Assembly (NCBI RefSeq): GCF_013391475.1
Contig: NZ_JACBAZ010000003.1
Span: 248,001 to 312,000, forward strand
DNA: 64,000 bases
Direction of reading: 5' to 3'
Source of the DNA: Oceaniferula marina
GTDB taxonomy: Bacteria > Verrucomicrobiota > Verrucomicrobiia > Verrucomicrobiales > Akkermansiaceae
How positions within the stretch are numbered: position 1 is the first letter of the stretch; each line of letters starts with the position of its first letter. Shown one piece after another: positions 1 through 64,000 of the stretch. Below the pieces are notes generated by a model, which was not told the origin of the DNA, searched no databases, and saw only the letters and a list, made by a program, of their open reading frames with translations. The position numbers and the translations under genes were made by a program.

Positions 1-492
1 CCTATCCGATTCATCCGGGCAATCAACATGCCCCATAAACGATGGCTGAGGATACGCCAAGATCTGCCGGCTATAAATCAACGACTCCACATGCATGTTC
101 TGGTGGGCAATTCCATACCTCACCAAATACGCCTGATAGGGGGTGAGAACGCCGGAGGTCAACACCTCCCTCATCTCATCCAGAATCCGATGATAATACG
201 TAAAGGTTGTCTTCCGATCCGGAACCAATCCATCGCGCCAACGTTCCCGGTGCTGAATTTCCAGTGAATCCCAAATCTCATCAAACCCCGGCATCCTCGC
301 ATCCGGGTGGCGGAACTCGCGGAGAAAAAAGGATTCGTAAAAAAAGGCAGAATGCCCCACCTCCCAAATAGGTGGATTGATGCCACGGTGATAGGGGACA
401 GCCAACTGATCATAACTCAGATCATCTATCAGCATCCGCATCTTCAGATCCGCCTCATCCAATGCTGCCAGCAAATCATTCGCACAATTCAT
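1..492 (-). CDS. EgtB/SenA-like sulfoxide synthase, N-terminal part (runs off window)
   Basis: The minus strand is open for 164 codons from an ATG at 492 to the window edge, so only the N-terminal domain is visible. It reads like the DinB_2 (damage-inducible helical bundle) domain that begins the iron-dependent ergothioneine/selenoneine synthases EgtB and SenA. The metal-ligand signatures are present: a first His in INPPIWEVGHSAFFYE near residue 45 and a HQNMHVES motif (H-x3-H-x-E) near residue 137. In those enzymes three histidines bind Fe(II), and the enzyme couples a thiol or selenol to hercynine. The catalytic FGE-sulfatase-type C-terminal domain would lie left of position 1. Because that half is missing, EgtB, SenA and an uncharacterised DinB_2-FGE protein cannot be separated. 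It is divergent from the RluA gene, with a 127-bp gap between them. Confidence 0.7.
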   Translation of the reverse strand, partial: MNCANDLLAALDEADLKMRMLIDDLSYDQLAVPYHRGINPPIWEVGHSAFFYESFFLREFRHPDARMPGFDEIWDSLEIQHRERWRDGLVPDRKTTFTYYHRILDEMREVLTSGVLTPYQAYLVRYGIAHQNMHVESLIYSRQILAYPQPSFMGHVDCPDESDR

Positions 493-619
493 ACCCGTAT
501 CATATGCAGGAGGCTATCGCTTTGTCGAGACTACAAGCGACACGCCTCAATCTCCGGATTCAAGATCGAGGCTTCCTCCCTTGACAGCCACCTCTGGACG
601 CTGCAGATCTGTCCCGACC

Positions 620-1276
620 ATGAACCCCAATCCTCCACTGCTCGAGATCCTGCATACCGACCCCTGTTTCGTGGTGGTGAACAAACAAAGCGGCATGCTC
701 GCCGTCCCCGGCCGTGGGCCGGAAAAAATCGACAGCGTGGCCCACCGGGTCAAATTGATGTTTCCGGGATGTATCGAACAGCCAGCCGTGCACCGACTCG
801 ACATGGATACCTCGGGGTTGATGGTGGTGGCTCGGACTGCCGAGGCACACCGCCATCTGTCCCGCCAGTTTCACGAACGCCAAACCAGCAAACGCTACAT
901 TGCTCTGCTCGACGGCCTACTCGCGGATTCGCTCGGCGCTGAAGGAAGCATCGAGCTTCCCTTCCGACTCGACGTCGACAACCGACCAATCCAGATCTAC
1001 GATGAAGTACACGGTAAAATGGGAACAACCCACTGGTCGATTTTGGGAGTAGAAAGCGGACGCACCCGAGTATCCTTTACCCCGGTGACGGGTAGGACCC
1101 ACCAACTACGACTTCACGCGTCCCATGCCAAAGGCTTGGGCGTTCCGATTGTGGGTGACCCGTTTTACGGTCATGGCACGGGCCCCGGCCAGCTCCTGCT
1201 GCACGCTTGTGAACTTGGTTTCACCCATCCTGACACCGGAGAATCGCTGCATTTCCGGTCGGCACCGGCATTTTAG
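620..1276 (+). CDS. RluA-family RNA pseudouridine synthase
   Basis: The 218-residue protein isomerises uridine to pseudouridine in rRNA or tRNA. The family's catalytic motif HRLDMDTSG, with the catalytic Asp, lies near residue 58. It is followed by the conserved KRYIALLDG and GRTHQLRLHA (family II) segments and the VGDPFYG motif. No S4 domain is present, so it resembles the short TruC/YqcB/RluA branch rather than RluC/RluD. I place the start at the ATG at 620 because the 13 codons upstream have no family character and the core begins right after MNPNPPLLEILH. The target nucleotide cannot be assigned from sequence alone. Confidence 0.9.
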   Translation: MNPNPPLLEILHTDPCFVVVNKQSGMLAVPGRGPEKIDSVAHRVKLMFPGCIEQPAVHRLDMDTSGLMVVARTAEAHRHLSRQFHERQTSKRYIALLDGLLADSLGAEGSIELPFRLDVDNRPIQIYDEVHGKMGTTHWSILGVESGRTRVSFTPVTGRTHQLRLHASHAKGLGVPIVGDPFYGHGTGPGQLLLHACELGFTHPDTGESLHFRSAPAF

Positions 1277-1379
1277 CCTCTCTAATCGGGGACATGCCAA
1301 AAAAAAATAACATTGGTATTGCCATTTTCTGGCGGGTGCATTAGCAAGTGCGCGCGCTACGGCGCAATCACAGATTCAA

Positions 1380-1453
1380 GCGGGTATAGCTTAGTGGTAA
1401 AGCTCCAGCCTTCCAAGCTGATTATGCGGGTTCGATTCCCGCTACCCGCTCCA
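1380..1453 (+). tRNA. tRNA-Gly (anticodon TCC)
   Basis: The cloverleaf can be drawn directly. The acceptor stem is GCGGGTA/TACCCGC. The D-arm is GCTT/AAGC with an AGTGGTA loop. The anticodon loop is CTTCCAA, with TCC as anticodon. The T-arm is GCGGG/CCCGC with loop TTCGATT. CCA is encoded at 1451-1453. The outermost anticodon-stem pair is a C-A mismatch; the other four pairs form. Its last 19-20 bases, CCA included, recur twice downstream as part of a 310-bp tandem repeat. Confidence 0.97.
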
Positions 1454-1458
1454 TCTGA

Positions 1459-1482
1459 ACACCCGCTCAAGGGTGTTTTTTT
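1459..1482 (+). terminator. Rho-independent terminator of tRNA-Gly (copy 1)
   Basis: Hairpin ACACCC-GCTCAA-GGGTGT followed by seven T, six bases after the CCA end. The same structure recurs 310 and 620 bp downstream. Confidence 0.85.
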
Positions 1483-2060
1483 ATGTCCAGAACACTCACC
1501 ATTCCCTTCCCCACACTGCGGGTAGTGGGATGAGAACCCTCCGAAGCGAACAAAGTGAGCGTAGGCCAAGGTTCGAGCGCACCATGTTCGTGCATCACGA
1601 ACTGACCTCCCCATCAAAAATCCGGAGGAGGATTTTTGCACACTCGCACAGCCTGAGGGGCTCCGAAGGCAGCGCACATATCATCGATCAAACTTTCGGA
1701 GGAGAAAGTTTGCACACTCGCACAGCCTGAGGGGCTCCGAAGGCATTCCCGCTACCCGCTCCATCTGAACACCCGATCAAGGGTGTTTTTTTATGTCCAG
1801 AACACTCACCATTCCCTTCCCCACACTGCGGGTAGGGGGATGAGAACCCTCCGAAGCGAACAAAGTGAGCGTAGGCCAAGGTTCGAGCGCACCATGTTCG
1901 TGCATCACGAACCAACCTCCCCATCAAAAATCCGGAGGAGGATTTTTGCACACTCGCACAGCCTGAGGGGCTCCGAAGGCAGCGCACTTATCATCGATCA
2001 AACTTTCGGAGGAGAAAGTTTGCACACTCGCACAGCCCGAGGGGAGCCGAGGGCATTCCC
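1483..2060 (+). ncRNA. Candidate structured RNA from tRNA-linked repeats
   Basis: Several perfect hairpins, two with an identical GGAGGA loop, and one compensatory base-pair change between units suggest that the repeat body is selected as RNA. It would be made only by read-through of the tRNA-Gly terminator or from a promoter inside the repeat; I could not identify one with certainty. Short ORFs exist on both strands, but none has a clear ribosome binding site or a recognisable product. Confidence 0.4.
1769..1792 (+). terminator. Terminator, repeat copy 2
   Basis: ACACCC-GATCAA-GGGTGT hairpin plus T-run. It differs from copy 1 only in the loop (GATCAA for GCTCAA), so the stem is preserved. 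Confidence 0.8.
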
Positions 2061-2078
2061 GCTACCCGCTCCATCTGA

Positions 2079-2102
2079 ACACCCGCTCAAGGGTGTTTTT
2101 TT
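2079..2102 (+). terminator. Terminator, repeat copy 3
   Basis: ACACCC-GCTCAA-GGGTGT hairpin and T-run, identical to copy 1. It closes the tandem array. Confidence 0.8.
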
Positions 2103-2201
2103 ATGTCTGGGTATCTGGCTAATCAACAGTGGCTTAAACGGGGGGGGAACGAAGCCTCTGCACAGACAACGGTATAGATCAACTCACTAATCAGACAATG
2201 C

Positions 2202-3185
2202 TTAGTCTGAGAATAGACTCTGAGACGGTTTTTCTCCAAAACTCTTCTGATAATCGGCTGCAAATTGCCCCATATGCCAAAACCCCCATGCGTTGGCAAC
2301 ATCAGCGATTTTAAGATTTTTCAATTTGGATCTTCGAAGGATTTGATGCACTCGGCTTAGGCGAATCGCTTGGAGATAGGCCTTGGGCGTTACTCCAAAG
2401 GTTTCTTTAAAACCTACTTGAAGCGTCCGGTCACTCACACCCGTGATTTCACAAAGCTTTTTAGTATCTGGAACTTCTTGAGCATGTGCCCGTAAGTAGC
2501 ATTCAGCCTGACGAACCGCATTGGCCTTTTTCTTCGAACAAATCACTTTTGATCGTGAGTCGGTTTGACTCAAACCTCTCAACAGAGCGATGAACACACG
2601 ATCCATCTGAGCGACCAAGTCAGCAGAATAGTGTGGTTTTGCAAGAAGAGCCTCATACCGGCACATTTCCTTTAAAACCAACTGCATTCCCTTCAAAGTG
2701 AGACGGAATACCTCTCCTTTATCCATGTCCTCTAGAACCTGCTGATAACCTGTGACCTCAGCTAATTGTCGGAGTGTTTCATCGGTGACTGAGAGCGAGG
2801 CCAAATGAAATTCAGGCTGATTGATGGCGAACAGCTCACCCCCATCGGGGAATACCATCACGTCTAACCCCGTTACCATTTGCCCGCGCCAGTGAAGACC
2901 GCCATCCAAGGTTGTAAGAAAAGCAAAAGTTCGGACGCCACTAGGTGGTGTCCCAACTTGCTGAGTGGGATGAGAAAAATAATTGCGACCAAAATAGTAT
3001 CCGGCCGTAGGGTCAATGACTTGAAACAGTTCTGAGGTAAAATTTCCTTTTGATAGAAGCGCCAGATCAACATCCCAACCGCGATACGCTTCGGCATGGG
3101 CATCAAAATTACCAAACCCCTTATGGATCAGCATATAGTTGGGCTGAGCATCGAGGCAAACCGATGATTTTAAGTCATATAACAT
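2202..3185 (-). CDS. AraC-family transcriptional regulator
   Basis: The 327-residue protein ends in a typical AraC/XylS double helix-turn-helix domain (about residues 225-325). Seen there are the first-helix stretch KLCEITGVSDRTLQVGFKE, the linker FGVTPKAYLQAIRL, and the second HTH segment KIADVANAWGFWHMGQFAADY, ending FGEKPSQ. The N-terminal ~200 residues are an AraC-type sensing or oligomerisation region with no catalytic motif I recognise. The gene is divergent from the sulfatase at 3304 with 118 bp between the start codons, the usual arrangement for a local regulator. Control of the sulfatase, perhaps in response to a sulfated sugar, is an inference. Confidence 0.85.
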   Translation of the reverse strand: MLYDLKSSVCLDAQPNYMLIHKGFGNFDAHAEAYRGWDVDLALLSKGNFTSELFQVIDPTAGYYFGRNYFSHPTQQVGTPPSGVRTFAFLTTLDGGLHWRGQMVTGLDVMVFPDGGELFAINQPEFHLASLSVTDETLRQLAEVTGYQQVLEDMDKGEVFRLTLKGMQLVLKEMCRYEALLAKPHYSADLVAQMDRVFIALLRGLSQTDSRSKVICSKKKANAVRQAECYLRAHAQEVPDTKKLCEITGVSDRTLQVGFKETFGVTPKAYLQAIRLSRVHQILRRSKLKNLKIADVANAWGFWHMGQFAADYQKSFGEKPSQSLFSD

Positions 3186-3303
3186 TTCCGGTGGGCTTTT
3201 TTTCGCTTTTTTGATGTGTTGTAGCTAATAATGAGGTATCGTTCCCAGATGATCTTTTACAAGGTCTCAGTAAATTATTCAGCGAACCAACAGATAGACA
3301 ACA

Positions 3304-5028
3304 ATGAAACCTATACACAAAAGAAACATACGGCGAGCTTTACCGCTTGCTCTTAGTGTCTCAGCGATGCTGCCTTTGTCATCATCGGCAAAAGAGATTA
3401 TTCATGATGCGGAGTATTACGTGCTTAAAGCGCAGCACGGTGATCAATGGGCTAAACAAGATAAAGAAATTAATGAAAAGCTAGCAGCTCTGCGCAGTAA
3501 ATTTGGCACTCCTCCGAACATTATTCACATTATGTGGGACGACACCCCCGTTGGTGAAGTCGGGATTCCTGCTCTCCAGCAGTTGAGGGGGTTTACAACA
3601 CCGAATATTAACAAGCTGGCGGCGGAAGGGATTAATTTTACGCGGATGTATACCGAGCCTTCCTGTACTCAAAGTCGGGCAGCGGTTGTTACAGGTCGCC
3701 ATTCTGTCAGAAGCGGGATGACTCAAGTTGGTTTTCCTTTCGAATATGGTGGTCTGCGGAAGGACGAAGTTACGATGGCGGAGGTCCTCGGTAATGTTGG
3801 CTACGCCACGGCATTCTATGGTAAATGGCACCTCGGGGACATCGAAGAAAGTTATGTCAACAAACAGGGATTTGATGATGCGGTATGGGAGCCCTACAAC
3901 CAGTTTCCTATTATCTATGGCCCGCAAGCAGAGATCGCCGGAGGAGTATTACCCACAACAGCTGTTCCTGACATTTACCCCGACGACCCCTTTGAAATGG
4001 ATAAAGATTGGAGGACGATGGGGCATTGCGCAGTACTTCAAGGTAAGAAAGGTGGGCCCGTTCGTGAGCTTGTTCAGCCTGGCGACCTACCTGGGTGGTA
4101 TAAAAACATGGAGGATAATAAAACGCGAACGTTGTCATTTATTGACAAAAACGTAGCAGCCAAAAAGCCGTTCTACATTGCCTACTGGCCAGAGCTCATC
4201 GCCTTCCTCCCCTTCAAAGAAAGAAAAACTCTCTCAGGTGGATTTCTCCAAGAAGGTTTAGCTAGATTTGACCCCTTTGTGGGAGACTTGATGGAACATC
4301 TGAAAGCCAAAGGTATTGCAGAAAATACTCTTGTGATTCTTATGGCCGACAATGGTCCCATGACTCACAACGGCCCTCCAGGCATGGTTGAAACACTCTA
4401 CCGCGGCGGAAAGGGAGACTATCTTGAAGGTGGTATCCGCGTTCCCGCCATGGCCTGGTGGCCAGGAATGATCGAAGCGGGTCAAACCGTTGGGGACATT
4501 ATCCACGAAACAGACCTTTTCACGACCTTTGCTCGTCTTGCGGGTGCAGAGAAGCATATCCCAACGGACAGGGTGATCGACGGCGTCGACCAGACATCCT
4601 TGCTCATCAATGGCAACTCGAACAGCCGGCGCGATTATGTGCACATCTACACAGGTGAGATCTACGCTGCCACGGTCAAGGGGCGCTTCAAGCGGCACTG
4701 GGTCGGGGATCTTCCAGGATTGAGTGGAGCGTCGTTTTACGATCTTTATAACGACACCAGGGAGGTTCAACCCAAAATGCTTCCAGGCTTTACCATGAAA
4801 GGCATGTTCAATGCCATGAGGGCTCGCCACGAAATCTGGAATGAAAAGTATCCACACTCTTTGGAGGCTCGTGGACATCCATTTACAAATATCGAAAACG
4901 CCCGTCCCGAAACGGTGAAAGCATCAAAGGCACGTTTTAATCAGAATGAGGTTCCCTTTGATGTTGAAGAAGTCATGAAACGGACTCGTGAATTAGAAAA
5001 CTTCGAAGCTAACTGGGGGATTAAATAA
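3304..5028 (+). CDS. Secreted arylsulfatase-type sulfatase (CTQSR active site)
   Basis: The 574-residue protein has an N-terminal signal sequence (about residues 1-29, ending LPLSSSAKE) and one alkaline-phosphatase-fold sulfatase domain. The metal-binding start reads NIIHIMWDD, and the formylglycine motif is C121-T-Q-S-R, followed by AAVVTGRHSVRSGM. Further family signatures are GKWHLGD and MADNGP with the TLYRGGKGDYLEGGIRVP segment. The canonical motif is C/S-x-P-S-R, so Gln replaces Pro here; C-T-Q-S-R does occur in the S1 sulfatase family. It would hydrolyse sulfate esters in the periplasm or outside the cell after cysteine activation by an FGE enzyme. It is transcribed divergently from the AraC regulator. 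Substrate unknown. Confidence 0.88.
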   Translation: MKPIHKRNIRRALPLALSVSAMLPLSSSAKEIIHDAEYYVLKAQHGDQWAKQDKEINEKLAALRSKFGTPPNIIHIMWDDTPVGEVGIPALQQLRGFTTPNINKLAAEGINFTRMYTEPSCTQSRAAVVTGRHSVRSGMTQVGFPFEYGGLRKDEVTMAEVLGNVGYATAFYGKWHLGDIEESYVNKQGFDDAVWEPYNQFPIIYGPQAEIAGGVLPTTAVPDIYPDDPFEMDKDWRTMGHCAVLQGKKGGPVRELVQPGDLPGWYKNMEDNKTRTLSFIDKNVAAKKPFYIAYWPELIAFLPFKERKTLSGGFLQEGLARFDPFVGDLMEHLKAKGIAENTLVILMADNGPMTHNGPPGMVETLYRGGKGDYLEGGIRVPAMAWWPGMIEAGQTVGDIIHETDLFTTFARLAGAEKHIPTDRVIDGVDQTSLLINGNSNSRRDYVHIYTGEIYAATVKGRFKRHWVGDLPGLSGASFYDLYNDTREVQPKMLPGFTMKGMFNAMRARHEIWNEKYPHSLEARGHPFTNIENARPETVKASKARFNQNEVPFDVEEVMKRTRELENFEANWGIK

Positions 5029-5311
5029 ACACCTGGAGTCATTCACTATTCATCAGCAACGTCATGGGCACTGGCTTATGGCGTTGTATGTTTTTAGGCT
5101 CAGCCATCTCAGACGGAAACGAATCCTTTGCCAGGATTAAAATCAGGCACGAACTGAGGAAAAGAAAACCCGCCTCCTCTATCATGTTTGCTACTATCTG
5201 AAATGGCACAAACTGACCTGTGCATTGGAAAAAATTGTTGACTTATACTACTCGAAACAGAAACTGCTTTCTATAAGAAATCATTCTGGTTTTGCATTAC
5301 TTACAAATACT

Positions 5312-6040
5312 ATGAAAAAAACATCCTACACACTTTATCTTTTCTCTGTAATGCTTTTAGGAGGTGGCAGCCTTTCCGCTGCTAGCACCTATACCTATGA
5401 CGTTAGTAATGTAGGTCCAGGCAACACGCTTCTCTCCAATGATAACTGGACGGGCGATGATATTGCAAACTGGAAAGTTGGTACATTTAGTGGCGTAGGG
5501 GAGTACCTGCGAAACTCGAACGATGGAGACAATACCATCACGCGTCAGAATGATGCTAACTTCTCCTTCACTATCGACGCCTCGACTACCAGTTTTTCCT
5601 TGGAAACCCATGGTCGCTTCGGCGTGAATGGATATTTTGAACTTGGGCTCGTGAACAGTTCAGGGTCTCTACTCGTTGGGCTAGGTGCAGATTGGTATCA
5701 ACAAAACAGGAAATGTATCATTCTTGAGGGGGGGCGTAATTATGAAACAGGAACATCCTATCCCAATAATCTCGACGGAGTTCACGCCATGAAACTTGAT
5801 GTGGACCTTCTCGCTAACAGCGGTAATGGTTCTGCTGACCTCTATTTTGATGGCAATCTGATTATTGATGATATGGCGCTTACTCTGCCTGACATGACGA
5901 CAGCGACGGGTTTGCACTTCCGTTCTGGCACGAGATATAATGGCCCAGGAACAATTGTGATCACGACTATTCCTGAGCCATCATCAACGGCACTTCTTGG
6001 GATCGGCGGCCTTGCTCTGGCCTTACGTCGTCGCAAGTAA
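5312..6040 (+). CDS. PEP-CTERM sorted surface protein
   Basis: The 242-residue protein has a signal peptide (MKKTSYTLYLFSVMLLGGGS, cleaved near SLSAAS). A beta-rich LamG-like body follows (WTGDDIANWKVGTFSGVGEYL, then repeated F-x-L-E-x-G segments). The tail EPSSTALLGIGGLALALRRRK is a PEP-CTERM sorting signal: PEP motif, one hydrophobic helix, basic end. Such proteins are processed by an exosortase and released or anchored at the envelope. The ATG at 5312 is preferred over the in-frame start at 5225 because it places the signal peptide at the N-terminus. The 283 bp upstream carry no gene I can support. Function beyond surface location is unknown. Confidence 0.85.
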   Translation: MKKTSYTLYLFSVMLLGGGSLSAASTYTYDVSNVGPGNTLLSNDNWTGDDIANWKVGTFSGVGEYLRNSNDGDNTITRQNDANFSFTIDASTTSFSLETHGRFGVNGYFELGLVNSSGSLLVGLGADWYQQNRKCIILEGGRNYETGTSYPNNLDGVHAMKLDVDLLANSGNGSADLYFDGNLIIDDMALTLPDMTTATGLHFRSGTRYNGPGTIVITTIPEPSSTALLGIGGLALALRRRK

Positions 6041-6070
6041 TCCTGATTGCCTACAAGAATATTTCCCAGG

Positions 6071-6101
6071 CCCACGCCCTTCACTGGGAGTGGCTTTTTT
6101 T
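6071..6101 (+). terminator. Rho-independent terminator after the PEP-CTERM gene
   Basis: CCACGCCC-TTCACT-GGGAGTGG hairpin (one internal G-A mismatch) followed by C and seven T. It lies about 30 bp after the stop codon. Confidence 0.75.
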
Positions 6102-6238
6102 AATAAAGAGGTGTTTATCTGCTCATATTTCCTTCCACCCTCTTTACCTTTCGTCATTTACGTCAACAACCCTAACGAATATAGGGACGAGCCTTTCTTA
6201 AGTCGAGTTATGCGCGCTCTCGTCATGACAAACACTCT

Positions 6239-7540
6239 TTAACCTCGCTCTCCCTTGCCTAGTATCGAGTTCAACTTAAACCCAGAAGGCTGATAGTCCG
6301 TCGGCCGGTGTTCCTCCGGGATGGTGATGTCATTGCCATCTCTTACGGCATTGTAGATCGGGGAAAGAATCTCCACCCCAGCCTCGTTAAACGCATCCTG
6401 AATTGACTGATGCAGTTGGGAGTAAATCTCCTGGGTTTTGCGCGGATGGCGGGTCAGCACATTCAGTTCGTATGCCACACTGAAGTCCCCGAGGCTTTTT
6501 TGCAGGACAAAAGCGTGGGAGCTATCCTCGATATGATCCACTTGTTCAGACGCCTTGATCAGCAACTCGTGCACCTGCCGCCATGGGACATCGTAACCAA
6601 TCGTCACCTGGATATGGAGCAATACCCCGGTTTCCCTGGCATGGGTGCTGTAATTCACAATGTGGTTGTTCATGATCATCGCATTGGGAATAGAGATCAC
6701 CACATTTTTCGGCGTCCGGATCCGTGTAACCAGCAAGGATTTTTCTACGATGTCACCAACCGTATCGGCGATCCTCACCCGATCTCCAGTCTGAAACGCC
6801 CTCATGTAGGTAATGGCAATCCCGGCGATGATATTGGCCACCGCCGATGTCGAACCCAACGATACCAGCACCCCGATAAAGATTGAAAGCCCCTGCAAAG
6901 CCGGCGACCCCGATCCGGGCAAATACGGGAACACCACCACCAAGGCAAAAACAATAATCAGCAGACGAACCAGCACATAAGTGGGATGCGCCCACTCTTG
7001 ATAAAATCCATTGATTTCAATACTGCCACGGCCAAGCCCGTCAAACACCACCTTGACTACCCGAATGATGAAATGCGCCAACACCGCCACCATCAAAATA
7101 AACAACATGCTGGGCAGAAAATTGATCACATCCTGCTGCAGGATCATATACGTCCCACTCACGTAAAGCCATACCCGTTCCGGGATGTGCCGTAGCGAAT
7201 CAAACTGAGTCAGCACCAGCACCCCGTAAATGGCCATCAACAACAAAAAACAAAACTTCCTCACCAAGCGGGTGATGACTTTTGCCCATTTGGTGATTTC
7301 TTCCGCTTGAATAATCTCCTGATTCTGAAACTTGACCGACCGGATGGGCCTCTTGAATATTCGGCCGTGCTCGGTTCCCACCCAGCGGAACAGGCGCCGA
7401 ACCACCAACCAACAAATAAGGGCTCCCAGCGATGCCAGGAAAATGATCAACGCCCGATCGAAGAACGAGGCATCCATCAGGCCCGAACTCCATTCGGTTA
7501 CACGGTCGATGTATTCTTTCATAACCAACATTCTATCCAC
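6239..7540 (-). CDS. MscS-family mechanosensitive channel
   Basis: The 433-residue inner-membrane protein has about five predicted membrane segments. The pore-lining TM3-like helix VSLGSTSAVANIIAGIAITY is followed by MRAFQTGDRVRI, the classic MscS beta-domain entry. The cytosolic vestibule follows, with TRIRTPKNVVISIPNAMIMN and the closing ETGVLLHIQVTIGYD segment. It is longer at the N-terminus than E. coli MscS, like YbdG-type channels. The role is release of small solutes during hypo-osmotic shock. Divergent from the metzincin-like gene at 7659. The start ATG at 7540 is followed by two further possible starts (M4, M7). Confidence 0.9.
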   Translation of the reverse strand: MDRMLVMKEYIDRVTEWSSGLMDASFFDRALIIFLASLGALICWLVVRRLFRWVGTEHGRIFKRPIRSVKFQNQEIIQAEEITKWAKVITRLVRKFCFLLLMAIYGVLVLTQFDSLRHIPERVWLYVSGTYMILQQDVINFLPSMLFILMVAVLAHFIIRVVKVVFDGLGRGSIEINGFYQEWAHPTYVLVRLLIIVFALVVVFPYLPGSGSPALQGLSIFIGVLVSLGSTSAVANIIAGIAITYMRAFQTGDRVRIADTVGDIVEKSLLVTRIRTPKNVVISIPNAMIMNNHIVNYSTHARETGVLLHIQVTIGYDVPWRQVHELLIKASEQVDHIEDSSHAFVLQKSLGDFSVAYELNVLTRHPRKTQEIYSQLHQSIQDAFNEAGVEILSPIYNAVRDGNDITIPEEHRPTDYQPSGFKLNSILGKGERG

Positions 7541-7658
7541 AATTCAAGCCTCAGGTAAAGACACCAATCCGACATCCTCCCCCCCAGAGTAAAAAACACA
7601 AAACACCCCATCCCGAATCGCTGTCAGATTACATCCACCACAACCGTATACACCATCG

Positions 7659-9500
7659 ATGAGAACGTTCTACCTCGCCATCCTCGCCTCCGCACTTTGC
7701 TATCCACCTCCGAGCGCCGCTGCGGCTCCAAGCTCCCCAAACGAAGAGGCCGCACAAAAATCAGCCAAGGCACTGAAAATCATCAAGGCCTGGCGCGGCG
7801 ATGCACAGGCAAACCCCTCCGATGCACGCACCCTGCATGTCGTGTACTGGACGCCCTCGGACCACCCGGCCGCTCCCGCCTATCGTGAGCGCCTGAGCCG
7901 GACGATGTTTCACATCAGGGATTTTTATGCCCGCGAAATGAAACGACTCGGCTTTGGCCCGCTCAGCATCAATTTGGACACTGAAAAAGACGAACTTCTC
8001 AAAATCCACATGGTCACCGGCCTCAAACCCTACGCCGACTACAAACCGAGTGACGGCCAACGAATCCTCAAAGAGTGCGTCCCAAGCTTGGAAAAAGCAG
8101 GCATCACTGAAAACAAAGAAACCATACTCATTTTCTGCAACCTCTCCAAATGGGATGCCGAAAAAATGCTCATCGTCCAAGACAGCCCGTACTACGCTCG
8201 CGGCACCCACTGCGAAGGCTGTGCCTGGCAAGTCGACAGCCCCATCCTCGACCCCAACGACCTGGATAAAAAACAACCGATGCTGCGCGACCGTCAATAC
8301 GGTCGGATATCGCTCGGGCGCTATAACTCGATCTTTGTAGGAGGCGTCTGCCACGAACTTGGCCATGCCCTCGGACTCCCCCACAACCGGGAGAGGCAAG
8401 ATGAACGATCAGCCCACGGAACCGCTTTGATGGGATCGGGCAACCGCACCTACGGTGAAGAACTTCGCGGCGAGGGCAAAGGTTCCTTCCTCACGCTGGC
8501 CAACGGCTTGCGACTCGCCACCCACCCGATGTTTTCCGGAGTCACCCGGGAGATGTGGAGCAAAGGAAAAGCCACGCTCACGGACATCGATATTCAAGCA
8601 GGAGACCGCTTGCTCAAGGTTAGCGGCAAGGTCAAACACGCCGAGGGGACTCCTCCGGTGTATGCCGTGCTGGCCTACTGCGATCCCGCTGGCCGTAGTA
8701 ACTACGACGCCACCACGGCCACCGCCATCCCCGACGCCGAAGGGAATTTCACGCTACACTGCACCGACCTTCAAGCCGGCAAATCCGCCTCCCTACGCCT
8801 GATCGCCCTCTATGCCAACGGTGACGCCACCTCCCACATCGGAAGCCGGACACCTTACGCGTTCCCCTACCTGGTCGATAAGAACGGCCAAGCCAATCTC
8901 GACACCTGGAATCTACTCAGAGAATTCCTTCCCTTACAATCAGCCATTCAACGACGGAACCAAAAGGACATCCACAAGGAACTGACCCTTCTCAGCAAAT
9001 CCCAGCAGCCGAAGGCCTCGGCCATTGCCAAACGTATGCTCGCTCGCGGTCACCCACATCCATCACCTGAAAAGATCGAGGCCGAAGTTCAAGCCGTCGC
9101 CCTGGCCGACACCACACCGGCATCTGCCAAAGTCGGCTATTTCCGGCCCACCTACAACCGCCTTCCCAGACCCGATGCCATCCTGCAATCCGAAAGCCAA
9201 ATCTTTACCAGCGGCATCTATGCCCATGCGCCGGCCAAACACAGCTATCAACTGGGAGGAAAATGGAAAACGCTGAGCGGTCAATGCGGCATCGCCCAAG
9301 GCAATAGCGGAAGCTGTGTCTTTGTCATCAAAGCCGATGGAAAAACGCTCTGGCGCTCAAAAACCGTCAAATCCGGAAGACTCCAAGGCTTCAAAATCGA
9401 TGTCAGCGGCAAACAAAACCTCGAACTCATCGTCGAAGATGCAGGAGATGGCAATGGTTCAGACTGGGGGCTCTGGCTGGAGCCTCAACTTAAACGATAA
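7659..9500 (+). CDS. Secreted metzincin-like protein with C-terminal NPCBM domain
   Basis: The 613-residue protein has a signal peptide (residues 1-23, ending PSAAAAPSS). A metalloprotease-like region follows, with the full zinc motif HELGHALGLPH (H232-E-x2-H-x2-G-x2-H), the metzincin signature. Around residues 320-400 there is a beta-sandwich-like part. The final ~110 residues (about 500-613, from SQIFTSGIYAHAPAKHSY to GSDWGLWLEP) match the NPCBM carbohydrate-binding fold often attached to glycosidases and some proteases. It would be a periplasmic or extracellular enzyme aimed at glycoproteins or polysaccharide-bound protein; that target is inference. Divergent from mscS; single gene. Confidence 0.75.
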   Translation: MRTFYLAILASALCYPPPSAAAAPSSPNEEAAQKSAKALKIIKAWRGDAQANPSDARTLHVVYWTPSDHPAAPAYRERLSRTMFHIRDFYAREMKRLGFGPLSINLDTEKDELLKIHMVTGLKPYADYKPSDGQRILKECVPSLEKAGITENKETILIFCNLSKWDAEKMLIVQDSPYYARGTHCEGCAWQVDSPILDPNDLDKKQPMLRDRQYGRISLGRYNSIFVGGVCHELGHALGLPHNRERQDERSAHGTALMGSGNRTYGEELRGEGKGSFLTLANGLRLATHPMFSGVTREMWSKGKATLTDIDIQAGDRLLKVSGKVKHAEGTPPVYAVLAYCDPAGRSNYDATTATAIPDAEGNFTLHCTDLQAGKSASLRLIALYANGDATSHIGSRTPYAFPYLVDKNGQANLDTWNLLREFLPLQSAIQRRNQKDIHKELTLLSKSQQPKASAIAKRMLARGHPHPSPEKIEAEVQAVALADTTPASAKVGYFRPTYNRLPRPDAILQSESQIFTSGIYAHAPAKHSYQLGGKWKTLSGQCGIAQGNSGSCVFVIKADGKTLWRSKTVKSGRLQGFKIDVSGKQNLELIVEDAGDGNGSDWGLWLEPQLKR

Positions 9501-9600
9501 ACAGAGACTTCACGGTTAAGCTCACGGGCACGTCATCGTTTCCGAGCTTTCCCTGTGATCCAAGGTTTTCAAATCCCGCAGCTATGTCTACATTCACTGC

Positions 9601-10980
9601 GTGACCAGCACTGATCTTTCCCGCCACCTTTCCTCCTTTTTACCAACCGACCAAGTGTCCACGGCCGAGGACGTCCTGGATGCTCACGCCTCGGATAAGT
9701 GGCACGCATCCGCACTGCCGGATGTCGTGGTTTTTGCCCACACCACCGAAGACGTCGCCAAAACCGTCGCTTTTGCCCATCAGCATGGCATCCCGGTCTA
9801 CACCCGCGCTGCCGGAACCGGCCACATCGCCGGATGTGTCCCCGTTCATGGTGGCATCCTGATCTCGACGGAGCCAATGAACGAAATCCTCGAGATCAGC
9901 CCGTCCGACGGCACCGCGGTGGTCCAACCCGGCGTCATCACCGGGGAGCTCCAACAAGCAGTACGCGAGCATGGATGGTATTACCCACCCGACCCCGCAT
10001 CGCTGAAAGAATGCACCCTCGGAGGCAATGTCGCCACCAATGCAGGAGGCCCACGCTGCCTGAAATACGGTGTCACCAAACAATACATCCTCGGGCTCAC
10101 CGTGGTCCTCGCCGACGGACAAGTCCTCAAAACCGGAGGCCGCTGCCATAAAAACTCAACCGGCTTCGACCTCACTTCCCTGATGGTTGGCTCCGAAGGC
10201 ATGCTCGGTATCATCACCGAGATCACGGTCCGCCTGATCCCCCACCCGCAGACCCGTGCCATGCTCGGGGCCTCGTTCCCGGATTTTGCCGCAGCGGCGG
10301 CGGCCGTGCAAGCGATCCTGGACGCAGGCACCCTGCCCAGTGCCCTTGAGATCACCGATGGCTTCACCATGAATGCCGCACGCGATTACCTCGGAGCCGA
10401 CAAGCTGCCACCGGGAGATGCCTACCTCATGATCGAAATCGATGGAAACACAGAGACCGTAGCCCGCGAACTTCCCACGCTGCGTGATTTTCTGCTCGAG
10501 CATCAGGCACTTCGCATCGATGAAGCGCCAAATGAAGATGCCTGCGAGCGCATCTGGCAGCTCCGCCGTGATTTTTCCTACTCGCTGAAACACACCGGAC
10601 TCACCAAACTCAATGAAGACATCGTCGTGCCTCGCTCCAAACTCGTCGCCTTGGTCGAATTTGCCGAACAACTCCAACAAGACACCGGCATCCCGGTCGC
10701 CTGTTTTGGCCACGCTGGTGATGGCAACATCCACACCAACATCATGGTCGCCGATTACGATGACCCCGAAATCAAAGCCAAGGCCGATGCCGCTCTGGAC
10801 CGACTCTTCACCTGGGTGATCGAAAACGACGGCGTCATCAGCGGCGAGCACGGCATCGGACTGGCAAAAAAACCATGGATCACTCAAGCACTCGGAGAAA
10901 CCTCCATGGAAGTCCACCGCCAAATCAAACAAACCCTCGACCCCAAAAACATCCTGAACCCCGGAAAGTTTCTTGATTGA
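9601..10980 (+). CDS. FAD-binding oxidoreductase, GlcD / D-lactate dehydrogenase family
   Basis: The 459-residue protein contains the PCMH-type FAD-binding domain (residues about 35-215). Seen are RAAGTGHIAGCVPVHGG, ECTLGGNVATNAGGPRCLKYG and LMVGSEGMLGIITEITVRLIP. The FAD-oxidase C-terminal domain carries CFGHAGDGNIHTNIM with metal or substrate His residues, and ISGEHGIGLAKKPW. It fits GlcD or D-lactate/2-hydroxyacid dehydrogenases, which pass electrons from glycolate or lactate to the quinone pool; the two are not separable here. No glcE or glcF follows. The start is GTG at 9601: the ATG upstream at 9584 runs into a stop after six codons in another frame, and no strong Shine-Dalgarno is visible. 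Confidence 0.88.
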   Translation: MTSTDLSRHLSSFLPTDQVSTAEDVLDAHASDKWHASALPDVVVFAHTTEDVAKTVAFAHQHGIPVYTRAAGTGHIAGCVPVHGGILISTEPMNEILEISPSDGTAVVQPGVITGELQQAVREHGWYYPPDPASLKECTLGGNVATNAGGPRCLKYGVTKQYILGLTVVLADGQVLKTGGRCHKNSTGFDLTSLMVGSEGMLGIITEITVRLIPHPQTRAMLGASFPDFAAAAAAVQAILDAGTLPSALEITDGFTMNAARDYLGADKLPPGDAYLMIEIDGNTETVARELPTLRDFLLEHQALRIDEAPNEDACERIWQLRRDFSYSLKHTGLTKLNEDIVVPRSKLVALVEFAEQLQQDTGIPVACFGHAGDGNIHTNIMVADYDDPEIKAKADAALDRLFTWVIENDGVISGEHGIGLAKKPWITQALGETSMEVHRQIKQTLDPKNILNPGKFLD

Positions 10981-11030
10981 TCAACGAACCAATAGAAACG
11001 ATCCCCTGATCCCCCACCATCTCATCAACT

Positions 11031-11113
11031 TCCCCCTTTGAGCCTTAGCCCGAAAATAAAAAACAGGACTCACGCCAAGCCGCAAAGTCGCTAAGCAAGA
11101 AAGAACCCATTAC
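11031..11113. repeat. Left flank of GxxExxY cassette (imperfect direct repeat)
   Basis: The run TCCCCCTTTGAGCCTTAGCC, then AATAAAAAACAGGACTCACG and CCAAGCCGCAAAGTCGCTAA, aligns with the run after the GxxExxY gene (11624-11717). The two copies share most positions over about 85 bp in the same orientation. Confidence 0.75.
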
Positions 11114-11192
11114 CCACAGATACCGATTCTCCTTTGCTTTTTTGGAGCATAACAAATGAACAAAGTTAATCGATTAGCTCAGTAAAACCATC

Positions 11193-11609
11193 ATGAACAT
11201 AACCAGAAAGGAACTCTCACATGAGGCAAACGAGCTGGCGAAGGTGGCTGTAAACTGCGCCTATGTCCTTCATCGTGAAACCGGCCCTGGACTATTAGAG
11301 TCTGTTTATGAAGTGGTTCTATCCAAAATGCTTACCGACAAGGGAATCATCGTTGATAGACAAAAGCCTATACCGATTCAACTCATGGGAGCTACTTTTA
11401 CTGAGGGCTTTCGAGCCGACCTCCTGCTCAATAACACACTTCTTATTGAACTGAAATCCGTAGAAAAAATCCACCCCTTACACAGCAAGCAAACGCTCAC
11501 GTATTTAAGGCTTCTGGATCTCCCCCTTGGCTTACTCATTAATTTTGGATCCCCCACACTCAAGGAAGGAACCAAACGCATCGTTAACAACTACTATGAA
11601 TCCCCTTAA
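11193..11609 (+). CDS. GxxExxY-family protein (PD-(D/E)xK-like)
   Basis: The 138-residue protein carries the family-defining motif GPGLLESVYE (G-x2-E-x2-Y, residues about 33-42). The nuclease-like core RADLLLNNTLLIELKSVE follows, where D...E-x-K matches a PD-(D/E)xK active site. The end LPLGLLINFGSPTLKEGTKRI is typical of the family. These small proteins are widespread, variable in location and of unproven function. The gene stands alone between two ~90-bp imperfect direct repeats rich in TTTGCG/CGCAAAG, as is common for this family. A role in DNA cleavage or mobility of the cassette is inference only. Confidence 0.88.
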   Translation: MNITRKELSHEANELAKVAVNCAYVLHRETGPGLLESVYEVVLSKMLTDKGIIVDRQKPIPIQLMGATFTEGFRADLLLNNTLLIELKSVEKIHPLHSKQTLTYLRLLDLPLGLLINFGSPTLKEGTKRIVNNYYESP

Positions 11610-11623
11610 CTTAAATACCCTCC

Positions 11624-14083
<2,460 letters not shown>

Positions 14084-14085
14084 CA

Positions 14086-14190
14086 TGAAAGTAGGACAGG
14101 ATTTCATCCTGTCGGCAACCTTGATTCATCATACAGAGCCCCAACCAATTTCCAGAGCTGTCGACAGGTTAAAAACCTGTCCTACTTTCA
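14086..14190. repeat. REP-like inverted pair, family AAGTAGGACAGG
   Basis: TGAAAGTAGGACAGGATTTC then ATCCTGTCG (14086-14114) faces its near-exact reverse complement at 14160-14190 (TCGACAGGTT...CCTGTCCTACTTTCA). Each arm is also a hairpin by itself (ACAGGAT/ATCCTGT; ACAGGTT/AACCTGT). The left arm begins three bases after the ligA stop, so it may also act as a terminator. A related degenerate pair occurs at 63416-63482. Confidence 0.85.
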
Positions 14191-14230
14191 CGATCAATCA
14201 TTCCACCTAATCCCCAACAATAGCCTCACC

Positions 14231-14554
14231 ATGAACAACGCCTGGATTTGCCTCATCTTTGCCGGCTTCTTTGAAATCGGCTGGCCAGTCGGCTTGAAGT
14301 TGGCCCAGTCACCCGGGAAAACCGTCCAAGGGATCATCATCGCCGTCGTGTGTATGGCAATCAGTGGCTGGCTACTGTGGTCGGCCCAAAAAACGATTCC
14401 AATGGGAACTGCCTATGCTGTCTGGACGGGACTGGGTGCCGCGGGAACTTTTTTTGTGGGCGTGCTGTTCTATGAAGACCCCACCAGCATGATGCGCTAC
14501 CTGGGCGTGCTCATGATCATTGGCGGCGTGGTGACGCTCAAGCTGGCTCATTGA
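14231..14554 (+). CDS. Small multidrug resistance family exporter, SugE/Gdx type
   Basis: The 107-residue protein has four membrane helices, as usual for the SMR family. The proton/substrate-coupling Glu lies in TM1 (FAGFFEIGWPVGLKLA, E16), and the SMR signature GTAYAVWTGLGAAGT is in TM3. The segment FEIGWPVGLK matches the Gdx/SugE branch, which exports guanidinium ion, better than the polyspecific EmrE branch. It forms antiparallel dimers in the inner membrane. No guanidine riboswitch (ykkC-like) is apparent in the short leader, which instead carries REP-like palindromes. It appears to be a single gene. Confidence 0.88.
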   Translation: MNNAWICLIFAGFFEIGWPVGLKLAQSPGKTVQGIIIAVVCMAISGWLLWSAQKTIPMGTAYAVWTGLGAAGTFFVGVLFYEDPTSMMRYLGVLMIIGGVVTLKLAH

Positions 14555-14568
14555 TCACCCCGCTCTGA

Positions 14569-15468
14569 TTACCCGTTAGGATCCAGCAGCGGGCACTTGG
14601 CAGGGAGAACCATGCGGACCGCTCCCGGGACCACCTCGAAACGGATATGGGTCGACTCAATCGGCTCTCCATCTAAATTCACAGGGATGGGCACCTCGGA
14701 TGATGATTCCAACCATGCAACCTGCCGCCGTTGTACGTATTCGCCATCCACATCGGAATCGAGCAGCTCACGAATCACTTGGGAGACAGCGTCCGCAGGA
14801 AAACTTCGGAGAGAGACCACATCGAACAATCCATCATTGATCACGGCCTTGGGCGCGAGCTGTTGGCCTCCACCCGCTTGTCGACCATTGCAAACCGCCC
14901 CAATCACCAATTCATGATCCATTTCCACCCCGGGAGCTCTGACTGTTCCAGCGTAGGGAGTGAAGTTCACCGCCTGCACCAAGCCAGATAAGGTATAAGC
15001 ACCTCCACCCAGGAAGTTTTTCAAGGCAACCGGGGTACTTGTGGTCACCTGCGCCCCGAACCCGGCACTCGCCACATTGATAAAATGACGTTCGTTCGCC
15101 CGGGCCGCATCCACTGGCACGGCTGTGCCGGTTTGGGCCAATCGCAGTGCCTGTCCATAGTCCGCCGGAATCGTGCAGGCCGTGGCAAAGTCATTGGCCG
15201 TCCCCAAGGGAAGCAGTGCCAACTCCGGCTGTTGATCAGCAGGCAATTGTAAAATGGCATCCACGGCTTCATTCACCGTTCCGTCGCCCCCCCCGGCAAT
15301 GATTCGCTGACAGCCCTCGGCGGCTGCCTCAGCAACAAGCCGCTGCACATCCCCACCCTCCCAGGTGGGTCGCACCTCCATCTCAGCAAACTCTCTGGCT
15401 TGAAAAACGGCATCTCGCACCGGATCGAGCCCGGCTTTTTTACCATTGATGATCAATCGTGTTTTCAT
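14569..15468 (-). CDS. YegS/DagK-type lipid kinase
   Basis: The 299-residue protein of the diacylglycerol kinase catalytic family phosphorylates a lipid hydroxyl such as phosphatidylglycerol or diacylglycerol with ATP. Signatures are the nucleotide-binding RIIAGGGDGTVNEAVDA (residues about 55-72), LALLPLGTANDFATA, and the C-terminal beta-sandwich with GLFDVVSLRSFPAD and VNLDGEP. Length and motif order match YegS. It is convergent with the SMR gene. The true lipid substrate cannot be read from sequence. Confidence 0.88.
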   Translation of the reverse strand: MKTRLIINGKKAGLDPVRDAVFQAREFAEMEVRPTWEGGDVQRLVAEAAAEGCQRIIAGGGDGTVNEAVDAILQLPADQQPELALLPLGTANDFATACTIPADYGQALRLAQTGTAVPVDAARANERHFINVASAGFGAQVTTSTPVALKNFLGGGAYTLSGLVQAVNFTPYAGTVRAPGVEMDHELVIGAVCNGRQAGGGQQLAPKAVINDGLFDVVSLRSFPADAVSQVIRELLDSDVDGEYVQRRQVAWLESSSEVPIPVNLDGEPIESTHIRFEVVPGAVRMVLPAKCPLLDPNG

Positions 15469-15692
15469 ATCAGTTTCTATCGGTTATCCAAGTTATCCCC
15501 TGCAGGCAATCAACAGACTAATCAGAATGGTCCCAATTGCCAACTCGATTTCCAGCAATTCCAAGCCATGAAGCTCAAGCGTAGACATCCTGACGCCTCC
15601 ATAGCCAAGGCCTGGTTATAATGACAAAGTCTTCCGCTGAGCTTCCAATTTGCGAGTTGCAATGCCTTCGTGCTTATGGGACAAAGGCGGAC

Positions 15693-16664
15693 GTGAAACG
15701 TATCTTCTCTTCCTCACTGATTGTGGCGGGCCTTTCGCTGGCTTTGCTGACTCCCGCCATGGCCGGCGATTCCGTTGCCGAAACCATTCCTCCGACAAGT
15801 GATGGCCTCAACGGCAAACAAGAGTGGTTCGGCCCTCCCTACATCCAGTTCGCCCGTAAGAACTCGAATACCGATCTCCCAGGATATGCCGTTGGCAATG
15901 CAAACTACCGCCACAATTTCACCACGGATTTCGACAGCCTTCCCGGTGATGTCAGCTCGGATGCCTTCAACCTCTGGCTTCCTTTTGCCGGTGTTAACCA
16001 CGATGAGTTCCACCTCTTTGGCTTCATCAACTACGGTGCCACCAAATACGACACCAGCGTGCCCAACTTGCTGACCGAAGACACCCTGCACAACTTCTAT
16101 ATGCCCATTGTCTTCATCCACGATGTTTCCGAAAAATGGATCTGGGGAGGCATGGTGATGCCCTCCTATTCCGGGGCTCAAAGTAGCAGTGACAACTTTG
16201 CCATTTCCGCTGCTCTCGGCGCAGGGTACAACTACAGCGAAAACCTCGAGCTCTTTGCCGGTGTCTACTACTACCACGGCTTCGGTGAAGAGTATATCAT
16301 CCCGGGAGCCGCTTTCATCTGGCGCCCCGCACCACGCTGGGAAGCCTACCTGCTGCCTCCCATCGGTGGCATTACCTACAGCGTCAACGATAACTGGCTG
16401 GTCAACCTCTACGGCCAATACAGCTCGCCGACCTGGCACGTCAAAGCCGACGATGCAGGACCGGACCGCGATATCAATGTCAGCAGCCTGCGTATCGGTC
16501 TTCGTGCGGAATACAACGTGCACAACCAACTGTGGGCCTGGCTCGGTGCCGGTGTCAGCATGGGACAAGAGCTCGACATCGAAAATACCTCGGACAAAAC
16601 CATCCAGAACAGCGACATCGACATGACTCCCTTCGTTCAGGTCGGTCTCAACTACCGTTTCTAA
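15693..16664 (+). CDS. Outer-membrane beta-barrel protein (DUF6268-like)
   Basis: The 323-residue protein, counted from the GTG at 15693, has a clean signal peptide (VKRIFSSSLIVAGLSLALL, cleaved after PAMA). The in-frame ATG at 15621 would add 24 residues before it. The rest is alternating amphipathic strands with aromatic girdles (FHLFGFINYGATKYDT, LELFAGVYYYHGFGEEYI, WLVNLYGQYSSPTW) and a C-terminal strand VQVGLNYRF ending in Phe, the BAM recognition signature. It resembles the DUF6268 barrel family. It begins a run of same-strand genes with three lipoproteins and may form a channel or envelope partner for them; that is inference. Confidence 0.7.
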   Translation: MKRIFSSSLIVAGLSLALLTPAMAGDSVAETIPPTSDGLNGKQEWFGPPYIQFARKNSNTDLPGYAVGNANYRHNFTTDFDSLPGDVSSDAFNLWLPFAGVNHDEFHLFGFINYGATKYDTSVPNLLTEDTLHNFYMPIVFIHDVSEKWIWGGMVMPSYSGAQSSSDNFAISAALGAGYNYSENLELFAGVYYYHGFGEEYIIPGAAFIWRPAPRWEAYLLPPIGGITYSVNDNWLVNLYGQYSSPTWHVKADDAGPDRDINVSSLRIGLRAEYNVHNQLWAWLGAGVSMGQELDIENTSDKTIQNSDIDMTPFVQVGLNYRF

Positions 16665-16683
16665 CCCAAGCAGCTCGATATCC

Positions 16684-17256
16684 ATGAAACACCTTGCCCT
16701 CATCCCCAGCCTCCTGATAGGCTTACTGCTATGCTCATGTTCCACCGGCATCAACATGCCGTCAGGTACGATCGACTCCTACCAGTCCGCCAATCTGATC
16801 AGCCGCAACCCGTATGCCGAGAAATTCGGCTCCGCAGCCAGTCAGGCCCATGTGCGCAAGGTGCATTCCATGATCCAAGGATCTATCAAATCCGAGTTCC
16901 AAAGAAATGGTGTCCAATACGGCAAAAAGCAATCCGACCTGGCCGTCGCTTATCTGATTCTGGTTCAGAACCGGGCCATCACCTATCATTACAATGATTA
17001 CTTTGGTCATGGCCCCAATGCCAATGAGATCGCCAAAACCGCGCATGAACGTGGCGTCATGAAAAAAGAGGTTTCCGACTACCACAACAAAGCCGGCATC
17101 CTCATCGATGTGATCGACACCAAAACCAATAAAATTGTCTATCGGAACTTCTACGCGACCGATATCGTCCACATCCCATCCGACAGCATCCGGGCCAATC
17201 GCATCCGCCAAGCAGTGCAATCCGCCTTGGCTCCATTTTTTGTCAGAAAGTCATAA
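16684..17256 (+). CDS. DUF4136-like lipoprotein, paralog 1
   Basis: The 190-residue protein has lipobox LLCSC with Cys19 as the lipidation site. The core shared with the next two genes reads INMPSGTIDSYQSANLI...RNPYA, then YGKKQSDLAVAYLILVQN, YNDYFGHGPNA, GILIDVIDTKTNKIVYRNFY and ending ALAPFFV. It lies 19 bp after the beta-barrel gene, so probably in one operon. DUF4136-like lipoproteins are envelope proteins of unknown function, often produced during envelope stress. This copy diverges most from the other two. Confidence 0.75.
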   Translation: MKHLALIPSLLIGLLLCSCSTGINMPSGTIDSYQSANLISRNPYAEKFGSAASQAHVRKVHSMIQGSIKSEFQRNGVQYGKKQSDLAVAYLILVQNRAITYHYNDYFGHGPNANEIAKTAHERGVMKKEVSDYHNKAGILIDVIDTKTNKIVYRNFYATDIVHIPSDSIRANRIRQAVQSALAPFFVRKS

Positions 17257-17332
17257 CCCCGACCTGTCATTGACACGCCTCAGTCTCTGGGGCTAATATG
17301 CCTGCCCTCTATTCCATCCCATTCTATCTTCT

Positions 17333-17902
17333 ATGAAAGCAATCCAATACCTCACAGCCCTCACTCTCGCCACCGTCCTCGGAGCCTGCTCTCCAGGTGT
17401 GGATCTCCCCAAAGGTACCAGCAAAGGCTACAGTTCGGCCCGACTGATCGCCCACAACCCAGACGCCGAAGTCACTGACGACCCGGTCGCCGTCGCCAAG
17501 GAAAAGAAATTCCACAAAAGCTTCCAAAAAGCGCTCAAAAATGAATTCACCGACCATGGAATGAAATACGGGGCCAAGGACGCCGATCTCAAAGTCGCCT
17601 ACCTCGTGATGATCCAAAACAATGCCATCACCTTCCACTACAACGACTACTTCGGTCAGGGACGCAATGCCGACAAACTTGCCGATTTCGCCCATCAGAA
17701 GGGCGCCATCGAAAGCAAACGCGACGAGTTTTTTGAGCGGGTCATCCTTGTCGTCGATGTCATCGACACCAAAACCAACGAGCTCGTCTTTCGCAACCAC
17801 TACGCCAAGGACATCGTCGATGTTCCAAGCGATGCCCAGCGCACTCAGCGGATCAATGCCGCAATCAAAGAAACACTCGCTCCCTTCTTCGTCAAAGAGT
17901 AG
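17333..17902 (+). CDS. DUF4136-like lipoprotein, paralog 2
   Basis: The 189-residue protein has lipobox LGAC with Cys19. It shares VDLPKGTSKGYSSARLIAHN, YGAKDADLKVAYLVMIQN, YNDYFGQGRNADKLADFAH, DVIDTKTNELVFRNHY and ETLAPFFVK with its neighbours. The 76-bp gap upstream may hold its own promoter. The family fold is probably a periplasmic alpha/beta domain; role unknown. Confidence 0.75.
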   Translation: MKAIQYLTALTLATVLGACSPGVDLPKGTSKGYSSARLIAHNPDAEVTDDPVAVAKEKKFHKSFQKALKNEFTDHGMKYGAKDADLKVAYLVMIQNNAITFHYNDYFGQGRNADKLADFAHQKGAIESKRDEFFERVILVVDVIDTKTNELVFRNHYAKDIVDVPSDAQRTQRINAAIKETLAPFFVKE

Positions 17903-17954
17903 CCACGATCTTCTCTAAACCGACTTATCCATCGACCGCCCATTACTCAATATC

Positions 17955-18509
17955 ATGAAACCACTCTCTATTTTCGGTGCAGCCGCGCTCGCTTTTGCGC
18001 TTAGCGCCTGCTCGCCTAGCGTCGACATGCCCAAGGGCACCAGCAAAGGCTACGAATCCGCCCGCCTGGTCAAACGCAACCCCAATTCCTCCATCACGCT
18101 GACTTCAAGGGAAAAACAAGCGCACCAATTGATCCAAAATGCCATCAAAGGTCAGTTCACCAGCAATGGAAAAAGCTACGGTCAGGCGAATGCCGACCTC
18201 ATTGTCGGCTACATGGTCATCGTTCAGGACAGCGCCAGCACCACATCCTACAATGAATACTTCGGCTTTGGCCGCGATGCCGAAGGCATCACCGATGCCG
18301 CCCACATGAAAGGGGTCATCGAAGGTGTCCGCCCCGATTTCTTTGAGCGTGCCGGCCTGCTGGTCGATGTCATCGATGCCAAAACCAATAAACTGGTCTA
18401 CCGCAATATCTACGTCGGTGACGTGGTTAAGGGGTCATCGGGTTCTGCTCGAACCCAGCGTATCAATCAGGCCGTTGCCCAGGCACTGGCACCCTTTTTT
18501 GCGAAATAA
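17955..18509 (+). CDS. DUF4136-like lipoprotein, paralog 3
   Basis: The 184-residue protein has lipobox LSAC with Cys19. The opening VDMPKGTSKGYESARLVKRN is nearly identical to paralog 2, followed by YGQANADLIVGYMVIVQD, FFERAGLLVDVIDAKTNKLV and QALAPFFAK. It ends 29 bp before a strong terminator, so the lipoprotein cluster closes here. Three consecutive copies point to local duplication. Confidence 0.75.
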   Translation: MKPLSIFGAAALAFALSACSPSVDMPKGTSKGYESARLVKRNPNSSITLTSREKQAHQLIQNAIKGQFTSNGKSYGQANADLIVGYMVIVQDSASTTSYNEYFGFGRDAEGITDAAHMKGVIEGVRPDFFERAGLLVDVIDAKTNKLVYRNIYVGDVVKGSSGSARTQRINQAVAQALAPFFAK

Positions 18510-18537
18510 AAGCGCGCATAGTATCATTCAACCATCA

Positions 18538-18571
18538 ACGCGGTCGGGGATCACCTCGTCCGCGTTTTTTT
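18538..18571 (+). terminator. Terminator of the lipoprotein cluster
   Basis: ACGCGG ... CCGCGT stem with an internal GGGG/CCTC pairing, followed by seven T. Located 29 bp after the third lipoprotein gene. Confidence 0.85.
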
Positions 18572-18602
18572 GTGAAGCCCACACACGCGACTCTTCGCTT
18601 CC

Positions 18603-19682
18603 TCAAGGGCGCCGCCGCCCGTGGGAACTGCCTCGGTGACGCCGACCTTCATCTATTTTGCCATCGGCATCCCTGTCCTCACCCCAGGGCATCTTGTCCT
18701 CATAGCGGACCCCTTCCCGCCTTCCCTGGCTAACATGATCCGCATATTGTTTCCGTTTCTCCGATTCCGCAAAACGTCCATTGGCTTCGTTCAGCACCTT
18801 ACGGATCTCGACTGGTGAAGCATCCAGTGGCAGCTCGGCCATCACACGCCCGTCCTGCCCAAAAGCCCCGGAGCGAACAACAAAGATACCGGACTTTTCC
18901 TTCTCTCCTTCAATCACATTCGCCCACTCCAGATCTTCCTTATCGGCAAAATCAAGATGGTATCGACCAAGCACATCAGGATGGTTCATCACCTTGCGCA
19001 TCGATACGGTTAGAATCTTACGTTTGCGCTCCGGAGCCACCACAAATACAAGCAACCGCTGGTCCCCGGAGGCCACATTCAAAGCCTGCTTAAAACTGTG
19101 AAAATCCTGAACCTCCGCATCCAAAGTCGAACCACGTTCCGGGTACTGCACCGCTATCTTGTTCATCTGCCGAATGACATCGGCATTCTGTTGCTCGGGA
19201 GAACTCCGTCCCAACCCAAAACCTTGCCTCGGACTGCGCCCCGTTCCCGAAAGGCGAGTCTTTCCATCCGGCGCAAAAATACAAAAGGCCGTATTTTCAA
19301 AACGCCCATTCAGCAGGCTGCGTACCATGTCTTGGTGCCGCTTGCTTTCAAACGACTCCAGACGGACACAAACAAACTTCCGTGAAGCTTCAACAAAGGC
19401 TTTCGTTGCGAACAAACTGTTCTGCGTCTTGGCGTAACCGGGTCAAAACACACCGGACACGCCATTGCACTGTGCTGCCGCTGCCATAAAGAAGATAGGC
19501 CGCTGACTTCGTTGTGCCTCGACCTTTGCCGTTTCCCATGTGGTGTACCACATTACACCGGGGTCTCCAACCGGCTGAGGACTGGCTCCGATATCCATCG
19601 GCCTCGGCCCCTGGGCATCAAGTGCCATCGGGGACAAAACCACAAGCTGAGTGATCATTGAAAGAACAAGGGGGATTTTCAT
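18603..19682 (-). CDS. Thioredoxin-like secreted protein with in-frame UGA (selenoprotein candidate)
   Basis: One reading frame runs from the ATG at 19682 (signal peptide MKIPLVLSMITQLVVLSPMA) to the stop at 18603, broken by a single TGA at 19443-19445. The TGA follows RPIFFMAAAAQCNGVSGVF and precedes PGYAKTQNSLFATKAF; the frame is unchanged on both sides. The N-terminal part looks like a thioredoxin-type beta strand and redox loop, with Cys nine residues before the UGA; the C-terminal part has no motif I recognise beyond GEDRDADGKIDE near the end. If UGA is read as selenocysteine the product is about 359 residues with Sec at residue 80. A hairpin with GUU loop sits where a bacterial SECIS is expected. 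The alternatives are a nonsense mutation (pseudogene) or a sequencing error. Confidence 0.6.
19408..19425 (-). promoter_or_regulatory. SECIS-like hairpin downstream of the in-frame UGA
   Basis: On the minus strand, GC-A-GAACA-GUU-UGUUC-GC: five perfect pairs closing a GUU loop, then one bulged A and two G-C pairs. The loop G is 26 nt after the UGA, inside the roughly 16-37 nt distance known for bacterial SECIS elements, and G at the loop start fits the SelB-binding requirement. This is a by-eye call. Confidence 0.45.
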
Positions 19683-19755
19683 GATACCCATTCAACCCCC
19701 ACCGCTACGGAAAGTTGCGGATACGAAGCCCCCCCCGCCAGCCATCACACTAGAT

Positions 19756-21540
19756 TCATGACACCTTACGCTTTTCGTAATACCGCACCGCCGCTTCTTT
19801 TTGACGCGGTGAACTGAAATGATCAACCCGCTTCAAATAGCCAATGATCCGGGTGGCATAACAAAGATTCGTCGAGGCACATGAGGGGCACTTCACCACC
19901 GTCTCCTTTGCGATATAACCACAATCGTCACAAATCGTGCTGCGCACATTGATACACCAATAGTTACAGCCTAACTTCGCCGCGACATCAATCAACTTCA
20001 TACAGGCGTCCTGGTTCGGGTGTTCGTGAAGATTAAGGTGAAGCGCACTACCTCCATCCAGATAATCCACCACCTGGCGACCATGCAACACCATCTTGTC
20101 GAGAATACTCGCGTGTTCATCTTCCACCCGGTAAAAATAGCTGTTGTAACAATCGCGAGGAACTTCCAAACCATCAGCCCGATCCCAGTCCGCGTTCCTC
20201 ACCCCCAACGTTTCCGCCGGAATCATCTCGGTATTGAATCGACACCCATACTGCTCCGAGGCCTCACGGTTCAGTCGGTAAATCGTGCCCAACTGCTGCT
20301 GTAGGTAATCAATGTAACCGGACTGATTCTCCGGCCCCAAGCCAAGGTATTCAGCCGATTCTAACAACCCATTCACTCCAATCGTCAGGAATTGTTTTTC
20401 CATGCTGATAAACCCGGCGTCATACACGGGTAGCATCCCGTTCTGCAACATCTCCTCAAGCAAGGTGCGATAAGCCACTTGGTAGCGATGAATTTTTTCT
20501 ATCTGTTCTTTGAGATCACTTCCGTTCTGAACCAAGCGGTTCATATTCAGGGTGATCACATTGAGTGACCCGGTACTGACCCCTCCGGCCCCTAGGCTGT
20601 AAGAAAACGAAGTATCGGTGATCTCGTTACGCAGTCGGCAGCAGGAGGCGAGGCTGTCCGCACTCTCCGACTGATAGATAAAAAAGCTATTCCCATCACT
20701 CATCTGCCGGGCCAGCATCGCGGAAAACTCACGATCCTTCGCTTGTTCGTTTTCATTTAAGATCGCCGCCGTCACAACGGGGAAGGTCAGAACTGACCTC
20801 GTTCGTTCATGGTTGAACCAGGACAAAAAATGCTCCTGAAGCACCTGCAAGCGTGCGTAATCCGGCACATCCCCATTGGGGAATACAAAATCTCCAAATA
20901 ATGATTCAAAGTAATACTGGTCATACACGGAGATATTCCAAAACACACTCTGGTAGCCGCGGCAAGCCGCCGGCTGATTGATCGAATAGACCACATGCTG
21001 GAAATAGCCGTCGATCCGCTCACGATGCGTTTCAAGATAAGCATCACCAAACTCACGCGCTGCAAAGTGATCGAAGTACAATAAAAACTCAACCGTTGCC
21101 AAGGCCCCGGCAAACTGGCTTGAGACCGCAAACACCAGGTTAATAAAACTTCCACAAAAACTCTCCAGATGCTGAGGAGCCTTCGACTCCCCACCGAGCT
21201 TTGTCAGGCCATCCATCAGAAATGGATAAAGCGTAATCGATGCACAGTACGGTTTGATACTGGTTTCATCGTGCGCATAGATTTCACGAGCATCCAGCTG
21301 CCTCACATACTCATCCGCCAGATCCTGTCCAAACATCGAGGCAATCTTTTCCTGCAGCATCCCGCGGTTAATCTGCCGAAAATAATCTTTGAACAATTCA
21401 TTCTCTAAGGTCGCAATATTCTTGTGCGTCACATTGGCATTCGGGTCATGCTCCGAACCGTCCGCCGCATTACCTGCTTCGATGTATTGATTAAAAAATT
21501 GTTGTTTCTCCTGTAATTGCTTGCTGCTGAGTGCACTCAT
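19756..21540 (-). CDS. nrdD: Anaerobic (class III) ribonucleoside-triphosphate reductase
   Basis: The 594-residue glycyl-radical enzyme converts NTPs to dNTPs without oxygen. The C-terminal zinc site is visible as CDDCGY ... CPSC. The glycyl radical motif is RIIGYL with Gly near residue 567. The active-site loop segment INVRSTICDDCG and the HEHPNQDACMKLIDVAAK region also fit. No clear ATP-cone is seen at the N-terminus, so it resembles the shorter NrdD forms. It lies 30 bp after nrdG on the same strand, forming one operon. It indicates capacity for anaerobic growth. Confidence 0.93.
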   Translation of the reverse strand: MSALSSKQLQEKQQFFNQYIEAGNAADGSEHDPNANVTHKNIATLENELFKDYFRQINRGMLQEKIASMFGQDLADEYVRQLDAREIYAHDETSIKPYCASITLYPFLMDGLTKLGGESKAPQHLESFCGSFINLVFAVSSQFAGALATVEFLLYFDHFAAREFGDAYLETHRERIDGYFQHVVYSINQPAACRGYQSVFWNISVYDQYYFESLFGDFVFPNGDVPDYARLQVLQEHFLSWFNHERTRSVLTFPVVTAAILNENEQAKDREFSAMLARQMSDGNSFFIYQSESADSLASCCRLRNEITDTSFSYSLGAGGVSTGSLNVITLNMNRLVQNGSDLKEQIEKIHRYQVAYRTLLEEMLQNGMLPVYDAGFISMEKQFLTIGVNGLLESAEYLGLGPENQSGYIDYLQQQLGTIYRLNREASEQYGCRFNTEMIPAETLGVRNADWDRADGLEVPRDCYNSYFYRVEDEHASILDKMVLHGRQVVDYLDGGSALHLNLHEHPNQDACMKLIDVAAKLGCNYWCINVRSTICDDCGYIAKETVVKCPSCASTNLCYATRIIGYLKRVDHFSSPRQKEAAVRYYEKRKVS

Positions 21541-21570
21541 TTCCTGTGATTGGTTGCTTGTTCATTCTTT

Positions 21571-22053
21571 CTAACTAGCGAGTCGCATTCGCTCGCTTGC
21601 GGGTTTTGTTTCCAGGAAATGGTGGTTCAAACACTGCCCGGTTCGTAAATCAATCAATCGCTGGTTCGTATCCTCAGAATCCAGCCCCCCTCTCTCCGCG
21701 ATCCACGGCCCCAATTTGACGTAATCTAACATAATAGCCAATTCGTCCTCTACCTGGTCGCGCCCGGTGTAGAGAGCCGTTAGTAATCCACGCTCCCTAA
21801 TCACACGTAAATGAGCCATCAGAGTGTCCTTTTCCCACTCGCCGCCATAAAACAACACACAGCTGATCATCCCTTGGTAACGATCCAAAAAACCGGTTAA
21901 AACCCGCTCATCCAGAGGCTCTCCATAGGACGGGTTCCAGGTAAAGGGACTGTGACATCCCGGACACCTTACAGGACAACCCGAGATCGAAAGAGCCAGG
22001 GATATTTCTCCCGGAATTTCCTGCATTACAACCTGTGGATAACTAAAGTTCAT
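21571..22053 (-). CDS. nrdG: Anaerobic ribonucleotide reductase activase (radical SAM)
   Basis: The 160-residue NrdG-type enzyme uses an iron-sulfur cluster and S-adenosylmethionine to install the glycyl radical on NrdD. The cluster motif C-x3-C-x2-C is at residues 26, 30 and 33 (SGCPVRCPGCHSPF). The GGEWEKDTL segment and the short TIM-barrel-like remainder match the family length. It is the first gene of the nrdG-nrdD operon, with an AT-rich, palindrome-bearing region upstream. Confidence 0.93.
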   Translation of the reverse strand: MNFSYPQVVMQEIPGEISLALSISGCPVRCPGCHSPFTWNPSYGEPLDERVLTGFLDRYQGMISCVLFYGGEWEKDTLMAHLRVIRERGLLTALYTGRDQVEDELAIMLDYVKLGPWIAERGGLDSEDTNQRLIDLRTGQCLNHHFLETKPASERMRLAS

Positions 22054-22171
22054 CGCTTTTTTGTCATTATTCCGACCCAGCCCAGCCTGCAGCTTTGCCT
22101 GATCCCGTGCTGTTCACTATGCCTTAATTAGCATGGTCACATCAAGATGATTTTTCTATATGAAGTATGTC

Positions 22172-22199
22172 TATATTTAAAATATACCACATGTTGTAT
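22172..22199. promoter_or_regulatory. Palindromes upstream of nrdGD (possible NrdR or redox operator)
   Basis: TATATTTAAAATATA (22172-22186) is a perfect 7+1+7 palindrome. ATACCACATGTTGTAT (22184-22199) is a 16-bp palindrome with one mismatched pair. NrdR boxes are 16-bp palindromes, but their usual AT-rich centre is CATG here, so the assignment is only possible. The rest of the 451-bp gap (22054-22504) holds no gene I can support. Confidence 0.35.
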
Positions 22200-22504
22200 A
22201 TATTTAAGTTCTGCGGAAATAGAGCAAAGCTTGACCTAATCCCCTGATTTTCGAGCCCATACACCTTCCACACCCTCGAAATCAGCCACCTTGTTCCATC
22301 CGCCCCTTCCTAAATATGGGGGTGAATTTTTTTATCCTGTTTTGTTAGAAAGCAATCATTCTATCACCCTTTCCGATATGCTTTTGCTGCATCGGGTCAC
22401 CCTGCCGAACAGAAATCAGGTCACTGAAAAGCATTGCCAAAACCAGACAAGCTCACTATGGCTGCCAGCAACGGATGCGCTCTGGCGCTGATCCTTTTTT
22501 TGTT

Positions 22505-24139
22505 ATGAATGCGATCGACTCTTTCGTTTCGGGCCTGTTTGACTACCCCCTGATGCATCACCCTGTGTTTGTTCTCTTCAGCGTGATTGCGATTGGCCTG
22601 ATTCTTGGCCGCATCTCCCTGTATGGCGTCAGTCTGGGAAGTGCTGCGGTGATGTTTGTCGCTCTGATCTACGGTCATTACGATGTGGAAATCAGCCAGA
22701 CGGTCACCAGTGTCGGTTTGGTTTTGTTTGTTTATTGTGTGGGGATTGGTGCCGGTTCCCGCTTTTTCAGCACCTTGAAGCAGACCGGGGTTCAGCTAGC
22801 CATCATCTCCTGTGCCGTGGTCTTTGCCGGAGGGGTCTCAGCAGCCTTGGCGGCAACGGTCTTTGGCATTTCACCCAGCGTGGCTGCCGGCATCTTTGCC
22901 GGAGCCCTGACCAGCACCCCGGGCCTGGCAGCGGCCCAAGAACACTTCACAGCCGGCGCAGATCAAAGTCTCGTCTCAGCCGGCTACGCCATCGCCTACC
23001 CATTCGGCGTGGTGGGCACGGTTCTCTTCGTCCAGATGTGGCCTCGACTCCGGAAAAAGGACCTGCAAAAAATTGGTGAGAAGGTCGATGCCGAACAATC
23101 CCAGGCAAAAAAAATCGTCCCCGTGCTCGTCAAAATGACCAACCCAAAGTTTGTTGATCGCCCGATTGACCAATTACGCATCCTCGACCACCTGCACTGC
23201 CGGATCACCCGGATCATGAAAGACGGTGTGCTCGTCCCCATCGAACACGGAGCCACACTGCAGCTCGGCCAATTACTCTGGGTGGTGGGACGCGAGGACG
23301 ACATCGAAGCCATGCTCGATGCCCTCGGTGAACGTGAGGAAGCACCCGTCATTATCAACTCTGACATGGAACGCCGCACCCTGGTGGTCACCAACCGCGC
23401 CTTCGCCAATAAGTCCCTCTCCCAACTCCGGCTCCTGCGCGACCACGGAGTCTCGGTCTCCCGCATCCGAAGATACGAATACGAACTCATCCCCAACGAA
23501 AACACCGAACTCAGCATCGGTGACCAGCTGGTCACAGTGGGCAACACCGAGAACCTCGAAAAATTTTCCAAAACGGTTGGCCACCGCCCTTCGATCATCG
23601 ACGCCACCGACCTGCTTTCCCTGACTCTTGGCATCGCCATCGGTGTGCTCGTCGGCATGATTCCATTAGGAGGCTTCAAGCTCGGCCTCGCAGGTGGCCC
23701 GCTGCTGGTATCCCTCCTGCTCGGCCACTTCGGTCGGATTGGAGCGGTTGCCGGATATGTCCCGCGCCCCACCCGCTTGCTGCTACGTGAACTCGGACTT
23801 TGCCTCTTCCTCGCAGGTGCCGGGATCAAAGGCGGAGCCAGCTTCGTCGATACCCTGCAAGCCCAGGGCGGCGGCATCTTTGTGGTCGGCGTGATTGCCA
23901 CTCTAGCCCCCATCGTCGTCGGTTACTTCATTGCGACCGCGGTCTATAAGTTCAATATCCTGACTTCACTTGGTGGCGTCTGCGGAGCGATGACCTCGAC
24001 CCCGGCGCTGGGTGCGATCTCCTCGAAGACCGACTCCCAGGCACCCATCGTGAGCTACGCCAGTGCCTACCCCGCAGCGCTACTGCTGATGGTGGTGGGA
24101 GTCAACCTCCTGCTCGCCATTATGAGCAGCCTCAGTTAG
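22505..24139 (+). CDS. AspT/YidE-type membrane transporter with two TrkA-C domains
   Basis: The 544-residue protein has two halves of about five or six membrane helices with internal similarity: GIFAGALTSTPGLAAAQEH in the first and GGVCGAMTSTPALGAISSK in the second. Between them lie two soluble TrkA_C-like domains (about residues 205-360; IEHGATLQLGQLLWVVGRED and NENTELSIGDQLVTVGNTEN). This is the YidE/YbjL/AspT duplication family, whose best-studied member AspT exchanges aspartate and alanine. Substrate here is unknown. The ATG at 22505 is chosen because the ten codons before it have no family match and hydrophobic segments start just after. Confidence 0.88.
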   Translation: MNAIDSFVSGLFDYPLMHHPVFVLFSVIAIGLILGRISLYGVSLGSAAVMFVALIYGHYDVEISQTVTSVGLVLFVYCVGIGAGSRFFSTLKQTGVQLAIISCAVVFAGGVSAALAATVFGISPSVAAGIFAGALTSTPGLAAAQEHFTAGADQSLVSAGYAIAYPFGVVGTVLFVQMWPRLRKKDLQKIGEKVDAEQSQAKKIVPVLVKMTNPKFVDRPIDQLRILDHLHCRITRIMKDGVLVPIEHGATLQLGQLLWVVGREDDIEAMLDALGEREEAPVIINSDMERRTLVVTNRAFANKSLSQLRLLRDHGVSVSRIRRYEYELIPNENTELSIGDQLVTVGNTENLEKFSKTVGHRPSIIDATDLLSLTLGIAIGVLVGMIPLGGFKLGLAGGPLLVSLLLGHFGRIGAVAGYVPRPTRLLLRELGLCLFLAGAGIKGGASFVDTLQAQGGGIFVVGVIATLAPIVVGYFIATAVYKFNILTSLGGVCGAMTSTPALGAISSKTDSQAPIVSYASAYPAALLLMVVGVNLLLAIMSSLS

Positions 24140-24169
24140 ACTCCACGATAAGCACCCATTTTCGCCCTT

Positions 24170-25021
24170 TTATTTCCCCTTAGCGTCGTTGTCCCTCTCA
24201 GGTTTGGAGAGGGAAAACATCCAACGATAAAGCTCTTCCTTGCCGTAGACCAATCGTCTGGCATTGTGCCCCTCCTCGGGAAAAACCTTTAACCTTGCCT
24301 GCTTGCCACCCGCTTTTTGTATGGCTGCGATCAGGCGTTGAGATCGCTCGGCTGGCACCACCCGGTCCTGCGCCCCTACAAAGGCAAAGACCGGCACCTT
24401 GGCGAGATTCACCACCCAGTTGTCGAGCTCCGGGCTCACATCCTTTGGTCCCTTGCGACCAATCCCTCCGGAAACGGGAGCCACCGCGGCAAAGAGCTCC
24501 GGATGATGGGCCGCCCAAACCCAGCAGCCGTATCCTCCCATACTGTTGCCCGTTAGATAAACACGCTTTTCGTCAAAGGACAGACTGGTTTTCAAGTCAG
24601 CCAAAAACACATTGAGATCCTCCGGGGTCCATGTCGATGATTCTCCGTTTACCCTTTTTGACAGACACTGGGGAGCGACCACCACACAGGGAGATGAAAC
24701 GTATCGCTGCACTCCCCGGCACAGTGGCGCCACCTGGCGCTGAATTTTGTTAATCTCATCGCCACGTCCACCGCTGCCGTGCAAGTAAATCAACAGTGCC
24801 GGCTTTTCCTTCGCATCATGCTGCAAACGAAGACAGACATATTCGGGATTTAAAAACGACGTCTTCGCTTGAGCCGCATCACTCATCCGGCGCAGATCCT
24901 TCCATTTCCCTTGCTCCGAGCCCTCCTCATCGGCATCTACCGGAGTCAGAACGGACAATATCATCAGCAGGAGCCCCAAACCCCATCCCCCCTGCTTCTT
25001 TCTTTGATACCTTTCTTCCAT
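24170..25021 (-). CDS. Secreted alpha/beta-hydrolase, esterase or peptidase-like
   Basis: The 283-residue protein, counted from the ATG at 25021, has a signal peptide (GGWGLGLLLMILSVLTPVDA). The nucleophile elbow is GNSMGGYG, the oxyanion-side segment is ALLIYLHGSGGRGDE, and the acid/base part is AFVGAQDRVVP with final EEGHNARR. This order fits carboxylesterase, phospholipase or PHB-depolymerase-like enzymes (prolyl-oligopeptidase clan). It would act outside the inner membrane; substrate unknown. The ORF can be extended 34 codons upstream, but that would bury the signal peptide. Divergent from the secretin-like operon. Confidence 0.82.
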   Translation of the reverse strand: MEERYQRKKQGGWGLGLLLMILSVLTPVDADEEGSEQGKWKDLRRMSDAAQAKTSFLNPEYVCLRLQHDAKEKPALLIYLHGSGGRGDEINKIQRQVAPLCRGVQRYVSSPCVVVAPQCLSKRVNGESSTWTPEDLNVFLADLKTSLSFDEKRVYLTGNSMGGYGCWVWAAHHPELFAAVAPVSGGIGRKGPKDVSPELDNWVVNLAKVPVFAFVGAQDRVVPAERSQRLIAAIQKAGGKQARLKVFPEEGHNARRLVYGKEELYRWMFSLSKPERDNDAKGK

Positions 25022-25140
25022 TTGATTATCACGACTCAAACCAACAACGTCTCCAAGAGCAACGATAAAAATAAGACCCTTTCTTCTGAATATCTTTCTT
25101 CTCGACGCCGTCCAAGCTGCCACCTAACGTGAAACAGCCT

Positions 25141-25920
25141 ATGAATACCATCCGATCCTCCCATGTTCTATCCAGCCTGGTTGCCGGCGCCACCCTGATG
25201 ATGGCTCCCGGCCTACATGCCCAAGAATCCTTCGACCCCACAGGTAAAGAAGCCGAGGCCACCCTACCCCACCTGATCCGCACCCAGGTCGAGTATATCG
25301 AAATGTCACTCGAGCAAATGACCGCACTCCTGGCCGACCCCGCAGCCACCAAAACCGACACCATCCTGCGGCAACGCATCAACGAACTGATCAAACAAGA
25401 AAAGGCTGAAATCATCGATACCCAGATGGTCATCTCCCGTAGCGGGGAGAAATCAACCAGTGAGTCGATCCGCGAATTTATCTACCCGACCGAATACGAA
25501 CCACCGGAGCTTCCCAACAAAATCCACCTCCATACCCAGGATGGTAAAACCGAGATTCCGAACAAGGAGCTCGCCACCGGCCCCACGCCGACCGCCTTCG
25601 AAACCCGCAACCTTGGCTCTACCCTGGAGGTCGAACCCACACTCTCAGAAAACAAGCAGTACGTGGATCTCCGTTTCGCTCCCGAACTTGTCTACCATGT
25701 TGAAAACGTCAAATGGGCGACATGGAAAGACAAACACGGCGAAGCCGATATCCAGATGCCTATCATGTATACGCTCCGAGTGAACACGGCCGTCTCTGTG
25801 TATAACCACCGACCTTGTCTGGTCGCGGCCCTTTCACCCAAAGATGACAAGGGGATCACCGACCGCTCACGCAAGGTGCTTGTGTTCGTCCGATGCGATG
25901 TGGTTCCTGTCGGGCGATAA
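25141..25920 (+). CDS. Secreted protein with secretin-like beta domain, paralog A
   Basis: The 259-residue protein has a signal peptide (SLVAGATLMMAPGLHAQ). Its body follows the order seen in secretin beta domains: opening strand RTQVEYIEMSLEQM, a helical insert ending in RSGEKSTSESIREFIYPTEY, then PTAFETRNLGSTLEVEPTLS, an ILR-type strand, P-x2-YTLRVNTAVSVYNHRPCLV and closing RKVLVFVRCDVV. In secretins this is the Gx2LxVxPxI ... vydGqtvvlgGl ... LVFVtp pattern. It is too short for a full secretin and lacks N domains, so it is a stand-alone module. First gene of a four-gene operon. Function unknown. Confidence 0.7.
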   Translation: MNTIRSSHVLSSLVAGATLMMAPGLHAQESFDPTGKEAEATLPHLIRTQVEYIEMSLEQMTALLADPAATKTDTILRQRINELIKQEKAEIIDTQMVISRSGEKSTSESIREFIYPTEYEPPELPNKIHLHTQDGKTEIPNKELATGPTPTAFETRNLGSTLEVEPTLSENKQYVDLRFAPELVYHVENVKWATWKDKHGEADIQMPIMYTLRVNTAVSVYNHRPCLVAALSPKDDKGITDRSRKVLVFVRCDVVPVGR

Positions 25921-25940
25921 CTCATCCCCACACCTACGTG

Positions 25941-26648
25941 ATGAAGACGCTGGTCTGCATCCACTGCCTGATTCTCGCCATGGCTTCTCTGGCAGCAGAG
26001 GAGCCAAGCCCGCGTCCCAACATCCGGGTGCAAACCCAGATGATTGAAATGTCGCTGGAAAGCTTCGTCGAGCTGTCCAACAGCCCGGTGGCCATGTCAC
26101 CACATGCTATCGCGCAAAGGTTCATCCACGAGAACAAGGCCAAGCTCATCGATAGTAATCTGGTCATCTGCCAGCATGAGCAAGATGCACGTCTCCAATC
26201 GTTCAAAGAATTGATTTATCCTTCCGAGCTTACGGGTTCAGGCATTAGTGGGTCCTTCACTGACGAGGATCATAAAAAGCTCGAAGCCTCTATGAGAACA
26301 CTCAACGCGCGATTCATCCTTCCCAGCTTTGAGTCCAGAGAGGTCGGGGAGTTCTTGGAAATAGAAGCATCCATCAAAGACGATCGCATCCTCTTACGGT
26401 TCGCCGGAGATTCCGTCACCAACCCCGAATACCTCTGCTTACTCGAACAACATGATCAACACGGCTGGGCCCGAGTGGGCTTTCCCATTTTTGAAACCAG
26501 GCGCGCATACTCCACGCTCCATCTGGCAAACAACCGGTTCACATGGATCAACCATTTTACTTCCCTCGACAGCTCTGGAAAACCAGACCCAAACAACAAG
26601 CTCCTACTCTTTGTCAAAGCCGAGCTCATTCACCCCAGCGCTCCCTGA
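25941..26648 (+). CDS. Secreted protein with secretin-like beta domain, paralog B
   Basis: The 235-residue protein lies 20 bp after paralog A. The ATG at 25941 opens a signal peptide (MKTLVCIHCLILAMASLAAE). It shares RVQTQMIEMSLESFVELSNS, the NKAKLIDSNLVICQHEQDA block, ELIYPSEL, FESREVGEFLEIEASI and LLLFVKAELIHP with A and C. The central block is the most diverged of the three and lacks the YPTEY-PP form. The in-frame start at 25893 overlaps gene A and is rejected. Function unknown. Confidence 0.68.
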   Translation: MKTLVCIHCLILAMASLAAEEPSPRPNIRVQTQMIEMSLESFVELSNSPVAMSPHAIAQRFIHENKAKLIDSNLVICQHEQDARLQSFKELIYPSELTGSGISGSFTDEDHKKLEASMRTLNARFILPSFESREVGEFLEIEASIKDDRILLRFAGDSVTNPEYLCLLEQHDQHGWARVGFPIFETRRAYSTLHLANNRFTWINHFTSLDSSGKPDPNNKLLLFVKAELIHPSAP

Positions 26649-26683
26649 GTCACCACCGAACAAACAAAGCAAGCACCCCTCCA

Positions 26684-27397
26684 ATGAAAGCACTTTTTCT
26701 CAGCCCACTCTTGTTCGTCGCCTTTCTCAGTGGTGGGGCCAAGGCAAGTGAGAAAGATCGTAGCGGCCCCAGACACGTCCGCATCCAGACGATGCTGATT
26801 GAAATCCCACTGACAATCCACACCGAACTGTTCGACTCACCACTGGCACTCCCCACCTTCGATGCAGCTTGGCAGCTCGTTGAACAAAAAAAGGCCAAGC
26901 TGATCAACAGCGATGTACTTATTTGTCGCAGCGGAGAAAAGGCAACACATGAATCCTACACCGAGTGGATCTATCCAACCGAATATGCACCACCTTGTCT
27001 CCCGTGTGCTCCCGGAGGCAGCAAGCATTTCAAACAAAAAACCAATTGGATTCGACCCGACCTAACCACACCCACCGCCTTTGAAACCCGCAACGTCGGA
27101 AACACCCTGGAAATGGAACCGACCATTGGTGAAGGAATCATCGATATCCGACTTGCGGCGGAATATATCAACCTGAGCGCCTGGCACCAATGGTTTAACT
27201 GGAAAGATCAATGGGGAGAAGCTGGCATCCGCTTCCCTGATTTTTACACCCGGCGCGTCAACCTGGCGACCTCTGTCGTTCGTGACCGTTACGGCTACCT
27301 CACCAGCTTCACTCCCTATGACGCTACAGGTCGCCGCGACCCCAGCCGTAAACAACTCTTCTTTATCAAAGCAACTCCCGTCTTCGTTTCCCCATGA
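26684..27397 (+). CDS. Secreted protein with secretin-like beta domain, paralog C
   Basis: The 237-residue protein starts at the ATG at 26684 with signal peptide MKALFLSPLLFVAFLSGGAK. Shared blocks are RIQTMLIEIPLTIHTELFDS, KKAKLINSDVLICRSGEKAT, YTEWIYPTEYAPP, TAFETRNVGNTLEMEPTI, FPDFYTRRVNLATSV and KQLFFIKATPVFV. Its stop codon overlaps the start of the next gene as ATGA (27394-27397), so the two are translationally coupled, a strong hint that they work together. The longer in-frame start at 26543 lies inside gene B and is rejected. Confidence 0.7.
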   Translation: MKALFLSPLLFVAFLSGGAKASEKDRSGPRHVRIQTMLIEIPLTIHTELFDSPLALPTFDAAWQLVEQKKAKLINSDVLICRSGEKATHESYTEWIYPTEYAPPCLPCAPGGSKHFKQKTNWIRPDLTTPTAFETRNVGNTLEMEPTIGEGIIDIRLAAEYINLSAWHQWFNWKDQWGEAGIRFPDFYTRRVNLATSVVRDRYGYLTSFTPYDATGRRDPSRKQLFFIKATPVFVSP

Positions 27398-30300
27398 AAT
27401 TCATCTTCACCCTTATTCTTCTCGGACTCACCCCCCTCCTGCAGGCTGCCCTGCCCACGATGTGGGTGAAGGATAAAGGAGGTCGAGTTCCGTTAAAAAT
27501 CGATCACATCCACGCTGAAGTCCGCGTGGTTCAGGACCTGGCGGAAACGACGCTGACACTCCGATTCCGCAACGAGACCAAGCGCATGCAGGAGGGAGAA
27601 TTTGTGCTTCCCCTTCCGGAAGGGGCCACGGTTTCTGGCTATGCCTTGGAAATCAATGGCGAGTTACGCAACGGCGTCGCCGTAGAAAAACTTCAGGCAC
27701 GCCACGCCTACGAATCCATCAAACGCCAGATGATCGACCCCGGCCTCGTCGAACGTGAAGCCAACAACACCTACCGCACCAAGGTCTTTCCCATCCCAGC
27801 CGAAGGAACCAAACGTGTCCGAATTTCCTACACCGAAACCCTCCGGGAACATGACAAGCAACTGCTTTACACGCTGCCAACCCAAACCCCGGGAGCCGTC
27901 GATACCTTCATCTGCGACGTTCACTTCGAACAATCGAAAACACCTCAAATCGACACCCCATCTCTGGAATTTGAAACCATCAGCGACACGCACCTCCAAG
28001 CCAAAGCCGAGCACATCACCCTGAAGGATCCCATCAAGATCCAATGCCCACAGGATCAATCCAGTGTTGTGATCACCGGCGAATATGACGACCAAACCTA
28101 CCTCTACTTGCGCTATAAACCCATGGATGACATTCGGGACATGCCGCGCAAAGCCGTGCAACACATCCATCTCATCTGGGATGCCTCGGACTCGCGTCGC
28201 ACTCAGAACCATCAGGCTGAACTGGCTCTGCTGGATGCCTATTTCCAAAAGTTGGCAGAACAAGGCCCCGTCAAGGTCAGCCTGCAATTCCTCCGCAACC
28301 GACTGATCGACGCCGGTAGCTTCACCATTCAAGACGGCCAATGGAAAACCCTGCGCGACACCTTGGAAAAAACATTCTACGACGGCTCAACCCATCGTAA
28401 CGCCTTCGCCGAACATCAACCAGCAGCCGAGCTCACGATGGTTTTTACCGATGTCAATCGCTCCAAGCAAGCCCTGCCGCTGCAAGTCAAGGTCCAGCCT
28501 AACACCTTTATCTTCCACTGTGGTCAAGGGCATACTTTTTCCTCATCCGAACTCAGCGAAGGTGTCACAAACATCCAGCTGGAGGAAAAACCACATCGTG
28601 GCAACATCAACAAAGCGCTGCACCAACTCACCCATACCGCCTTTAAGATCGAATCCATCGAGCTCGAGGGGTCCCAGCTCATCGCCTGCCTTCGGAGCAT
28701 GCAGCAGTCACAGGCATTGGTCGGCACCATCCCGGGCAAGCCGACCAAACAAATCAAGATCATCTGGAAAAACGGCAACGGACAAACCATCGAACAACCA
28801 CTATCCACCACCGTCGTCAGAGACATCTCTCAGGGAGACGTGACCCTACAAAACGCCCACATGCTCGAGCGGCTCTTCGCACAAGAACGTCTGAACCAAC
28901 TGGAACGCACACTCAGCCGTCCCGTGGACATCATCAAGCACTGCCGCCGATACGGGCTCGTCAGCGATCACACCTCACTCATCGTTTTGGAACGATTCGA
29001 AGACTACGTCCGCTACAATATCCCGCCACCGGAACCCGCGCTTCGCAAAAAATGGGAAACCCAACGCCAACAATTTGAGCAGCAGAAAACAAAAACCACC
29101 TCCCAGACCGACGGCTTACCAACCCGACTGCACCGCGCATGGCAACTCCATCTGCAGTGGCACCTACGCACCTTCCCCTGGCGCTCCAAGGTACTGCAAA
29201 ACCACCTCAGACAGAGCTCTCTCTGGCTCGATGCCTGCAAGTCTCTGTTCCAGCCGGAAGACCTCGACTCCCACAGCCACGGCATCATCGAAACCTGGCA
29301 TCAACAAACCTTCCGCTTCATCCGCAATGCGCACCAGATCCGGGACAATGCCAGCCACCAACAGTGGAAACGCCAACAAGACCAACTGATCCGTGAGTGG
29401 GCCAAGTTTCCAACACTTGAGGTCAAACGAAAACCCGGTCAAGCACTCGCCGTTTCCATCCGCGGTCTGGTCCAACATCCTGACACCTACCGCCTGTCTG
29501 GCAAACTCACACTGAAACAAGCCATCACCCGGGCCGGCGGACTACACCCGGCAGGCAACCTGCAGTACATCAGCCTTTACCGTAATGCCCACGCCACCAC
29601 CTACAACCTACTCAGCCAGCACTACCAGGATATCCCCCTGCAGCCAGGCGATATGGTTGTCGCCTCCCCGATCCCCTGGGAGCATTACTCCGACGATCCC
29701 TTTGGCGCCTTCAGCCCGCAACCCGCCCGTGACCCATCCCGGGCACCCGCGATCTCCCACACCCCGAAGGTGAGCGGCGACGATTTCGATGGTAGCTCAG
29801 ACGACGGAAGTTCAGATGACCCCTTTGGCGGAGGCGATCACCGTAAAAAATACAGCCCTACCAAAGGAGACATTCGAATCCTACCACCACTCGCACCCGC
29901 ATTTGATAAAAAACGACTGCTCGCTTTCGAACGCGCACTCAAACAAAAAACGAACGAGCAACAAGCATACGATTCCTGGAAAAAGCTTAAACAAAAGCAC
30001 GCGCTTCCGGCACCCATCTATCTCGAGGCCGCCCGCATCCTTGCACGTAACCAACATCAGGAACTCGCGATCCAAGTGCTCTCCAACCTCCGTGAACACC
30101 CGAACGAAGCTGCAGAAAACCCACGCGCATGGGCCTACCTGCTCGGAGCAATCGGCAGATTCGATCTCGCACTCCCGATCTTGCGCCAACTTCAACAGTC
30201 GCACCCCGACACCATTCAGAACCAGCTCGACCTGATCCGCTACCGACAAAAAGTCCAGCCGGACAGACCCGCTGCATTCTGGGCCAAGCAATACCACGAG

Positions 30301-30777
30301 CTGGTGACATCCCTCCCTGCTTCCAATCGAACAAGCGATGCAAAAGTCCTCGCACTGGCACTCATCGAACGCAACGCCTACCTCAAGCGACCATTGCCAG
30401 AACCCGCACCCGATTACTCCAACAACCTGAGCAGCGACCTGCGAATCGTCGTTTACCCCAGCAACCCAGAAGCCAAACTACAAGTCAAAGTGAAGGAGCC
30501 TGTCGATGACCACACCAGCCGATGGCACGACTCGATCCAGGGCGGCCGACTTCACTACGCCTCCAGCATCCAGGAGTATCGACTGAGGCACGCGATGCCC
30601 GGTAAGTATCAGCTCAGCTGCACCAGCAGACAGCCACTCACCCTGCAAATCGCCATTTACACCCACTGGGGAAAACCCAATCAAGCATGCCACTGGACAA
30701 CGGTTACTTTAAACGAATCCAGCTCTTGGACGCCTGTCGCTGAGTGTGATCTAAGCTACGATGAAGAAGAAAAATAA
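27394..30777 (+). CDS. Large secreted VIT / vWA-like / SLBB-like / helical-repeat protein
   Basis: The 1127-residue protein has a signal peptide (MKFIFTLILLGLTPLLQAAL). A VIT domain follows (about 20-145: LKIDHIHAEVRVVQDLAETT, FRNETKRMQEGEFVLPLPEG, PIPAEGTKRVRISYTETL). A vWA-like domain begins HLIWDASDSRR, keeping the DxSxS metal-site motif at D263. Around 675-760 a soluble-ligand-binding (SLBB)-like segment reads AVSIRGLVQHPDTYRLSGKL ... GDMVVASPI, as in polysaccharide export proteins. A Ser/Asp-rich linker, a helical TPR-like region (about 830-1000), and a C-terminal beta domain like DUF2135/YfaP (LRIVVYPSNPEAKLQVKVKE) complete it. The combination is unusual. It is coupled to the secretin-like paralogs, which suggests one envelope assembly; no membrane helix anchors it. 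Confidence 0.7.
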   Translation: MKFIFTLILLGLTPLLQAALPTMWVKDKGGRVPLKIDHIHAEVRVVQDLAETTLTLRFRNETKRMQEGEFVLPLPEGATVSGYALEINGELRNGVAVEKLQARHAYESIKRQMIDPGLVEREANNTYRTKVFPIPAEGTKRVRISYTETLREHDKQLLYTLPTQTPGAVDTFICDVHFEQSKTPQIDTPSLEFETISDTHLQAKAEHITLKDPIKIQCPQDQSSVVITGEYDDQTYLYLRYKPMDDIRDMPRKAVQHIHLIWDASDSRRTQNHQAELALLDAYFQKLAEQGPVKVSLQFLRNRLIDAGSFTIQDGQWKTLRDTLEKTFYDGSTHRNAFAEHQPAAELTMVFTDVNRSKQALPLQVKVQPNTFIFHCGQGHTFSSSELSEGVTNIQLEEKPHRGNINKALHQLTHTAFKIESIELEGSQLIACLRSMQQSQALVGTIPGKPTKQIKIIWKNGNGQTIEQPLSTTVVRDISQGDVTLQNAHMLERLFAQERLNQLERTLSRPVDIIKHCRRYGLVSDHTSLIVLERFEDYVRYNIPPPEPALRKKWETQRQQFEQQKTKTTSQTDGLPTRLHRAWQLHLQWHLRTFPWRSKVLQNHLRQSSLWLDACKSLFQPEDLDSHSHGIIETWHQQTFRFIRNAHQIRDNASHQQWKRQQDQLIREWAKFPTLEVKRKPGQALAVSIRGLVQHPDTYRLSGKLTLKQAITRAGGLHPAGNLQYISLYRNAHATTYNLLSQHYQDIPLQPGDMVVASPIPWEHYSDDPFGAFSPQPARDPSRAPAISHTPKVSGDDFDGSSDDGSSDDPFGGGDHRKKYSPTKGDIRILPPLAPAFDKKRLLAFERALKQKTNEQQAYDSWKKLKQKHALPAPIYLEAARILARNQHQELAIQVLSNLREHPNEAAENPRAWAYLLGAIGRFDLALPILRQLQQSHPDTIQNQLDLIRYRQKVQPDRPAAFWAKQYHELVTSLPASNRTSDAKVLALALIERNAYLKRPLPEPAPDYSNNLSSDLRIVVYPSNPEAKLQVKVKEPVDDHTSRWHDSIQGGRLHYASSIQEYRLRHAMPGKYQLSCTSRQPLTLQIAIYTHWGKPNQACHWTTVTLNESSSWTPVAECDLSYDEEEK

Positions 30778-30795
30778 TCTCACCGCAAGCGCACC

Positions 30796-33700
30796 CTATT
30801 CCACTTTCACCCGGACAAAACGACGCCCCATTTCGGGCACCGCATCCAGGGTTTCGACCAAGACTTGTTGAAACTCAAATCCTAACAACGGATGAGAGAC
30901 AGCGGAAACTTCCTGAAAGGGCAACAACCAGGAAACCAAATCATCTGAAACTTCGATGGAATATTGCAAGTCATGCGATCCAGGTTTCCGGCGGTTGTAT
31001 TGAACTTCCAAACGTCCGCTTATCTCATTATAAACAGCCGTCGGCTCAGAGGTCGGAGCATCCGCCTGGTGGGGGTTGCCCCCAAACCCGTATTCCTGCA
31101 GAAGATCGACCCCATCACCGTCACGATCATCCGACCACGATGGAACCACTGAACCAAAGTGGCGGTATAACCAAAGCGAGGACACTTGTTCATCCGCCGC
31201 TGCCAGGTCTGCCATTTCTGCCGATGACTTTGCTCCCGCAAAGACACGCAGTTCGTCAATGTCACCCTTGAAGTTATAGCTTGTTGCATGGTTCGATGCG
31301 CCAATCACGGCCACACCTCCCGGATCGGTATTCATCACCTCGGAGCTCGATCCTGAAACCACCTCCTGCACGCCATCCACGTACAGCTTGCACTCATTCA
31401 CATCCGTGCTGCTGTTCCCATTAAAATCATCCACCACCACAGCCACATGGTGCCACTGACCGTCATTGATGTTAGTCGATCCAACGATATAGCCACCTTG
31501 CACCTCAAGGCGCAGTTTCTGAGTCGTTGTCCCGTCCAGTCGAAAACTGAAACGTTTACCGTTCGTGTTCACGCCGTAGCCAAAAATCACCTGGTTTTCT
31601 ACCCCGGATGTAGCGGACACCCTGATCCAGGCCGCAACCGTCCGGGGACTGTCACCTGTGGGCAAAACCACCCCTGAGAGGTTCACCTGATCGTCCACTC
31701 CGTCCAAGGACAATGCGTAGCCATGTTTGCCTTCAATATGAACCGCCTCACTGTCAGCCACACCGCTATGCGTGCCCACCACCTTACCTCCGGCTTCGCT
31801 CACCGTGTTGCCAGTGGTTTCGTTCAATGGGAACCAAAGGTCGGCAGATGGCACACAAACATCCACCGTCACGGTGGACTCCGCAAGATACTGCCCATCC
31901 GTGATGGTGTAACGGAATGTCACTTGGCCATATTTTCCAGCCTCTGGAGTGTAGATAATCTGATCGCCGTTGATCGCAGCCGAGCCAATGGGCGGAGACG
32001 AAACCGACTGGATCTGAAGGGTTGAAGGTTGTCCGTCATCGTAATCATTCTGCAACACAGAAATGGCAACAGGAGATACGCCGTCGGCACTGGCATGATC
32101 CGGCACGGCCGTCGGTTCGGGCGCGGGAGTCCCCGCGCGATAGAGCGCATTGAGCGGCACATCCTGCAGGCTGACGCCAGGCCCTGAATAACGTAAGCTG
32201 ATATCATGGCTACCGCTGCGATGTTTATAGAGCACCCGGATTGGATGAATGCCAGCTTTCAAACGCATCGAGCCATTGCGTTCCGTTCCGTCATGATTAA
32301 AATCATCATCAATGACGTGTGCATCGTGCACCCAAAGCATCCCTCCGGAACCATTGTCAGCGACCGTGGTATCCGTGGTCATACGGAACGTGTATTCCCC
32401 ATCCGTTGGCACTTGCAGATAACCAGTGAATTCAATCACCACATTGTCATCCTGTGTGCGCACAGTGAGATCCAAGCCGCTGCAATCACCACTCGCCACT
32501 GGAGTCAACCCTGCTGTTTCAGGTACCCACGGCCAGATTCCGGTGAACACCTTGTAATTCATCCCCTGCACCACCGGAGTGACCACACCCGGTGCATACT
32601 CCCCGGAGAGGTAGGAACGATTGTAGTCACCATCTAGCCGAACCTGAAGCACCCTATCCTTCATCTTCTGCTGCAAGGTCGGCTTGCCTGCCGCCAGGTT
32701 TGTTCCCTCATCGGAGTCGGCATCCACATCATAGATTTGAAAGTCCTGGCTATGACTCGAAACATTCGTCCGGACCCCTTTGTAGCGTTTACCATCCGTA
32801 TCATCCATGAAGATGGTCTGCATCTGCCCCCGGGTCGCTCCTCCGTGGTTCGGGAAATCGGTATAATTGGGTGTGCTTCCCCCCACGTTGTATTCAAAAT
32901 AGAGATAGCCTTTATCTTTTTGATCCCCCGTTCCCGTCAGTTCGGGAAGCAGGGAAACACCAGTGGTCCAGGCCGGGGGAGTCAGCCCGGCGGCATCCAC
33001 CACGGTGGGCATCCAATCCCAGAAGGCAGACGGACGAAGCGAATTACGTCCAGGTGTCGACGGGTTATTGTCACCGATGCTTCCCGGCCACCAGGCGAAA
33101 GTCGGCACTCGGATCCCCCCCTCCCAGTGGTCCCGCTTGATACCTTCGAGTTCTCCATAGGAATCAAAATTCCTCGGGTTGTGGGCAACGCTACCACCCG
33201 ACCCCGACTCATTGTGTGTTCCGTTGTCCGAGGTGAAAATCACCAGCGTGTTGTCATCGATGTTCAGGTCCCGGAGTGTTTGCAGGATATCGCCCATACA
33301 GGTGTCAATCCTCCGCACCATGGTCGCATGCCGGGCAGCCGCATTCGACAAAGCACTGTAATCCGGGTGGATCCAGCTGTCATTGGTTCCCGAGTTTGTA
33401 TTCAAAGGCCAACTCAATCCTCCGCTCGTTCCAGAGCCAGCCGGATACGCCTGGGTGGGAACCTGGAGTTGGGCATGAGGAGCATCATAGGCGAGATAAA
33501 TAAAAAACGGAGTTCCTGCATGGTTGGTCGTGCGGTCCTGAATGATACTCTTCACCTTGGCGGTCCACAGATCAGTGGTGTAGGCGTGGTCCAGTCCACT
33601 GGTGACAGGAGAACTCTGCTCCACCACGGTCCCACCATTACCAGGGTAGTGCTGATGACCATGGATGTGGCGGGTATACCCATAAAAATAGTCAAACCCT

Positions 33701-34182
33701 CGATTGTTTGGCCTGGCCTCATCCGTTGGCGAGGTTCCCCCGACCCCCCATTTTCCTACACAAGCGGTATAATAGCCGCCGGATTGCATCACCGTGCCCA
33801 GAGTATGGTTATCATCGATCCGTTTATCAAAAGAGTTATCTCGGATGTTGGCATGCCCTTGGTCCCGGCCCTGGAGTAGCGATCCGCGAGCGGGGGCACA
33901 GACCGGAGCACTGGTGTAGTGCCGTGTGAGTTTCGCCCCCTCAGCAATCATACGGTCAAGCTGCGGGGTGTAAATAAAGGCTTCTTCCGTGCCATTCATC
34001 ACCCCGTCCCCCGCGATACCGCCACCCGCGCCATTGTCCCGCTTGTGCTGGTGCAGATTGTAAATATCACCAAAGCCAAGGTCATCACACATGACCAGGA
34101 TCACATTAGGCGCAGCCGCCGACCAGGCACCGGCCGTAAGAACGATCGAAAACAAAGAGCAAAGACAAGTAAATCGTAGCAT
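30796..34182 (-). CDS. Secreted multi-domain sulfatase with PA14, cadherin-like and LamG modules
   Basis: The 1128-residue protein starts at the ATG at 34182 with signal peptide FTCLCSLFSIVLTAGAWSAA. The sulfatase domain spans about 25-540 with NVILVMCDDLGFGDI, formylglycine motif C95-A-P-A-R, GKWGVGG and FTSDNGTH. A PA14-like domain follows (FTGYLQVPTDGEYTFRMTTD). Next come a cadherin/Ig-like repeat (VAISVLQNDYDDGQPSTLQI), a LamG/concanavalin module (GYALSLDGVDDQVNLSG ... VAAWIRVS) and a C-terminal domain ending RRFVRVKVE. That last domain is shared with the sulfatase at 43735. It probably desulfates an extracellular polysaccharide, held by its binding modules. A GTAATAC-type element lies about 100 bp upstream. 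Confidence 0.88.
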   Translation of the reverse strand: MLRFTCLCSLFSIVLTAGAWSAAAPNVILVMCDDLGFGDIYNLHQHKRDNGAGGGIAGDGVMNGTEEAFIYTPQLDRMIAEGAKLTRHYTSAPVCAPARGSLLQGRDQGHANIRDNSFDKRIDDNHTLGTVMQSGGYYTACVGKWGVGGTSPTDEARPNNRGFDYFYGYTRHIHGHQHYPGNGGTVVEQSSPVTSGLDHAYTTDLWTAKVKSIIQDRTTNHAGTPFFIYLAYDAPHAQLQVPTQAYPAGSGTSGGLSWPLNTNSGTNDSWIHPDYSALSNAAARHATMVRRIDTCMGDILQTLRDLNIDDNTLVIFTSDNGTHNESGSGGSVAHNPRNFDSYGELEGIKRDHWEGGIRVPTFAWWPGSIGDNNPSTPGRNSLRPSAFWDWMPTVVDAAGLTPPAWTTGVSLLPELTGTGDQKDKGYLYFEYNVGGSTPNYTDFPNHGGATRGQMQTIFMDDTDGKRYKGVRTNVSSHSQDFQIYDVDADSDEGTNLAAGKPTLQQKMKDRVLQVRLDGDYNRSYLSGEYAPGVVTPVVQGMNYKVFTGIWPWVPETAGLTPVASGDCSGLDLTVRTQDDNVVIEFTGYLQVPTDGEYTFRMTTDTTVADNGSGGMLWVHDAHVIDDDFNHDGTERNGSMRLKAGIHPIRVLYKHRSGSHDISLRYSGPGVSLQDVPLNALYRAGTPAPEPTAVPDHASADGVSPVAISVLQNDYDDGQPSTLQIQSVSSPPIGSAAINGDQIIYTPEAGKYGQVTFRYTITDGQYLAESTVTVDVCVPSADLWFPLNETTGNTVSEAGGKVVGTHSGVADSEAVHIEGKHGYALSLDGVDDQVNLSGVVLPTGDSPRTVAAWIRVSATSGVENQVIFGYGVNTNGKRFSFRLDGTTTQKLRLEVQGGYIVGSTNINDGQWHHVAVVVDDFNGNSSTDVNECKLYVDGVQEVVSGSSSEVMNTDPGGVAVIGASNHATSYNFKGDIDELRVFAGAKSSAEMADLAAADEQVSSLWLYRHFGSVVPSWSDDRDGDGVDLLQEYGFGGNPHQADAPTSEPTAVYNEISGRLEVQYNRRKPGSHDLQYSIEVSDDLVSWLLPFQEVSAVSHPLLGFEFQQVLVETLDAVPEMGRRFVRVKVE

Positions 34183-34280
34183 CAGATCAAAAGATAAAAA
34201 CAAGTAAACACATGGCAAGTTTCAAACGTGCCGCTCAACTGTGGGCCCATCAACAATGATGTAAAAACGAACACACTCCC

Positions 34281-34309
34281 TTATGTCCGCAAGCGATAAA
34301 AGTATTACT
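34281..34309 (-). promoter_or_regulatory. Candidate ECF-type promoter before the sulfatase
   Basis: On the minus strand, AGTAATAC, 13 nt, GGACATAA. The same AGTAATAC box followed by TGTCAT at 12-13 nt lies before the PEP-CTERM gene (35201-35227) and the sigma gene (37464-37489). The downstream half matches less well here. Confidence 0.35.
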
Positions 34310-34360
34310 CATCACCTTACGGGTATCTTGCGCCATAAGAGGGAGCCGAAACCATGTTGT

Positions 34361-34396
34361 AAAAAAAGCATCCACCGGCTTCTTTGCGGTGGATGC
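34361..34396 (-). terminator. Terminator of the minus-strand PEP-CTERM gene
   Basis: On the minus strand: GCATCCACCG, 9-nt loop, CGGTGGATGC, then seven T. A perfect 10-bp stem located 70 bp after the stop at 34466. Confidence 0.92.
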
Positions 34397-34465
34397 TATA
34401 GATGTCAGCCGGTGACTGCCCCATGGTTCCAAGCCAATGGGAAATCCCACGACTTGGCCATCTAC

Positions 34466-35134
34466 TTACTTCCGGCGGCGCAGGATAAGTGATAGCCCTC
34501 CAAGGCCTACAAGAGCTGCTGAAGACGGCTCCGGCACGGCGTTAACCGAACCATTCACTTGAATATCATTGAAATGGATATTTCCATTACCCGTTGCATT
34601 ATCCAACCTGAACTCAAACTTCACAGTGGTCGCTCCTGTAATAGACTCCGTAAAAGTGTCTACGGCAAACGGAGTAAGCTGCCCTACCTGTTCAGTTCCA
34701 TATTCTTCTTCTGTGCCACCGTCGACAGTTACATGCCACTGAAGCTGAGTTGGCGCACCGCCACCGTTCCGATAAGAACTCATCGTAAGACTGGTGACCT
34801 CAATCGTCTTTCCCGGATCAGCGGTGAGGGTAAACGAAAACGAGCCTCTACCATTACCTGACGTGATGTGAAAATTCTTCAAATTAAGTTCCCCCGCAGC
34901 TCCTCCGGCATTCTCATATCGCAAACTCCCACCACTAAGAAGATCACTGGAGGATATCCCCGTGACAGCTCCGGAATTGGTTGCGTCTATCAGTGTAGAT
35001 CCGGGTGTAATATCAGCATCTGGAACCGTCCCTGATGCTCCTGAAAAATCCCAATCTGCGATTACGGCTGCCTGACTTGTCAGCGCCGCCATACCTGAAA
35101 AGGTAACAGCGCTCAGTAGTTGTTTAATCATCAT
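34466..35134 (-). CDS. PEP-CTERM sorted surface protein
   Basis: The 222-residue protein has a signal peptide (QLLSAVTFSGMAALTSQAA) and a beta-sandwich body opening AVIADWDFSGASGTVPDADI, typical of Verrucomicrobia PEP-CTERM proteins. The tail is VPEPSSAALVGLGGLSLILR then RRK. It is flanked by a strong terminator and, upstream, by the GTAATAC element shared with the sigma gene, so it is a candidate member of that regulon. Two adjacent ATGs (35134, 35131) are possible starts. Confidence 0.85.
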   Translation of the reverse strand: MMIKQLLSAVTFSGMAALTSQAAVIADWDFSGASGTVPDADITPGSTLIDATNSGAVTGISSSDLLSGGSLRYENAGGAAGELNLKNFHITSGNGRGSFSFTLTADPGKTIEVTSLTMSSYRNGGGAPTQLQWHVTVDGGTEEEYGTEQVGQLTPFAVDTFTESITGATTVKFEFRLDNATGNGNIHFNDIQVNGSVNAVPEPSSAALVGLGGLSLILRRRK

Positions 35135-35200
35135 ATAATTCGTGTTTACAGTTCAAATGCCCCCTCCGAATCCTACCGGAATGGTGGGAAGCGCTGTCAA

Positions 35201-35227
35201 ATGACAACAAACCGGAAAAGTATTACT
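35201..35227 (-). promoter_or_regulatory. Candidate ECF-type promoter before the PEP-CTERM gene
   Basis: On the minus strand, AAAAAAGTAATAC, 13 nt, TGTCAT, with TTGTCATTT common to this site and the one before the sigma gene. TGTC resembles the -10 of many ECF promoters. Confidence 0.45.
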
Positions 35228-35282
35228 TTTTTACGATAAAAAAATCAGACGCTCTTCAGTAGGCTGAATCAATGGGAGAAAG

Positions 35283-36902
35283 CTATCGATTCACCAAGGA
35301 CGGAATCAAACTCTCAGGAGCCTCATTGCGCTGGTAAAGGTTCATAATCTGGGACGGGGTCAAGGCCGCAGGAAAAACATAAAGTTCATCAATCGCACCA
35401 TGAAACGTTCCAAACGATGATTCGTTTTCCAATCGTCTCCCGATGTAAGCCACGCTCTGCTCATCCTCCTGCACTTGGGTATCAATCTGCTGGTGGCGAG
35501 CAGCCGTCACGGCCTCCAGTTTACCGTCAACATAATGTAAGACCTGACTGGAGACATGCTCGGACGACGCTCCAAGGTACACCGATGTCACATGGTGCCA
35601 TTTGCCGTCACGGAGGTTGGCGCTACCAATGACCCGACCCCCTCCGAACTCGGTCCGTAAGGCGCCGTACTGGCCTGTATTGTCCACACCCGGATTCCAT
35701 GACACCTGCCACTTGGTTCCCGTCTGCGACTGTGGTTCACCCCAGGAAACAATCGAATAAGCATTTTTATTTTGTGCCGCTTTCGGGATTCTTACCCAGC
35801 AAGCCACCGTCCGTTCGGCAGCTCCTGTAACTCCCGGAAAGCGAGTCTCAAGATACGACCCCAATCCATCGAAACGAAGTGCCCTTCCGAATTTTCCTTT
35901 GATGACGTGTGCTTGCGCTTCACCCGGCATCCTCGGCAACTGCTTCAATACGGCGCCGTAGCCAGCCCCCGAATAGCTGCCGGACTCCGGGAAGGTATCC
36001 ATCAGCATCGAATCAAACGACCACCTCAAGAACCGTGCCTTGGATTGCGTTCCGGACACCGGCAATTCAGAATGAAACCCTCCGGCAGCATAGCGGATTT
36101 CACCTTCTCCTAACAAATGAGTCTCATTCATCCGCAACGATTGTTTGGCATTCAAGGTTCTGGCCATGGTCATGTTCTGATTCGGGCTGGCCTCGATACT
36201 CCCCTCGATCACATGCACTTCTGTTTCTTCCTCATCCACCGCCAAAGCAAAGGAACAGGACTGGTCAGCAAAGGAGCTCGATGGCGTCTTCAAACGAAAG
36301 CCCTCGGCCTGCGCCGGAATATGAACCACACCCTTACCACGGACCAAACTCGCCAATTTCGGGGAAAGGCATCCCAACTCGGCAGGCCCTTGAATCACCA
36401 CTCGGGCTCCCGAATCAAAGGTTACCTCGGCATTGCCGGAAATGAGTTCAATTACTCCGGCAGTCAGCCATGATCCGACTCGCAATGATGGATCTTTCCA
36501 TACGGCATCCTGCATGTTGGTGACCCTCGCCAAGGTCGACTGAGCGCCTTCGGGCAATGGTTCCACCTGCCCTCCACCGCCTGCGATTACCTTGCCGCTC
36601 TGCTCCATCGACATCGGAGAGAATTGGGTAAGAGCAAACCAAGTTACGAGCGCCACCCCTGCGGCCACGGCCGCGAACTGCATCCAGTTCGCCCGGGTAA
36701 GCGGAACCGCCTTTTCAGTCACGCCGAGGGAGACATGGTGCTTCAACTCCCAGTCCAAGCGACCACTGAGTTCGGCTTGCTCACAGTAATATGCCATCGC
36801 TTCCGAATCACGACGCAACTCTTCCTGCAGTTTGGCAAACTCCTGCTCATCGATCGAGCCGTCCAGTGCCCTGCCGATCATCTGTATCATTTCCTGGTTC
36901 AT
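35283..36902 (-). CDS. FecR-domain / LamG-domain membrane protein (anti-sigma-like), copy 1
   Basis: The 539-residue protein has an N-terminal cytoplasmic helical segment (FAKLQEELRRDSEAMAYYCE) and one membrane helix (WMQFAAVAAGVALVTWFALT, about 73-92). A periplasmic FecR domain follows (about 130-250: GSWLTAGVIELISGNAEVTF, KTPSSSFADQSCSFAL, TEVHVIEGSIEA). A C-terminal LamG/concanavalin-like domain completes it (GRALRFDGLGSYLETRFPGV ... TVACWVRIPK). Its start overlaps the sigma-factor stop by four bases (ATGA), so the two are coupled, as anti-sigma/sigma pairs are. It probably senses an envelope or polysaccharide signal and controls the sigma factor. Confidence 0.85.
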   Translation of the reverse strand: MNQEMIQMIGRALDGSIDEQEFAKLQEELRRDSEAMAYYCEQAELSGRLDWELKHHVSLGVTEKAVPLTRANWMQFAAVAAGVALVTWFALTQFSPMSMEQSGKVIAGGGGQVEPLPEGAQSTLARVTNMQDAVWKDPSLRVGSWLTAGVIELISGNAEVTFDSGARVVIQGPAELGCLSPKLASLVRGKGVVHIPAQAEGFRLKTPSSSFADQSCSFALAVDEEETEVHVIEGSIEASPNQNMTMARTLNAKQSLRMNETHLLGEGEIRYAAGGFHSELPVSGTQSKARFLRWSFDSMLMDTFPESGSYSGAGYGAVLKQLPRMPGEAQAHVIKGKFGRALRFDGLGSYLETRFPGVTGAAERTVACWVRIPKAAQNKNAYSIVSWGEPQSQTGTKWQVSWNPGVDNTGQYGALRTEFGGGRVIGSANLRDGKWHHVTSVYLGASSEHVSSQVLHYVDGKLEAVTAARHQQIDTQVQEDEQSVAYIGRRLENESSFGTFHGAIDELYVFPAALTPSQIMNLYQRNEAPESLIPSLVNR

Positions 36903-37441
36903 GAAATCGATTGGCTCTTTCCAAGTTGCCGGGTGACACAGGAGCGCAGACCTCGGTGAATCCGAAAAAATGCCTGCTGGAGCGCACCTTCTTTTTTCTT
37001 CTGCATGGCGGCAATTTCCCGCACCGTCCTGCCATCTGTGTAGCGGCTTGTCACCAAGGCCCTGTCCTTCTGTTTCAGCTTACTCAGACATCGCCGCAGT
37101 GCCGATTGAAATTCTCCCCTATCCTCATTTCCCGACGCATAGTAGTCGTTGATGTTCTCGACGATGTCCGAGTCATAGACGAGCCACTTCTTGCGCGACT
37201 GCGCACGCAAACTCTCCATGGTCTTGAAATAGGCAACCTTGCAGGCGAAGGCCTTGAAATTCGTGCCCAACTCGAAATCATTCATTTTTTGCCAGAGCAG
37301 CACATTGGTCTCCTGCAGAACATCCTCGGCCTCCACCCCCGGAGCAATGCTGTGAATATACCCCTGCAGCATCGCCTGGTGACTGGTCACCAACTGAAGG
37401 TATTCAATTTGCTCTGGAGACATCGGGTTCATCATTGTCAT
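36899..37441 (-). CDS. ECF RNA polymerase sigma factor, Rhodopirellula/Verrucomicrobium type, copy 1
   Basis: The 180-residue sigma-70 family protein has region 2 as VEAEDVLQETNVLLWQKMND followed by FKAFACKVAYFKTMESLRAQ, and region 4 as LKQKDRALVTSRYTDGRTVR followed by EIAAMQKKKEGALQQAFFRI. The pattern is that of the ECF subgroup amplified in Planctomycetes and Verrucomicrobia. It overlaps the FecR/LamG gene. A GTAATAC ... TGTCAT element lies just upstream, so autoregulation is plausible. Several ATGs (37441, 37435, 37432, 37423) could be the start. Confidence 0.9.
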   Translation of the reverse strand: MTMMNPMSPEQIEYLQLVTSHQAMLQGYIHSIAPGVEAEDVLQETNVLLWQKMNDFELGTNFKAFACKVAYFKTMESLRAQSRKKWLVYDSDIVENINDYYASGNEDRGEFQSALRRCLSKLKQKDRALVTSRYTDGRTVREIAAMQKKKEGALQQAFFRIHRGLRSCVTRQLGKSQSIS

Positions 37442-37463
37442 CAGTAGAAGACTACTACCATAA

Positions 37464-37489
37464 ATGACAATTGATGTTGCTGTATTACT
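37464..37489 (-). promoter_or_regulatory. Candidate ECF-type promoter before the sigma gene
   Basis: On the minus strand, AAAAAAGTAATAC, 12 nt, TGTCAT (as TTGTCATTT), 23 bp before the first start codon. It matches the site at 35201-35227. Confidence 0.45.
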
Positions 37490-37502
37490 TTTTTTTCAAC
37501 CA

Positions 37503-38375
37503 TTACCCCCAGGCGCCAATCAACAAATGCTTCAACCTGACTTCATCCGTCACACTCGTTTTACATAAAAACCCACTGTTGTGAGCAAAATGAACATCCG
37601 CTTCATCTTGCACCCGGCAGAAATCGAGCTTGGGGTGGTCATTGAAACGAGCAAGACCATAACCAGTCCCGCGACTGTCCGGATAGACAATCGCCGCAAT
37701 CTCCTGATCCAGCCCGTTCACCAATAGGTAGCGAGCCAAACCGCCGGATGCGTCATCAATGCTTTCATCCGTCCGGGGCAACACCAAAACGCTGAACGCC
37801 TCCCCATCCTTTTCCAACTCCCAGCGGCAGACACGCTGGGCCACAAAATCAATCCGCTCCCGCACCCCCTTGAGGTAATCCAGTAGGTCCTCTCCGATCA
37901 TTCGCATCAATTCATACACTGGATCACCCGAGCCCAACCGATCATCCTTACCGACCGAAGCAAATCGTCGCAACATCGAGATATCGATCGGAGAATTCAT
38001 CTTGGAAATGATATCCCGCTCCACCCCGAGCCACTCTGCTGTTTTCTTAGGGCCCCGGGTATCAAACCACTCGGCAGGCTCCAACCAGTCACAAAACAAA
38101 CGGGCATCCTCATACACCCCCAGATGCTGCAGCACCAAGGATAGGGCACAGGTCGGCACGTGATCCCGGTCAAATTGATGGTGATCAAAGTTGTTGTTCT
38201 CCGGCTCGTGTCGGTCACCCACATCAATCACGCACACCCGCGGGTCCTCAAGCTCCCCAGGCGTCGGCTCCCGACGCACCAATGGCACCCCGTGCAGGGC
38301 AATCATCAAACTGCAGGCTAAAAAATCGTCTTTGTGGGCACCTCCCGGATGGGTCAGTAGATAATCGATACTCAT
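37503..38375 (-). CDS. MYG1-family metal-dependent hydrolase/exonuclease
   Basis: The 290-residue protein belongs to the UPF0160/MYG1 family. The DHH-like metal motifs are visible: LTHPGGAHKDDFLACSL at the start, VCVIDVGDR, and NNFDHHQFDRD near residue 75. Eukaryotic MYG1 is a 3'-5' RNA exonuclease; bacterial members are uncharacterised. The ATG at 38375 is preferred because family similarity starts exactly at MSIDYLLTHPGGAH. It lies between the two ECF modules without an obvious functional link. Confidence 0.82.
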   Translation of the reverse strand: MSIDYLLTHPGGAHKDDFLACSLMIALHGVPLVRREPTPGELEDPRVCVIDVGDRHEPENNNFDHHQFDRDHVPTCALSLVLQHLGVYEDARLFCDWLEPAEWFDTRGPKKTAEWLGVERDIISKMNSPIDISMLRRFASVGKDDRLGSGDPVYELMRMIGEDLLDYLKGVRERIDFVAQRVCRWELEKDGEAFSVLVLPRTDESIDDASGGLARYLLVNGLDQEIAAIVYPDSRGTGYGLARFNDHPKLDFCRVQDEADVHFAHNSGFLCKTSVTDEVRLKHLLIGAWG

Positions 38376-38540
38376 CGCAGCCCCCAGCCTGCCCACAGTC
38401 ACGCCCCATGGTCAACCAGAGCTTCCTCCTTTTATGCACGCTCTCGGACAAGTCCCCCAAAAAGCTCAAAAATCATCTTTTCAAATCCGGCAATCTCACT
38501 AAAATCATCAATCAGACTTAAAATTTCATTTTCCTCTCCC

Positions 38541-39539
38541 ATGAAAACTACACCACTGCTTCAGATCGCGGCCATTTCGGCAACCAGCGTTCTTACCTCA
38601 CACGCATCTCTCACTTGGACCGGCGCGGGCAACGGAGTCTCCCTCTATGCCGAAAACAACTGGCTTGACGACAACGGCGTTGTGCCTCCGGCGAACAGCA
38701 TCAATGGCGGTTCAGACGTCACAGCTGTCACAGGTGGCCTGATCGAGATCAATGCAGGAGCCGGCGAACCATCCAACTTTTCTCCTGGTTTCCAAGTCGG
38801 CACCGGCAATAGCCTGACGATTGGCGGAGGTAAAACCCTGGCATCAGGATCAAATGCCGAAGTCGTCGGGGGTGGAGCTGGAACCACACTCACCGTCAAT
38901 GGAGGAGCTACTTTGAATGTTGGCAATGTCAGCAACTTTGAAACCATCACCGTCAATGGAGCAGCTATCGACCTGCTCAACGTCAGTGGAGCCACCAACG
39001 TCAACCTGACCGGAGCAACCGGCAATGTAGCCAGCATGACCATCGATACGGGGACCATCACATTTTCCAATGGCAACCCGACTTTCACCAGCCTCACCCT
39101 GTCTAATTCTTCTGCCATCTTCACAGGCTCAGCTGGGTTTACATCCTCCGAATTATTCCCAAGTCAAATCAGCCTGACCAACGGATCCTCATGGCTGTCA
39201 CAGTTCGTCTCAAACAATACCATACTCTTTGTCGATGGCTCCAGCTCGATCGAACTCAAAGGCAGCGGGGATCCAATCAATTCACAAACCAATCAATCAT
39301 CCGTCAATCTGGCATCAGGTGCTCAACTGATTTTCAGAAATACCAACGAACTCGACGACCAGCTCAACGACAGCGGGACAGGTGACATTTGGGTCAATGG
39401 AGTGCGTGTAACAGCTCTCAATAAAGACACTCTATTGAGCACAGCGGACAACCTGACCTACACTGCCATCCCCGAGCCATCGTCAACGTCCCTACTCGGA
39501 TTGGCTGGCCTCGCCCTCATCCTGCGCCGACGTAAATAA
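38541..39539 (+). CDS. PEP-CTERM sorted surface protein with repetitive beta body
   Basis: The 332-residue protein has a signal peptide (LLQIAAISATSVLTSHAS). The body is rich in Gly, Ser, Thr and Asn with regular short strands (GNSLTIGGGKTLASGSNAEV, TTLTVNGGATLNVGNVSNFE), suggesting a beta-helix like autotransporter passengers. The tail is IPEPSSTSLLGLAGLALILR then RRK. A strong terminator follows. Likely a surface or matrix protein. Confidence 0.85.
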   Translation: MKTTPLLQIAAISATSVLTSHASLTWTGAGNGVSLYAENNWLDDNGVVPPANSINGGSDVTAVTGGLIEINAGAGEPSNFSPGFQVGTGNSLTIGGGKTLASGSNAEVVGGGAGTTLTVNGGATLNVGNVSNFETITVNGAAIDLLNVSGATNVNLTGATGNVASMTIDTGTITFSNGNPTFTSLTLSNSSAIFTGSAGFTSSELFPSQISLTNGSSWLSQFVSNNTILFVDGSSSIELKGSGDPINSQTNQSSVNLASGAQLIFRNTNELDDQLNDSGTGDIWVNGVRVTALNKDTLLSTADNLTYTAIPEPSSTSLLGLAGLALILRRRK

Positions 39540-39587
39540 GGGTAAAACGCTTCGCGCTCAGCCATAAGCTGTCCGTTTATTCACCAT

Positions 39588-39622
39588 AAAAACCACTCCT
39601 CACGCCGGGGAGTGGTTTTTTT
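39588..39622 (+). terminator. Terminator after the PEP-CTERM gene
   Basis: AAAAACCACTCC, loop TCACGCCGG, GGAGTGGTTTTT with further T. A long near-perfect stem, 48 bp after the stop. Confidence 0.9.
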
Positions 39623-39670
39623 GTACCTTTTTCCGTTAACGCCTGAGCTCATTATGGCTTATTTATGTAG

Positions 39671-40213
39671 GTGCCCAAACATCCGCAAATTTCCCAGGAA
39701 TTTGTCAGCCTCCTGACCGACCACCAGGAGGTCATTCGCTCGTACATCATCTCCCAGGTTCCAGGCTCACCGGACGTCCGCGACATCCTCCAGGAGGTCA
39801 ATATCCGACTCTGGGAAAAAATGAACGATTTCCAGCTTGGAACCAACTTCGGCGCATGGGCATGCACCGTCGCCTATTACAAAATCCTCGACTACCGGAA
39901 AAAACAAAAACGAAACGGCTTCCTGATCTTTAACGACGAACTCTGCGAAACCCTCGCCAAAGAAGCTGAAGAACGGCATCCCGAACAGTTCGAACAAAAA
40001 CGACAGGCACTGCAACAATGCCTCAAACAACTCAGCCAAGCCAATCAGGAACTCATTCAGGCACGCTACGAAGACTCATCCAACAACATGGCCCAAATCT
40101 CCCAAACGTCCGGCCGAAGCAGGGCGTCCCTCCGCGTCACCCTCAGCCGCCTGCGCGCCACCTTGCGCCAGTGCATCAATAAACGTCTCAAATGGAAAGG
40201 AGATCCAGCATGA
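39671..40213 (+). CDS. ECF RNA polymerase sigma factor, Rhodopirellula/Verrucomicrobium type, copy 2
   Basis: The 180-residue protein is homologous to the sigma factor at 36899. Region 2 reads PDVRDILQEVNIRLWEKMND with FGAWACTVAYYKILDYRKKQ; region 4 reads LSQANQELIQARYEDSSNNM with QISQTSGRSRASLRVTLSRL. The start is GTG at 39671; the only nearby ATG runs straight into a stop. It is coupled by ATGA overlap to the FecR/LamG gene at 40210. I do not find the GTAATAC element before it, so its promoter specificity may differ from copy 1. Confidence 0.88.
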   Translation: MPKHPQISQEFVSLLTDHQEVIRSYIISQVPGSPDVRDILQEVNIRLWEKMNDFQLGTNFGAWACTVAYYKILDYRKKQKRNGFLIFNDELCETLAKEAEERHPEQFEQKRQALQQCLKQLSQANQELIQARYEDSSNNMAQISQTSGRSRASLRVTLSRLRATLRQCINKRLKWKGDPA

Positions 40214-41754
40214 CCCCAGAAGCCTTTGAAGCCGCCGTCTCCCAACTCCTCGACAACGACCTGTCAGCCGAAGGCTTTGCCGAGCTGGAACATTACCTGC
40301 AGCACTCACCAGAAGCCCGGCAAAAGTATCTCGAATTTGTCGATATGCACAATGTGCTGGATCTGGAACACCAACCCAAAGCAGTCACCCAACTCGGAAC
40401 CTCCAAGGTGATTCCTATCGACCGCATCATCCGACGCCAAAAACGTAGAACCGTCCGGATTGCGCTGACTGCGGCAGCCGCGTGTATTCTGCTCTCACTG
40501 GTCGCCCTGCGCCTGTTTTTTGCGACCCCGCCACACACTCCCAGCCTTGCTTTCAAAACCTCACCGGGCACCCAGTTCACCATCAGCCATGAGCAGTCGG
40601 CAAACACCCCCACCGGACAAATCATGGCCCCCGGATCGAGACTTCAACTCAGCCAAGGCAGTGTTGAGCTGAACTTCTCCTCGGGAACCAAGGCCGTGGT
40701 GATGGCGCCTGCCGATATGACACTGCACGATGGGGACCAGCTCTATCTCCGGCAGGGAACCGCATGGTTTCATGTTCCCAAAGGGGCCGAGGGATTCCGG
40801 GTCGAAACCGGCGACCTTCAGATGGTCGATCTCGGGACCGAGTTCGGCGTGATCTCCCACCCCGCTCAACACGATGAAGTCCACATCCTCAAGGGGAAAG
40901 TCGAAGTCAGCGCCAAGCGTATTCGCAAACAAACCACCATTCTCACCGCAGGCCAGGCCAGGCGTATCGATCCGATCGGGCGCCTGACCAAGATCCCAAG
41001 TAACCCCGAGGCCTTCCTCAACACCCTGCCCACATCCCTTCCCTATCTGCATTGGAGTTTTGACCAAAACAAGCCATACAGCGTGCAAGGGTCCCACCCT
41101 TTGGTTCACACTCTTGAAACCCAACCCTTTACTCCTGCCAAGTCATCCCTCTCCGACCCGTCCATCGTCCCGGGAGTCCACGGCAAGGCACTCGATCTCA
41201 ATGGCGCGGGCCAGCACCTCGTCACCAATTGGCCTGGATTCTCCGATGGTCGACCAGTGACGGCCAGCTTCTGGATCCGACTCCCGGATTCCAGCTACAA
41301 CGATAACGAAAGCGGTATTCTTGGATGGGGTGACCGCTCACTCAGCACCGGAAAATGGAAAATCACCCTGAAACAACACCCCGACCATGATCGCCCGAAC
41401 CTGCGCATCTCATGGGGGAACCTCTGGGCAGACAGTTCCACCACACTCAGCCGAGGCACCTGGCATCACATCATCATCACCCACGGACAACAGACCAACG
41501 AAAACCCCCAGGCCCAAGTTTATATCAACGGTATCCCAGAAACCATCACCACTCAAAGAAAGTCAAAAGAATCACCAAAAGCCTCCACCCGAACCCGAAA
41601 AGCCGTGCCTCTTCTGATCGGTTCCAGCCTGCACTATGCCACCGGACGCCGAAAAACCCTGCACGCAAGCCTCGACGAACTCTACCTCTTCGACGGCCAT
41701 ATGAGCCCGGCTCAGGCACAACAACTATTCCAAGAACAATCGCCCCGCCGCTAA
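40210..41754 (+). CDS. FecR-domain / LamG-domain membrane protein (anti-sigma-like), copy 2
   Basis: The 514-residue protein starts at the ATG at 40210, which overlaps the sigma stop. An N-terminal helical part (LSAEGFAELEHYLQHSPEAR) leads to a membrane helix (IALTAAAACILLSLVALRLF). A FecR domain follows (RLQLSQGSVELNFSSGTKAV, VETGDLQMVDLGTEFGVISH, DEVHILKGKVEVSA). The C-terminal LamG domain has KALDLNGAGQHLVTNWPGFS ... TASFWIRLPD ending LDELYLFDGHMSPAQAQQLF. It has the same architecture as copy 1 on the other strand. Confidence 0.87.
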   Translation: MTPEAFEAAVSQLLDNDLSAEGFAELEHYLQHSPEARQKYLEFVDMHNVLDLEHQPKAVTQLGTSKVIPIDRIIRRQKRRTVRIALTAAAACILLSLVALRLFFATPPHTPSLAFKTSPGTQFTISHEQSANTPTGQIMAPGSRLQLSQGSVELNFSSGTKAVVMAPADMTLHDGDQLYLRQGTAWFHVPKGAEGFRVETGDLQMVDLGTEFGVISHPAQHDEVHILKGKVEVSAKRIRKQTTILTAGQARRIDPIGRLTKIPSNPEAFLNTLPTSLPYLHWSFDQNKPYSVQGSHPLVHTLETQPFTPAKSSLSDPSIVPGVHGKALDLNGAGQHLVTNWPGFSDGRPVTASFWIRLPDSSYNDNESGILGWGDRSLSTGKWKITLKQHPDHDRPNLRISWGNLWADSSTTLSRGTWHHIIITHGQQTNENPQAQVYINGIPETITTQRKSKESPKASTRTRKAVPLLIGSSLHYATGRRKTLHASLDELYLFDGHMSPAQAQQLFQEQSPRR

Positions 41755-41775
41755 TCACAGCCCCAACCATCTCCG

Positions 41776-42543
41776 ATGCTCCGACTCCTACCATGGCTTA
41801 GCTTCACAACCCTCGGCACCAGCATGCTGAATGGGCAAATCAAGGAGTCCGTCACCATCCAGGTCACAGCAGCCTCCAACACGCTGAGCCCTCAACATGT
41901 CGGCATCGCTTCGATCGGCAAGCTTCACATCCGGCCCGACGACCTCATCCAAGATGATGCCGCCTCAACTGGCACCCTGACCTACACTATCGATCAGCTC
42001 GACCTCGATGCCGAAGGAGGCAACAACGACCAAGTCCGCATCAGTTTCAAGATCACCACCGACAGCGGAAACATCCAAACATCCCTCAGTAACAAGTCCG
42101 GCTGGCTCAGCCCGAAAGGCACCGCATTAAGCAGCGTCGGACAATTTATTCGGATGGAGTTCGCGTCCCTCCACATCGACCTCAACGGAAAACCCGACTC
42201 AGGCGAGGGTAGCTTCACCGCCTTTTCCGCGGTCCAGCTCGGCAAATGGGAAGAGCGGGATGACAACGCCAAGCTGAATTTCAAGCGCATCGTTTGGAGC
42301 GAAGGCAATGACTACGAAACCTTCTCCATCCGCCCCAGCAATTACTGGGTTCTGCGCTACGACAACAAAGCCTCCGGCCAGTGGCGCCCACTATCATGGA
42401 ACTTTTCCTTGGACGTCAAAACCAAGGGAACCGTTCACAACACTCCAAACACACATCCCACACTGGCGGCCCAAGAACCCGCCAAACACAAGAACCCCGG
42501 CTCCCTGATCAGCATCGGAGGCATCTCCATCATCCTCGACTAA
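41776..42543 (+). CDS. Secreted protein of unknown function, sharing a domain with the sulfatase at 43735
   Basis: The 255-residue protein has a signal sequence (LLPWLSFTTLGTSMLNGQ). It aligns by eye with the N-terminal ~200 residues of the sulfatase at 43735. Shared points are a LDLDAEGGNNDQVRISFKIT-like block versus LDLNNSGGSNDSVAINFRVT, a GWLSPKGTAL/GWLSPGGTSL block, SGEGSFTAFSAVQLGKW versus GSGSFSGFSAITMGNW, and GQWRPLSWNFSLDV versus GAWRPLGSHFTIEV. I do not recognise the domain. It sits 21 bp after the FecR/LamG gene, so probably in the sigma operon. Confidence 0.65.
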   Translation: MLRLLPWLSFTTLGTSMLNGQIKESVTIQVTAASNTLSPQHVGIASIGKLHIRPDDLIQDDAASTGTLTYTIDQLDLDAEGGNNDQVRISFKITTDSGNIQTSLSNKSGWLSPKGTALSSVGQFIRMEFASLHIDLNGKPDSGEGSFTAFSAVQLGKWEERDDNAKLNFKRIVWSEGNDYETFSIRPSNYWVLRYDNKASGQWRPLSWNFSLDVKTKGTVHNTPNTHPTLAAQEPAKHKNPGSLISIGGISIILD

Positions 42544-42665
42544 AATCACCCCCCTCCCAAATACTCTTTCCTGGAAGCAACAGACCACACCTGCAACAGG
42601 TCTCGTCCTAACTTCCTAGAACACAACAAGAACACAACAACTAAGAAAAAAGAATACATAAGAAT

Positions 42666-43493
42666 ATGGAACATACAACATACGCGCTTCTAGGCGCCAT
42701 AATAAGCATGAGCTCCGCGCAAGCGGCGGTGATTGCCAATTTTGAAGGGATTGCTTCAGGGGATATTAGTAATTCCGCGAATACAACGGCAACCATTCTT
42801 AACAGCGATACGACCACTGGTGGCACGTGGAGCAATGTAACGGCTACAGGAGATGTTACTGATTCCACTTCGGCATCAGTCATTCAAGCTGGTGACAGCA
42901 CCAGACAAGGAATGACAGGTAACCACCTTTATCTTGGTAGGGCTACTAATGTTGACACCGGCACAACGAGTTCCGCGACAGCTACCTTAACACTCGATAG
43001 CGCTCAAACACTTGCTAACACCAGTCTTTCCTTTGATGCATTCATGGATAACTCAGGATCTCAACCGAGTAATGGCTTCATGATTAGTCTGTTTGATGGA
43101 AATACTATGGTAATGAGCATCTCACTGATGAATAGCTCTGACCCTGGACCACGTTACGGAGTCGCTGAATACAATGCTTCAGGAGCAAAAGTATCAAATC
43201 TCATTACTGATGATATTTTTGCTAATGATACAGGAGCTAACATGACCATCAACCTGTCAGCTACAAGCTACACGGTTGATTACGAGATGTATACAGGTGG
43301 CACGACAGGTTCATCTGCTTCAAAAAATTATCTCAACTCTGCTACAGAGTTTAATAAAATCGTATTCACTACTGAAGGGTCAAAATCTGCTTGGGGTCTC
43401 GATAACCTCGATATCTCAGCCGTCCCCGAACCCTCTTCCACCGCCCTGATCGGCCTTGGTGGATTGGCCCTCATTTTGCGCCGCCGCAAGTAG
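42666..43493 (+). CDS. PEP-CTERM sorted surface protein
   Basis: The 275-residue protein has signal peptide YALLGAIISMSSAQAAVIAN and a beta-sandwich body (LSFDAFMDNSGSQPSNGFMI). The tail is VPEPSSTALIGLGGLALILR then RRK. Its base composition looks more AT-rich than its neighbours until the tail, whose codons resemble those of the other PEP-CTERM genes. A perfect terminator follows. Function unknown. Confidence 0.85.
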   Translation: MEHTTYALLGAIISMSSAQAAVIANFEGIASGDISNSANTTATILNSDTTTGGTWSNVTATGDVTDSTSASVIQAGDSTRQGMTGNHLYLGRATNVDTGTTSSATATLTLDSAQTLANTSLSFDAFMDNSGSQPSNGFMISLFDGNTMVMSISLMNSSDPGPRYGVAEYNASGAKVSNLITDDIFANDTGANMTINLSATSYTVDYEMYTGGTTGSSASKNYLNSATEFNKIVFTTEGSKSAWGLDNLDISAVPEPSSTALIGLGGLALILRRRK

Positions 43494-43525
43494 AACTTCA
43501 ACCATAGCCAAGCGTTGGATTCAGA

Positions 43526-43559
43526 CCCGGCAGGATGCCCCTTTCCTGCCGGGTTTTTT
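43526..43559 (+). terminator. Terminator after the PEP-CTERM gene
   Basis: CCCGGCAGG, 10-nt loop, CCTGCCGGG, six T. A perfect 9-bp stem. Confidence 0.93.
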
Positions 43560-43564
43560 ACCCC

Positions 43565-43722
43565 TATGGAGTGCGGCGGCTTGACGCCGCTTTGGCGACT
43601 CCCACGAGACAAAGACACCGCCAGCCGCTCCGCAAACTACAAACTACAAACTACAAACCGCCAATCGCCAATCGCCAATCGCCAATCGAAAACAAAGCGG
43701 CGTCAAGCCGCCGCATTCCATA
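43565..43722. repeat. REP-like inverted pair, family GCGGCGGCTTGACGCCGC, with tandem microrepeats inside
   Basis: TATGGAGTGCGGCGGCTTGA then CGCCGCTTTG (43565-43594) faces its near-exact reverse complement at 43693-43722. Each arm folds by itself (GCGGCG/CGCCGC). Between them lie tandem CAAACTA (43632-43660) and CCAATCG (about 43660-43688) repeats. The arrangement is like a bacterial interspersed mosaic element and ends 12 bp before the sulfatase start. Confidence 0.85.
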
Positions 43723-43734
43723 CATCCACCTGCC

Positions 43735-46692
43735 ATGATCCGCACCCTGTCCGCTCTCATTTTGATCAGCCTCATCCCCTCACTCAGCGCTGAAACCATC
43801 ACCATCTCCGGGGCCGCCAATACCAGCAGCACTAATGACCAAGGTAGTGCTTCATCCGGAACGTTGACCTGCACCACTCTCGTCGCCGACAACACTTCCG
43901 GCACAGCCCCCGGCCAGATCCAGCAGTTCACCATCAGCGGCCTCGACCTCAACAACAGCGGAGGCAGCAACGACAGCGTTGCGATCAACTTCCGAGTCAC
44001 CGGCTCCGGCAACCTGCAGACCAACACCTCCGGAACCGGGTGGCTCTCCCCGGGCGGCACTTCCCTCAACGGCAACGGCGACGAAATGACCGTCACTTAC
44101 GAATCCATGTCCGTCAATCTGGACGGAGGAACAGGCAATGGCTCTGGATCCTTCTCTGGGTTCAGCGCTATCACCATGGGCAACTGGGATAACGTCAACG
44201 ACACCGCCACCATCAACGGCGAACAATTTTCCTACAGTGGAACAACCAACGAAACCCTGCCCCTTACAGACACCACCCAGAGCAGTCTGAGTTTTTCCTA
44301 CACCACAGCCGATGGAGACTCCGGTGCCTGGCGCCCTCTCGGAAGCCACTTCACCATCGAGGTAAACTCCGCCCCCCCTGCCTCACCCGAACCAGCCATC
44401 ACTTTCTTCAGCTCCAACCGATATCAAATCGGGTCCAACGAAACCATCACCCTCTCATGGTCAACCACAGACGCTACCAGCCTGAGTATCGATCAAGGGC
44501 TTGGTGATGTCACCTCCCTGAGCACGGCAGGAGCCGGCAGTATCGAAGTCAACGCCAATCCTGGAACCACCTACACCTTGACTGCAACCAACAGCGAAGG
44601 AAGCAAAACCGCAGCACTCACCGTTCACCCCAAACCCAACAAACCCAACATCCTCGTCATTCTAACAGACGACTGGGGGACGGAAGACGGCACCGTCAAT
44701 TTCAACCTCGATAAAAATGGCAACCCAATCGCCAAAGGCAACCCCGACAGCCTCGGGCTACCATCATTCAGCCAAACCAACGAGCACTACCACACCCCCA
44801 CGCTTGAGCAGCTCGCATCCCAGGGCACTATTTTTACCCGCGCCTACGTCTCCCCGATGTGCTCACCCACGCGGGTCAGCTTTATGACGGGACAAAATGC
44901 AGCCCGCCACCGAACCACCAATTACATCGGCGGTGGAGGCTCTCATTTCAACCTCAAGTCCCAACCGAATCTGGACCTCACCGCTGCCAACCGCACCCTG
45001 GCCGAAGTGATGCGTGATGCCGGCTACCGCACCATCATCTGCGGAAAAGGCCACATCGGTAACGACAACCTCGATATCGACCACTACAAAACTCCCGCTG
45101 CCGACCCCGCCAACGATTTCTACGGGTTTCAAATCAACGTCTGCGCGACTCAAAAAGGCCAACACAGCAATTGCTATTCCAACGCGACCCCCGCATTTAA
45201 TCTCAAGGGAAGCTCCACGAGTGCGACCACCTTCATGGCCGAGTACCAGGATAAAACCTACCATGACCTCGACCCGGTAAAATATGCCGACGCTACTTGG
45301 AAAGATGAACCCGTGTTTGTCACCGAGGCAATTACTCTGGAAATGATCGAACGTCTCGAAGACAGCGTCATGCTCGGTAAACCCTTCTTTGCCTACATGT
45401 CCCACTTCGCCACCCACCAACCACATCAGCTCGACCCTCGTTTTGCCAATAACCCGAAGTATGCCGGTCTCACTGGCAACACCCTGGATGTCGCCACCAT
45501 GATCGAAGGCGTGGATCACTCGACCCATGACATCCTCACCCGCCTCGACGAACTCGGTGTGGCCGAAAATACCATCGTCATCTTCTTCGGCGACAATGGC
45601 TCCGAGGTCGACCCCGGTGCCGGAGGCAACCCGACCACCCTCGGTATGAGCAATCCGTGCCGCGGCCAAAAAGGGCACCGCCATGAGGGAGGTACCCGCA
45701 TACCATTCATTGTCTCGTGGGCCAAACCGGATGCCAGTAATCCTCACCAGCAAGCCTTCCCCATCGCCGCCGGCAAGGCCGTCCCCAATATCATCGCCTC
45801 CCAAGATCTATTCCCAACCCTCTGCGATGCAGCCAACATTTCCCTGCCCACTCAGGATGATAACAGCGACCCTCTCGTCATCGACGGATACAACCTCGCT
45901 GGCTACCTCAGCAACAGCTCAGGTTTTGAAACCCGTGAGCAACTGCTGATTCATTCGCCAACCCCCCACGCCCACGATTTCTTCTCGATCCTCCACCAAG
46001 GCGACTGGAAACTCATCTACAATTACAACAACGAAGTCGAGGACTTCAATATCGAGGCTCCGCTCGGCACCTACGAACTCTACAACCTGCACGACGACCC
46101 GTATGAAGCCGACAACCGGGCCAGCGCCAGCAGCCCGAATTACAATTCGGGACAAGTCATGCAAATGGCACGAGATCTGATCGCTGAAATCACCTTCCGC
46201 GAAGGACAATACCCCTACCTGCGCGAAAACGACGCAGCCATGGCAGCCATCAACCTGCCCGCCTCACCCGGTGACGACCACCCAATCATCCTACCCGCAA
46301 TCAATGGAATCGACACCGATAACGACGGTTTGGACGACAACGCCGAGGACCCCAATCGCAACGGCATTCAGGACGGATCCGAAACCGATGCCACCAAGGC
46401 TAACAGCGACGACGATAACCTTGACGATGGCGAAGAAGCACGGCTCGGAACCGATCCACTCGACCCCGGAAGCTACTTCAAACTTCAGGCAAGACCTGAA
46501 AGCGATGGCTCGATCACTTTGACCTGGCCATCCTCCCCCGACACCCGTTTTACCATTCGCACAAGCAATGACCTCGTCGATTGGTCAAGTATCATTGCCA
46601 GCAACATCAGCGCAGACCCGGGCAGCCAAACATCCTACCCGCTACCCGCCAGCTCCAGCCCCCGCCGTTTTTATAAAGTCGAATTAGAATAA
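43735..46692 (+). CDS. Secreted multi-domain sulfatase
   Basis: The 985-residue protein has a signal peptide (residues 1-19, ending IPSLSAE). An N-terminal beta domain shared with the protein at 41776 spans about 20-212. An Ig-like domain follows (about 218-298, ITLSWSTTDATSLSIDQGLG). The sulfatase domain starts near 303 with KPNILVILTDDWGTEDG, the formylglycine site C376-S-P-T-R, GKGHIGND and FFGDNGSE. Then come calcium-binding thrombospondin-3-like repeats (DTDNDGLDDNAEDPNRNGIQ) and a C-terminal domain ending RRFYKVELE, like the sulfatase at 30796. It probably attacks sulfated polysaccharide at the cell surface; the gene follows a PEP-CTERM gene and the ECF module. Confidence 0.88.
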   Translation: MIRTLSALILISLIPSLSAETITISGAANTSSTNDQGSASSGTLTCTTLVADNTSGTAPGQIQQFTISGLDLNNSGGSNDSVAINFRVTGSGNLQTNTSGTGWLSPGGTSLNGNGDEMTVTYESMSVNLDGGTGNGSGSFSGFSAITMGNWDNVNDTATINGEQFSYSGTTNETLPLTDTTQSSLSFSYTTADGDSGAWRPLGSHFTIEVNSAPPASPEPAITFFSSNRYQIGSNETITLSWSTTDATSLSIDQGLGDVTSLSTAGAGSIEVNANPGTTYTLTATNSEGSKTAALTVHPKPNKPNILVILTDDWGTEDGTVNFNLDKNGNPIAKGNPDSLGLPSFSQTNEHYHTPTLEQLASQGTIFTRAYVSPMCSPTRVSFMTGQNAARHRTTNYIGGGGSHFNLKSQPNLDLTAANRTLAEVMRDAGYRTIICGKGHIGNDNLDIDHYKTPAADPANDFYGFQINVCATQKGQHSNCYSNATPAFNLKGSSTSATTFMAEYQDKTYHDLDPVKYADATWKDEPVFVTEAITLEMIERLEDSVMLGKPFFAYMSHFATHQPHQLDPRFANNPKYAGLTGNTLDVATMIEGVDHSTHDILTRLDELGVAENTIVIFFGDNGSEVDPGAGGNPTTLGMSNPCRGQKGHRHEGGTRIPFIVSWAKPDASNPHQQAFPIAAGKAVPNIIASQDLFPTLCDAANISLPTQDDNSDPLVIDGYNLAGYLSNSSGFETREQLLIHSPTPHAHDFFSILHQGDWKLIYNYNNEVEDFNIEAPLGTYELYNLHDDPYEADNRASASSPNYNSGQVMQMARDLIAEITFREGQYPYLRENDAAMAAINLPASPGDDHPIILPAINGIDTDNDGLDDNAEDPNRNGIQDGSETDATKANSDDDNLDDGEEARLGTDPLDPGSYFKLQARPESDGSITLTWPSSPDTRFTIRTSNDLVDWSSIIASNISADPGSQTSYPLPASSSPRRFYKVELE

Positions 46693-46693
46693 A

Positions 46694-47173
46694 TCATCGA
46701 TCCCCGATAAAACGAATCGCCACCGGGTAGCGGTGCCACTCACCCCGGTTCGCAGACAGGCAGGCCATGATCTCCATCACCAAGGCCGCGATGCCAACAC
46801 CCCAGATCAAGGGGATAACAACAAACAGCCCAATCACGGTCACGACCCCAATCATCATGGCTGCAAAAGAAGCCAGCAACAAGGTCAGCTGAAAATTCAA
46901 GGCCTCCCTGCCGTGGTGATCGACAAAGCGCGATTGATCTTTTTTCACCAACCAGAGAATCAACACACCAATGATGCCGGTCAACAAAGCCAGAAGGTGA
47001 ACCAACATACCCATGGTGCGATCGTCTTCACTCACATGGAAAGGATCAAGAGACACCGGTGCATGTATGGGCGATAATCCGGATGCCGCTGGTGCGGCTC
47101 CACCCGGTGGCATCGGCGGTGGCTGAAGAGTAGGAGGATTCGGCTGGGGAGAAGTTTGGCTCAATGCTTGCAT
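46694..47173 (-). CDS. DUF4870/Tic20-like small membrane protein
   Basis: The 159-residue protein has a Pro-rich N-terminus and three membrane helices. The DUF4870 pattern is visible: MGMLVHLLALLTGIIGVLIL, then LVKKDQSRFVDHHGREALNFQ, and MEIMACLSANRGEWHRYPVA. These proteins are of unknown function. The start is uncertain; similarity begins at about residue 50. It ends two bases from the sulfatase stop, convergent. Confidence 0.78.
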   Translation of the reverse strand: MQALSQTSPQPNPPTLQPPPMPPGGAAPAASGLSPIHAPVSLDPFHVSEDDRTMGMLVHLLALLTGIIGVLILWLVKKDQSRFVDHHGREALNFQLTLLLASFAAMMIGVVTVIGLFVVIPLIWGVGIAALVMEIMACLSANRGEWHRYPVAIRFIGDR

Positions 47174-47210
47174 TGCTGCTTACAGATTTGATTCATCTAA
47201 CGGAAATCTA

Positions 47211-48722
47211 TTAATTGGATGCTTTGGTATTGATCGTTGATCCCTTTGGCTGAACATACGATCTATCACCGTTTTCATCAACGGTGCGAACAGCAATGTC
47301 CGTATCCGTAAGTTTGTCAGTCTCGAAGACAAAGGGCTTCGATTTTAATATTTGAGGTTGATGTTTGACTTCCCCTATCTTCTTCCCATTCAACAGCACT
47401 TCATAATGGGATAGGGGAACATCCTCCGCAAAGGCCGTTTGCCAGGTCACCCTGGTTTTTTCACCAAGCGTTTCCACTTTCACATCTCTGGGAGCACTCA
47501 AACCATTTTTCTCCATTTGAAAGTAGTTGGTCCTGCCGTTTTTCATCCTCGCCGCTTTTTCCTCGATCTTGAGAAGTTCCTCATTCGACAGGCTGTTTGG
47601 CTTCACCTGGGAGGCATAATAGTTTTGAGTCAACTGGCACTTCAACGGCTCATCATCAATCTGCCCTATACCGATGATCAAGGTGTCCATATTGGGAGAG
47701 TTAAGCACATACTCAATCAGTTCATGACTCGGCAGATCTGGTGAGCCCACTTTCCTGTAGATATCCGAAGAGGTCCTCGAAAACCCTTCCTTTTCACCAT
47801 ACATCACTCCGTTTGCAAAGACTTTCATCCCTATAATACCCAGACCTTTCGCCCGAGCGACAGGAAGCACATTGTTCTGCATATTGAAATAAAGTTTATC
47901 GTTTGCATTGAGAGCCACCAACATCGCTTCATGAATGCCAAATTCATCCCGCTGGATCATGTCAACCATGACAGCTGGGTTATCGTGACTGGAAAAGCCA
48001 AGATGTTTGATCAGTTTTTCTTTTTTGGGGTTGGTTCCCGTGAGGTTGGTTCCATCACGGAAGTCACGCAGCGCAACCAGAGCGCCAAAATTTTCGTCAG
48101 GCTTCAAGGGCGTTTCAAGCCCCTTATAGAGAACATCCACTTCCTCAAAGCTCGTGATGCTATGAATCAGCATAAAATCCAGATAGGCGCCTTCGGGGTA
48201 ATTGCCTTTTCCATCCCCAAAGAGCTGAGACAGTGAGCGCTTGAGATCGTCAACGGCACATTGCACATCCTCACCATTCGATCCATTTCTCACATTATCT
48301 ATTTCCTCCCATCCTGGTTTTCCCCACCGCATGAGGGTTTTGCTCGTCAGAAAAATCGATTCCCTGAACGATCTGTCATACCCGTCCTCTCCAGGGATAA
48401 GATTGAGCTTTTTAAACGCTGCATTGTAGTTTGTCTGACTGGAGCCATACATGTTGGAGGTGTCGAAAAAGTTGACCCCCAGTTCAAATGCTTTTAAAAT
48501 GATAGCCACCGGATCAACCCCATCAGGAGTCCACTGAATGGACCCCTGGCCACCAAGTCCAAGCGTGGTGACCAAATGATTTGTCTTTCCAAATTTTCGT
48601 AGCAATGGAGCCGGAGCCTCAGCTGCATAGGTATAACCAACCGGCCGCAAGAGCGTGCCCGCCGCCGCGATCGTCGATAGTTTGATAAAATCGCGCCTTG
48701 ATGATGGGTATGTTGCTTTCAT
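47211..48722 (-). CDS. Tat-exported aldo/keto reductase with C-terminal fibronectin-III-like domain
   Basis: The 503-residue protein has a twin-arginine signal SRRDFIKLSTIAAAGTLL (residues 8-25). The aldo-keto reductase barrel shows VTTLGLGGQGSIQWTP, LGVNFFDTSNMYGSSQTNYN (catalytic Asp/Tyr region), LTSKTLMRW and LDFMLIHSI. A C-terminal ~85-residue beta domain (VTWQTAFAEDVPLSHYEVLL) looks like fibronectin type III. Secreted aldo-keto reductase-like proteins with Tat signals are frequent in this phylum, while the tail is unusual. A strong AAAGGAG ribosome site precedes the ATG. Substrate unknown. Confidence 0.85.
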   Translation of the reverse strand: MKATYPSSRRDFIKLSTIAAAGTLLRPVGYTYAAEAPAPLLRKFGKTNHLVTTLGLGGQGSIQWTPDGVDPVAIILKAFELGVNFFDTSNMYGSSQTNYNAAFKKLNLIPGEDGYDRSFRESIFLTSKTLMRWGKPGWEEIDNVRNGSNGEDVQCAVDDLKRSLSQLFGDGKGNYPEGAYLDFMLIHSITSFEEVDVLYKGLETPLKPDENFGALVALRDFRDGTNLTGTNPKKEKLIKHLGFSSHDNPAVMVDMIQRDEFGIHEAMLVALNANDKLYFNMQNNVLPVARAKGLGIIGMKVFANGVMYGEKEGFSRTSSDIYRKVGSPDLPSHELIEYVLNSPNMDTLIIGIGQIDDEPLKCQLTQNYYASQVKPNSLSNEELLKIEEKAARMKNGRTNYFQMEKNGLSAPRDVKVETLGEKTRVTWQTAFAEDVPLSHYEVLLNGKKIGEVKHQPQILKSKPFVFETDKLTDTDIAVRTVDENGDRSYVQPKGSTINTKASN

Positions 48723-48928
48723 GTTAACTCCTTTGTTCGCTTAATCGAAAACGCATCTGCAGCAATAGAGCCCAGATACCCCACCCTAGCCCCCATCTTC
48801 ATAAAAACCAGAGAAAACTTCCTCGACACCCTGAATGTGTTAGACTCTACAGGAGAGAAGCGTGATTGTCGGGCGATGGAAATGGGTAAACCCCTCATTC
48901 ACCCCCGCAGTTATACCAAGCTCCCGGG

Positions 48929-50446
48929 TTACTTAATAAACTCAACCAAATCCTTACGCATTTTTTTCAAATCCGCTTCGTTGAGGTAAAACATATGTCC
49001 GGCATCGTACCAGGCCACTTTGATCTGACTCCGTTGAGCTTGAGGTAACTTCATATGGGCCATGCTGTGTAAAATCCCTCCGGGAGGTGTCGCCAAGTCC
49101 GTATGCCCACACTGCACCAACACCCGCAGGTGCGGGTTGTCCCGCATGGCTGAGCTCAGCCGCGAAGACATGTTAACATAGCCGTTCTGTTTCCCCCAGT
49201 TCCATGGGCCGACGCTGGCAATGATCTCGTACGGACGTTGCTCCACCCACCCCAAGCCGTTGGCCAGATAATCCAGCATCGCTGTTGAAAAGGCCCCCTT
49301 GGCAACCGAAAACGATGGGTCATAGCTGGCAAAATCACCTGCACGATCGGCAACCGGCCAGGCCACTCGGGCGTCAAACCTTCCCAGAACCTTCCCTTCG
49401 TCCCGCAGCAACTCCTTGCGGAACCTCGACGGGTGAATGCGTAAGTCATAACGCAAAATCAACTCCTCACTCAAACCGGTGAGAATAGCCAGTTCTGAGG
49501 CAATTCTGGCGCGCCGCTCTTCAGGGAGCGTGTAACCTTTAAGCAAAGCCGTCGCATAAGAACTGCGCACAAAAGCATGGCACTGATCCAAAAGCATCTC
49601 ACGATCGCCCTTGATTTTACCATGAAAATGGGCCGTGGCCGTGTACGCTGGCAAGTAGGCCAGATACGGCAGGTCATTTCCCTCACCCGGATGCAGTGTC
49701 CGAAAATCAATCAGGCTGGACAGGAGCACCACACCATTGAGGCTCATGCCATAGCGGCTTTGCAGGTGATGCGCCAGACCGGCGGCCCGAACGCCACCAT
49801 AACTTTCTCCCAGCACATACTTCGGTGACGACCAGCGTTTTTGGTCGGTCACCCAGCGGCGAATAAAATCGCCAACCGAACTAATATCCTCGTCAACTCC
49901 ATGGAATTTTTCCTCCTTATTCTCCGAACGTGAATAACCCGAAGACACAGGGTCTATAAACACCAAATCCGCGACGTCCAAAATGGTTTGCGGGTTTTCC
50001 TTTACAGTCAACGGCGGACTCAACGCCGCCGTCCCATCAGGGGAAGTAGGAACAACCCTCGGTCCAAGCGCTCCGAGATGCAACCACACCGCGGAGGATC
50101 CGGGCCCACCGTTGAAGGCAAACACCACCGGCCGCTTTGCCGGATGCTCCACCCCGTTCCGAGTGTAGGCCACATAGAAAACCGAAGCACGCGCCTTGCC
50201 GTCATCTTTTTTCAAAACCAAGCGGGAGGTCGTCACGGTATAATCGATCTTTTTACCATCCACCGTCACCGATGCCTGTTTTTGCACCGATTTTTCCTCC
50301 ACCTCCTGGGGCCTTGGCTCTCCTTTGGCCGCTGGGGTTTTCTCTTTTTTACTCTGCTTGGCAGCAGGCTCCGCCATACTGAACGAGGCGGTAATCAAAA
50401 CAAAGAGACAGGATACAATGGGGGAAATCATTCGGGACATAAGCAA
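48929..50446 (-). CDS. S10-type serine carboxypeptidase-like secreted peptidase
   Basis: The 505-residue protein has signal peptide SPIVSCLFVLITASFSMAE and a Lys/Pro-rich linker. The S10 fold motifs follow: VFAFNGGPGSSAVWLHLGAL (oxyanion), VLGESYGGVRAAGLA (nucleophile Ser), VLVQCGHTDLATPPGG (Asp) and WYDAGHMFYLN (His). Bacterial S10-like proteins probably remove C-terminal residues in the periplasm. Starts at 50446, 50440 or 50431 are all possible. Divergent from the GH20 gene. Confidence 0.88.
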   Translation of the reverse strand: MLMSRMISPIVSCLFVLITASFSMAEPAAKQSKKEKTPAAKGEPRPQEVEEKSVQKQASVTVDGKKIDYTVTTSRLVLKKDDGKARASVFYVAYTRNGVEHPAKRPVVFAFNGGPGSSAVWLHLGALGPRVVPTSPDGTAALSPPLTVKENPQTILDVADLVFIDPVSSGYSRSENKEEKFHGVDEDISSVGDFIRRWVTDQKRWSSPKYVLGESYGGVRAAGLAHHLQSRYGMSLNGVVLLSSLIDFRTLHPGEGNDLPYLAYLPAYTATAHFHGKIKGDREMLLDQCHAFVRSSYATALLKGYTLPEERRARIASELAILTGLSEELILRYDLRIHPSRFRKELLRDEGKVLGRFDARVAWPVADRAGDFASYDPSFSVAKGAFSTAMLDYLANGLGWVEQRPYEIIASVGPWNWGKQNGYVNMSSRLSSAMRDNPHLRVLVQCGHTDLATPPGGILHSMAHMKLPQAQRSQIKVAWYDAGHMFYLNEADLKKMRKDLVEFIK

Positions 50447-50764
50447 AAGAAGTGGTCGTCAGACCATGATTTAACCGCTGCCCGGCTAATTTCAAACTGC
50501 AAATTGAAGTTTCCCCCGAAACCACCCGTGGCAGAGCTTGATGGCCCCACATGTTTCCCCCCTCCCTGGCAACGCAACGATAACGATGTGAATAGGGAAA
50601 TCAGCCTCTCTTTTGGAATCTTTGCATCTTCGACCTTCCATTTTTTGTGACCTGACGAGGCTCAACGATGACATCTGTCGATTTTTGTATGATTTTTACC
50701 CGTTTTACGTAGATAATGCGCCCGCCCCCGGCAAACACACACAACGATAACCTGACCATTAACC
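50447..50764. other. Divergent intergenic region, no gene seen
   Basis: This 318-bp gap between the S10 peptidase and the GH20 hexosaminidase should hold both promoters. GATAATG near 50713 could be a -10 for the GH20 gene, but I see no convincing -35 at proper spacing and no clear palindrome. Confidence 0.4.
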
Positions 50765-52975
50765 ATGAAACACATCCTCGCATCCTTGCTTGCCACCTGC
50801 TCGGTCGGCATGACCTCGATGAACGCTGTGGCCGCCGAGCCACCTGTCATCCCCGTGCCAAAAAGCTCCAAATCACTCAGTGGAGCGCCCGTCCAGCTTA
50901 GCCCCAACACCCCGATCTACTACCGTGGAAAAAATGCCAAGGCCGTCGCCGAATTACTGTCCACCTCGCTGAAAGCCCAAACCGGAATCCAAACCCGCGT
51001 CACGGAACTACAAGGCGAGGCAACAAAAGGTATCACCCTACAAATCAATCCCAAACACCCGGACAACAACCCGGAAGCCTACGCCCTGAAATCCGAAAAG
51101 GGCCTGATTCAGATCATGGCTCCCGAATCAGCCGGACTGTTCTACGGATCCCAGACGCTGCTCCAACTCATCCCGGACGGCAAACCTCAGGTTGCCCCCG
51201 TTCTGATCACCGATGCTCCCAACTACCCCTGGCGCGGCATGATGCTCGATGTTTCCCGCTATTTCTTCACCAAAGAGTACGTGCTACGCTACCTCGATAT
51301 GATGGCAATGCACAAAATGAACACCCTGCACTGGCACCTCATCGACGACGCCGGATGGCGGATTGAAATCAAAAAATACCCGAAACTCACCGAGATCGGT
51401 GCTTGGCGCGGCAAAGGAGACAAACGCTACGGTGGGTTCTACACCCAGGAAGATATCAAGGAGATCGTCGCCTACGCCAGCGCCCGCAATATCACCATCG
51501 TCCCGGAAATCGAGCTACCCGCACACACCCTGCCTGCCCTCGTTGCCTACCCTCACCTCGGCTGTTTTAACAAACAATTCGAAGTGCCCACCCGTCACTT
51601 CATCTCCCAGGATCTCTACTGCCCAGGTAAAGAAACCACCTGGACCTTCCTCGAAGATGTCTTCAACGAAGTGTGCGATCTCTTCCCCGGCACCTTCATC
51701 CACATCGGCGGCGATGAAGCCAAGTACTCCCGCTGGAAAAAATGCCCGGATTGTCAAAAAGCCATCAAAGACAACCAACTGAAAAACGAACACGCCCTGC
51801 AAGGCTGGATGACCACCCGCGTCGAAAATTACCTCGCCAAGAAAAACAAGCGTATCATCGGCTGGGATGAAATCCTCGGCGCCGGCGTCAGCAACAAAGC
51901 CGGAATCATGACCTGGCACAAACCACGCACCGCCGTCGATGGCGCTAAGCGCGGTAACCCGGTCGTCATGTCCCTGACCGGCCACGCCTACTTCGACGTC
52001 GCCGAAAGTAAGCTCGAAGGCGAACCTCCGACTGCCGGATGGATCCCACCGATCTCACTCAAAAAAGCCTACCAGTGGGAACCGGCCCCCAAAGAACTCA
52101 AGGGAACCCCCGCCGCTAAAAACATCCTCGGCGCCAGCGGTTGTGTCTGGACCGACCAATTCCTACACCGGGCCCACATCCTTGCAGATAAGCCCGGCAA
52201 GGGAACTTCGGCCTCCGAGGGCTACGTCGACTACCTCAGCCTTCCGCGTATGGCGGCCTTGGCCGAGGTCACTTGGTCGCCTCAAGGAAAGCGCGATTAC
52301 GCACGCTTCAGCGAGCGCATGAAGCCGATGTACCAGCGCTACGATCGACTCGGCTACCAGTACCGCGTTCCCGTGCCGGATGTTCAAATCCAACGCACCC
52401 CGGAAAAAACCTACAAGCTGAGCGCCACGCCTCCGGTTGCCGGTGGTACCATCCGTTACACCACCGACGGAAGCAAACCCACAGCCAACTCCAAGGTCAT
52501 GCACGGCTCTGTGACCGTCAGCAAAGTCCACGACTTCCGCGCTGCCACCTTCACCGCCGGTGACAAACGCCAGAGCCTGCTCTTCGAATATGCCGACCCC
52601 AACAACAAGTTCGCCAAATTCGGAAAACTCGTCGGCAAGTGGGAATCCGGCAAAGTCGGCAACGGCAAAGCCAAAGAGGTCATCTTCGACGCCACCGGCC
52701 TGATCAATAGCAACGGAACCTACATCATCACCTTCCAATACACTGGTGGCCGCGAACGCCTGGACATCGACGGGATCGAGGTGGTCCGCAACGACACCGT
52801 GCACGTTGGCAAGGACATCCACCACGGCTTCACCGGTGGATCGTCCAAAAACAACCGCTACACCATCAAGGTAGGCAACTACGAAACCGGCGCCTCGTTT
52901 AAGATCAAAGCCCAGATCTACGGTGATGTCGGTGATGACTCGAATGGCATGGTTCTGATTCAAAAGAAGAAATAA
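50765..52975 (+). CDS. Secreted GH20 beta-N-acetylhexosaminidase
   Basis: The 736-residue protein has signal peptide MKHILASLLATCSVGM. The GH20b N-terminal domain spans about 30-150 (TPIYYRGKNAKAVAELLSTS, ESAGLFYGSQTLLQL). The catalytic barrel reads YPWRGMMLDVSRYFFTKEYV, MNTLHWHLIDDAGWRIEIKK and HIGGDEAKYSRWKKC, where D317-E318 is the catalytic pair. A C-terminal chitobiase-like domain (GGTIRYTTDGSKPTANSKVM) and a further beta domain complete it. It releases terminal GlcNAc or GalNAc from glycans such as mucins or chitin oligosaccharides. A strong terminator follows. Confidence 0.94.
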   Translation: MKHILASLLATCSVGMTSMNAVAAEPPVIPVPKSSKSLSGAPVQLSPNTPIYYRGKNAKAVAELLSTSLKAQTGIQTRVTELQGEATKGITLQINPKHPDNNPEAYALKSEKGLIQIMAPESAGLFYGSQTLLQLIPDGKPQVAPVLITDAPNYPWRGMMLDVSRYFFTKEYVLRYLDMMAMHKMNTLHWHLIDDAGWRIEIKKYPKLTEIGAWRGKGDKRYGGFYTQEDIKEIVAYASARNITIVPEIELPAHTLPALVAYPHLGCFNKQFEVPTRHFISQDLYCPGKETTWTFLEDVFNEVCDLFPGTFIHIGGDEAKYSRWKKCPDCQKAIKDNQLKNEHALQGWMTTRVENYLAKKNKRIIGWDEILGAGVSNKAGIMTWHKPRTAVDGAKRGNPVVMSLTGHAYFDVAESKLEGEPPTAGWIPPISLKKAYQWEPAPKELKGTPAAKNILGASGCVWTDQFLHRAHILADKPGKGTSASEGYVDYLSLPRMAALAEVTWSPQGKRDYARFSERMKPMYQRYDRLGYQYRVPVPDVQIQRTPEKTYKLSATPPVAGGTIRYTTDGSKPTANSKVMHGSVTVSKVHDFRAATFTAGDKRQSLLFEYADPNNKFAKFGKLVGKWESGKVGNGKAKEVIFDATGLINSNGTYIITFQYTGGRERLDIDGIEVVRNDTVHVGKDIHHGFTGGSSKNNRYTIKVGNYETGASFKIKAQIYGDVGDDSNGMVLIQKKK

Positions 52976-53020
52976 ACAAAGCCAAACATCGGGTCGCATC
53001 CATTGACGCCCTTTTTTCCA

Positions 53021-53051
53021 AGACCCCGGCTAACCCGCCGGGGTCTTTTTT
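53021..53051 (+). terminator. Terminator after the GH20 gene
   Basis: AGACCCCGGC, loop TAACCC, GCCGGGGTCT, then T-run. A perfect 10-bp stem. Confidence 0.94.
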
Positions 53052-53148
53052 ATGTCGAAGCACATAGGAAAGACCATATAGCGAAACAAATGGCAGGATT
53101 CAGATCGGGACGATTGCCGGGAGCAAGATTTGATGCATGCTCCGACCA

Positions 53149-53745
53149 TCAACGGACGATCATCGCCCCCAGATACCATCGACGCATATCTTCCAACAGA
53201 GGTAAAAGCAGACCCCGTTCGCGAACTTCCCGCTTCAAGCCCAAGGAACTACTCGCCAACATCTCAGCAACCCGCCGGATCGAAAAACCCGCGGCCCGCA
53301 CGCGTTGCTCGTCCACTTCCTCTGAGGCCTGCAACACCGCTTCAATCTGAGCCGTGTAGGTTTCACTAAAGCGCCGATGCAAATCCTCCGCAAAGGCGTA
53401 CCCCGCCTCATAGATCTCCCCGGCCTCCGGACTCTTGCTGATTTCCTCATAGGGCTCGACAACCCAAGTCAACATCAAGGACGCTAACCGCTCTTCCAAA
53501 CTTCCGGCATCCGCCACCCGCTGAGCCGCCAAACACTCCGACTGCTCACAGTAATTCTCGATCACAGCCCGGAAAATCTCCTCCTTGTTCGCATACAATA
53601 AATAGAGGGCAGGACGAGACATTTCCGCCGCACCCGCCAAATCCCCCATCGTCGTCCGACGATAGCCATACCTCAAAAAAACCTGCTTCGCCGACTCCAA
53701 AACCCGCCCCATTTTGTCCCGTTTACCTCGCTCGTTTCCGCTCAT
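53149..53745 (-). CDS. TetR-family repressor
   Basis: The 198-residue protein starts at the ATG at 53745. The N-terminal HTH is AKQVFLRYGYRRTTMGDLAG then AAEMSRPALYLLYANKEEIF, the TetR signature; the remaining helices form the ligand/dimer domain. I prefer 53745 over 53772 because the longer start would lie directly beside the TTGACA/TGTCAA palindrome and adds residues without TetR character. It is divergent from the RND efflux operon and most likely represses it. Confidence 0.9.
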   Translation of the reverse strand: MSGNERGKRDKMGRVLESAKQVFLRYGYRRTTMGDLAGAAEMSRPALYLLYANKEEIFRAVIENYCEQSECLAAQRVADAGSLEERLASLMLTWVVEPYEEISKSPEAGEIYEAGYAFAEDLHRRFSETYTAQIEAVLQASEEVDEQRVRAAGFSIRRVAEMLASSSLGLKREVRERGLLLPLLEDMRRWYLGAMIVR

Positions 53746-53755
53746 GAAAATCATA

Positions 53756-53780
53756 TTGACAAAAATCGTCAAACTGTCAA
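53756..53780. promoter_or_regulatory. Palindromic operator between TetR gene and efflux operon
   Basis: TTGACA, 13 nt, TGTCAA: a perfect 6-bp inverted repeat. An internal GTCAAACTGTCAA also gives a direct repeat of GTCAA. Read on the minus strand TTGACA could serve as a -35 for the repressor. The position is right for TetR autoregulation and control of the pump. Confidence 0.6.
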
Positions 53781-53805
53781 GCTGGCGGCGGATTTTTTAA
53801 CGCGT

Positions 53806-54933
53806 ATGAAACTATTCACCTGGAAATGGATCATCAGCATTTTTTCTTGGATGCCGATACTCACACTATCACTGGCTCTATTGCTGACCTTCACTGCTTG
53901 TCAGAGACCAGCGCAAGAAGCGATTGAGACCAGCGCCCGACCGGTGAAGTATATGGAAATTCAAGATACCGGTGCGGTGAAAATCGTGGAATTCCCCGGA
54001 CAGATTCGGGCCGTTCAAAAAAGCTGGAAGGCCTTCGAAGTTCCAGGCCGTGTGATTGAGCGGTTGGTCAAGGAAGGTGAATTGATCACCAAAGGGCAGG
54101 TCCTCGCCCGCTTGGACCCACGGGATTACCAGTATGCCTACGATTCCGCCAAAGCTCGCTACGAGGCGGCCAAAGCCGTTGAGCTCCGCATTCAACAACT
54201 CAGCGAACAACGGGCCGTATCCCGACAGGAGCTCGATTTGGCACGCAGGGATCTGCAAACCGCAACCGCTCAGTTGAAGCAGGCGAAAAAAGCCCTCGAA
54301 GACACCGAGTTGATTGCGGACTTTGATGGACGGGTTGCCCAGCTGCTGATTGACGACTTCACCAACGTCAAGGAAAAGGAAAATGTGATGATGATCCAGA
54401 ACAACAAGCTTCTGGAAATCGTTGTCAACGTGCCGGAAAGTGCTGTGGCTTTACCTCTGGAAGGTAAAACCACCGCCGAAAAAGTCCAAATCACCAAACC
54501 GGTCGTGATCCTCAGCGTGCTTCCCAACGAATCCTATCCAGCCGAATACCGTGAAGCCTCCGAACGCCCGGATCCTGCAACCCGGACCTACGAGGTGAAA
54601 CTCACCTTTACCCCGCCGGAGGACAGTGTAATCCGCCCGGGAATGACCGCCAAGGTCCGCGCCCACATTCCGGCCAATGCCTCCGCAAAAACCGAGGGTT
54701 ACCCGGTGCCTGTCCAGGCCATGGTTTCCGAACAAGGCACCACCCCCTTTATCTGGAGAATCGATCCCGAAACGCTCACCGTCAATAAAGTCCAGGTCAC
54801 AGCCGGTGCCACAATCGGCACCTCCTGCATCGTCAAAGGGAAATTAAAAAACGGCGACCTCATCGCCACATCCGGCGTCCATCAACTTCGGGACGGTCAA
54901 CAAGTCCGCCTCTGGAATAAGGCGTGCCCGTAA
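53806..54933 (+). CDS. RND efflux periplasmic adaptor (membrane fusion lipoprotein)
   Basis: The 375-residue protein has an N-terminal hydrophobic segment ending in lipobox LTFTAC. A lipoyl-like half motif follows (VPGRVIERLVKEGELITKGQ), then LARLDPRDYQYAYDSAKARY, an alpha-hairpin (LSEQRAVSRQELDLARRDLQ) and the second lipoyl half TELIADFDGRVAQLLIDDF. Beta-barrel and membrane-proximal domains with VIRPGMTAKVRAHIP complete the MFP family layout. It links the inner-membrane pump encoded next to an outer-membrane channel; no TolC-like gene lies here. Confidence 0.92.
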   Translation: MKLFTWKWIISIFSWMPILTLSLALLLTFTACQRPAQEAIETSARPVKYMEIQDTGAVKIVEFPGQIRAVQKSWKAFEVPGRVIERLVKEGELITKGQVLARLDPRDYQYAYDSAKARYEAAKAVELRIQQLSEQRAVSRQELDLARRDLQTATAQLKQAKKALEDTELIADFDGRVAQLLIDDFTNVKEKENVMMIQNNKLLEIVVNVPESAVALPLEGKTTAEKVQITKPVVILSVLPNESYPAEYREASERPDPATRTYEVKLTFTPPEDSVIRPGMTAKVRAHIPANASAKTEGYPVPVQAMVSEQGTTPFIWRIDPETLTVNKVQVTAGATIGTSCIVKGKLKNGDLIATSGVHQLRDGQQVRLWNKACP

Positions 54934-55033
54934 CCCGCAAAGCGGTGGATTGAAACCAATCTACCAGGCCATGTTAACGCTCAAGCCGTTAACCGGGGGC
55001 ATTTCCACGAACACACATTCACTCATCATTGCA

Positions 55034-58000
55034 ATGAATCTTGCCGAATTTTGTCTCCGCAGAAAGACGACCACCACCGTGCTCGCTGTCGTTCTCTTTC
55101 TCGCCGGTCTGTCGTCCTACTTCGGCATGAGCCGGCTCGAAGACCCGGAATTCACGATCAAGGACGCACTCGTCATCACCCCCTACCCCGGAGCTGCCCC
55201 GAAGGAGGTGGAACAAGAGGTCACGGATGAAATCGAGATTGCCATCCAGCAGCTGAGCCAACTCGACGAGATGCAATCCCGCTCCGAACGTGGGCTTTCC
55301 ACCGTAACCGTCAGTATCGAGGACAAGTACAACGCCAAAACCTTACCCCAAGTCTGGGATGAGCTACGGCGCAAGGTCAACGATGCGCAAGGAAACCTGC
55401 CACCGGGAGCCGGCCCCTCCATCGTCATCGATGATTATGGCGCCGTCTACGGCGTCTATTTCGTCCTCTACGGAGATGAGTTCAGCTACGCCGAACTCAA
55501 ACAACAAGCCGACTTTCTCCGTCGAGAACTGCTGCTTGTCGATGATGTTGCGCGGATTGAAATCCACGGCAACCGGCCTGAAGCCATCTACATCGAACCG
55601 ATCCGTGACCGCTTGGCCCAATTCGACATGGCACCGGAAGAGTTCCTCAACAAACTTCGCCAACAAAATCTGGTTCTCGACACCGGCCGCGCCAGAATCG
55701 GCACGGAATTCATCGCCCTCGACCCTACCGGAGAAATCAACAGCGTGGAAGACTTCGAAGAGCTTCCCTTTTCCCACAATCAGAAAAAATTCTACCTCAG
55801 GGACTTTGCCAAAGTGCACCGAGCTTACGTCGACCCGCCATCCGATATCGTCCGATACAACAGTAGCAATGCCATCGCCTTGGGTATCTCCACCGTCGCC
55901 GGCGGCAACGTCGTCACCATGGGTGAAGCCCTCGATAAACGGCTCGCCGAACTCAAATCCGATCTTCCGATCGGTATGGAAATCGGCATCATCTCCCATC
56001 AGGCCACCTCCGTCACCCTGGCCATCGACAACTTCATCACCAGTCTTCTCCAGGCACTTGCCATCGTGATCGCCGTACTGCTCTTATTCATGGGGCTGCG
56101 TAGCGGCCTGCTGATCGGCATCATTCTGGTTCTCACCATTATGGGAAGTTTTGTCTTCCTCAAACCCATGGGCGTGGCGCTCGAACGCATCTCCCTCGGA
56201 GCACTGATCATTGCGCTCGGAATGCTGGTCGATAACGCCATCGTGATTGTCGACGGTATCCTGGTTGAGCTCAAACGTGGACGCTCTGCCTTCGACGGTG
56301 CCGTTGCCACCGTCAAACAATCCGCCATTCCCCTGCTGGGGGCCACCTTGATCGCCATCTTTGCCTTTGCCGCCATCGGCACCTCGGACAATGCCGCGGG
56401 TGAATTCTGCAGTTCCCTCTTCCGGGTCATTGGCGTCTCCCTCTTTTTGAGCTGGGTGACCGCCGTCACCGTCACCCCTCTGCTGGCGGTCCTGATGCTC
56501 AAACCACCCAAAGAAAAAAGCGACGGCGCCAAGCGCGCCGAACCGTTCAACAACCGCTTCTATCGAATCTACAAATCGCTGCTCCGCCAGTGCATTCGCT
56601 TCCGCTGGGTAAGCGTCACCCTCGTGATCGCCCTGTTTGCCACTTCACTCTGGGGATTCGGCTTTGTTAAACAAGCCTTCTTCCCACCATCCACGCGCGC
56701 CCAGTACATGGTCGATATTTGGCTCCCCCAGGGGACCCACATCAAAAGCACTCGTGACGAAATCAGCAAAGTCGAAGGTTGGCTGCAAGAGCGGCAGGGT
56801 GTCGGTAATGTCACCTCCCTGGTCGGCCGCGGCGGACTCCGCTTTCTGCTCACCTACAAACCCGAACTTCCGAACAGCAGCTACGCCCAACTGCTCGTCG
56901 ATGTCGAGGACGCCTCCCGGATCGAAGAACACATTCAAGCCACCGAAGACTACATCGCCGAAACCCTGCCGGACGCCGTCGGTTACGGCATCAAATACGA
57001 ACTCGGCCCCGGGGGAAAAGGAAAAATTCAGGCCCGCTTCCTCGGCGACGACCCCGAGGTGCTACGCAGCCTGGCTTCCCAAGCAGAACAAATCATGCAC
57101 GATCACCCGAACGCCAAAGCCATCCGAACGGATTGGAGGCAACGGGTGAAACTCCTCCGCCCCGAACTCGTTGAAGAACGGGCGAACCTCATGGGGATTG
57201 AAAAAAAGGAACTTTCCGAAGCCATCCGTCAAGCCTACGAAGGAGCCACCGTGGGTGTCTATCGGGAGGGCGACCTCTTATTACCCATCATCGTCCGGGC
57301 AAGCGACGAGGAACGTCAGGAAATCACCCAACTGGAAAACATCCAGATCTGGAGCCCGGTCGCCCGCAAGCGAGTGCCCATCACCCAGGTGATCTCAGGA
57401 GTCGAACTCGTCTTCGAAGACGAAATCCTGATGCGCCTCGATCGCAAACCGGTCATCAGCATCTTCGCCGACCCGGAGGAAGGCACTGCCAGCGCTCTAT
57501 TCAAGGAACTGCAACCACAGATCGAAGCCATCCCCCTGCCCGAGGGCTACGAATTACTCTGGTACGGTGAATACAAAAACTCAAAAGATGCCAACGAAGG
57601 CCTTGGCAAAGGTATTCCCATGTTTGCTCTGCTGATGGTTCTCACCACCATCGCCCTATTCAATTCACTGCGTCAGCCACTGATCATCTGGCTCTGTGTG
57701 CCGCTGGCTCTGATCGGCGTCTCCGCCGGCCTGCTGATCACCGACCAGCCCTTCACCTTCATGGCGCTGCTCGGTTTTATCAGCCTCTCCGGCATGTTAC
57801 TCAAAAATGCCATTGTGATGATGGATGAACTGAACACCCAGCTCTCGACTGGCAAGGAAAAGCTTCAGGCGATTGTGGACTCAGCTGCCAGCCGTCTGAT
57901 GCCCGTGGCGATGGCCGCAGCCACCACCATCCTGGGCATGATCCCGCTTTTCTTCGACGACTTTTTTGCCGCCATGGCTGTAACCATTGTCTTCGGACTG

Positions 58001-58081
58001 ATGTTCGCCACCGTCCTGACTCTGGTCGTTTTACCCGTGATCTACACCATCATCTTCCGCATCAAACCGAAAGAGGGATAG
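55034..58081 (+). CDS. RND-family multidrug efflux permease
   Basis: The 1015-residue inner-membrane proton antiporter of the AcrB/HAE1 family starts at the ATG at 55034 (MNLAEFCLRRKTTTTVLAVV). TM1, the porter domain (TPYPGAAPKEVEQEVTDEIE), and TM2-6 with GALIIALGMLVDNAIVIVDG are visible. In AcrB the two adjacent Asp (D407, D408) carry protons; here the pair is Asp-Asn. The second half repeats the fold (LALIGVSAGLLI, LLGFISLSGMLLKNAIVMMD). An upstream TTG start (54950) would add 28 residues with no family match. It is 100 bp after the adaptor gene. Confidence 0.92.
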   Translation: MNLAEFCLRRKTTTTVLAVVLFLAGLSSYFGMSRLEDPEFTIKDALVITPYPGAAPKEVEQEVTDEIEIAIQQLSQLDEMQSRSERGLSTVTVSIEDKYNAKTLPQVWDELRRKVNDAQGNLPPGAGPSIVIDDYGAVYGVYFVLYGDEFSYAELKQQADFLRRELLLVDDVARIEIHGNRPEAIYIEPIRDRLAQFDMAPEEFLNKLRQQNLVLDTGRARIGTEFIALDPTGEINSVEDFEELPFSHNQKKFYLRDFAKVHRAYVDPPSDIVRYNSSNAIALGISTVAGGNVVTMGEALDKRLAELKSDLPIGMEIGIISHQATSVTLAIDNFITSLLQALAIVIAVLLLFMGLRSGLLIGIILVLTIMGSFVFLKPMGVALERISLGALIIALGMLVDNAIVIVDGILVELKRGRSAFDGAVATVKQSAIPLLGATLIAIFAFAAIGTSDNAAGEFCSSLFRVIGVSLFLSWVTAVTVTPLLAVLMLKPPKEKSDGAKRAEPFNNRFYRIYKSLLRQCIRFRWVSVTLVIALFATSLWGFGFVKQAFFPPSTRAQYMVDIWLPQGTHIKSTRDEISKVEGWLQERQGVGNVTSLVGRGGLRFLLTYKPELPNSSYAQLLVDVEDASRIEEHIQATEDYIAETLPDAVGYGIKYELGPGGKGKIQARFLGDDPEVLRSLASQAEQIMHDHPNAKAIRTDWRQRVKLLRPELVEERANLMGIEKKELSEAIRQAYEGATVGVYREGDLLLPIIVRASDEERQEITQLENIQIWSPVARKRVPITQVISGVELVFEDEILMRLDRKPVISIFADPEEGTASALFKELQPQIEAIPLPEGYELLWYGEYKNSKDANEGLGKGIPMFALLMVLTTIALFNSLRQPLIIWLCVPLALIGVSAGLLITDQPFTFMALLGFISLSGMLLKNAIVMMDELNTQLSTGKEKLQAIVDSAASRLMPVAMAAATTILGMIPLFFDDFFAAMAVTIVFGLMFATVLTLVVLPVIYTIIFRIKPKEG

Positions 58082-58114
58082 CCGAGTAGCCGAGAACATT
58101 CAAAACTCAACAGC

Positions 58115-58606
58115 CTATCTTCCTTCGGCCGTTTTCTTGATCTGATTCATCAAGCGCGTATAGGCGATCTTACCATTGCCGCGAAGTTTCCAGTTGGCAT
58201 CCAAAAGCTCGGACCCACTGTGCTCACGCATGTAAACATCACAGTGAACTGTGAAGCTGCCATTCCCTTGGTCGATGACAATCAACTCGGGTTCGGCGCT
58301 CACTCCGTCGCTAAACCATGAACCGTAGATCAACTTGGCTGAGTCACCACCCATCTTGCGGAAGTGAATGTCGTAGGGACCTTCACTCACCAGCATAAAG
58401 CCTTCGCGCTGAAACACGGATTTGATCGCGGCATCCACCGTCGAACGCGTGGTGTTATTGATGGTCGTGTGCACAAACGAGGTTTTCCCCCGTCCCAAAC
58501 CAACTGAGGAAGCGCAAGAATTCAACACCACCAGCAAGCCGCAAAGAACCAGCATTTTTGCACGGGTGGACTTCAAACAATTCGTGACAAAGCGAGTATT
58601 AATCAT
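58115..58606 (-). CDS. Small lipoprotein of unknown function
   Basis: The 163-residue protein, counted from the ATG at 58606, has lipobox LNSC in MLVLCGLLVVLNSCASSVGL. The mature part contains TTRSTVDAAIKSVFQREGFM and YGSWFSDGVSAEPELIVIDQ, with a DVYMREHSGSELLDANWKLR end. No family recognised; it resembles the general class of small envelope lipoproteins. The ATG at 58555 would give a shorter but still proper signal peptide. It converges with the RND gene. Confidence 0.65.
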   Translation of the reverse strand: MINTRFVTNCLKSTRAKMLVLCGLLVVLNSCASSVGLGRGKTSFVHTTINNTTRSTVDAAIKSVFQREGFMLVSEGPYDIHFRKMGGDSAKLIYGSWFSDGVSAEPELIVIDQGNGSFTVHCDVYMREHSGSELLDANWKLRGNGKIAYTRLMNQIKKTAEGR

Positions 58607-58751
58607 GCGCCTAGCCAATCACGCTTTGGTAGAATTGCAAGCACTCAGAAAGCCAACACCAGTCAGAATGATCCAGAGCCCTGACACCTCACCCCTCCCC
58701 AGCGAGTTCCGTCTCACACGACGTCGCAGTGCAGAACACCAGGCTCGTACT

Positions 58752-59411
58752 TCATGAACCATATTGGTACCCCACGCCGCGAACCGTCTCAATCCATCGA
58801 TCTCCAAGCTTTTTGCGTAAATTCGAAATATGCTGATCCAGCGTACGTGACTCAGGAAAATAATCCATCCCCCAACAGTCATTTAAAATGGCATCCCGGC
58901 TCACAGCCTTCGGGCTATGTTTGTGCAGCATCTGGAGGATACGAACTTCTCGCGGAGTCAAATCCACCTCCCTCTCTCCCCATGTTGCCCTCAATTGGGT
59001 GATCCACACCACCCATTCTCCGTAATGAAACATAGGAGACTCAGGTGTGACCGTGACCCTTCGGAGCAAGGCCCGTATCCGGGCCAGCAATTCTTGTTTC
59101 CCAAATGGCTTCCGCAAAAAATCATCGGCCCCCAACTCAAGCCCGACCACCACATCAATCTCCTCTGACTTGGCTGAGACAAAGATAACCGGGATGTTCA
59201 CATCCAACTTTCGAATCTGGCGGCAAACGTCATAACCACTCAAATCAGGCATCATGATATCCAACAGCACGATGTCCGGTTGATCCACCCCCCATAAATC
59301 AAGCGCTTCGTGACCGTCACATGCAGCCATTACTTGATATCCTTCTTCCTGAAGGATTTCAGTCAAGGTCTCACGGGTGAGGTCATCATCTTCTGCCAAT
59401 AGTACCTTCAT
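58752..59411 (-). CDS. OmpR-family response regulator
   Basis: The 219-residue protein has a receiver domain with acidic pair EDDD at 7-10, phospho-acceptor D51 in IVLLDIMMPDLSGYD and Lys in FLRKPFGK. The winged-helix effector domain has REVRILQMLHKHSPKAVSRD and QHISNLRKKLGDRWIETVRG then VGYQYG. It forms a two-component system with the sensor kinase 13 bp upstream. Target genes unknown. Confidence 0.94.
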   Translation of the reverse strand: MKVLLAEDDDLTRETLTEILQEEGYQVMAACDGHEALDLWGVDQPDIVLLDIMMPDLSGYDVCRQIRKLDVNIPVIFVSAKSEEIDVVVGLELGADDFLRKPFGKQELLARIRALLRRVTVTPESPMFHYGEWVVWITQLRATWGEREVDLTPREVRILQMLHKHSPKAVSRDAILNDCWGMDYFPESRTLDQHISNLRKKLGDRWIETVRGVGYQYGS

Positions 59412-59424
59412 CTTGCCATCTCCT

Positions 59425-60960
59425 CTAGTCTACGATTGAAATGCTCAACTGAAATGCCGCCCCGGATTGCTCATCTTCAGAATCATGTATCATCACCAGA
59501 TCACCTCCCAGCTGGCGGGCCAATTCACGGCTGATGGCAAGCCCCAGCCCTGTGCCAGTCACCCCTGCGGCTACACGTTCATCCATTCGCTCGAAGGCCC
59601 TGAAGATCCTAGATCGATCCGCCAAGGGGATACCCGGCCCGTCATCACGGACCACGATGACCACATTCTCAGGATGATATCTGACCCTGATGCTGGCAGA
59701 GGCAACATTACCTGCATACTTATCAATATTGGACAACAAATTGAGAACGATCTGCACAAGCAAATCAGGATCTGTCCTGATCACTTTGTGATCAGGAACA
59801 TCCACGAGCATCTCTATCTGCTTTCGATTATAGGCAGGCTGAAACTGCTGCACACAAGAGGCCAATAAAGAAGCGAGATCGACACCATCCCGCTTCTCGA
59901 CCGTCATCTGTCCTTGCTCAATTCGAGCGAAATCAAGCACATTATCCACCAAGCGGCCCAGCCTGTGACTTTCCTCGCGTATCAGATCCATTCTCGATTT
60001 GAGTTTTACGTTTTCAATCTTGTCTTGCACCACATCGACGGTAAGCAGGATGTTTGTTAATGGCGTTCTGAGCTCATGCGACACAGCATTGACAAAGCTC
60101 ACCCTCGCTTCTGCCAACTTGATTGCTTTCTCCTGTTCTTGAATCATCCAGAATCCTCCAAAAAGAATAATCAAAGCCACCACACTCCCACTCATCAAAA
60201 TCATAGCATTGTAATCTACACTCTTTTCACGCGGAGCCCAATAACGCATGCTCCACTCACCAAAAATAGAGTAATGCCGGACGAGCTCGTCCGCTGGTGC
60301 ATCAGAGAAAGCATCCCTCCCACTCGAAAAAAGAAGCTCTCCGGCTTGATCACGCAACTCGACATACGCTCCAGCCGGGACATGATCAGGCAAGGGCTTC
60401 AACAGCTTGTTCAACTCAGCTTCAACCACTTTGTGTGCCGCTGCCGGACTTAAGAGAAAAACCACAACCTTGTGCTCACTCAATCTAGCAAGGTAGCGCA
60501 ATGGCTCCCCCGGCCGATTCATCCATTGCCCGGTCTCACCTTCTCCAACAGCTCCCTCTGGCCAAAGTTGATTGACCTCCTCAAGCGTTAGAGCAAAGTC
60601 TTGCCGTTCCGGCACCGGAGATTCAATGACTTTATGCTCCACTCGACTTCCATCAAAGTAGCTGACTTGCCTCACGCCCACGACTCTCTTTGCGTATTCA
60701 CTACGCCTCAACACCTTGATTTTCAGCTCATGCCTTGCGGCATTTTCCACAGCGTGTCGCCAAAGCTGTTCCATGGAATCCAGTGAATCCGCCAGCACCC
60801 GGTTCTGTACGGGCAGCCATTCATCCTCAGAGGCCACCTTGCGTATCTCGACCGTCCTCGAAATAAAAAATGCAGCTCCAACGCATAAACAAGCCAGCAT
60901 GACCACACCTAATTTCAAGCGGTGGCCATGCCTTTCTGTTGATGGAACACTCGCAATCAC
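59425..60960 (-). CDS. Membrane sensor histidine kinase
   Basis: The 511-residue protein has TM1 near residues 15-35 (LGVVMLACLCVGAAFFISRT), a periplasmic sensing region of about 200 residues, and TM2 (AMILMSGSVVALIILFGGFW). The HisKA motif is FVNAVSHELRTPLTN with H295. The HATPase_c boxes are LVQIVLNLLSNIDKYAGNVA (N box), VRDDGPGIP (G1) and TGLGLAIS (G2). It overlaps the stop of the preceding gene (ATGA at 60957-60960). The kinase probably receives a signal from the co-translated secreted protein; that is inference. Confidence 0.94.
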   Translation of the reverse strand: MIASVPSTERHGHRLKLGVVMLACLCVGAAFFISRTVEIRKVASEDEWLPVQNRVLADSLDSMEQLWRHAVENAARHELKIKVLRRSEYAKRVVGVRQVSYFDGSRVEHKVIESPVPERQDFALTLEEVNQLWPEGAVGEGETGQWMNRPGEPLRYLARLSEHKVVVFLLSPAAAHKVVEAELNKLLKPLPDHVPAGAYVELRDQAGELLFSSGRDAFSDAPADELVRHYSIFGEWSMRYWAPREKSVDYNAMILMSGSVVALIILFGGFWMIQEQEKAIKLAEARVSFVNAVSHELRTPLTNILLTVDVVQDKIENVKLKSRMDLIREESHRLGRLVDNVLDFARIEQGQMTVEKRDGVDLASLLASCVQQFQPAYNRKQIEMLVDVPDHKVIRTDPDLLVQIVLNLLSNIDKYAGNVASASIRVRYHPENVVIVVRDDGPGIPLADRSRIFRAFERMDERVAAGVTGTGLGLAISRELARQLGGDLVMIHDSEDEQSGAAFQLSISIVD

Positions 60961-62285
60961 TGCACTTTGACAAACACAAGAAGTCGTTCCATGTCATTCA
61001 GACGACCGTCCTCATTGAACCCACCCATCACGCTGACCAATGAATACTGACCGAATCCAATCCTAAAGCGCGTCATCAAACGCGTCGATAAAAACTGAGG
61101 CATCGTCACATCCGGCACCCAGTGTTCTCCATCCTTCACTCGGTGAGAAACGGTATCTCCATGATGACTGACCAAATCCAGAGCGCATGCCACATCCAAC
61201 ATGTCATTTTCAATACCGGAAATCATAAACTCCAAGGTATGACCGCACTTCTTGGTTTCAAAGTCTGCAGGCGCCAATGCCGATTCAAGCGTTCGCGCCG
61301 CGATCGCTTTACCCTCTAACTCACGTGGCACATACTTGGTCGCATAAACCACCTCTTTCACGTCCTCAATTCGAACTATTTCCTTCAAACGCATCACCGA
61401 GGAACCATCAAAAACAACCGAAGCTTTCCCAGACAAAACTCCAGCCTGCGCCCACTCCCAACTTTGTTGCCTCATGTGATTGAGACCCTTCCTCGAGAAT
61501 TGCTCGCTCCATGCCTTATGGGAAACCTTCACCACTTTACAATCCAAGCGAATCGCCTCCTTTTTAGATGATGGCTTCTGCTTGAGGGGCCCATCTTGAA
61601 CAACGTCGGTTTTCACAAAAATCAAGCGGGTCCGCTCACTTTCATGGCCCAGCCTGAGACGTCCAACCAATAAACTTTCATTCAATGGCGACTCACAGCA
61701 CACATCCATTCGGTCCACACTAAAATCTGGAATCAACAAGTCATCCGCCTTTCTTGTTTTATCCACCAAGGCATCGAATGGGCGGCCACTACTCTTTGAT
61801 GATGAGCACTCCAATACAGATTGAATGACAACCTTCCCCTTTTTATTGATGCTTAAGACCACATCCTCGCTATATCCAGCACCACGACTTTCAAAATCAT
61901 GAGGCCTTGGCCATGCGCCCTCCCCCATTTGGGTAAATTCAGTTGGAAAAATCAACTCCTTCAGTGAGCGGTTACTCACTCTTTCACGACCTAACGATGT
62001 CTGTAGTGAGCTATGAACCAATCGAGCCTTCCCATCCTTCAACCATTGCCCAGCGATGGCTCTCGAGATGGTTTCCTTCTTATGGTCTTGCTCCCACTGA
62101 TCAAGCAAGGCATTTGGCACGAGAATATGCTCAATGAGAATCAGTAGATTCTCTCGTTGATCCCCCTGTATCACTGGTTTGGTCGTATCCTTGATAAAGG
62201 GGTTTTCCTGCGACCAAGCGTTCAGCGTCAAACCTGCGATGCCAAGGCCGATAGCCCATAGTATATTGGATTGTTTAATCTTCAT
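60957..62285 (-). CDS. Secreted protein with two secretin-like beta-domain copies, coupled to the sensor kinase
   Basis: The 442-residue protein starts at the ATG at 62285 with signal peptide NILWAIGLGIAGLTLNAW. The first half repeats the pattern of the proteins at 25141-27397: LLILIEHILVPNALLDQWEQ, DGKARLVHSSLQTSLGRERV, SLKELIFPTEF, HDFESRGAGY and LIFVKTDVV. The second half repeats it again: LDCKVVKVSHKAWSEQFSRK, KEVVYATKYVPRE, ADFETKKCGHTLEF, MPQFLSTRLMTRFRIGFGQY and RLLVFVKVQ. So two domain copies are fused. Its overlap with the kinase gene suggests it takes part in signal perception. Family not recognised. Confidence 0.68.
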   Translation of the reverse strand: MKIKQSNILWAIGLGIAGLTLNAWSQENPFIKDTTKPVIQGDQRENLLILIEHILVPNALLDQWEQDHKKETISRAIAGQWLKDGKARLVHSSLQTSLGRERVSNRSLKELIFPTEFTQMGEGAWPRPHDFESRGAGYSEDVVLSINKKGKVVIQSVLECSSSKSSGRPFDALVDKTRKADDLLIPDFSVDRMDVCCESPLNESLLVGRLRLGHESERTRLIFVKTDVVQDGPLKQKPSSKKEAIRLDCKVVKVSHKAWSEQFSRKGLNHMRQQSWEWAQAGVLSGKASVVFDGSSVMRLKEIVRIEDVKEVVYATKYVPRELEGKAIAARTLESALAPADFETKKCGHTLEFMISGIENDMLDVACALDLVSHHGDTVSHRVKDGEHWVPDVTMPQFLSTRLMTRFRIGFGQYSLVSVMGGFNEDGRLNDMERLLVFVKVQ

Positions 62286-62477
62286 AACGATTGGAATCTG
62301 CCACAAACTGGTCCACAGTGTGTCAAAATCCTAGCTCCACTATGTAAAAAAAAACAGACATTTATCCAATCAAGGGTTCTGCCAAAAAAAATAGAAAGCC
62401 TTTCGCAACACGCGCCCCGTGCCAGAGACCCACTTTCACCTTGTCCGCTTCAACCACGCCTGCTAAAGACTCGTGAT

Positions 62478-63350
62478 ATGAAATACATCGCCCCTGCCAC
62501 GGTTTTGACCGCCGTTCTCGCCATTTCCCCCTGTTGCTATGGCCAAAGTATCTTGTTCAAGCCCCACCAACAAACCCCGAACCAAACCGTCACCATCCGC
62601 GCCAACTCCGATGCCTCCGGTGCGCAGATCACCGTGATGAACGGGGGCAAAGCTCAAAAGGGAAGCTCGAGTATCAAACGCCAGCGCGCCTGGGAACGTA
62701 AAATCATCGGAACCGGCCCAACCGCCAAACTACAATATGTCGTCCTGCTCGACCAGACGTACCGCGAAATGAACCTGGGAAGCAAGTCGGATGCAAGCAC
62801 CCAATCATCGGGGCTGGTCGGGCAAATCATTCATGGTTTACGTGACGATACCCAGCGCTGGCGACTGTTTCTCAAAGGGAAATCGGCAACCAATCAACAG
62901 GCGATCGACCTCGTCGAGCTTGAATCCTATGAAAACCGCCGATGGTTCCAAGACATTCCGGTCAAGATTGGCCAAACCTGGTTCATCGAACCCGAATTCA
63001 TCCGCAACTTCATCGAACGCGATATGGGCCCAGCCCTCATCGATGCCAAGATGACGTTCAAATCCATCGAAATGATCGATGGTGAACGTACTGCCGTGCT
63101 GCCATTCACCATCAAATCGCAGGCCCGCAAGGAAGAGGGAACCAAGTTCCGCACATCCAGTGCCATCGCCAACCTCAGCGGAACCCTCTACGTCGCTCTC
63201 GGCACCATGCTGGATAAAAAACTCACCATGTCCGGCACCCTCACCACCACGGTCAGGCAGTCGGGCACCTCTTCCGTCGTGAAATCCCCGGTCACCTACA
63301 TCGTCACCAAAACGGTCACTCCAAATACAGCTCCCAACACAGCCCGCTGA
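62478..63350 (+). CDS. Secreted protein of unknown function
   Basis: The 290-residue protein starts at the ATG at 62478 with signal peptide MKYIAPATVLTAVLAISPCC (cleaved near CYGQ). The body is beta-rich with QKGSSSIKRQRAWERKIIGT, LVELESYENRRWFQDIPVKI and a Thr-rich C-terminus (TLTTTVRQSGTSSVVKSPVT). No family recognised. The ORF can be extended upstream to 62271, but that part is Arg/Pro/Ser-rich with no signal peptide and overlaps the promoter of the divergent TCS operon. Confidence 0.7.
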   Translation: MKYIAPATVLTAVLAISPCCYGQSILFKPHQQTPNQTVTIRANSDASGAQITVMNGGKAQKGSSSIKRQRAWERKIIGTGPTAKLQYVVLLDQTYREMNLGSKSDASTQSSGLVGQIIHGLRDDTQRWRLFLKGKSATNQQAIDLVELESYENRRWFQDIPVKIGQTWFIEPEFIRNFIERDMGPALIDAKMTFKSIEMIDGERTAVLPFTIKSQARKEEGTKFRTSSAIANLSGTLYVALGTMLDKKLTMSGTLTTTVRQSGTSSVVKSPVTYIVTKTVTPNTAPNTAR

Positions 63351-63415
63351 TACGATCATCACAGATCGGCAAGCTTGGGAGCGCGGATCTCATAGCCTGA
63401 TCATTCCACGGCAGG

Positions 63416-63506
63416 CCGACAGGATACAATCCTGTCCTACCATCACATGCAAAGTAGGACCGATTTCCCAATCTGTCGACAGACCTAGGGAATTCATCAT
63501 CCCTAG
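63416..63506. repeat. REP-like palindromes, family AAGTAGGACAGG
   Basis: CCGACAGGATACAATCCTGT then CCTAC (63416-63440) faces a degenerate AAAGTAGGACCGATTTCCCA then ATCTGTCGACAG (63451-63482). A separate perfect hairpin CTAGGGA-ATTCATCA-TCCCTAG lies at 63485-63506. The set lies between convergent genes and may also terminate transcription. Confidence 0.75.
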
Positions 63507-63525
63507 CAAGATGTATCCAAGCCGT

Positions 63526-64000
63526 CTAACCCTTCGCCTCATCGAGACGCGGGTGACCACCCTTGAGGTCATCAACACGCACCCCCTTGCCACGGTTCAT
63601 TTTGTCCAGGTGGCGGAACAGGGCGACCATACCATGAATCGCGGATAACACATCACGGGTATGGCCGGTCTCGGAAATCGTATGCATATTCCGGATCGGG
63701 AAACCAATCGATGTGGCAGCACAATCAAACCCGGCCAATGCCGCAGCCATCGCATCGGTTCCGGTGTCACGGCCGGCGAAATCCATCTGATAGGGAATAC
63801 CTTCCTTCTGACACACGGTCTCGATGATATTGTGCAGATACTCACTGGTGATCGAACCCTTGGTAATCGAGAAGCCCTCACCCATCGTCAGTTTATTCAT
63901 CCGTTTTGCTCCAATGCCAGGTGCCGCATCGTAATCGTGGTTTACGTCGGACCCAATCAAAATGTCCGGCTTAAACTCACCCGCAATCGCCGTCGCACCA
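63526..64000 (-). CDS. M42-family aminopeptidase, C-terminal part (runs off window)
   Basis: The minus-strand frame is open to the window edge; the visible 157 or so codons begin GATAIAGEFKPDILIGSDVN. M42 (glutamyl aminopeptidase/endoglucanase-like) metallopeptidases bind two metal ions in a dodecamer. Seen are the metal-site DVNHDYDAAPG, the KGSITSEYLHN block, RDTGTDAMAAALAG and the conserved IGFPIRNMHTISETGHTRDV. The N-terminal catalytic half lies outside the window. The internal ATG at 63960 is not the true start. Confidence 0.85.
   Translation of the reverse strand, partial: GATAIAGEFKPDILIGSDVNHDYDAAPGIGAKRMNKLTMGEGFSITKGSITSEYLHNIIETVCQKEGIPYQMDFAGRDTGTDAMAAALAGFDCAATSIGFPIRNMHTISETGHTRDVLSAIHGMVALFRHLDKMNRGKGVRVDDLKGGHPRLDEAKG

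Follow-up and report, generated by a model that had tools for sequence, protein, structure and literature searches.

An RtT-like tandem array behind a tRNA-Gly gene in Verrucomicrobiota, with related hairpin cassettes at many tRNA genes

RtT is presented, in the sections of two papers that treat it, as an RNA released from tRNA transcripts in enteric and related bacteria (PMC4986893, PMC2965389). The first of these, in its part on Actinobacillus pleuropneumoniae, gives Northern signals for two RNAs of the RtT family that its authors place upstream of tRNA genes (PMC4986893); the second, in its passage on Enterobacteria, places rtT-similar elements among the BIMEs (PMC2965389); and a tandem GA motif is mentioned for RtT in a passage of a third paper (PMC7657543). 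REP/RAYT elements are repetitive extragenic palindromes associated with Y1 tyrosine transposases; in the section of PMC3733652 that defines them, a tag, GTAG or CGTC, marks one foot of the hairpin.

At tyrV of E. coli K-12 the tRNA tail ATCCTTCCCCCACCACCA is followed by a spacer, a segment X' (GGGGAAGGAT) complementary to the tRNA 3' strand X, then GAGAA, a linker, GGTTCGA, a cassette and the ATCC tail again. The Rfam model of RtT, RF00391, matches three such units there, 178 bp apart, and one more behind tyrT, and the annotated E. coli RttR ends at the duplicated CCA. In Salmonella, two RtT units stand behind tRNA-Pro and carry the tRNA-Pro tail. Across E. coli genomes the Tyr-type frame with its cassette was found in 4692 of 5426, in 1-10 places each, and one E. 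coli tRNA-Pro locus varies among strains, the number of annotated units there being 0, 1 or 2. The allele without an annotated unit was considered as a clean empty site and rejected, since it keeps the first part of a unit, which is then broken, and is a shrunken array; the sequence that breaks it resembles a REP.

RtT RNA of enteric bacteria is known already; what appears to be new is the same plan with other cassettes, at more kinds of tRNA and in a distant phylum. Our literature searches returned no paper on T-loop-targeted elements of the RtT or cassette kind, and it is on those searches only that we base the claim of newness.

The array behind tRNA-Gly(TCC)

The window, the whole stretch of DNA analysed here, comprises 64,000 nucleotides of the Oceaniferula marina genome (contig NZ_JACBAZ010000003.1). 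A tandem 310-bp repeat behind tRNA-Gly(TCC) had been proposed from the bare sequence, and it was borne out by ARAGORN and by Tandem Repeats Finder (1435-2107, period 310, 2.2 copies, 97% matches). Its parts are listed below, where R1 is a covariance model built from 23 cassettes and hp denotes a hairpin; in the handles used here G numbers are genomes (G000 being the window's own) and L numbers are loci.

1380-1453, + strand: tRNA-Gly(TCC), intact, CCA encoded (ARAGORN; Rfam tRNA 73 bits)
1431-1437, + strand: T-loop TTCGATT of this tRNA (from the sequence)
1458-1482, + strand: terminator copy 1, a hairpin and T-run resembling an intrinsic terminator (from the sequence)
1518-1531, + strand: X' copy 1, GCGGGTAGTGGGAT, complementary to its own tRNA along the 3' strand of acceptor and T-stem
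1532-1576, + strand: linker GAGAAC ... GGTTCGA, a T-arm in two halves, inverted then direct, separated by an inserted arm
1570-1576, + strand: GGTTCGA of the first unit
1577-1671, + strand: cassette 1, 95 nt, three hairpins (R1 88.4 bits), containing GCGCAC, hp1 1586-1602, hp2 1615-1638 with GGAGGA loop, and hp3 1651-1670
1672-1745, + strand: cassette 2, 74 nt, without hp1, containing hp2 1689-1712 and hp3 1725-1744 (R1 35.7 bits, match span G000:C3:249667-249745)
1746-1763, + strand: tRNA 3' end repeated in direct orientation from position 59 to CCA, with terminator copy 2 behind it
1768-1792 and 2078-2102, + strand: terminator copies 2 and 3 (by coordinates)
1745-2054, + strand: second full unit (R1 88.4 bits)
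1828-1841, + strand: X' copy 2, in the second unit
1880-1886, 1887-1981 and 1982-2055, + strand: GGTTCGA, cassette 1 and cassette 2 of the second unit
2055-2107, + strand: third, partial copy, with tRNA 3' end and CCA at 2056-2073 and terminator at 2078-2102

The two full copies, 1435-1744 and 1745-2054, differ at 9 of 310 positions. The original prediction had the last ~20 bases of the tRNA recur; the recurrence holds, and the length was too short, 53 nt being shared, beginning with A58 in the T-loop and taking in CCA and the terminator, at 1435, 1745 (98%) and 2055 (100%). Each unit reads, in order, tRNA 3' end with CCA, terminator-like hairpin, X', GAGAAC, inserted arm, GGTTCGA, cassettes 1 and 2, and tRNA 3' end. 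The cassettes occupy the duplicated T-loop, between A58 and position 59, and downstream of the intact tRNA there is a second, partial T-arm/acceptor half with its inverted copy in front. Neither this inverted copy (1518-1531 and 1828-1841) nor the presence of two cassettes per unit figured in the original prediction. Pairing of X' with X can give a helix of some 12-13 bp that resembles acceptor plus T-stem and carries a CCA tail; when 1518-1763 is folded as RNA (z -5.3), X' and the tail copy at 1746-1763 form a closing helix of 13 bp that leaves the CCA end free. Folding of the same region as DNA gives a z of -3.2.

A compensatory change between the copies, on which the original prediction had relied, is present (T1728-A1741 to C2038-G2051, in hairpins 1725-1744 and 2035-2054), and two more differences, at 1735 and 1736, fall in hairpin 1725-1744. 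A single such change between two copies is poor evidence by itself, and the argument is carried by the alignment of the family, described below.

At gathering scores the only Rfam match in the window was tRNA, and at a low threshold all non-tRNA matches in it lay below the cut-off. RF00391 gave no match to 1380-2110 at E<=5; conversely, R1 gave none to the E. coli and Salmonella RtT loci at E<=0.05, and the R2 model did not exceed 3.2 bits on the E. coli RtT locus. The comparison with rtT that had been suggested nevertheless proved closer than proposed, the E. coli and Salmonella units sharing with the window both the order of parts and the GGATGAGAA / GGTTCGA / ATCC frame. In full, the common frame runs tRNA, X', GATGAGAAC, GGTTCGA, a gap, ATCC and X. 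As in RtT, a tRNA gene immediately precedes the array, each unit closes with a repeat of the tRNA 3' end including CCA, and an X' complementary to the tRNA 3' strand is followed by GGATGAGAA and then GGTTCGA (1518-1537 and 1570-1576). Unlike RtT, the window has a cassette sequence of its own and two cassettes per unit, and more kinds of tRNA are involved in the genus. The motif GA[TC]GAGAAC, present in 35 of 44 units of the genus, would set GA opposite GA, and we infer that this is the same as the tandem GA motif of RtT. Judged by its sequence, the array in the window is real, structured, bound to tRNA genes and RtT-like in kind, and it extends that kind to a different phylum, on a larger scale.

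Elsewhere in the window, at 43633-43688 and 13668-13699, there are three short arrays with 7-base units (CAAACTA, CGCCAAT and AAATCAC), and an open reading frame at 5225-6040 has, by eye, a PEP-CTERM-like tail, IPEPSSTALLGIGGLALALRRRK.

Cassettes at tRNA genes of the genus and beyond

A DNA search of the window's own genome returned diverged bodies behind tRNA-Leu, -Arg, -Tyr and others, or behind a tRNA 3' remnant. With R1 we obtained 111 matches in 11 of the 14 genomes of the genus, the remaining three having no match. Of these matches 74 lie 32-560 nt behind an intact tRNA on the same strand, representing 16 anticodon kinds, while 11 are at contig edges and 26 elsewhere. When only matches of at least 60 bits are considered (n=74), 55 are behind an intact same-strand tRNA (within 600 nt), 7 at a contig edge and 12 elsewhere. 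These 12, classified by eye, comprise three lying within a tRNA copy, in its T-loop (L088:1582, L089, L027), three behind tRNA 3' remnants (L009, L122, L133), where islands are perhaps the cause of the severing, five in arrays broken off by contig ends, and one enclosed by the X' and X of tRNA-Gly(GCC), where no tRNA is visible (L117). In L088 and L089 the 3' half of the interrupted tRNA copy is partly decayed and an intact copy of that tRNA follows downstream. The link of the repeat body to tRNA genes that had been put forward is upheld for the strong matches, but there are weaker relatives that lie away from tRNAs: by eye, some matches below 50 bits have no tRNA nearby.

The GGAGGA loop is conserved in cassettes at many tRNAs across the genus. 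An exact cassette pattern occurred in 42 named stretches, 28 in Akkermansiaceae or Verrucomicrobiaceae MAGs and 14 from other groups, one of these being a Prosthecobacter record; the latter 14, together with three IMG/VR stretches, were taken as chance, since all 17 had no tRNA within 2 kb and an R1 score of at most 16.5 bits.

Some arrangements depart from the usual one. A cassette-like hairpin block lies upstream of tRNA-Arg(CCT) in L132 (G000:C2:115300-115620) and in L109 (G010); in L132 the block occurs twice, each time following a copy of the tRNA 5' half, with the intact tRNA-Arg(CCT) downstream. This is perhaps a mirror-image arrangement, with the D-arm region possibly a second target. 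The hp2 loop is reversed in L088:1995-2048 and L093 (TCCTCC or TCCTTT for GGAGGA), as if the hairpin were inverted. In two genomes a common sequence with CATAGGGGACATSATGGCTT...GCCTCATGTCCCC adjoins broken units (L113, L117) and is possibly the end of another mobile element. Finally, two species have a hairpin of the same type, AAGATCC..GGATCTT, seemingly at the same place and within open frames (L114, L126), which could be a hairpin inside coding sequence.

Beyond the genus, a strict-filter search of the phylum (2 of 288 genomes) was discarded as a measure of spread, being too low, as laxer filters gave 12 of 40 genomes with matches within the family. Outside the genus this lax search returned 18 matches in nine genomes of seven other genera: 13 behind or inside tRNAs, one beside an apparent tRNA tail remnant and four elsewhere or unclear. 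At two of these loci (Tyr in G041, Cys in G043) the inverted half simply copies the T-loop and lacks the GA change. The R2 model, run over the order, matched 5 of 38 genomes, with 11 matches in four genomes outside the family; among nine loci inspected, two are in T-loop-like places of tRNA-like fragments (L234, L238) and the rest not clearly so.

Fit to the neighbouring tRNA, fold and probable movement

Units were parsed at 49 places, leaving 44 once duplicates were removed, and 43 entered a test of X' with 5000 permutations, L089 being dropped as its anchor was not recognised. Against its own tRNA, X' paired at 197 of 215 positions in the T-stem (155 on average after permutation, sd 4, at most 173) and at 168 of 258 in the acceptor (120 on average after permutation, sd 7, at most 144), values reached by none of the 5000 permutations. 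X' suits its own tRNA far better than other tRNAs. Its acceptor half is clearly less preserved than its T-stem half, and the fit is poor in single units (L039, L129). At tRNA-Gly(GCC), where the T-stem varies by species, X' varies with it (L014, L029, L035). The idea that X' is a copy of the 5' acceptor strand was dropped, as X' behind tRNA-Leu and tRNA-Arg of the window's own genome, at positions that distinguish the two strands, tracks by eye the 3'-strand complement.

In an alignment of 23 cassettes, 95.8% of cells in hp1, hp2, hp3 and the outer stem are paired, as compared with a shuffled mean of 81.6, and two-sided changes occur at 13 of 24 tested pairs against 8.1 in shuffles, with 8 of 9 in hp2. 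The outer stem of the cassette (helices 1 and 2) crosses hp3 and showed no two-sided change, so that covariation gives it no support. From a wider alignment of 26 cassettes RNAalifold kept seven pairs, all in hp2 and all with two-sided changes. Covariation of the cassette stems is strong, and the claim that the fold is selected stands at the level of the family; the covariation fits RNA and single-stranded DNA alike.

Sister species were compared at 25 orthologous pairs of loci, pairs with less than 70% flank identity or without parsed cassettes having been dropped and some cassettes being parsed short. Cassette identity was 65% with flanks at 95% for Thr (L079/L099), 56% with 90% for Pro (L093/L102) and 80% with 100% for Tyr (L082/L092); the Pro pair L093/L107 has the same cassette (99%, flank 100%). 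In several pairs flank and pad are in common and the cassette is not, and in a few cassette and flank are equally similar. The tRNA-Gly(TCC) of G013 has no unit, and the gene upstream of it is the same by eye; such a unit-free site does not prove insertion, because recombination can shed tandem units. A pad without a cassette, sought with one exact pattern, was seen in none of the 14 genomes, which suggests that the pad and its cassette may originate jointly. A tree of 44 first cassettes had weak support, these sequences being too short to resolve, and clustering by genome in it is at most slight (28 changes against a shuffled mean of 30.7; as low in 12 of 200 shuffles). In G038, at one of the matches outside the genus, a 62-nt cassette-like body lies at the 3' end of a gene that we take to be secA from its tail CPCGSGKKFKQCCG; a 37-nt direct repeat (95%) flanks the body, and secA is whole.

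Origin of the units

That this plan returns at many tRNAs of a different phylum, where cassettes are exchangeable at a single exact position of the T-loop and the tail fits the neighbouring tRNA, points to a general process at work on tRNA genes, and RtT, an old curiosity, comes to look like a widespread kind of element. We consider that RtT-type units are probably cassettes inserted at the T-loop site, with an intact tRNA kept and the units then multiplied by recombination. Mobile, REP-like hairpin cassettes would enter T-loop-like sites (GGTTCGA^ATCC) in an event that would cut at GTTCGA^ATCC-like sites and duplicate the sequence 3' of the cut, and through this duplication an intact tRNA would be kept upstream. 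The long direct repeats would then let units multiply or shrink by recombination. If transcription continued past the first terminator, each unit might, by analogy with E. coli, fold as a CCA-ended RNA resembling a tRNA acceptor, and tRNA 3' processing enzymes could trim it, as the annotated end of RttR suggests.

More tentatively, and with rather less confidence than in insertion as such, we propose that RtT-type units may be an unrecognised kind of mobile element that, in two phyla or more, enters tRNA T-loops between A58 and 59. On inserting, it would re-make the 3' part of the tRNA and leave an inverted-copy scar, essential tRNAs would survive, and the scar could give rise to a CCA-ended minihelix RNA processable by tRNA enzymes. 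The nature of RtT is open to direct test, as E. coli K-12 carries RtT and tRNA-Pro alleles with different numbers of annotated units exist.

It is possible, though somewhat unlikely, that the array is instead a host RNA gene, its unit kept for the action of the RNA, as proposed for RtT in the stringent response, with movement incidental and selection on the RNA fold. The strong covariation of the stems, the RNA fold of 1518-1763, the annotation of E. coli RttR up to the CCA copy and, in the relevant part of PMC4986893, the Northern signals for the two A. pleuropneumoniae RNAs would all suit such a gene. However, a terminator-like site precedes the unit in the window, and among the 44 units 24 have a T-run of at least 5 within 80 nt behind the tRNA, preceded in 16 of those 24 by a hairpin of at least 5 bp; cassettes differ between sister species at one locus; three of the 14 genomes of the genus lack a match; and the fold also has a z of -3.2 as DNA.

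The alternative offered in the original prediction, an array of att sites remaining from repeated insertions by an integrase at the 3' end of the tRNA, is very improbable. Such integrations leave direct repeats of the tRNA 3' end, and the array resembles tRNA-targeted integrative islands (att sites of tyrosine integrases) in this duplication; the tRNA 3' remnants before L009, L122 and L133 suggest, by eye, that islands do enter the same tRNAs. The body of the repeat, however, is a family of 75-95-nt hairpins, the frames listed over the 310-bp repeat are short ones with no integrase between the tRNA-end repeats, and the repeat continues through the terminator. Members of one cassette family follow tRNAs of 16 anticodon kinds, with a fitting X', and integration makes no inverted copy. 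Unlike such islands, the array has no integrase or cargo genes, contains an inverted copy and is of a kind whose tail varies with the tRNA. Least probable of all is an inert local tandem duplication or an assembly artefact: the units are 97% alike and slippage amplification is possible, but units built in this way are met at many tRNAs, in further genera and also in Enterobacteria, which refutes duplication as a full account and likely leaves it as the cause of copy number.

For cassette insertion at T-loops, REP/RAYT offers a parallel, both being short hairpin elements in many copies; the cassettes differ from it in that their target is the tRNA T-loop and no enzyme is tied to them. Integron attC was considered by its motif alone and set aside. 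Candidate enzymes were sought with two probes, the Y1 transposase family PF01797 and the RAYT alignment A2. Neither probe matched in G003 or G006, which have 14 and 13 cassette matches; these absences are soft, since PF01797 missed a clear A2 match in the window's own genome. G008 has four PF01797 matches and no cassette, and strong A2-type genes occur in G000, G007, G011 and G013. Cassette-like hairpins lie near the strong A2-type genes of G007 and G011 and not near those of G000 and G013:C9, related hairpins also being found near a more distant RAYT-like gene in G013. Across genomes, the presence of a RAYT-type gene does not track that of cassettes. At L186, L187 and L188, dispersed hairpins of the form CAGCCCGACGGAGGAG...GCATGGCGTGAGCGGGCGAGCGCAACC, or close to it, lie in the vicinity of RAYT-type genes and look like the hp2-hp3 part of the cassettes.
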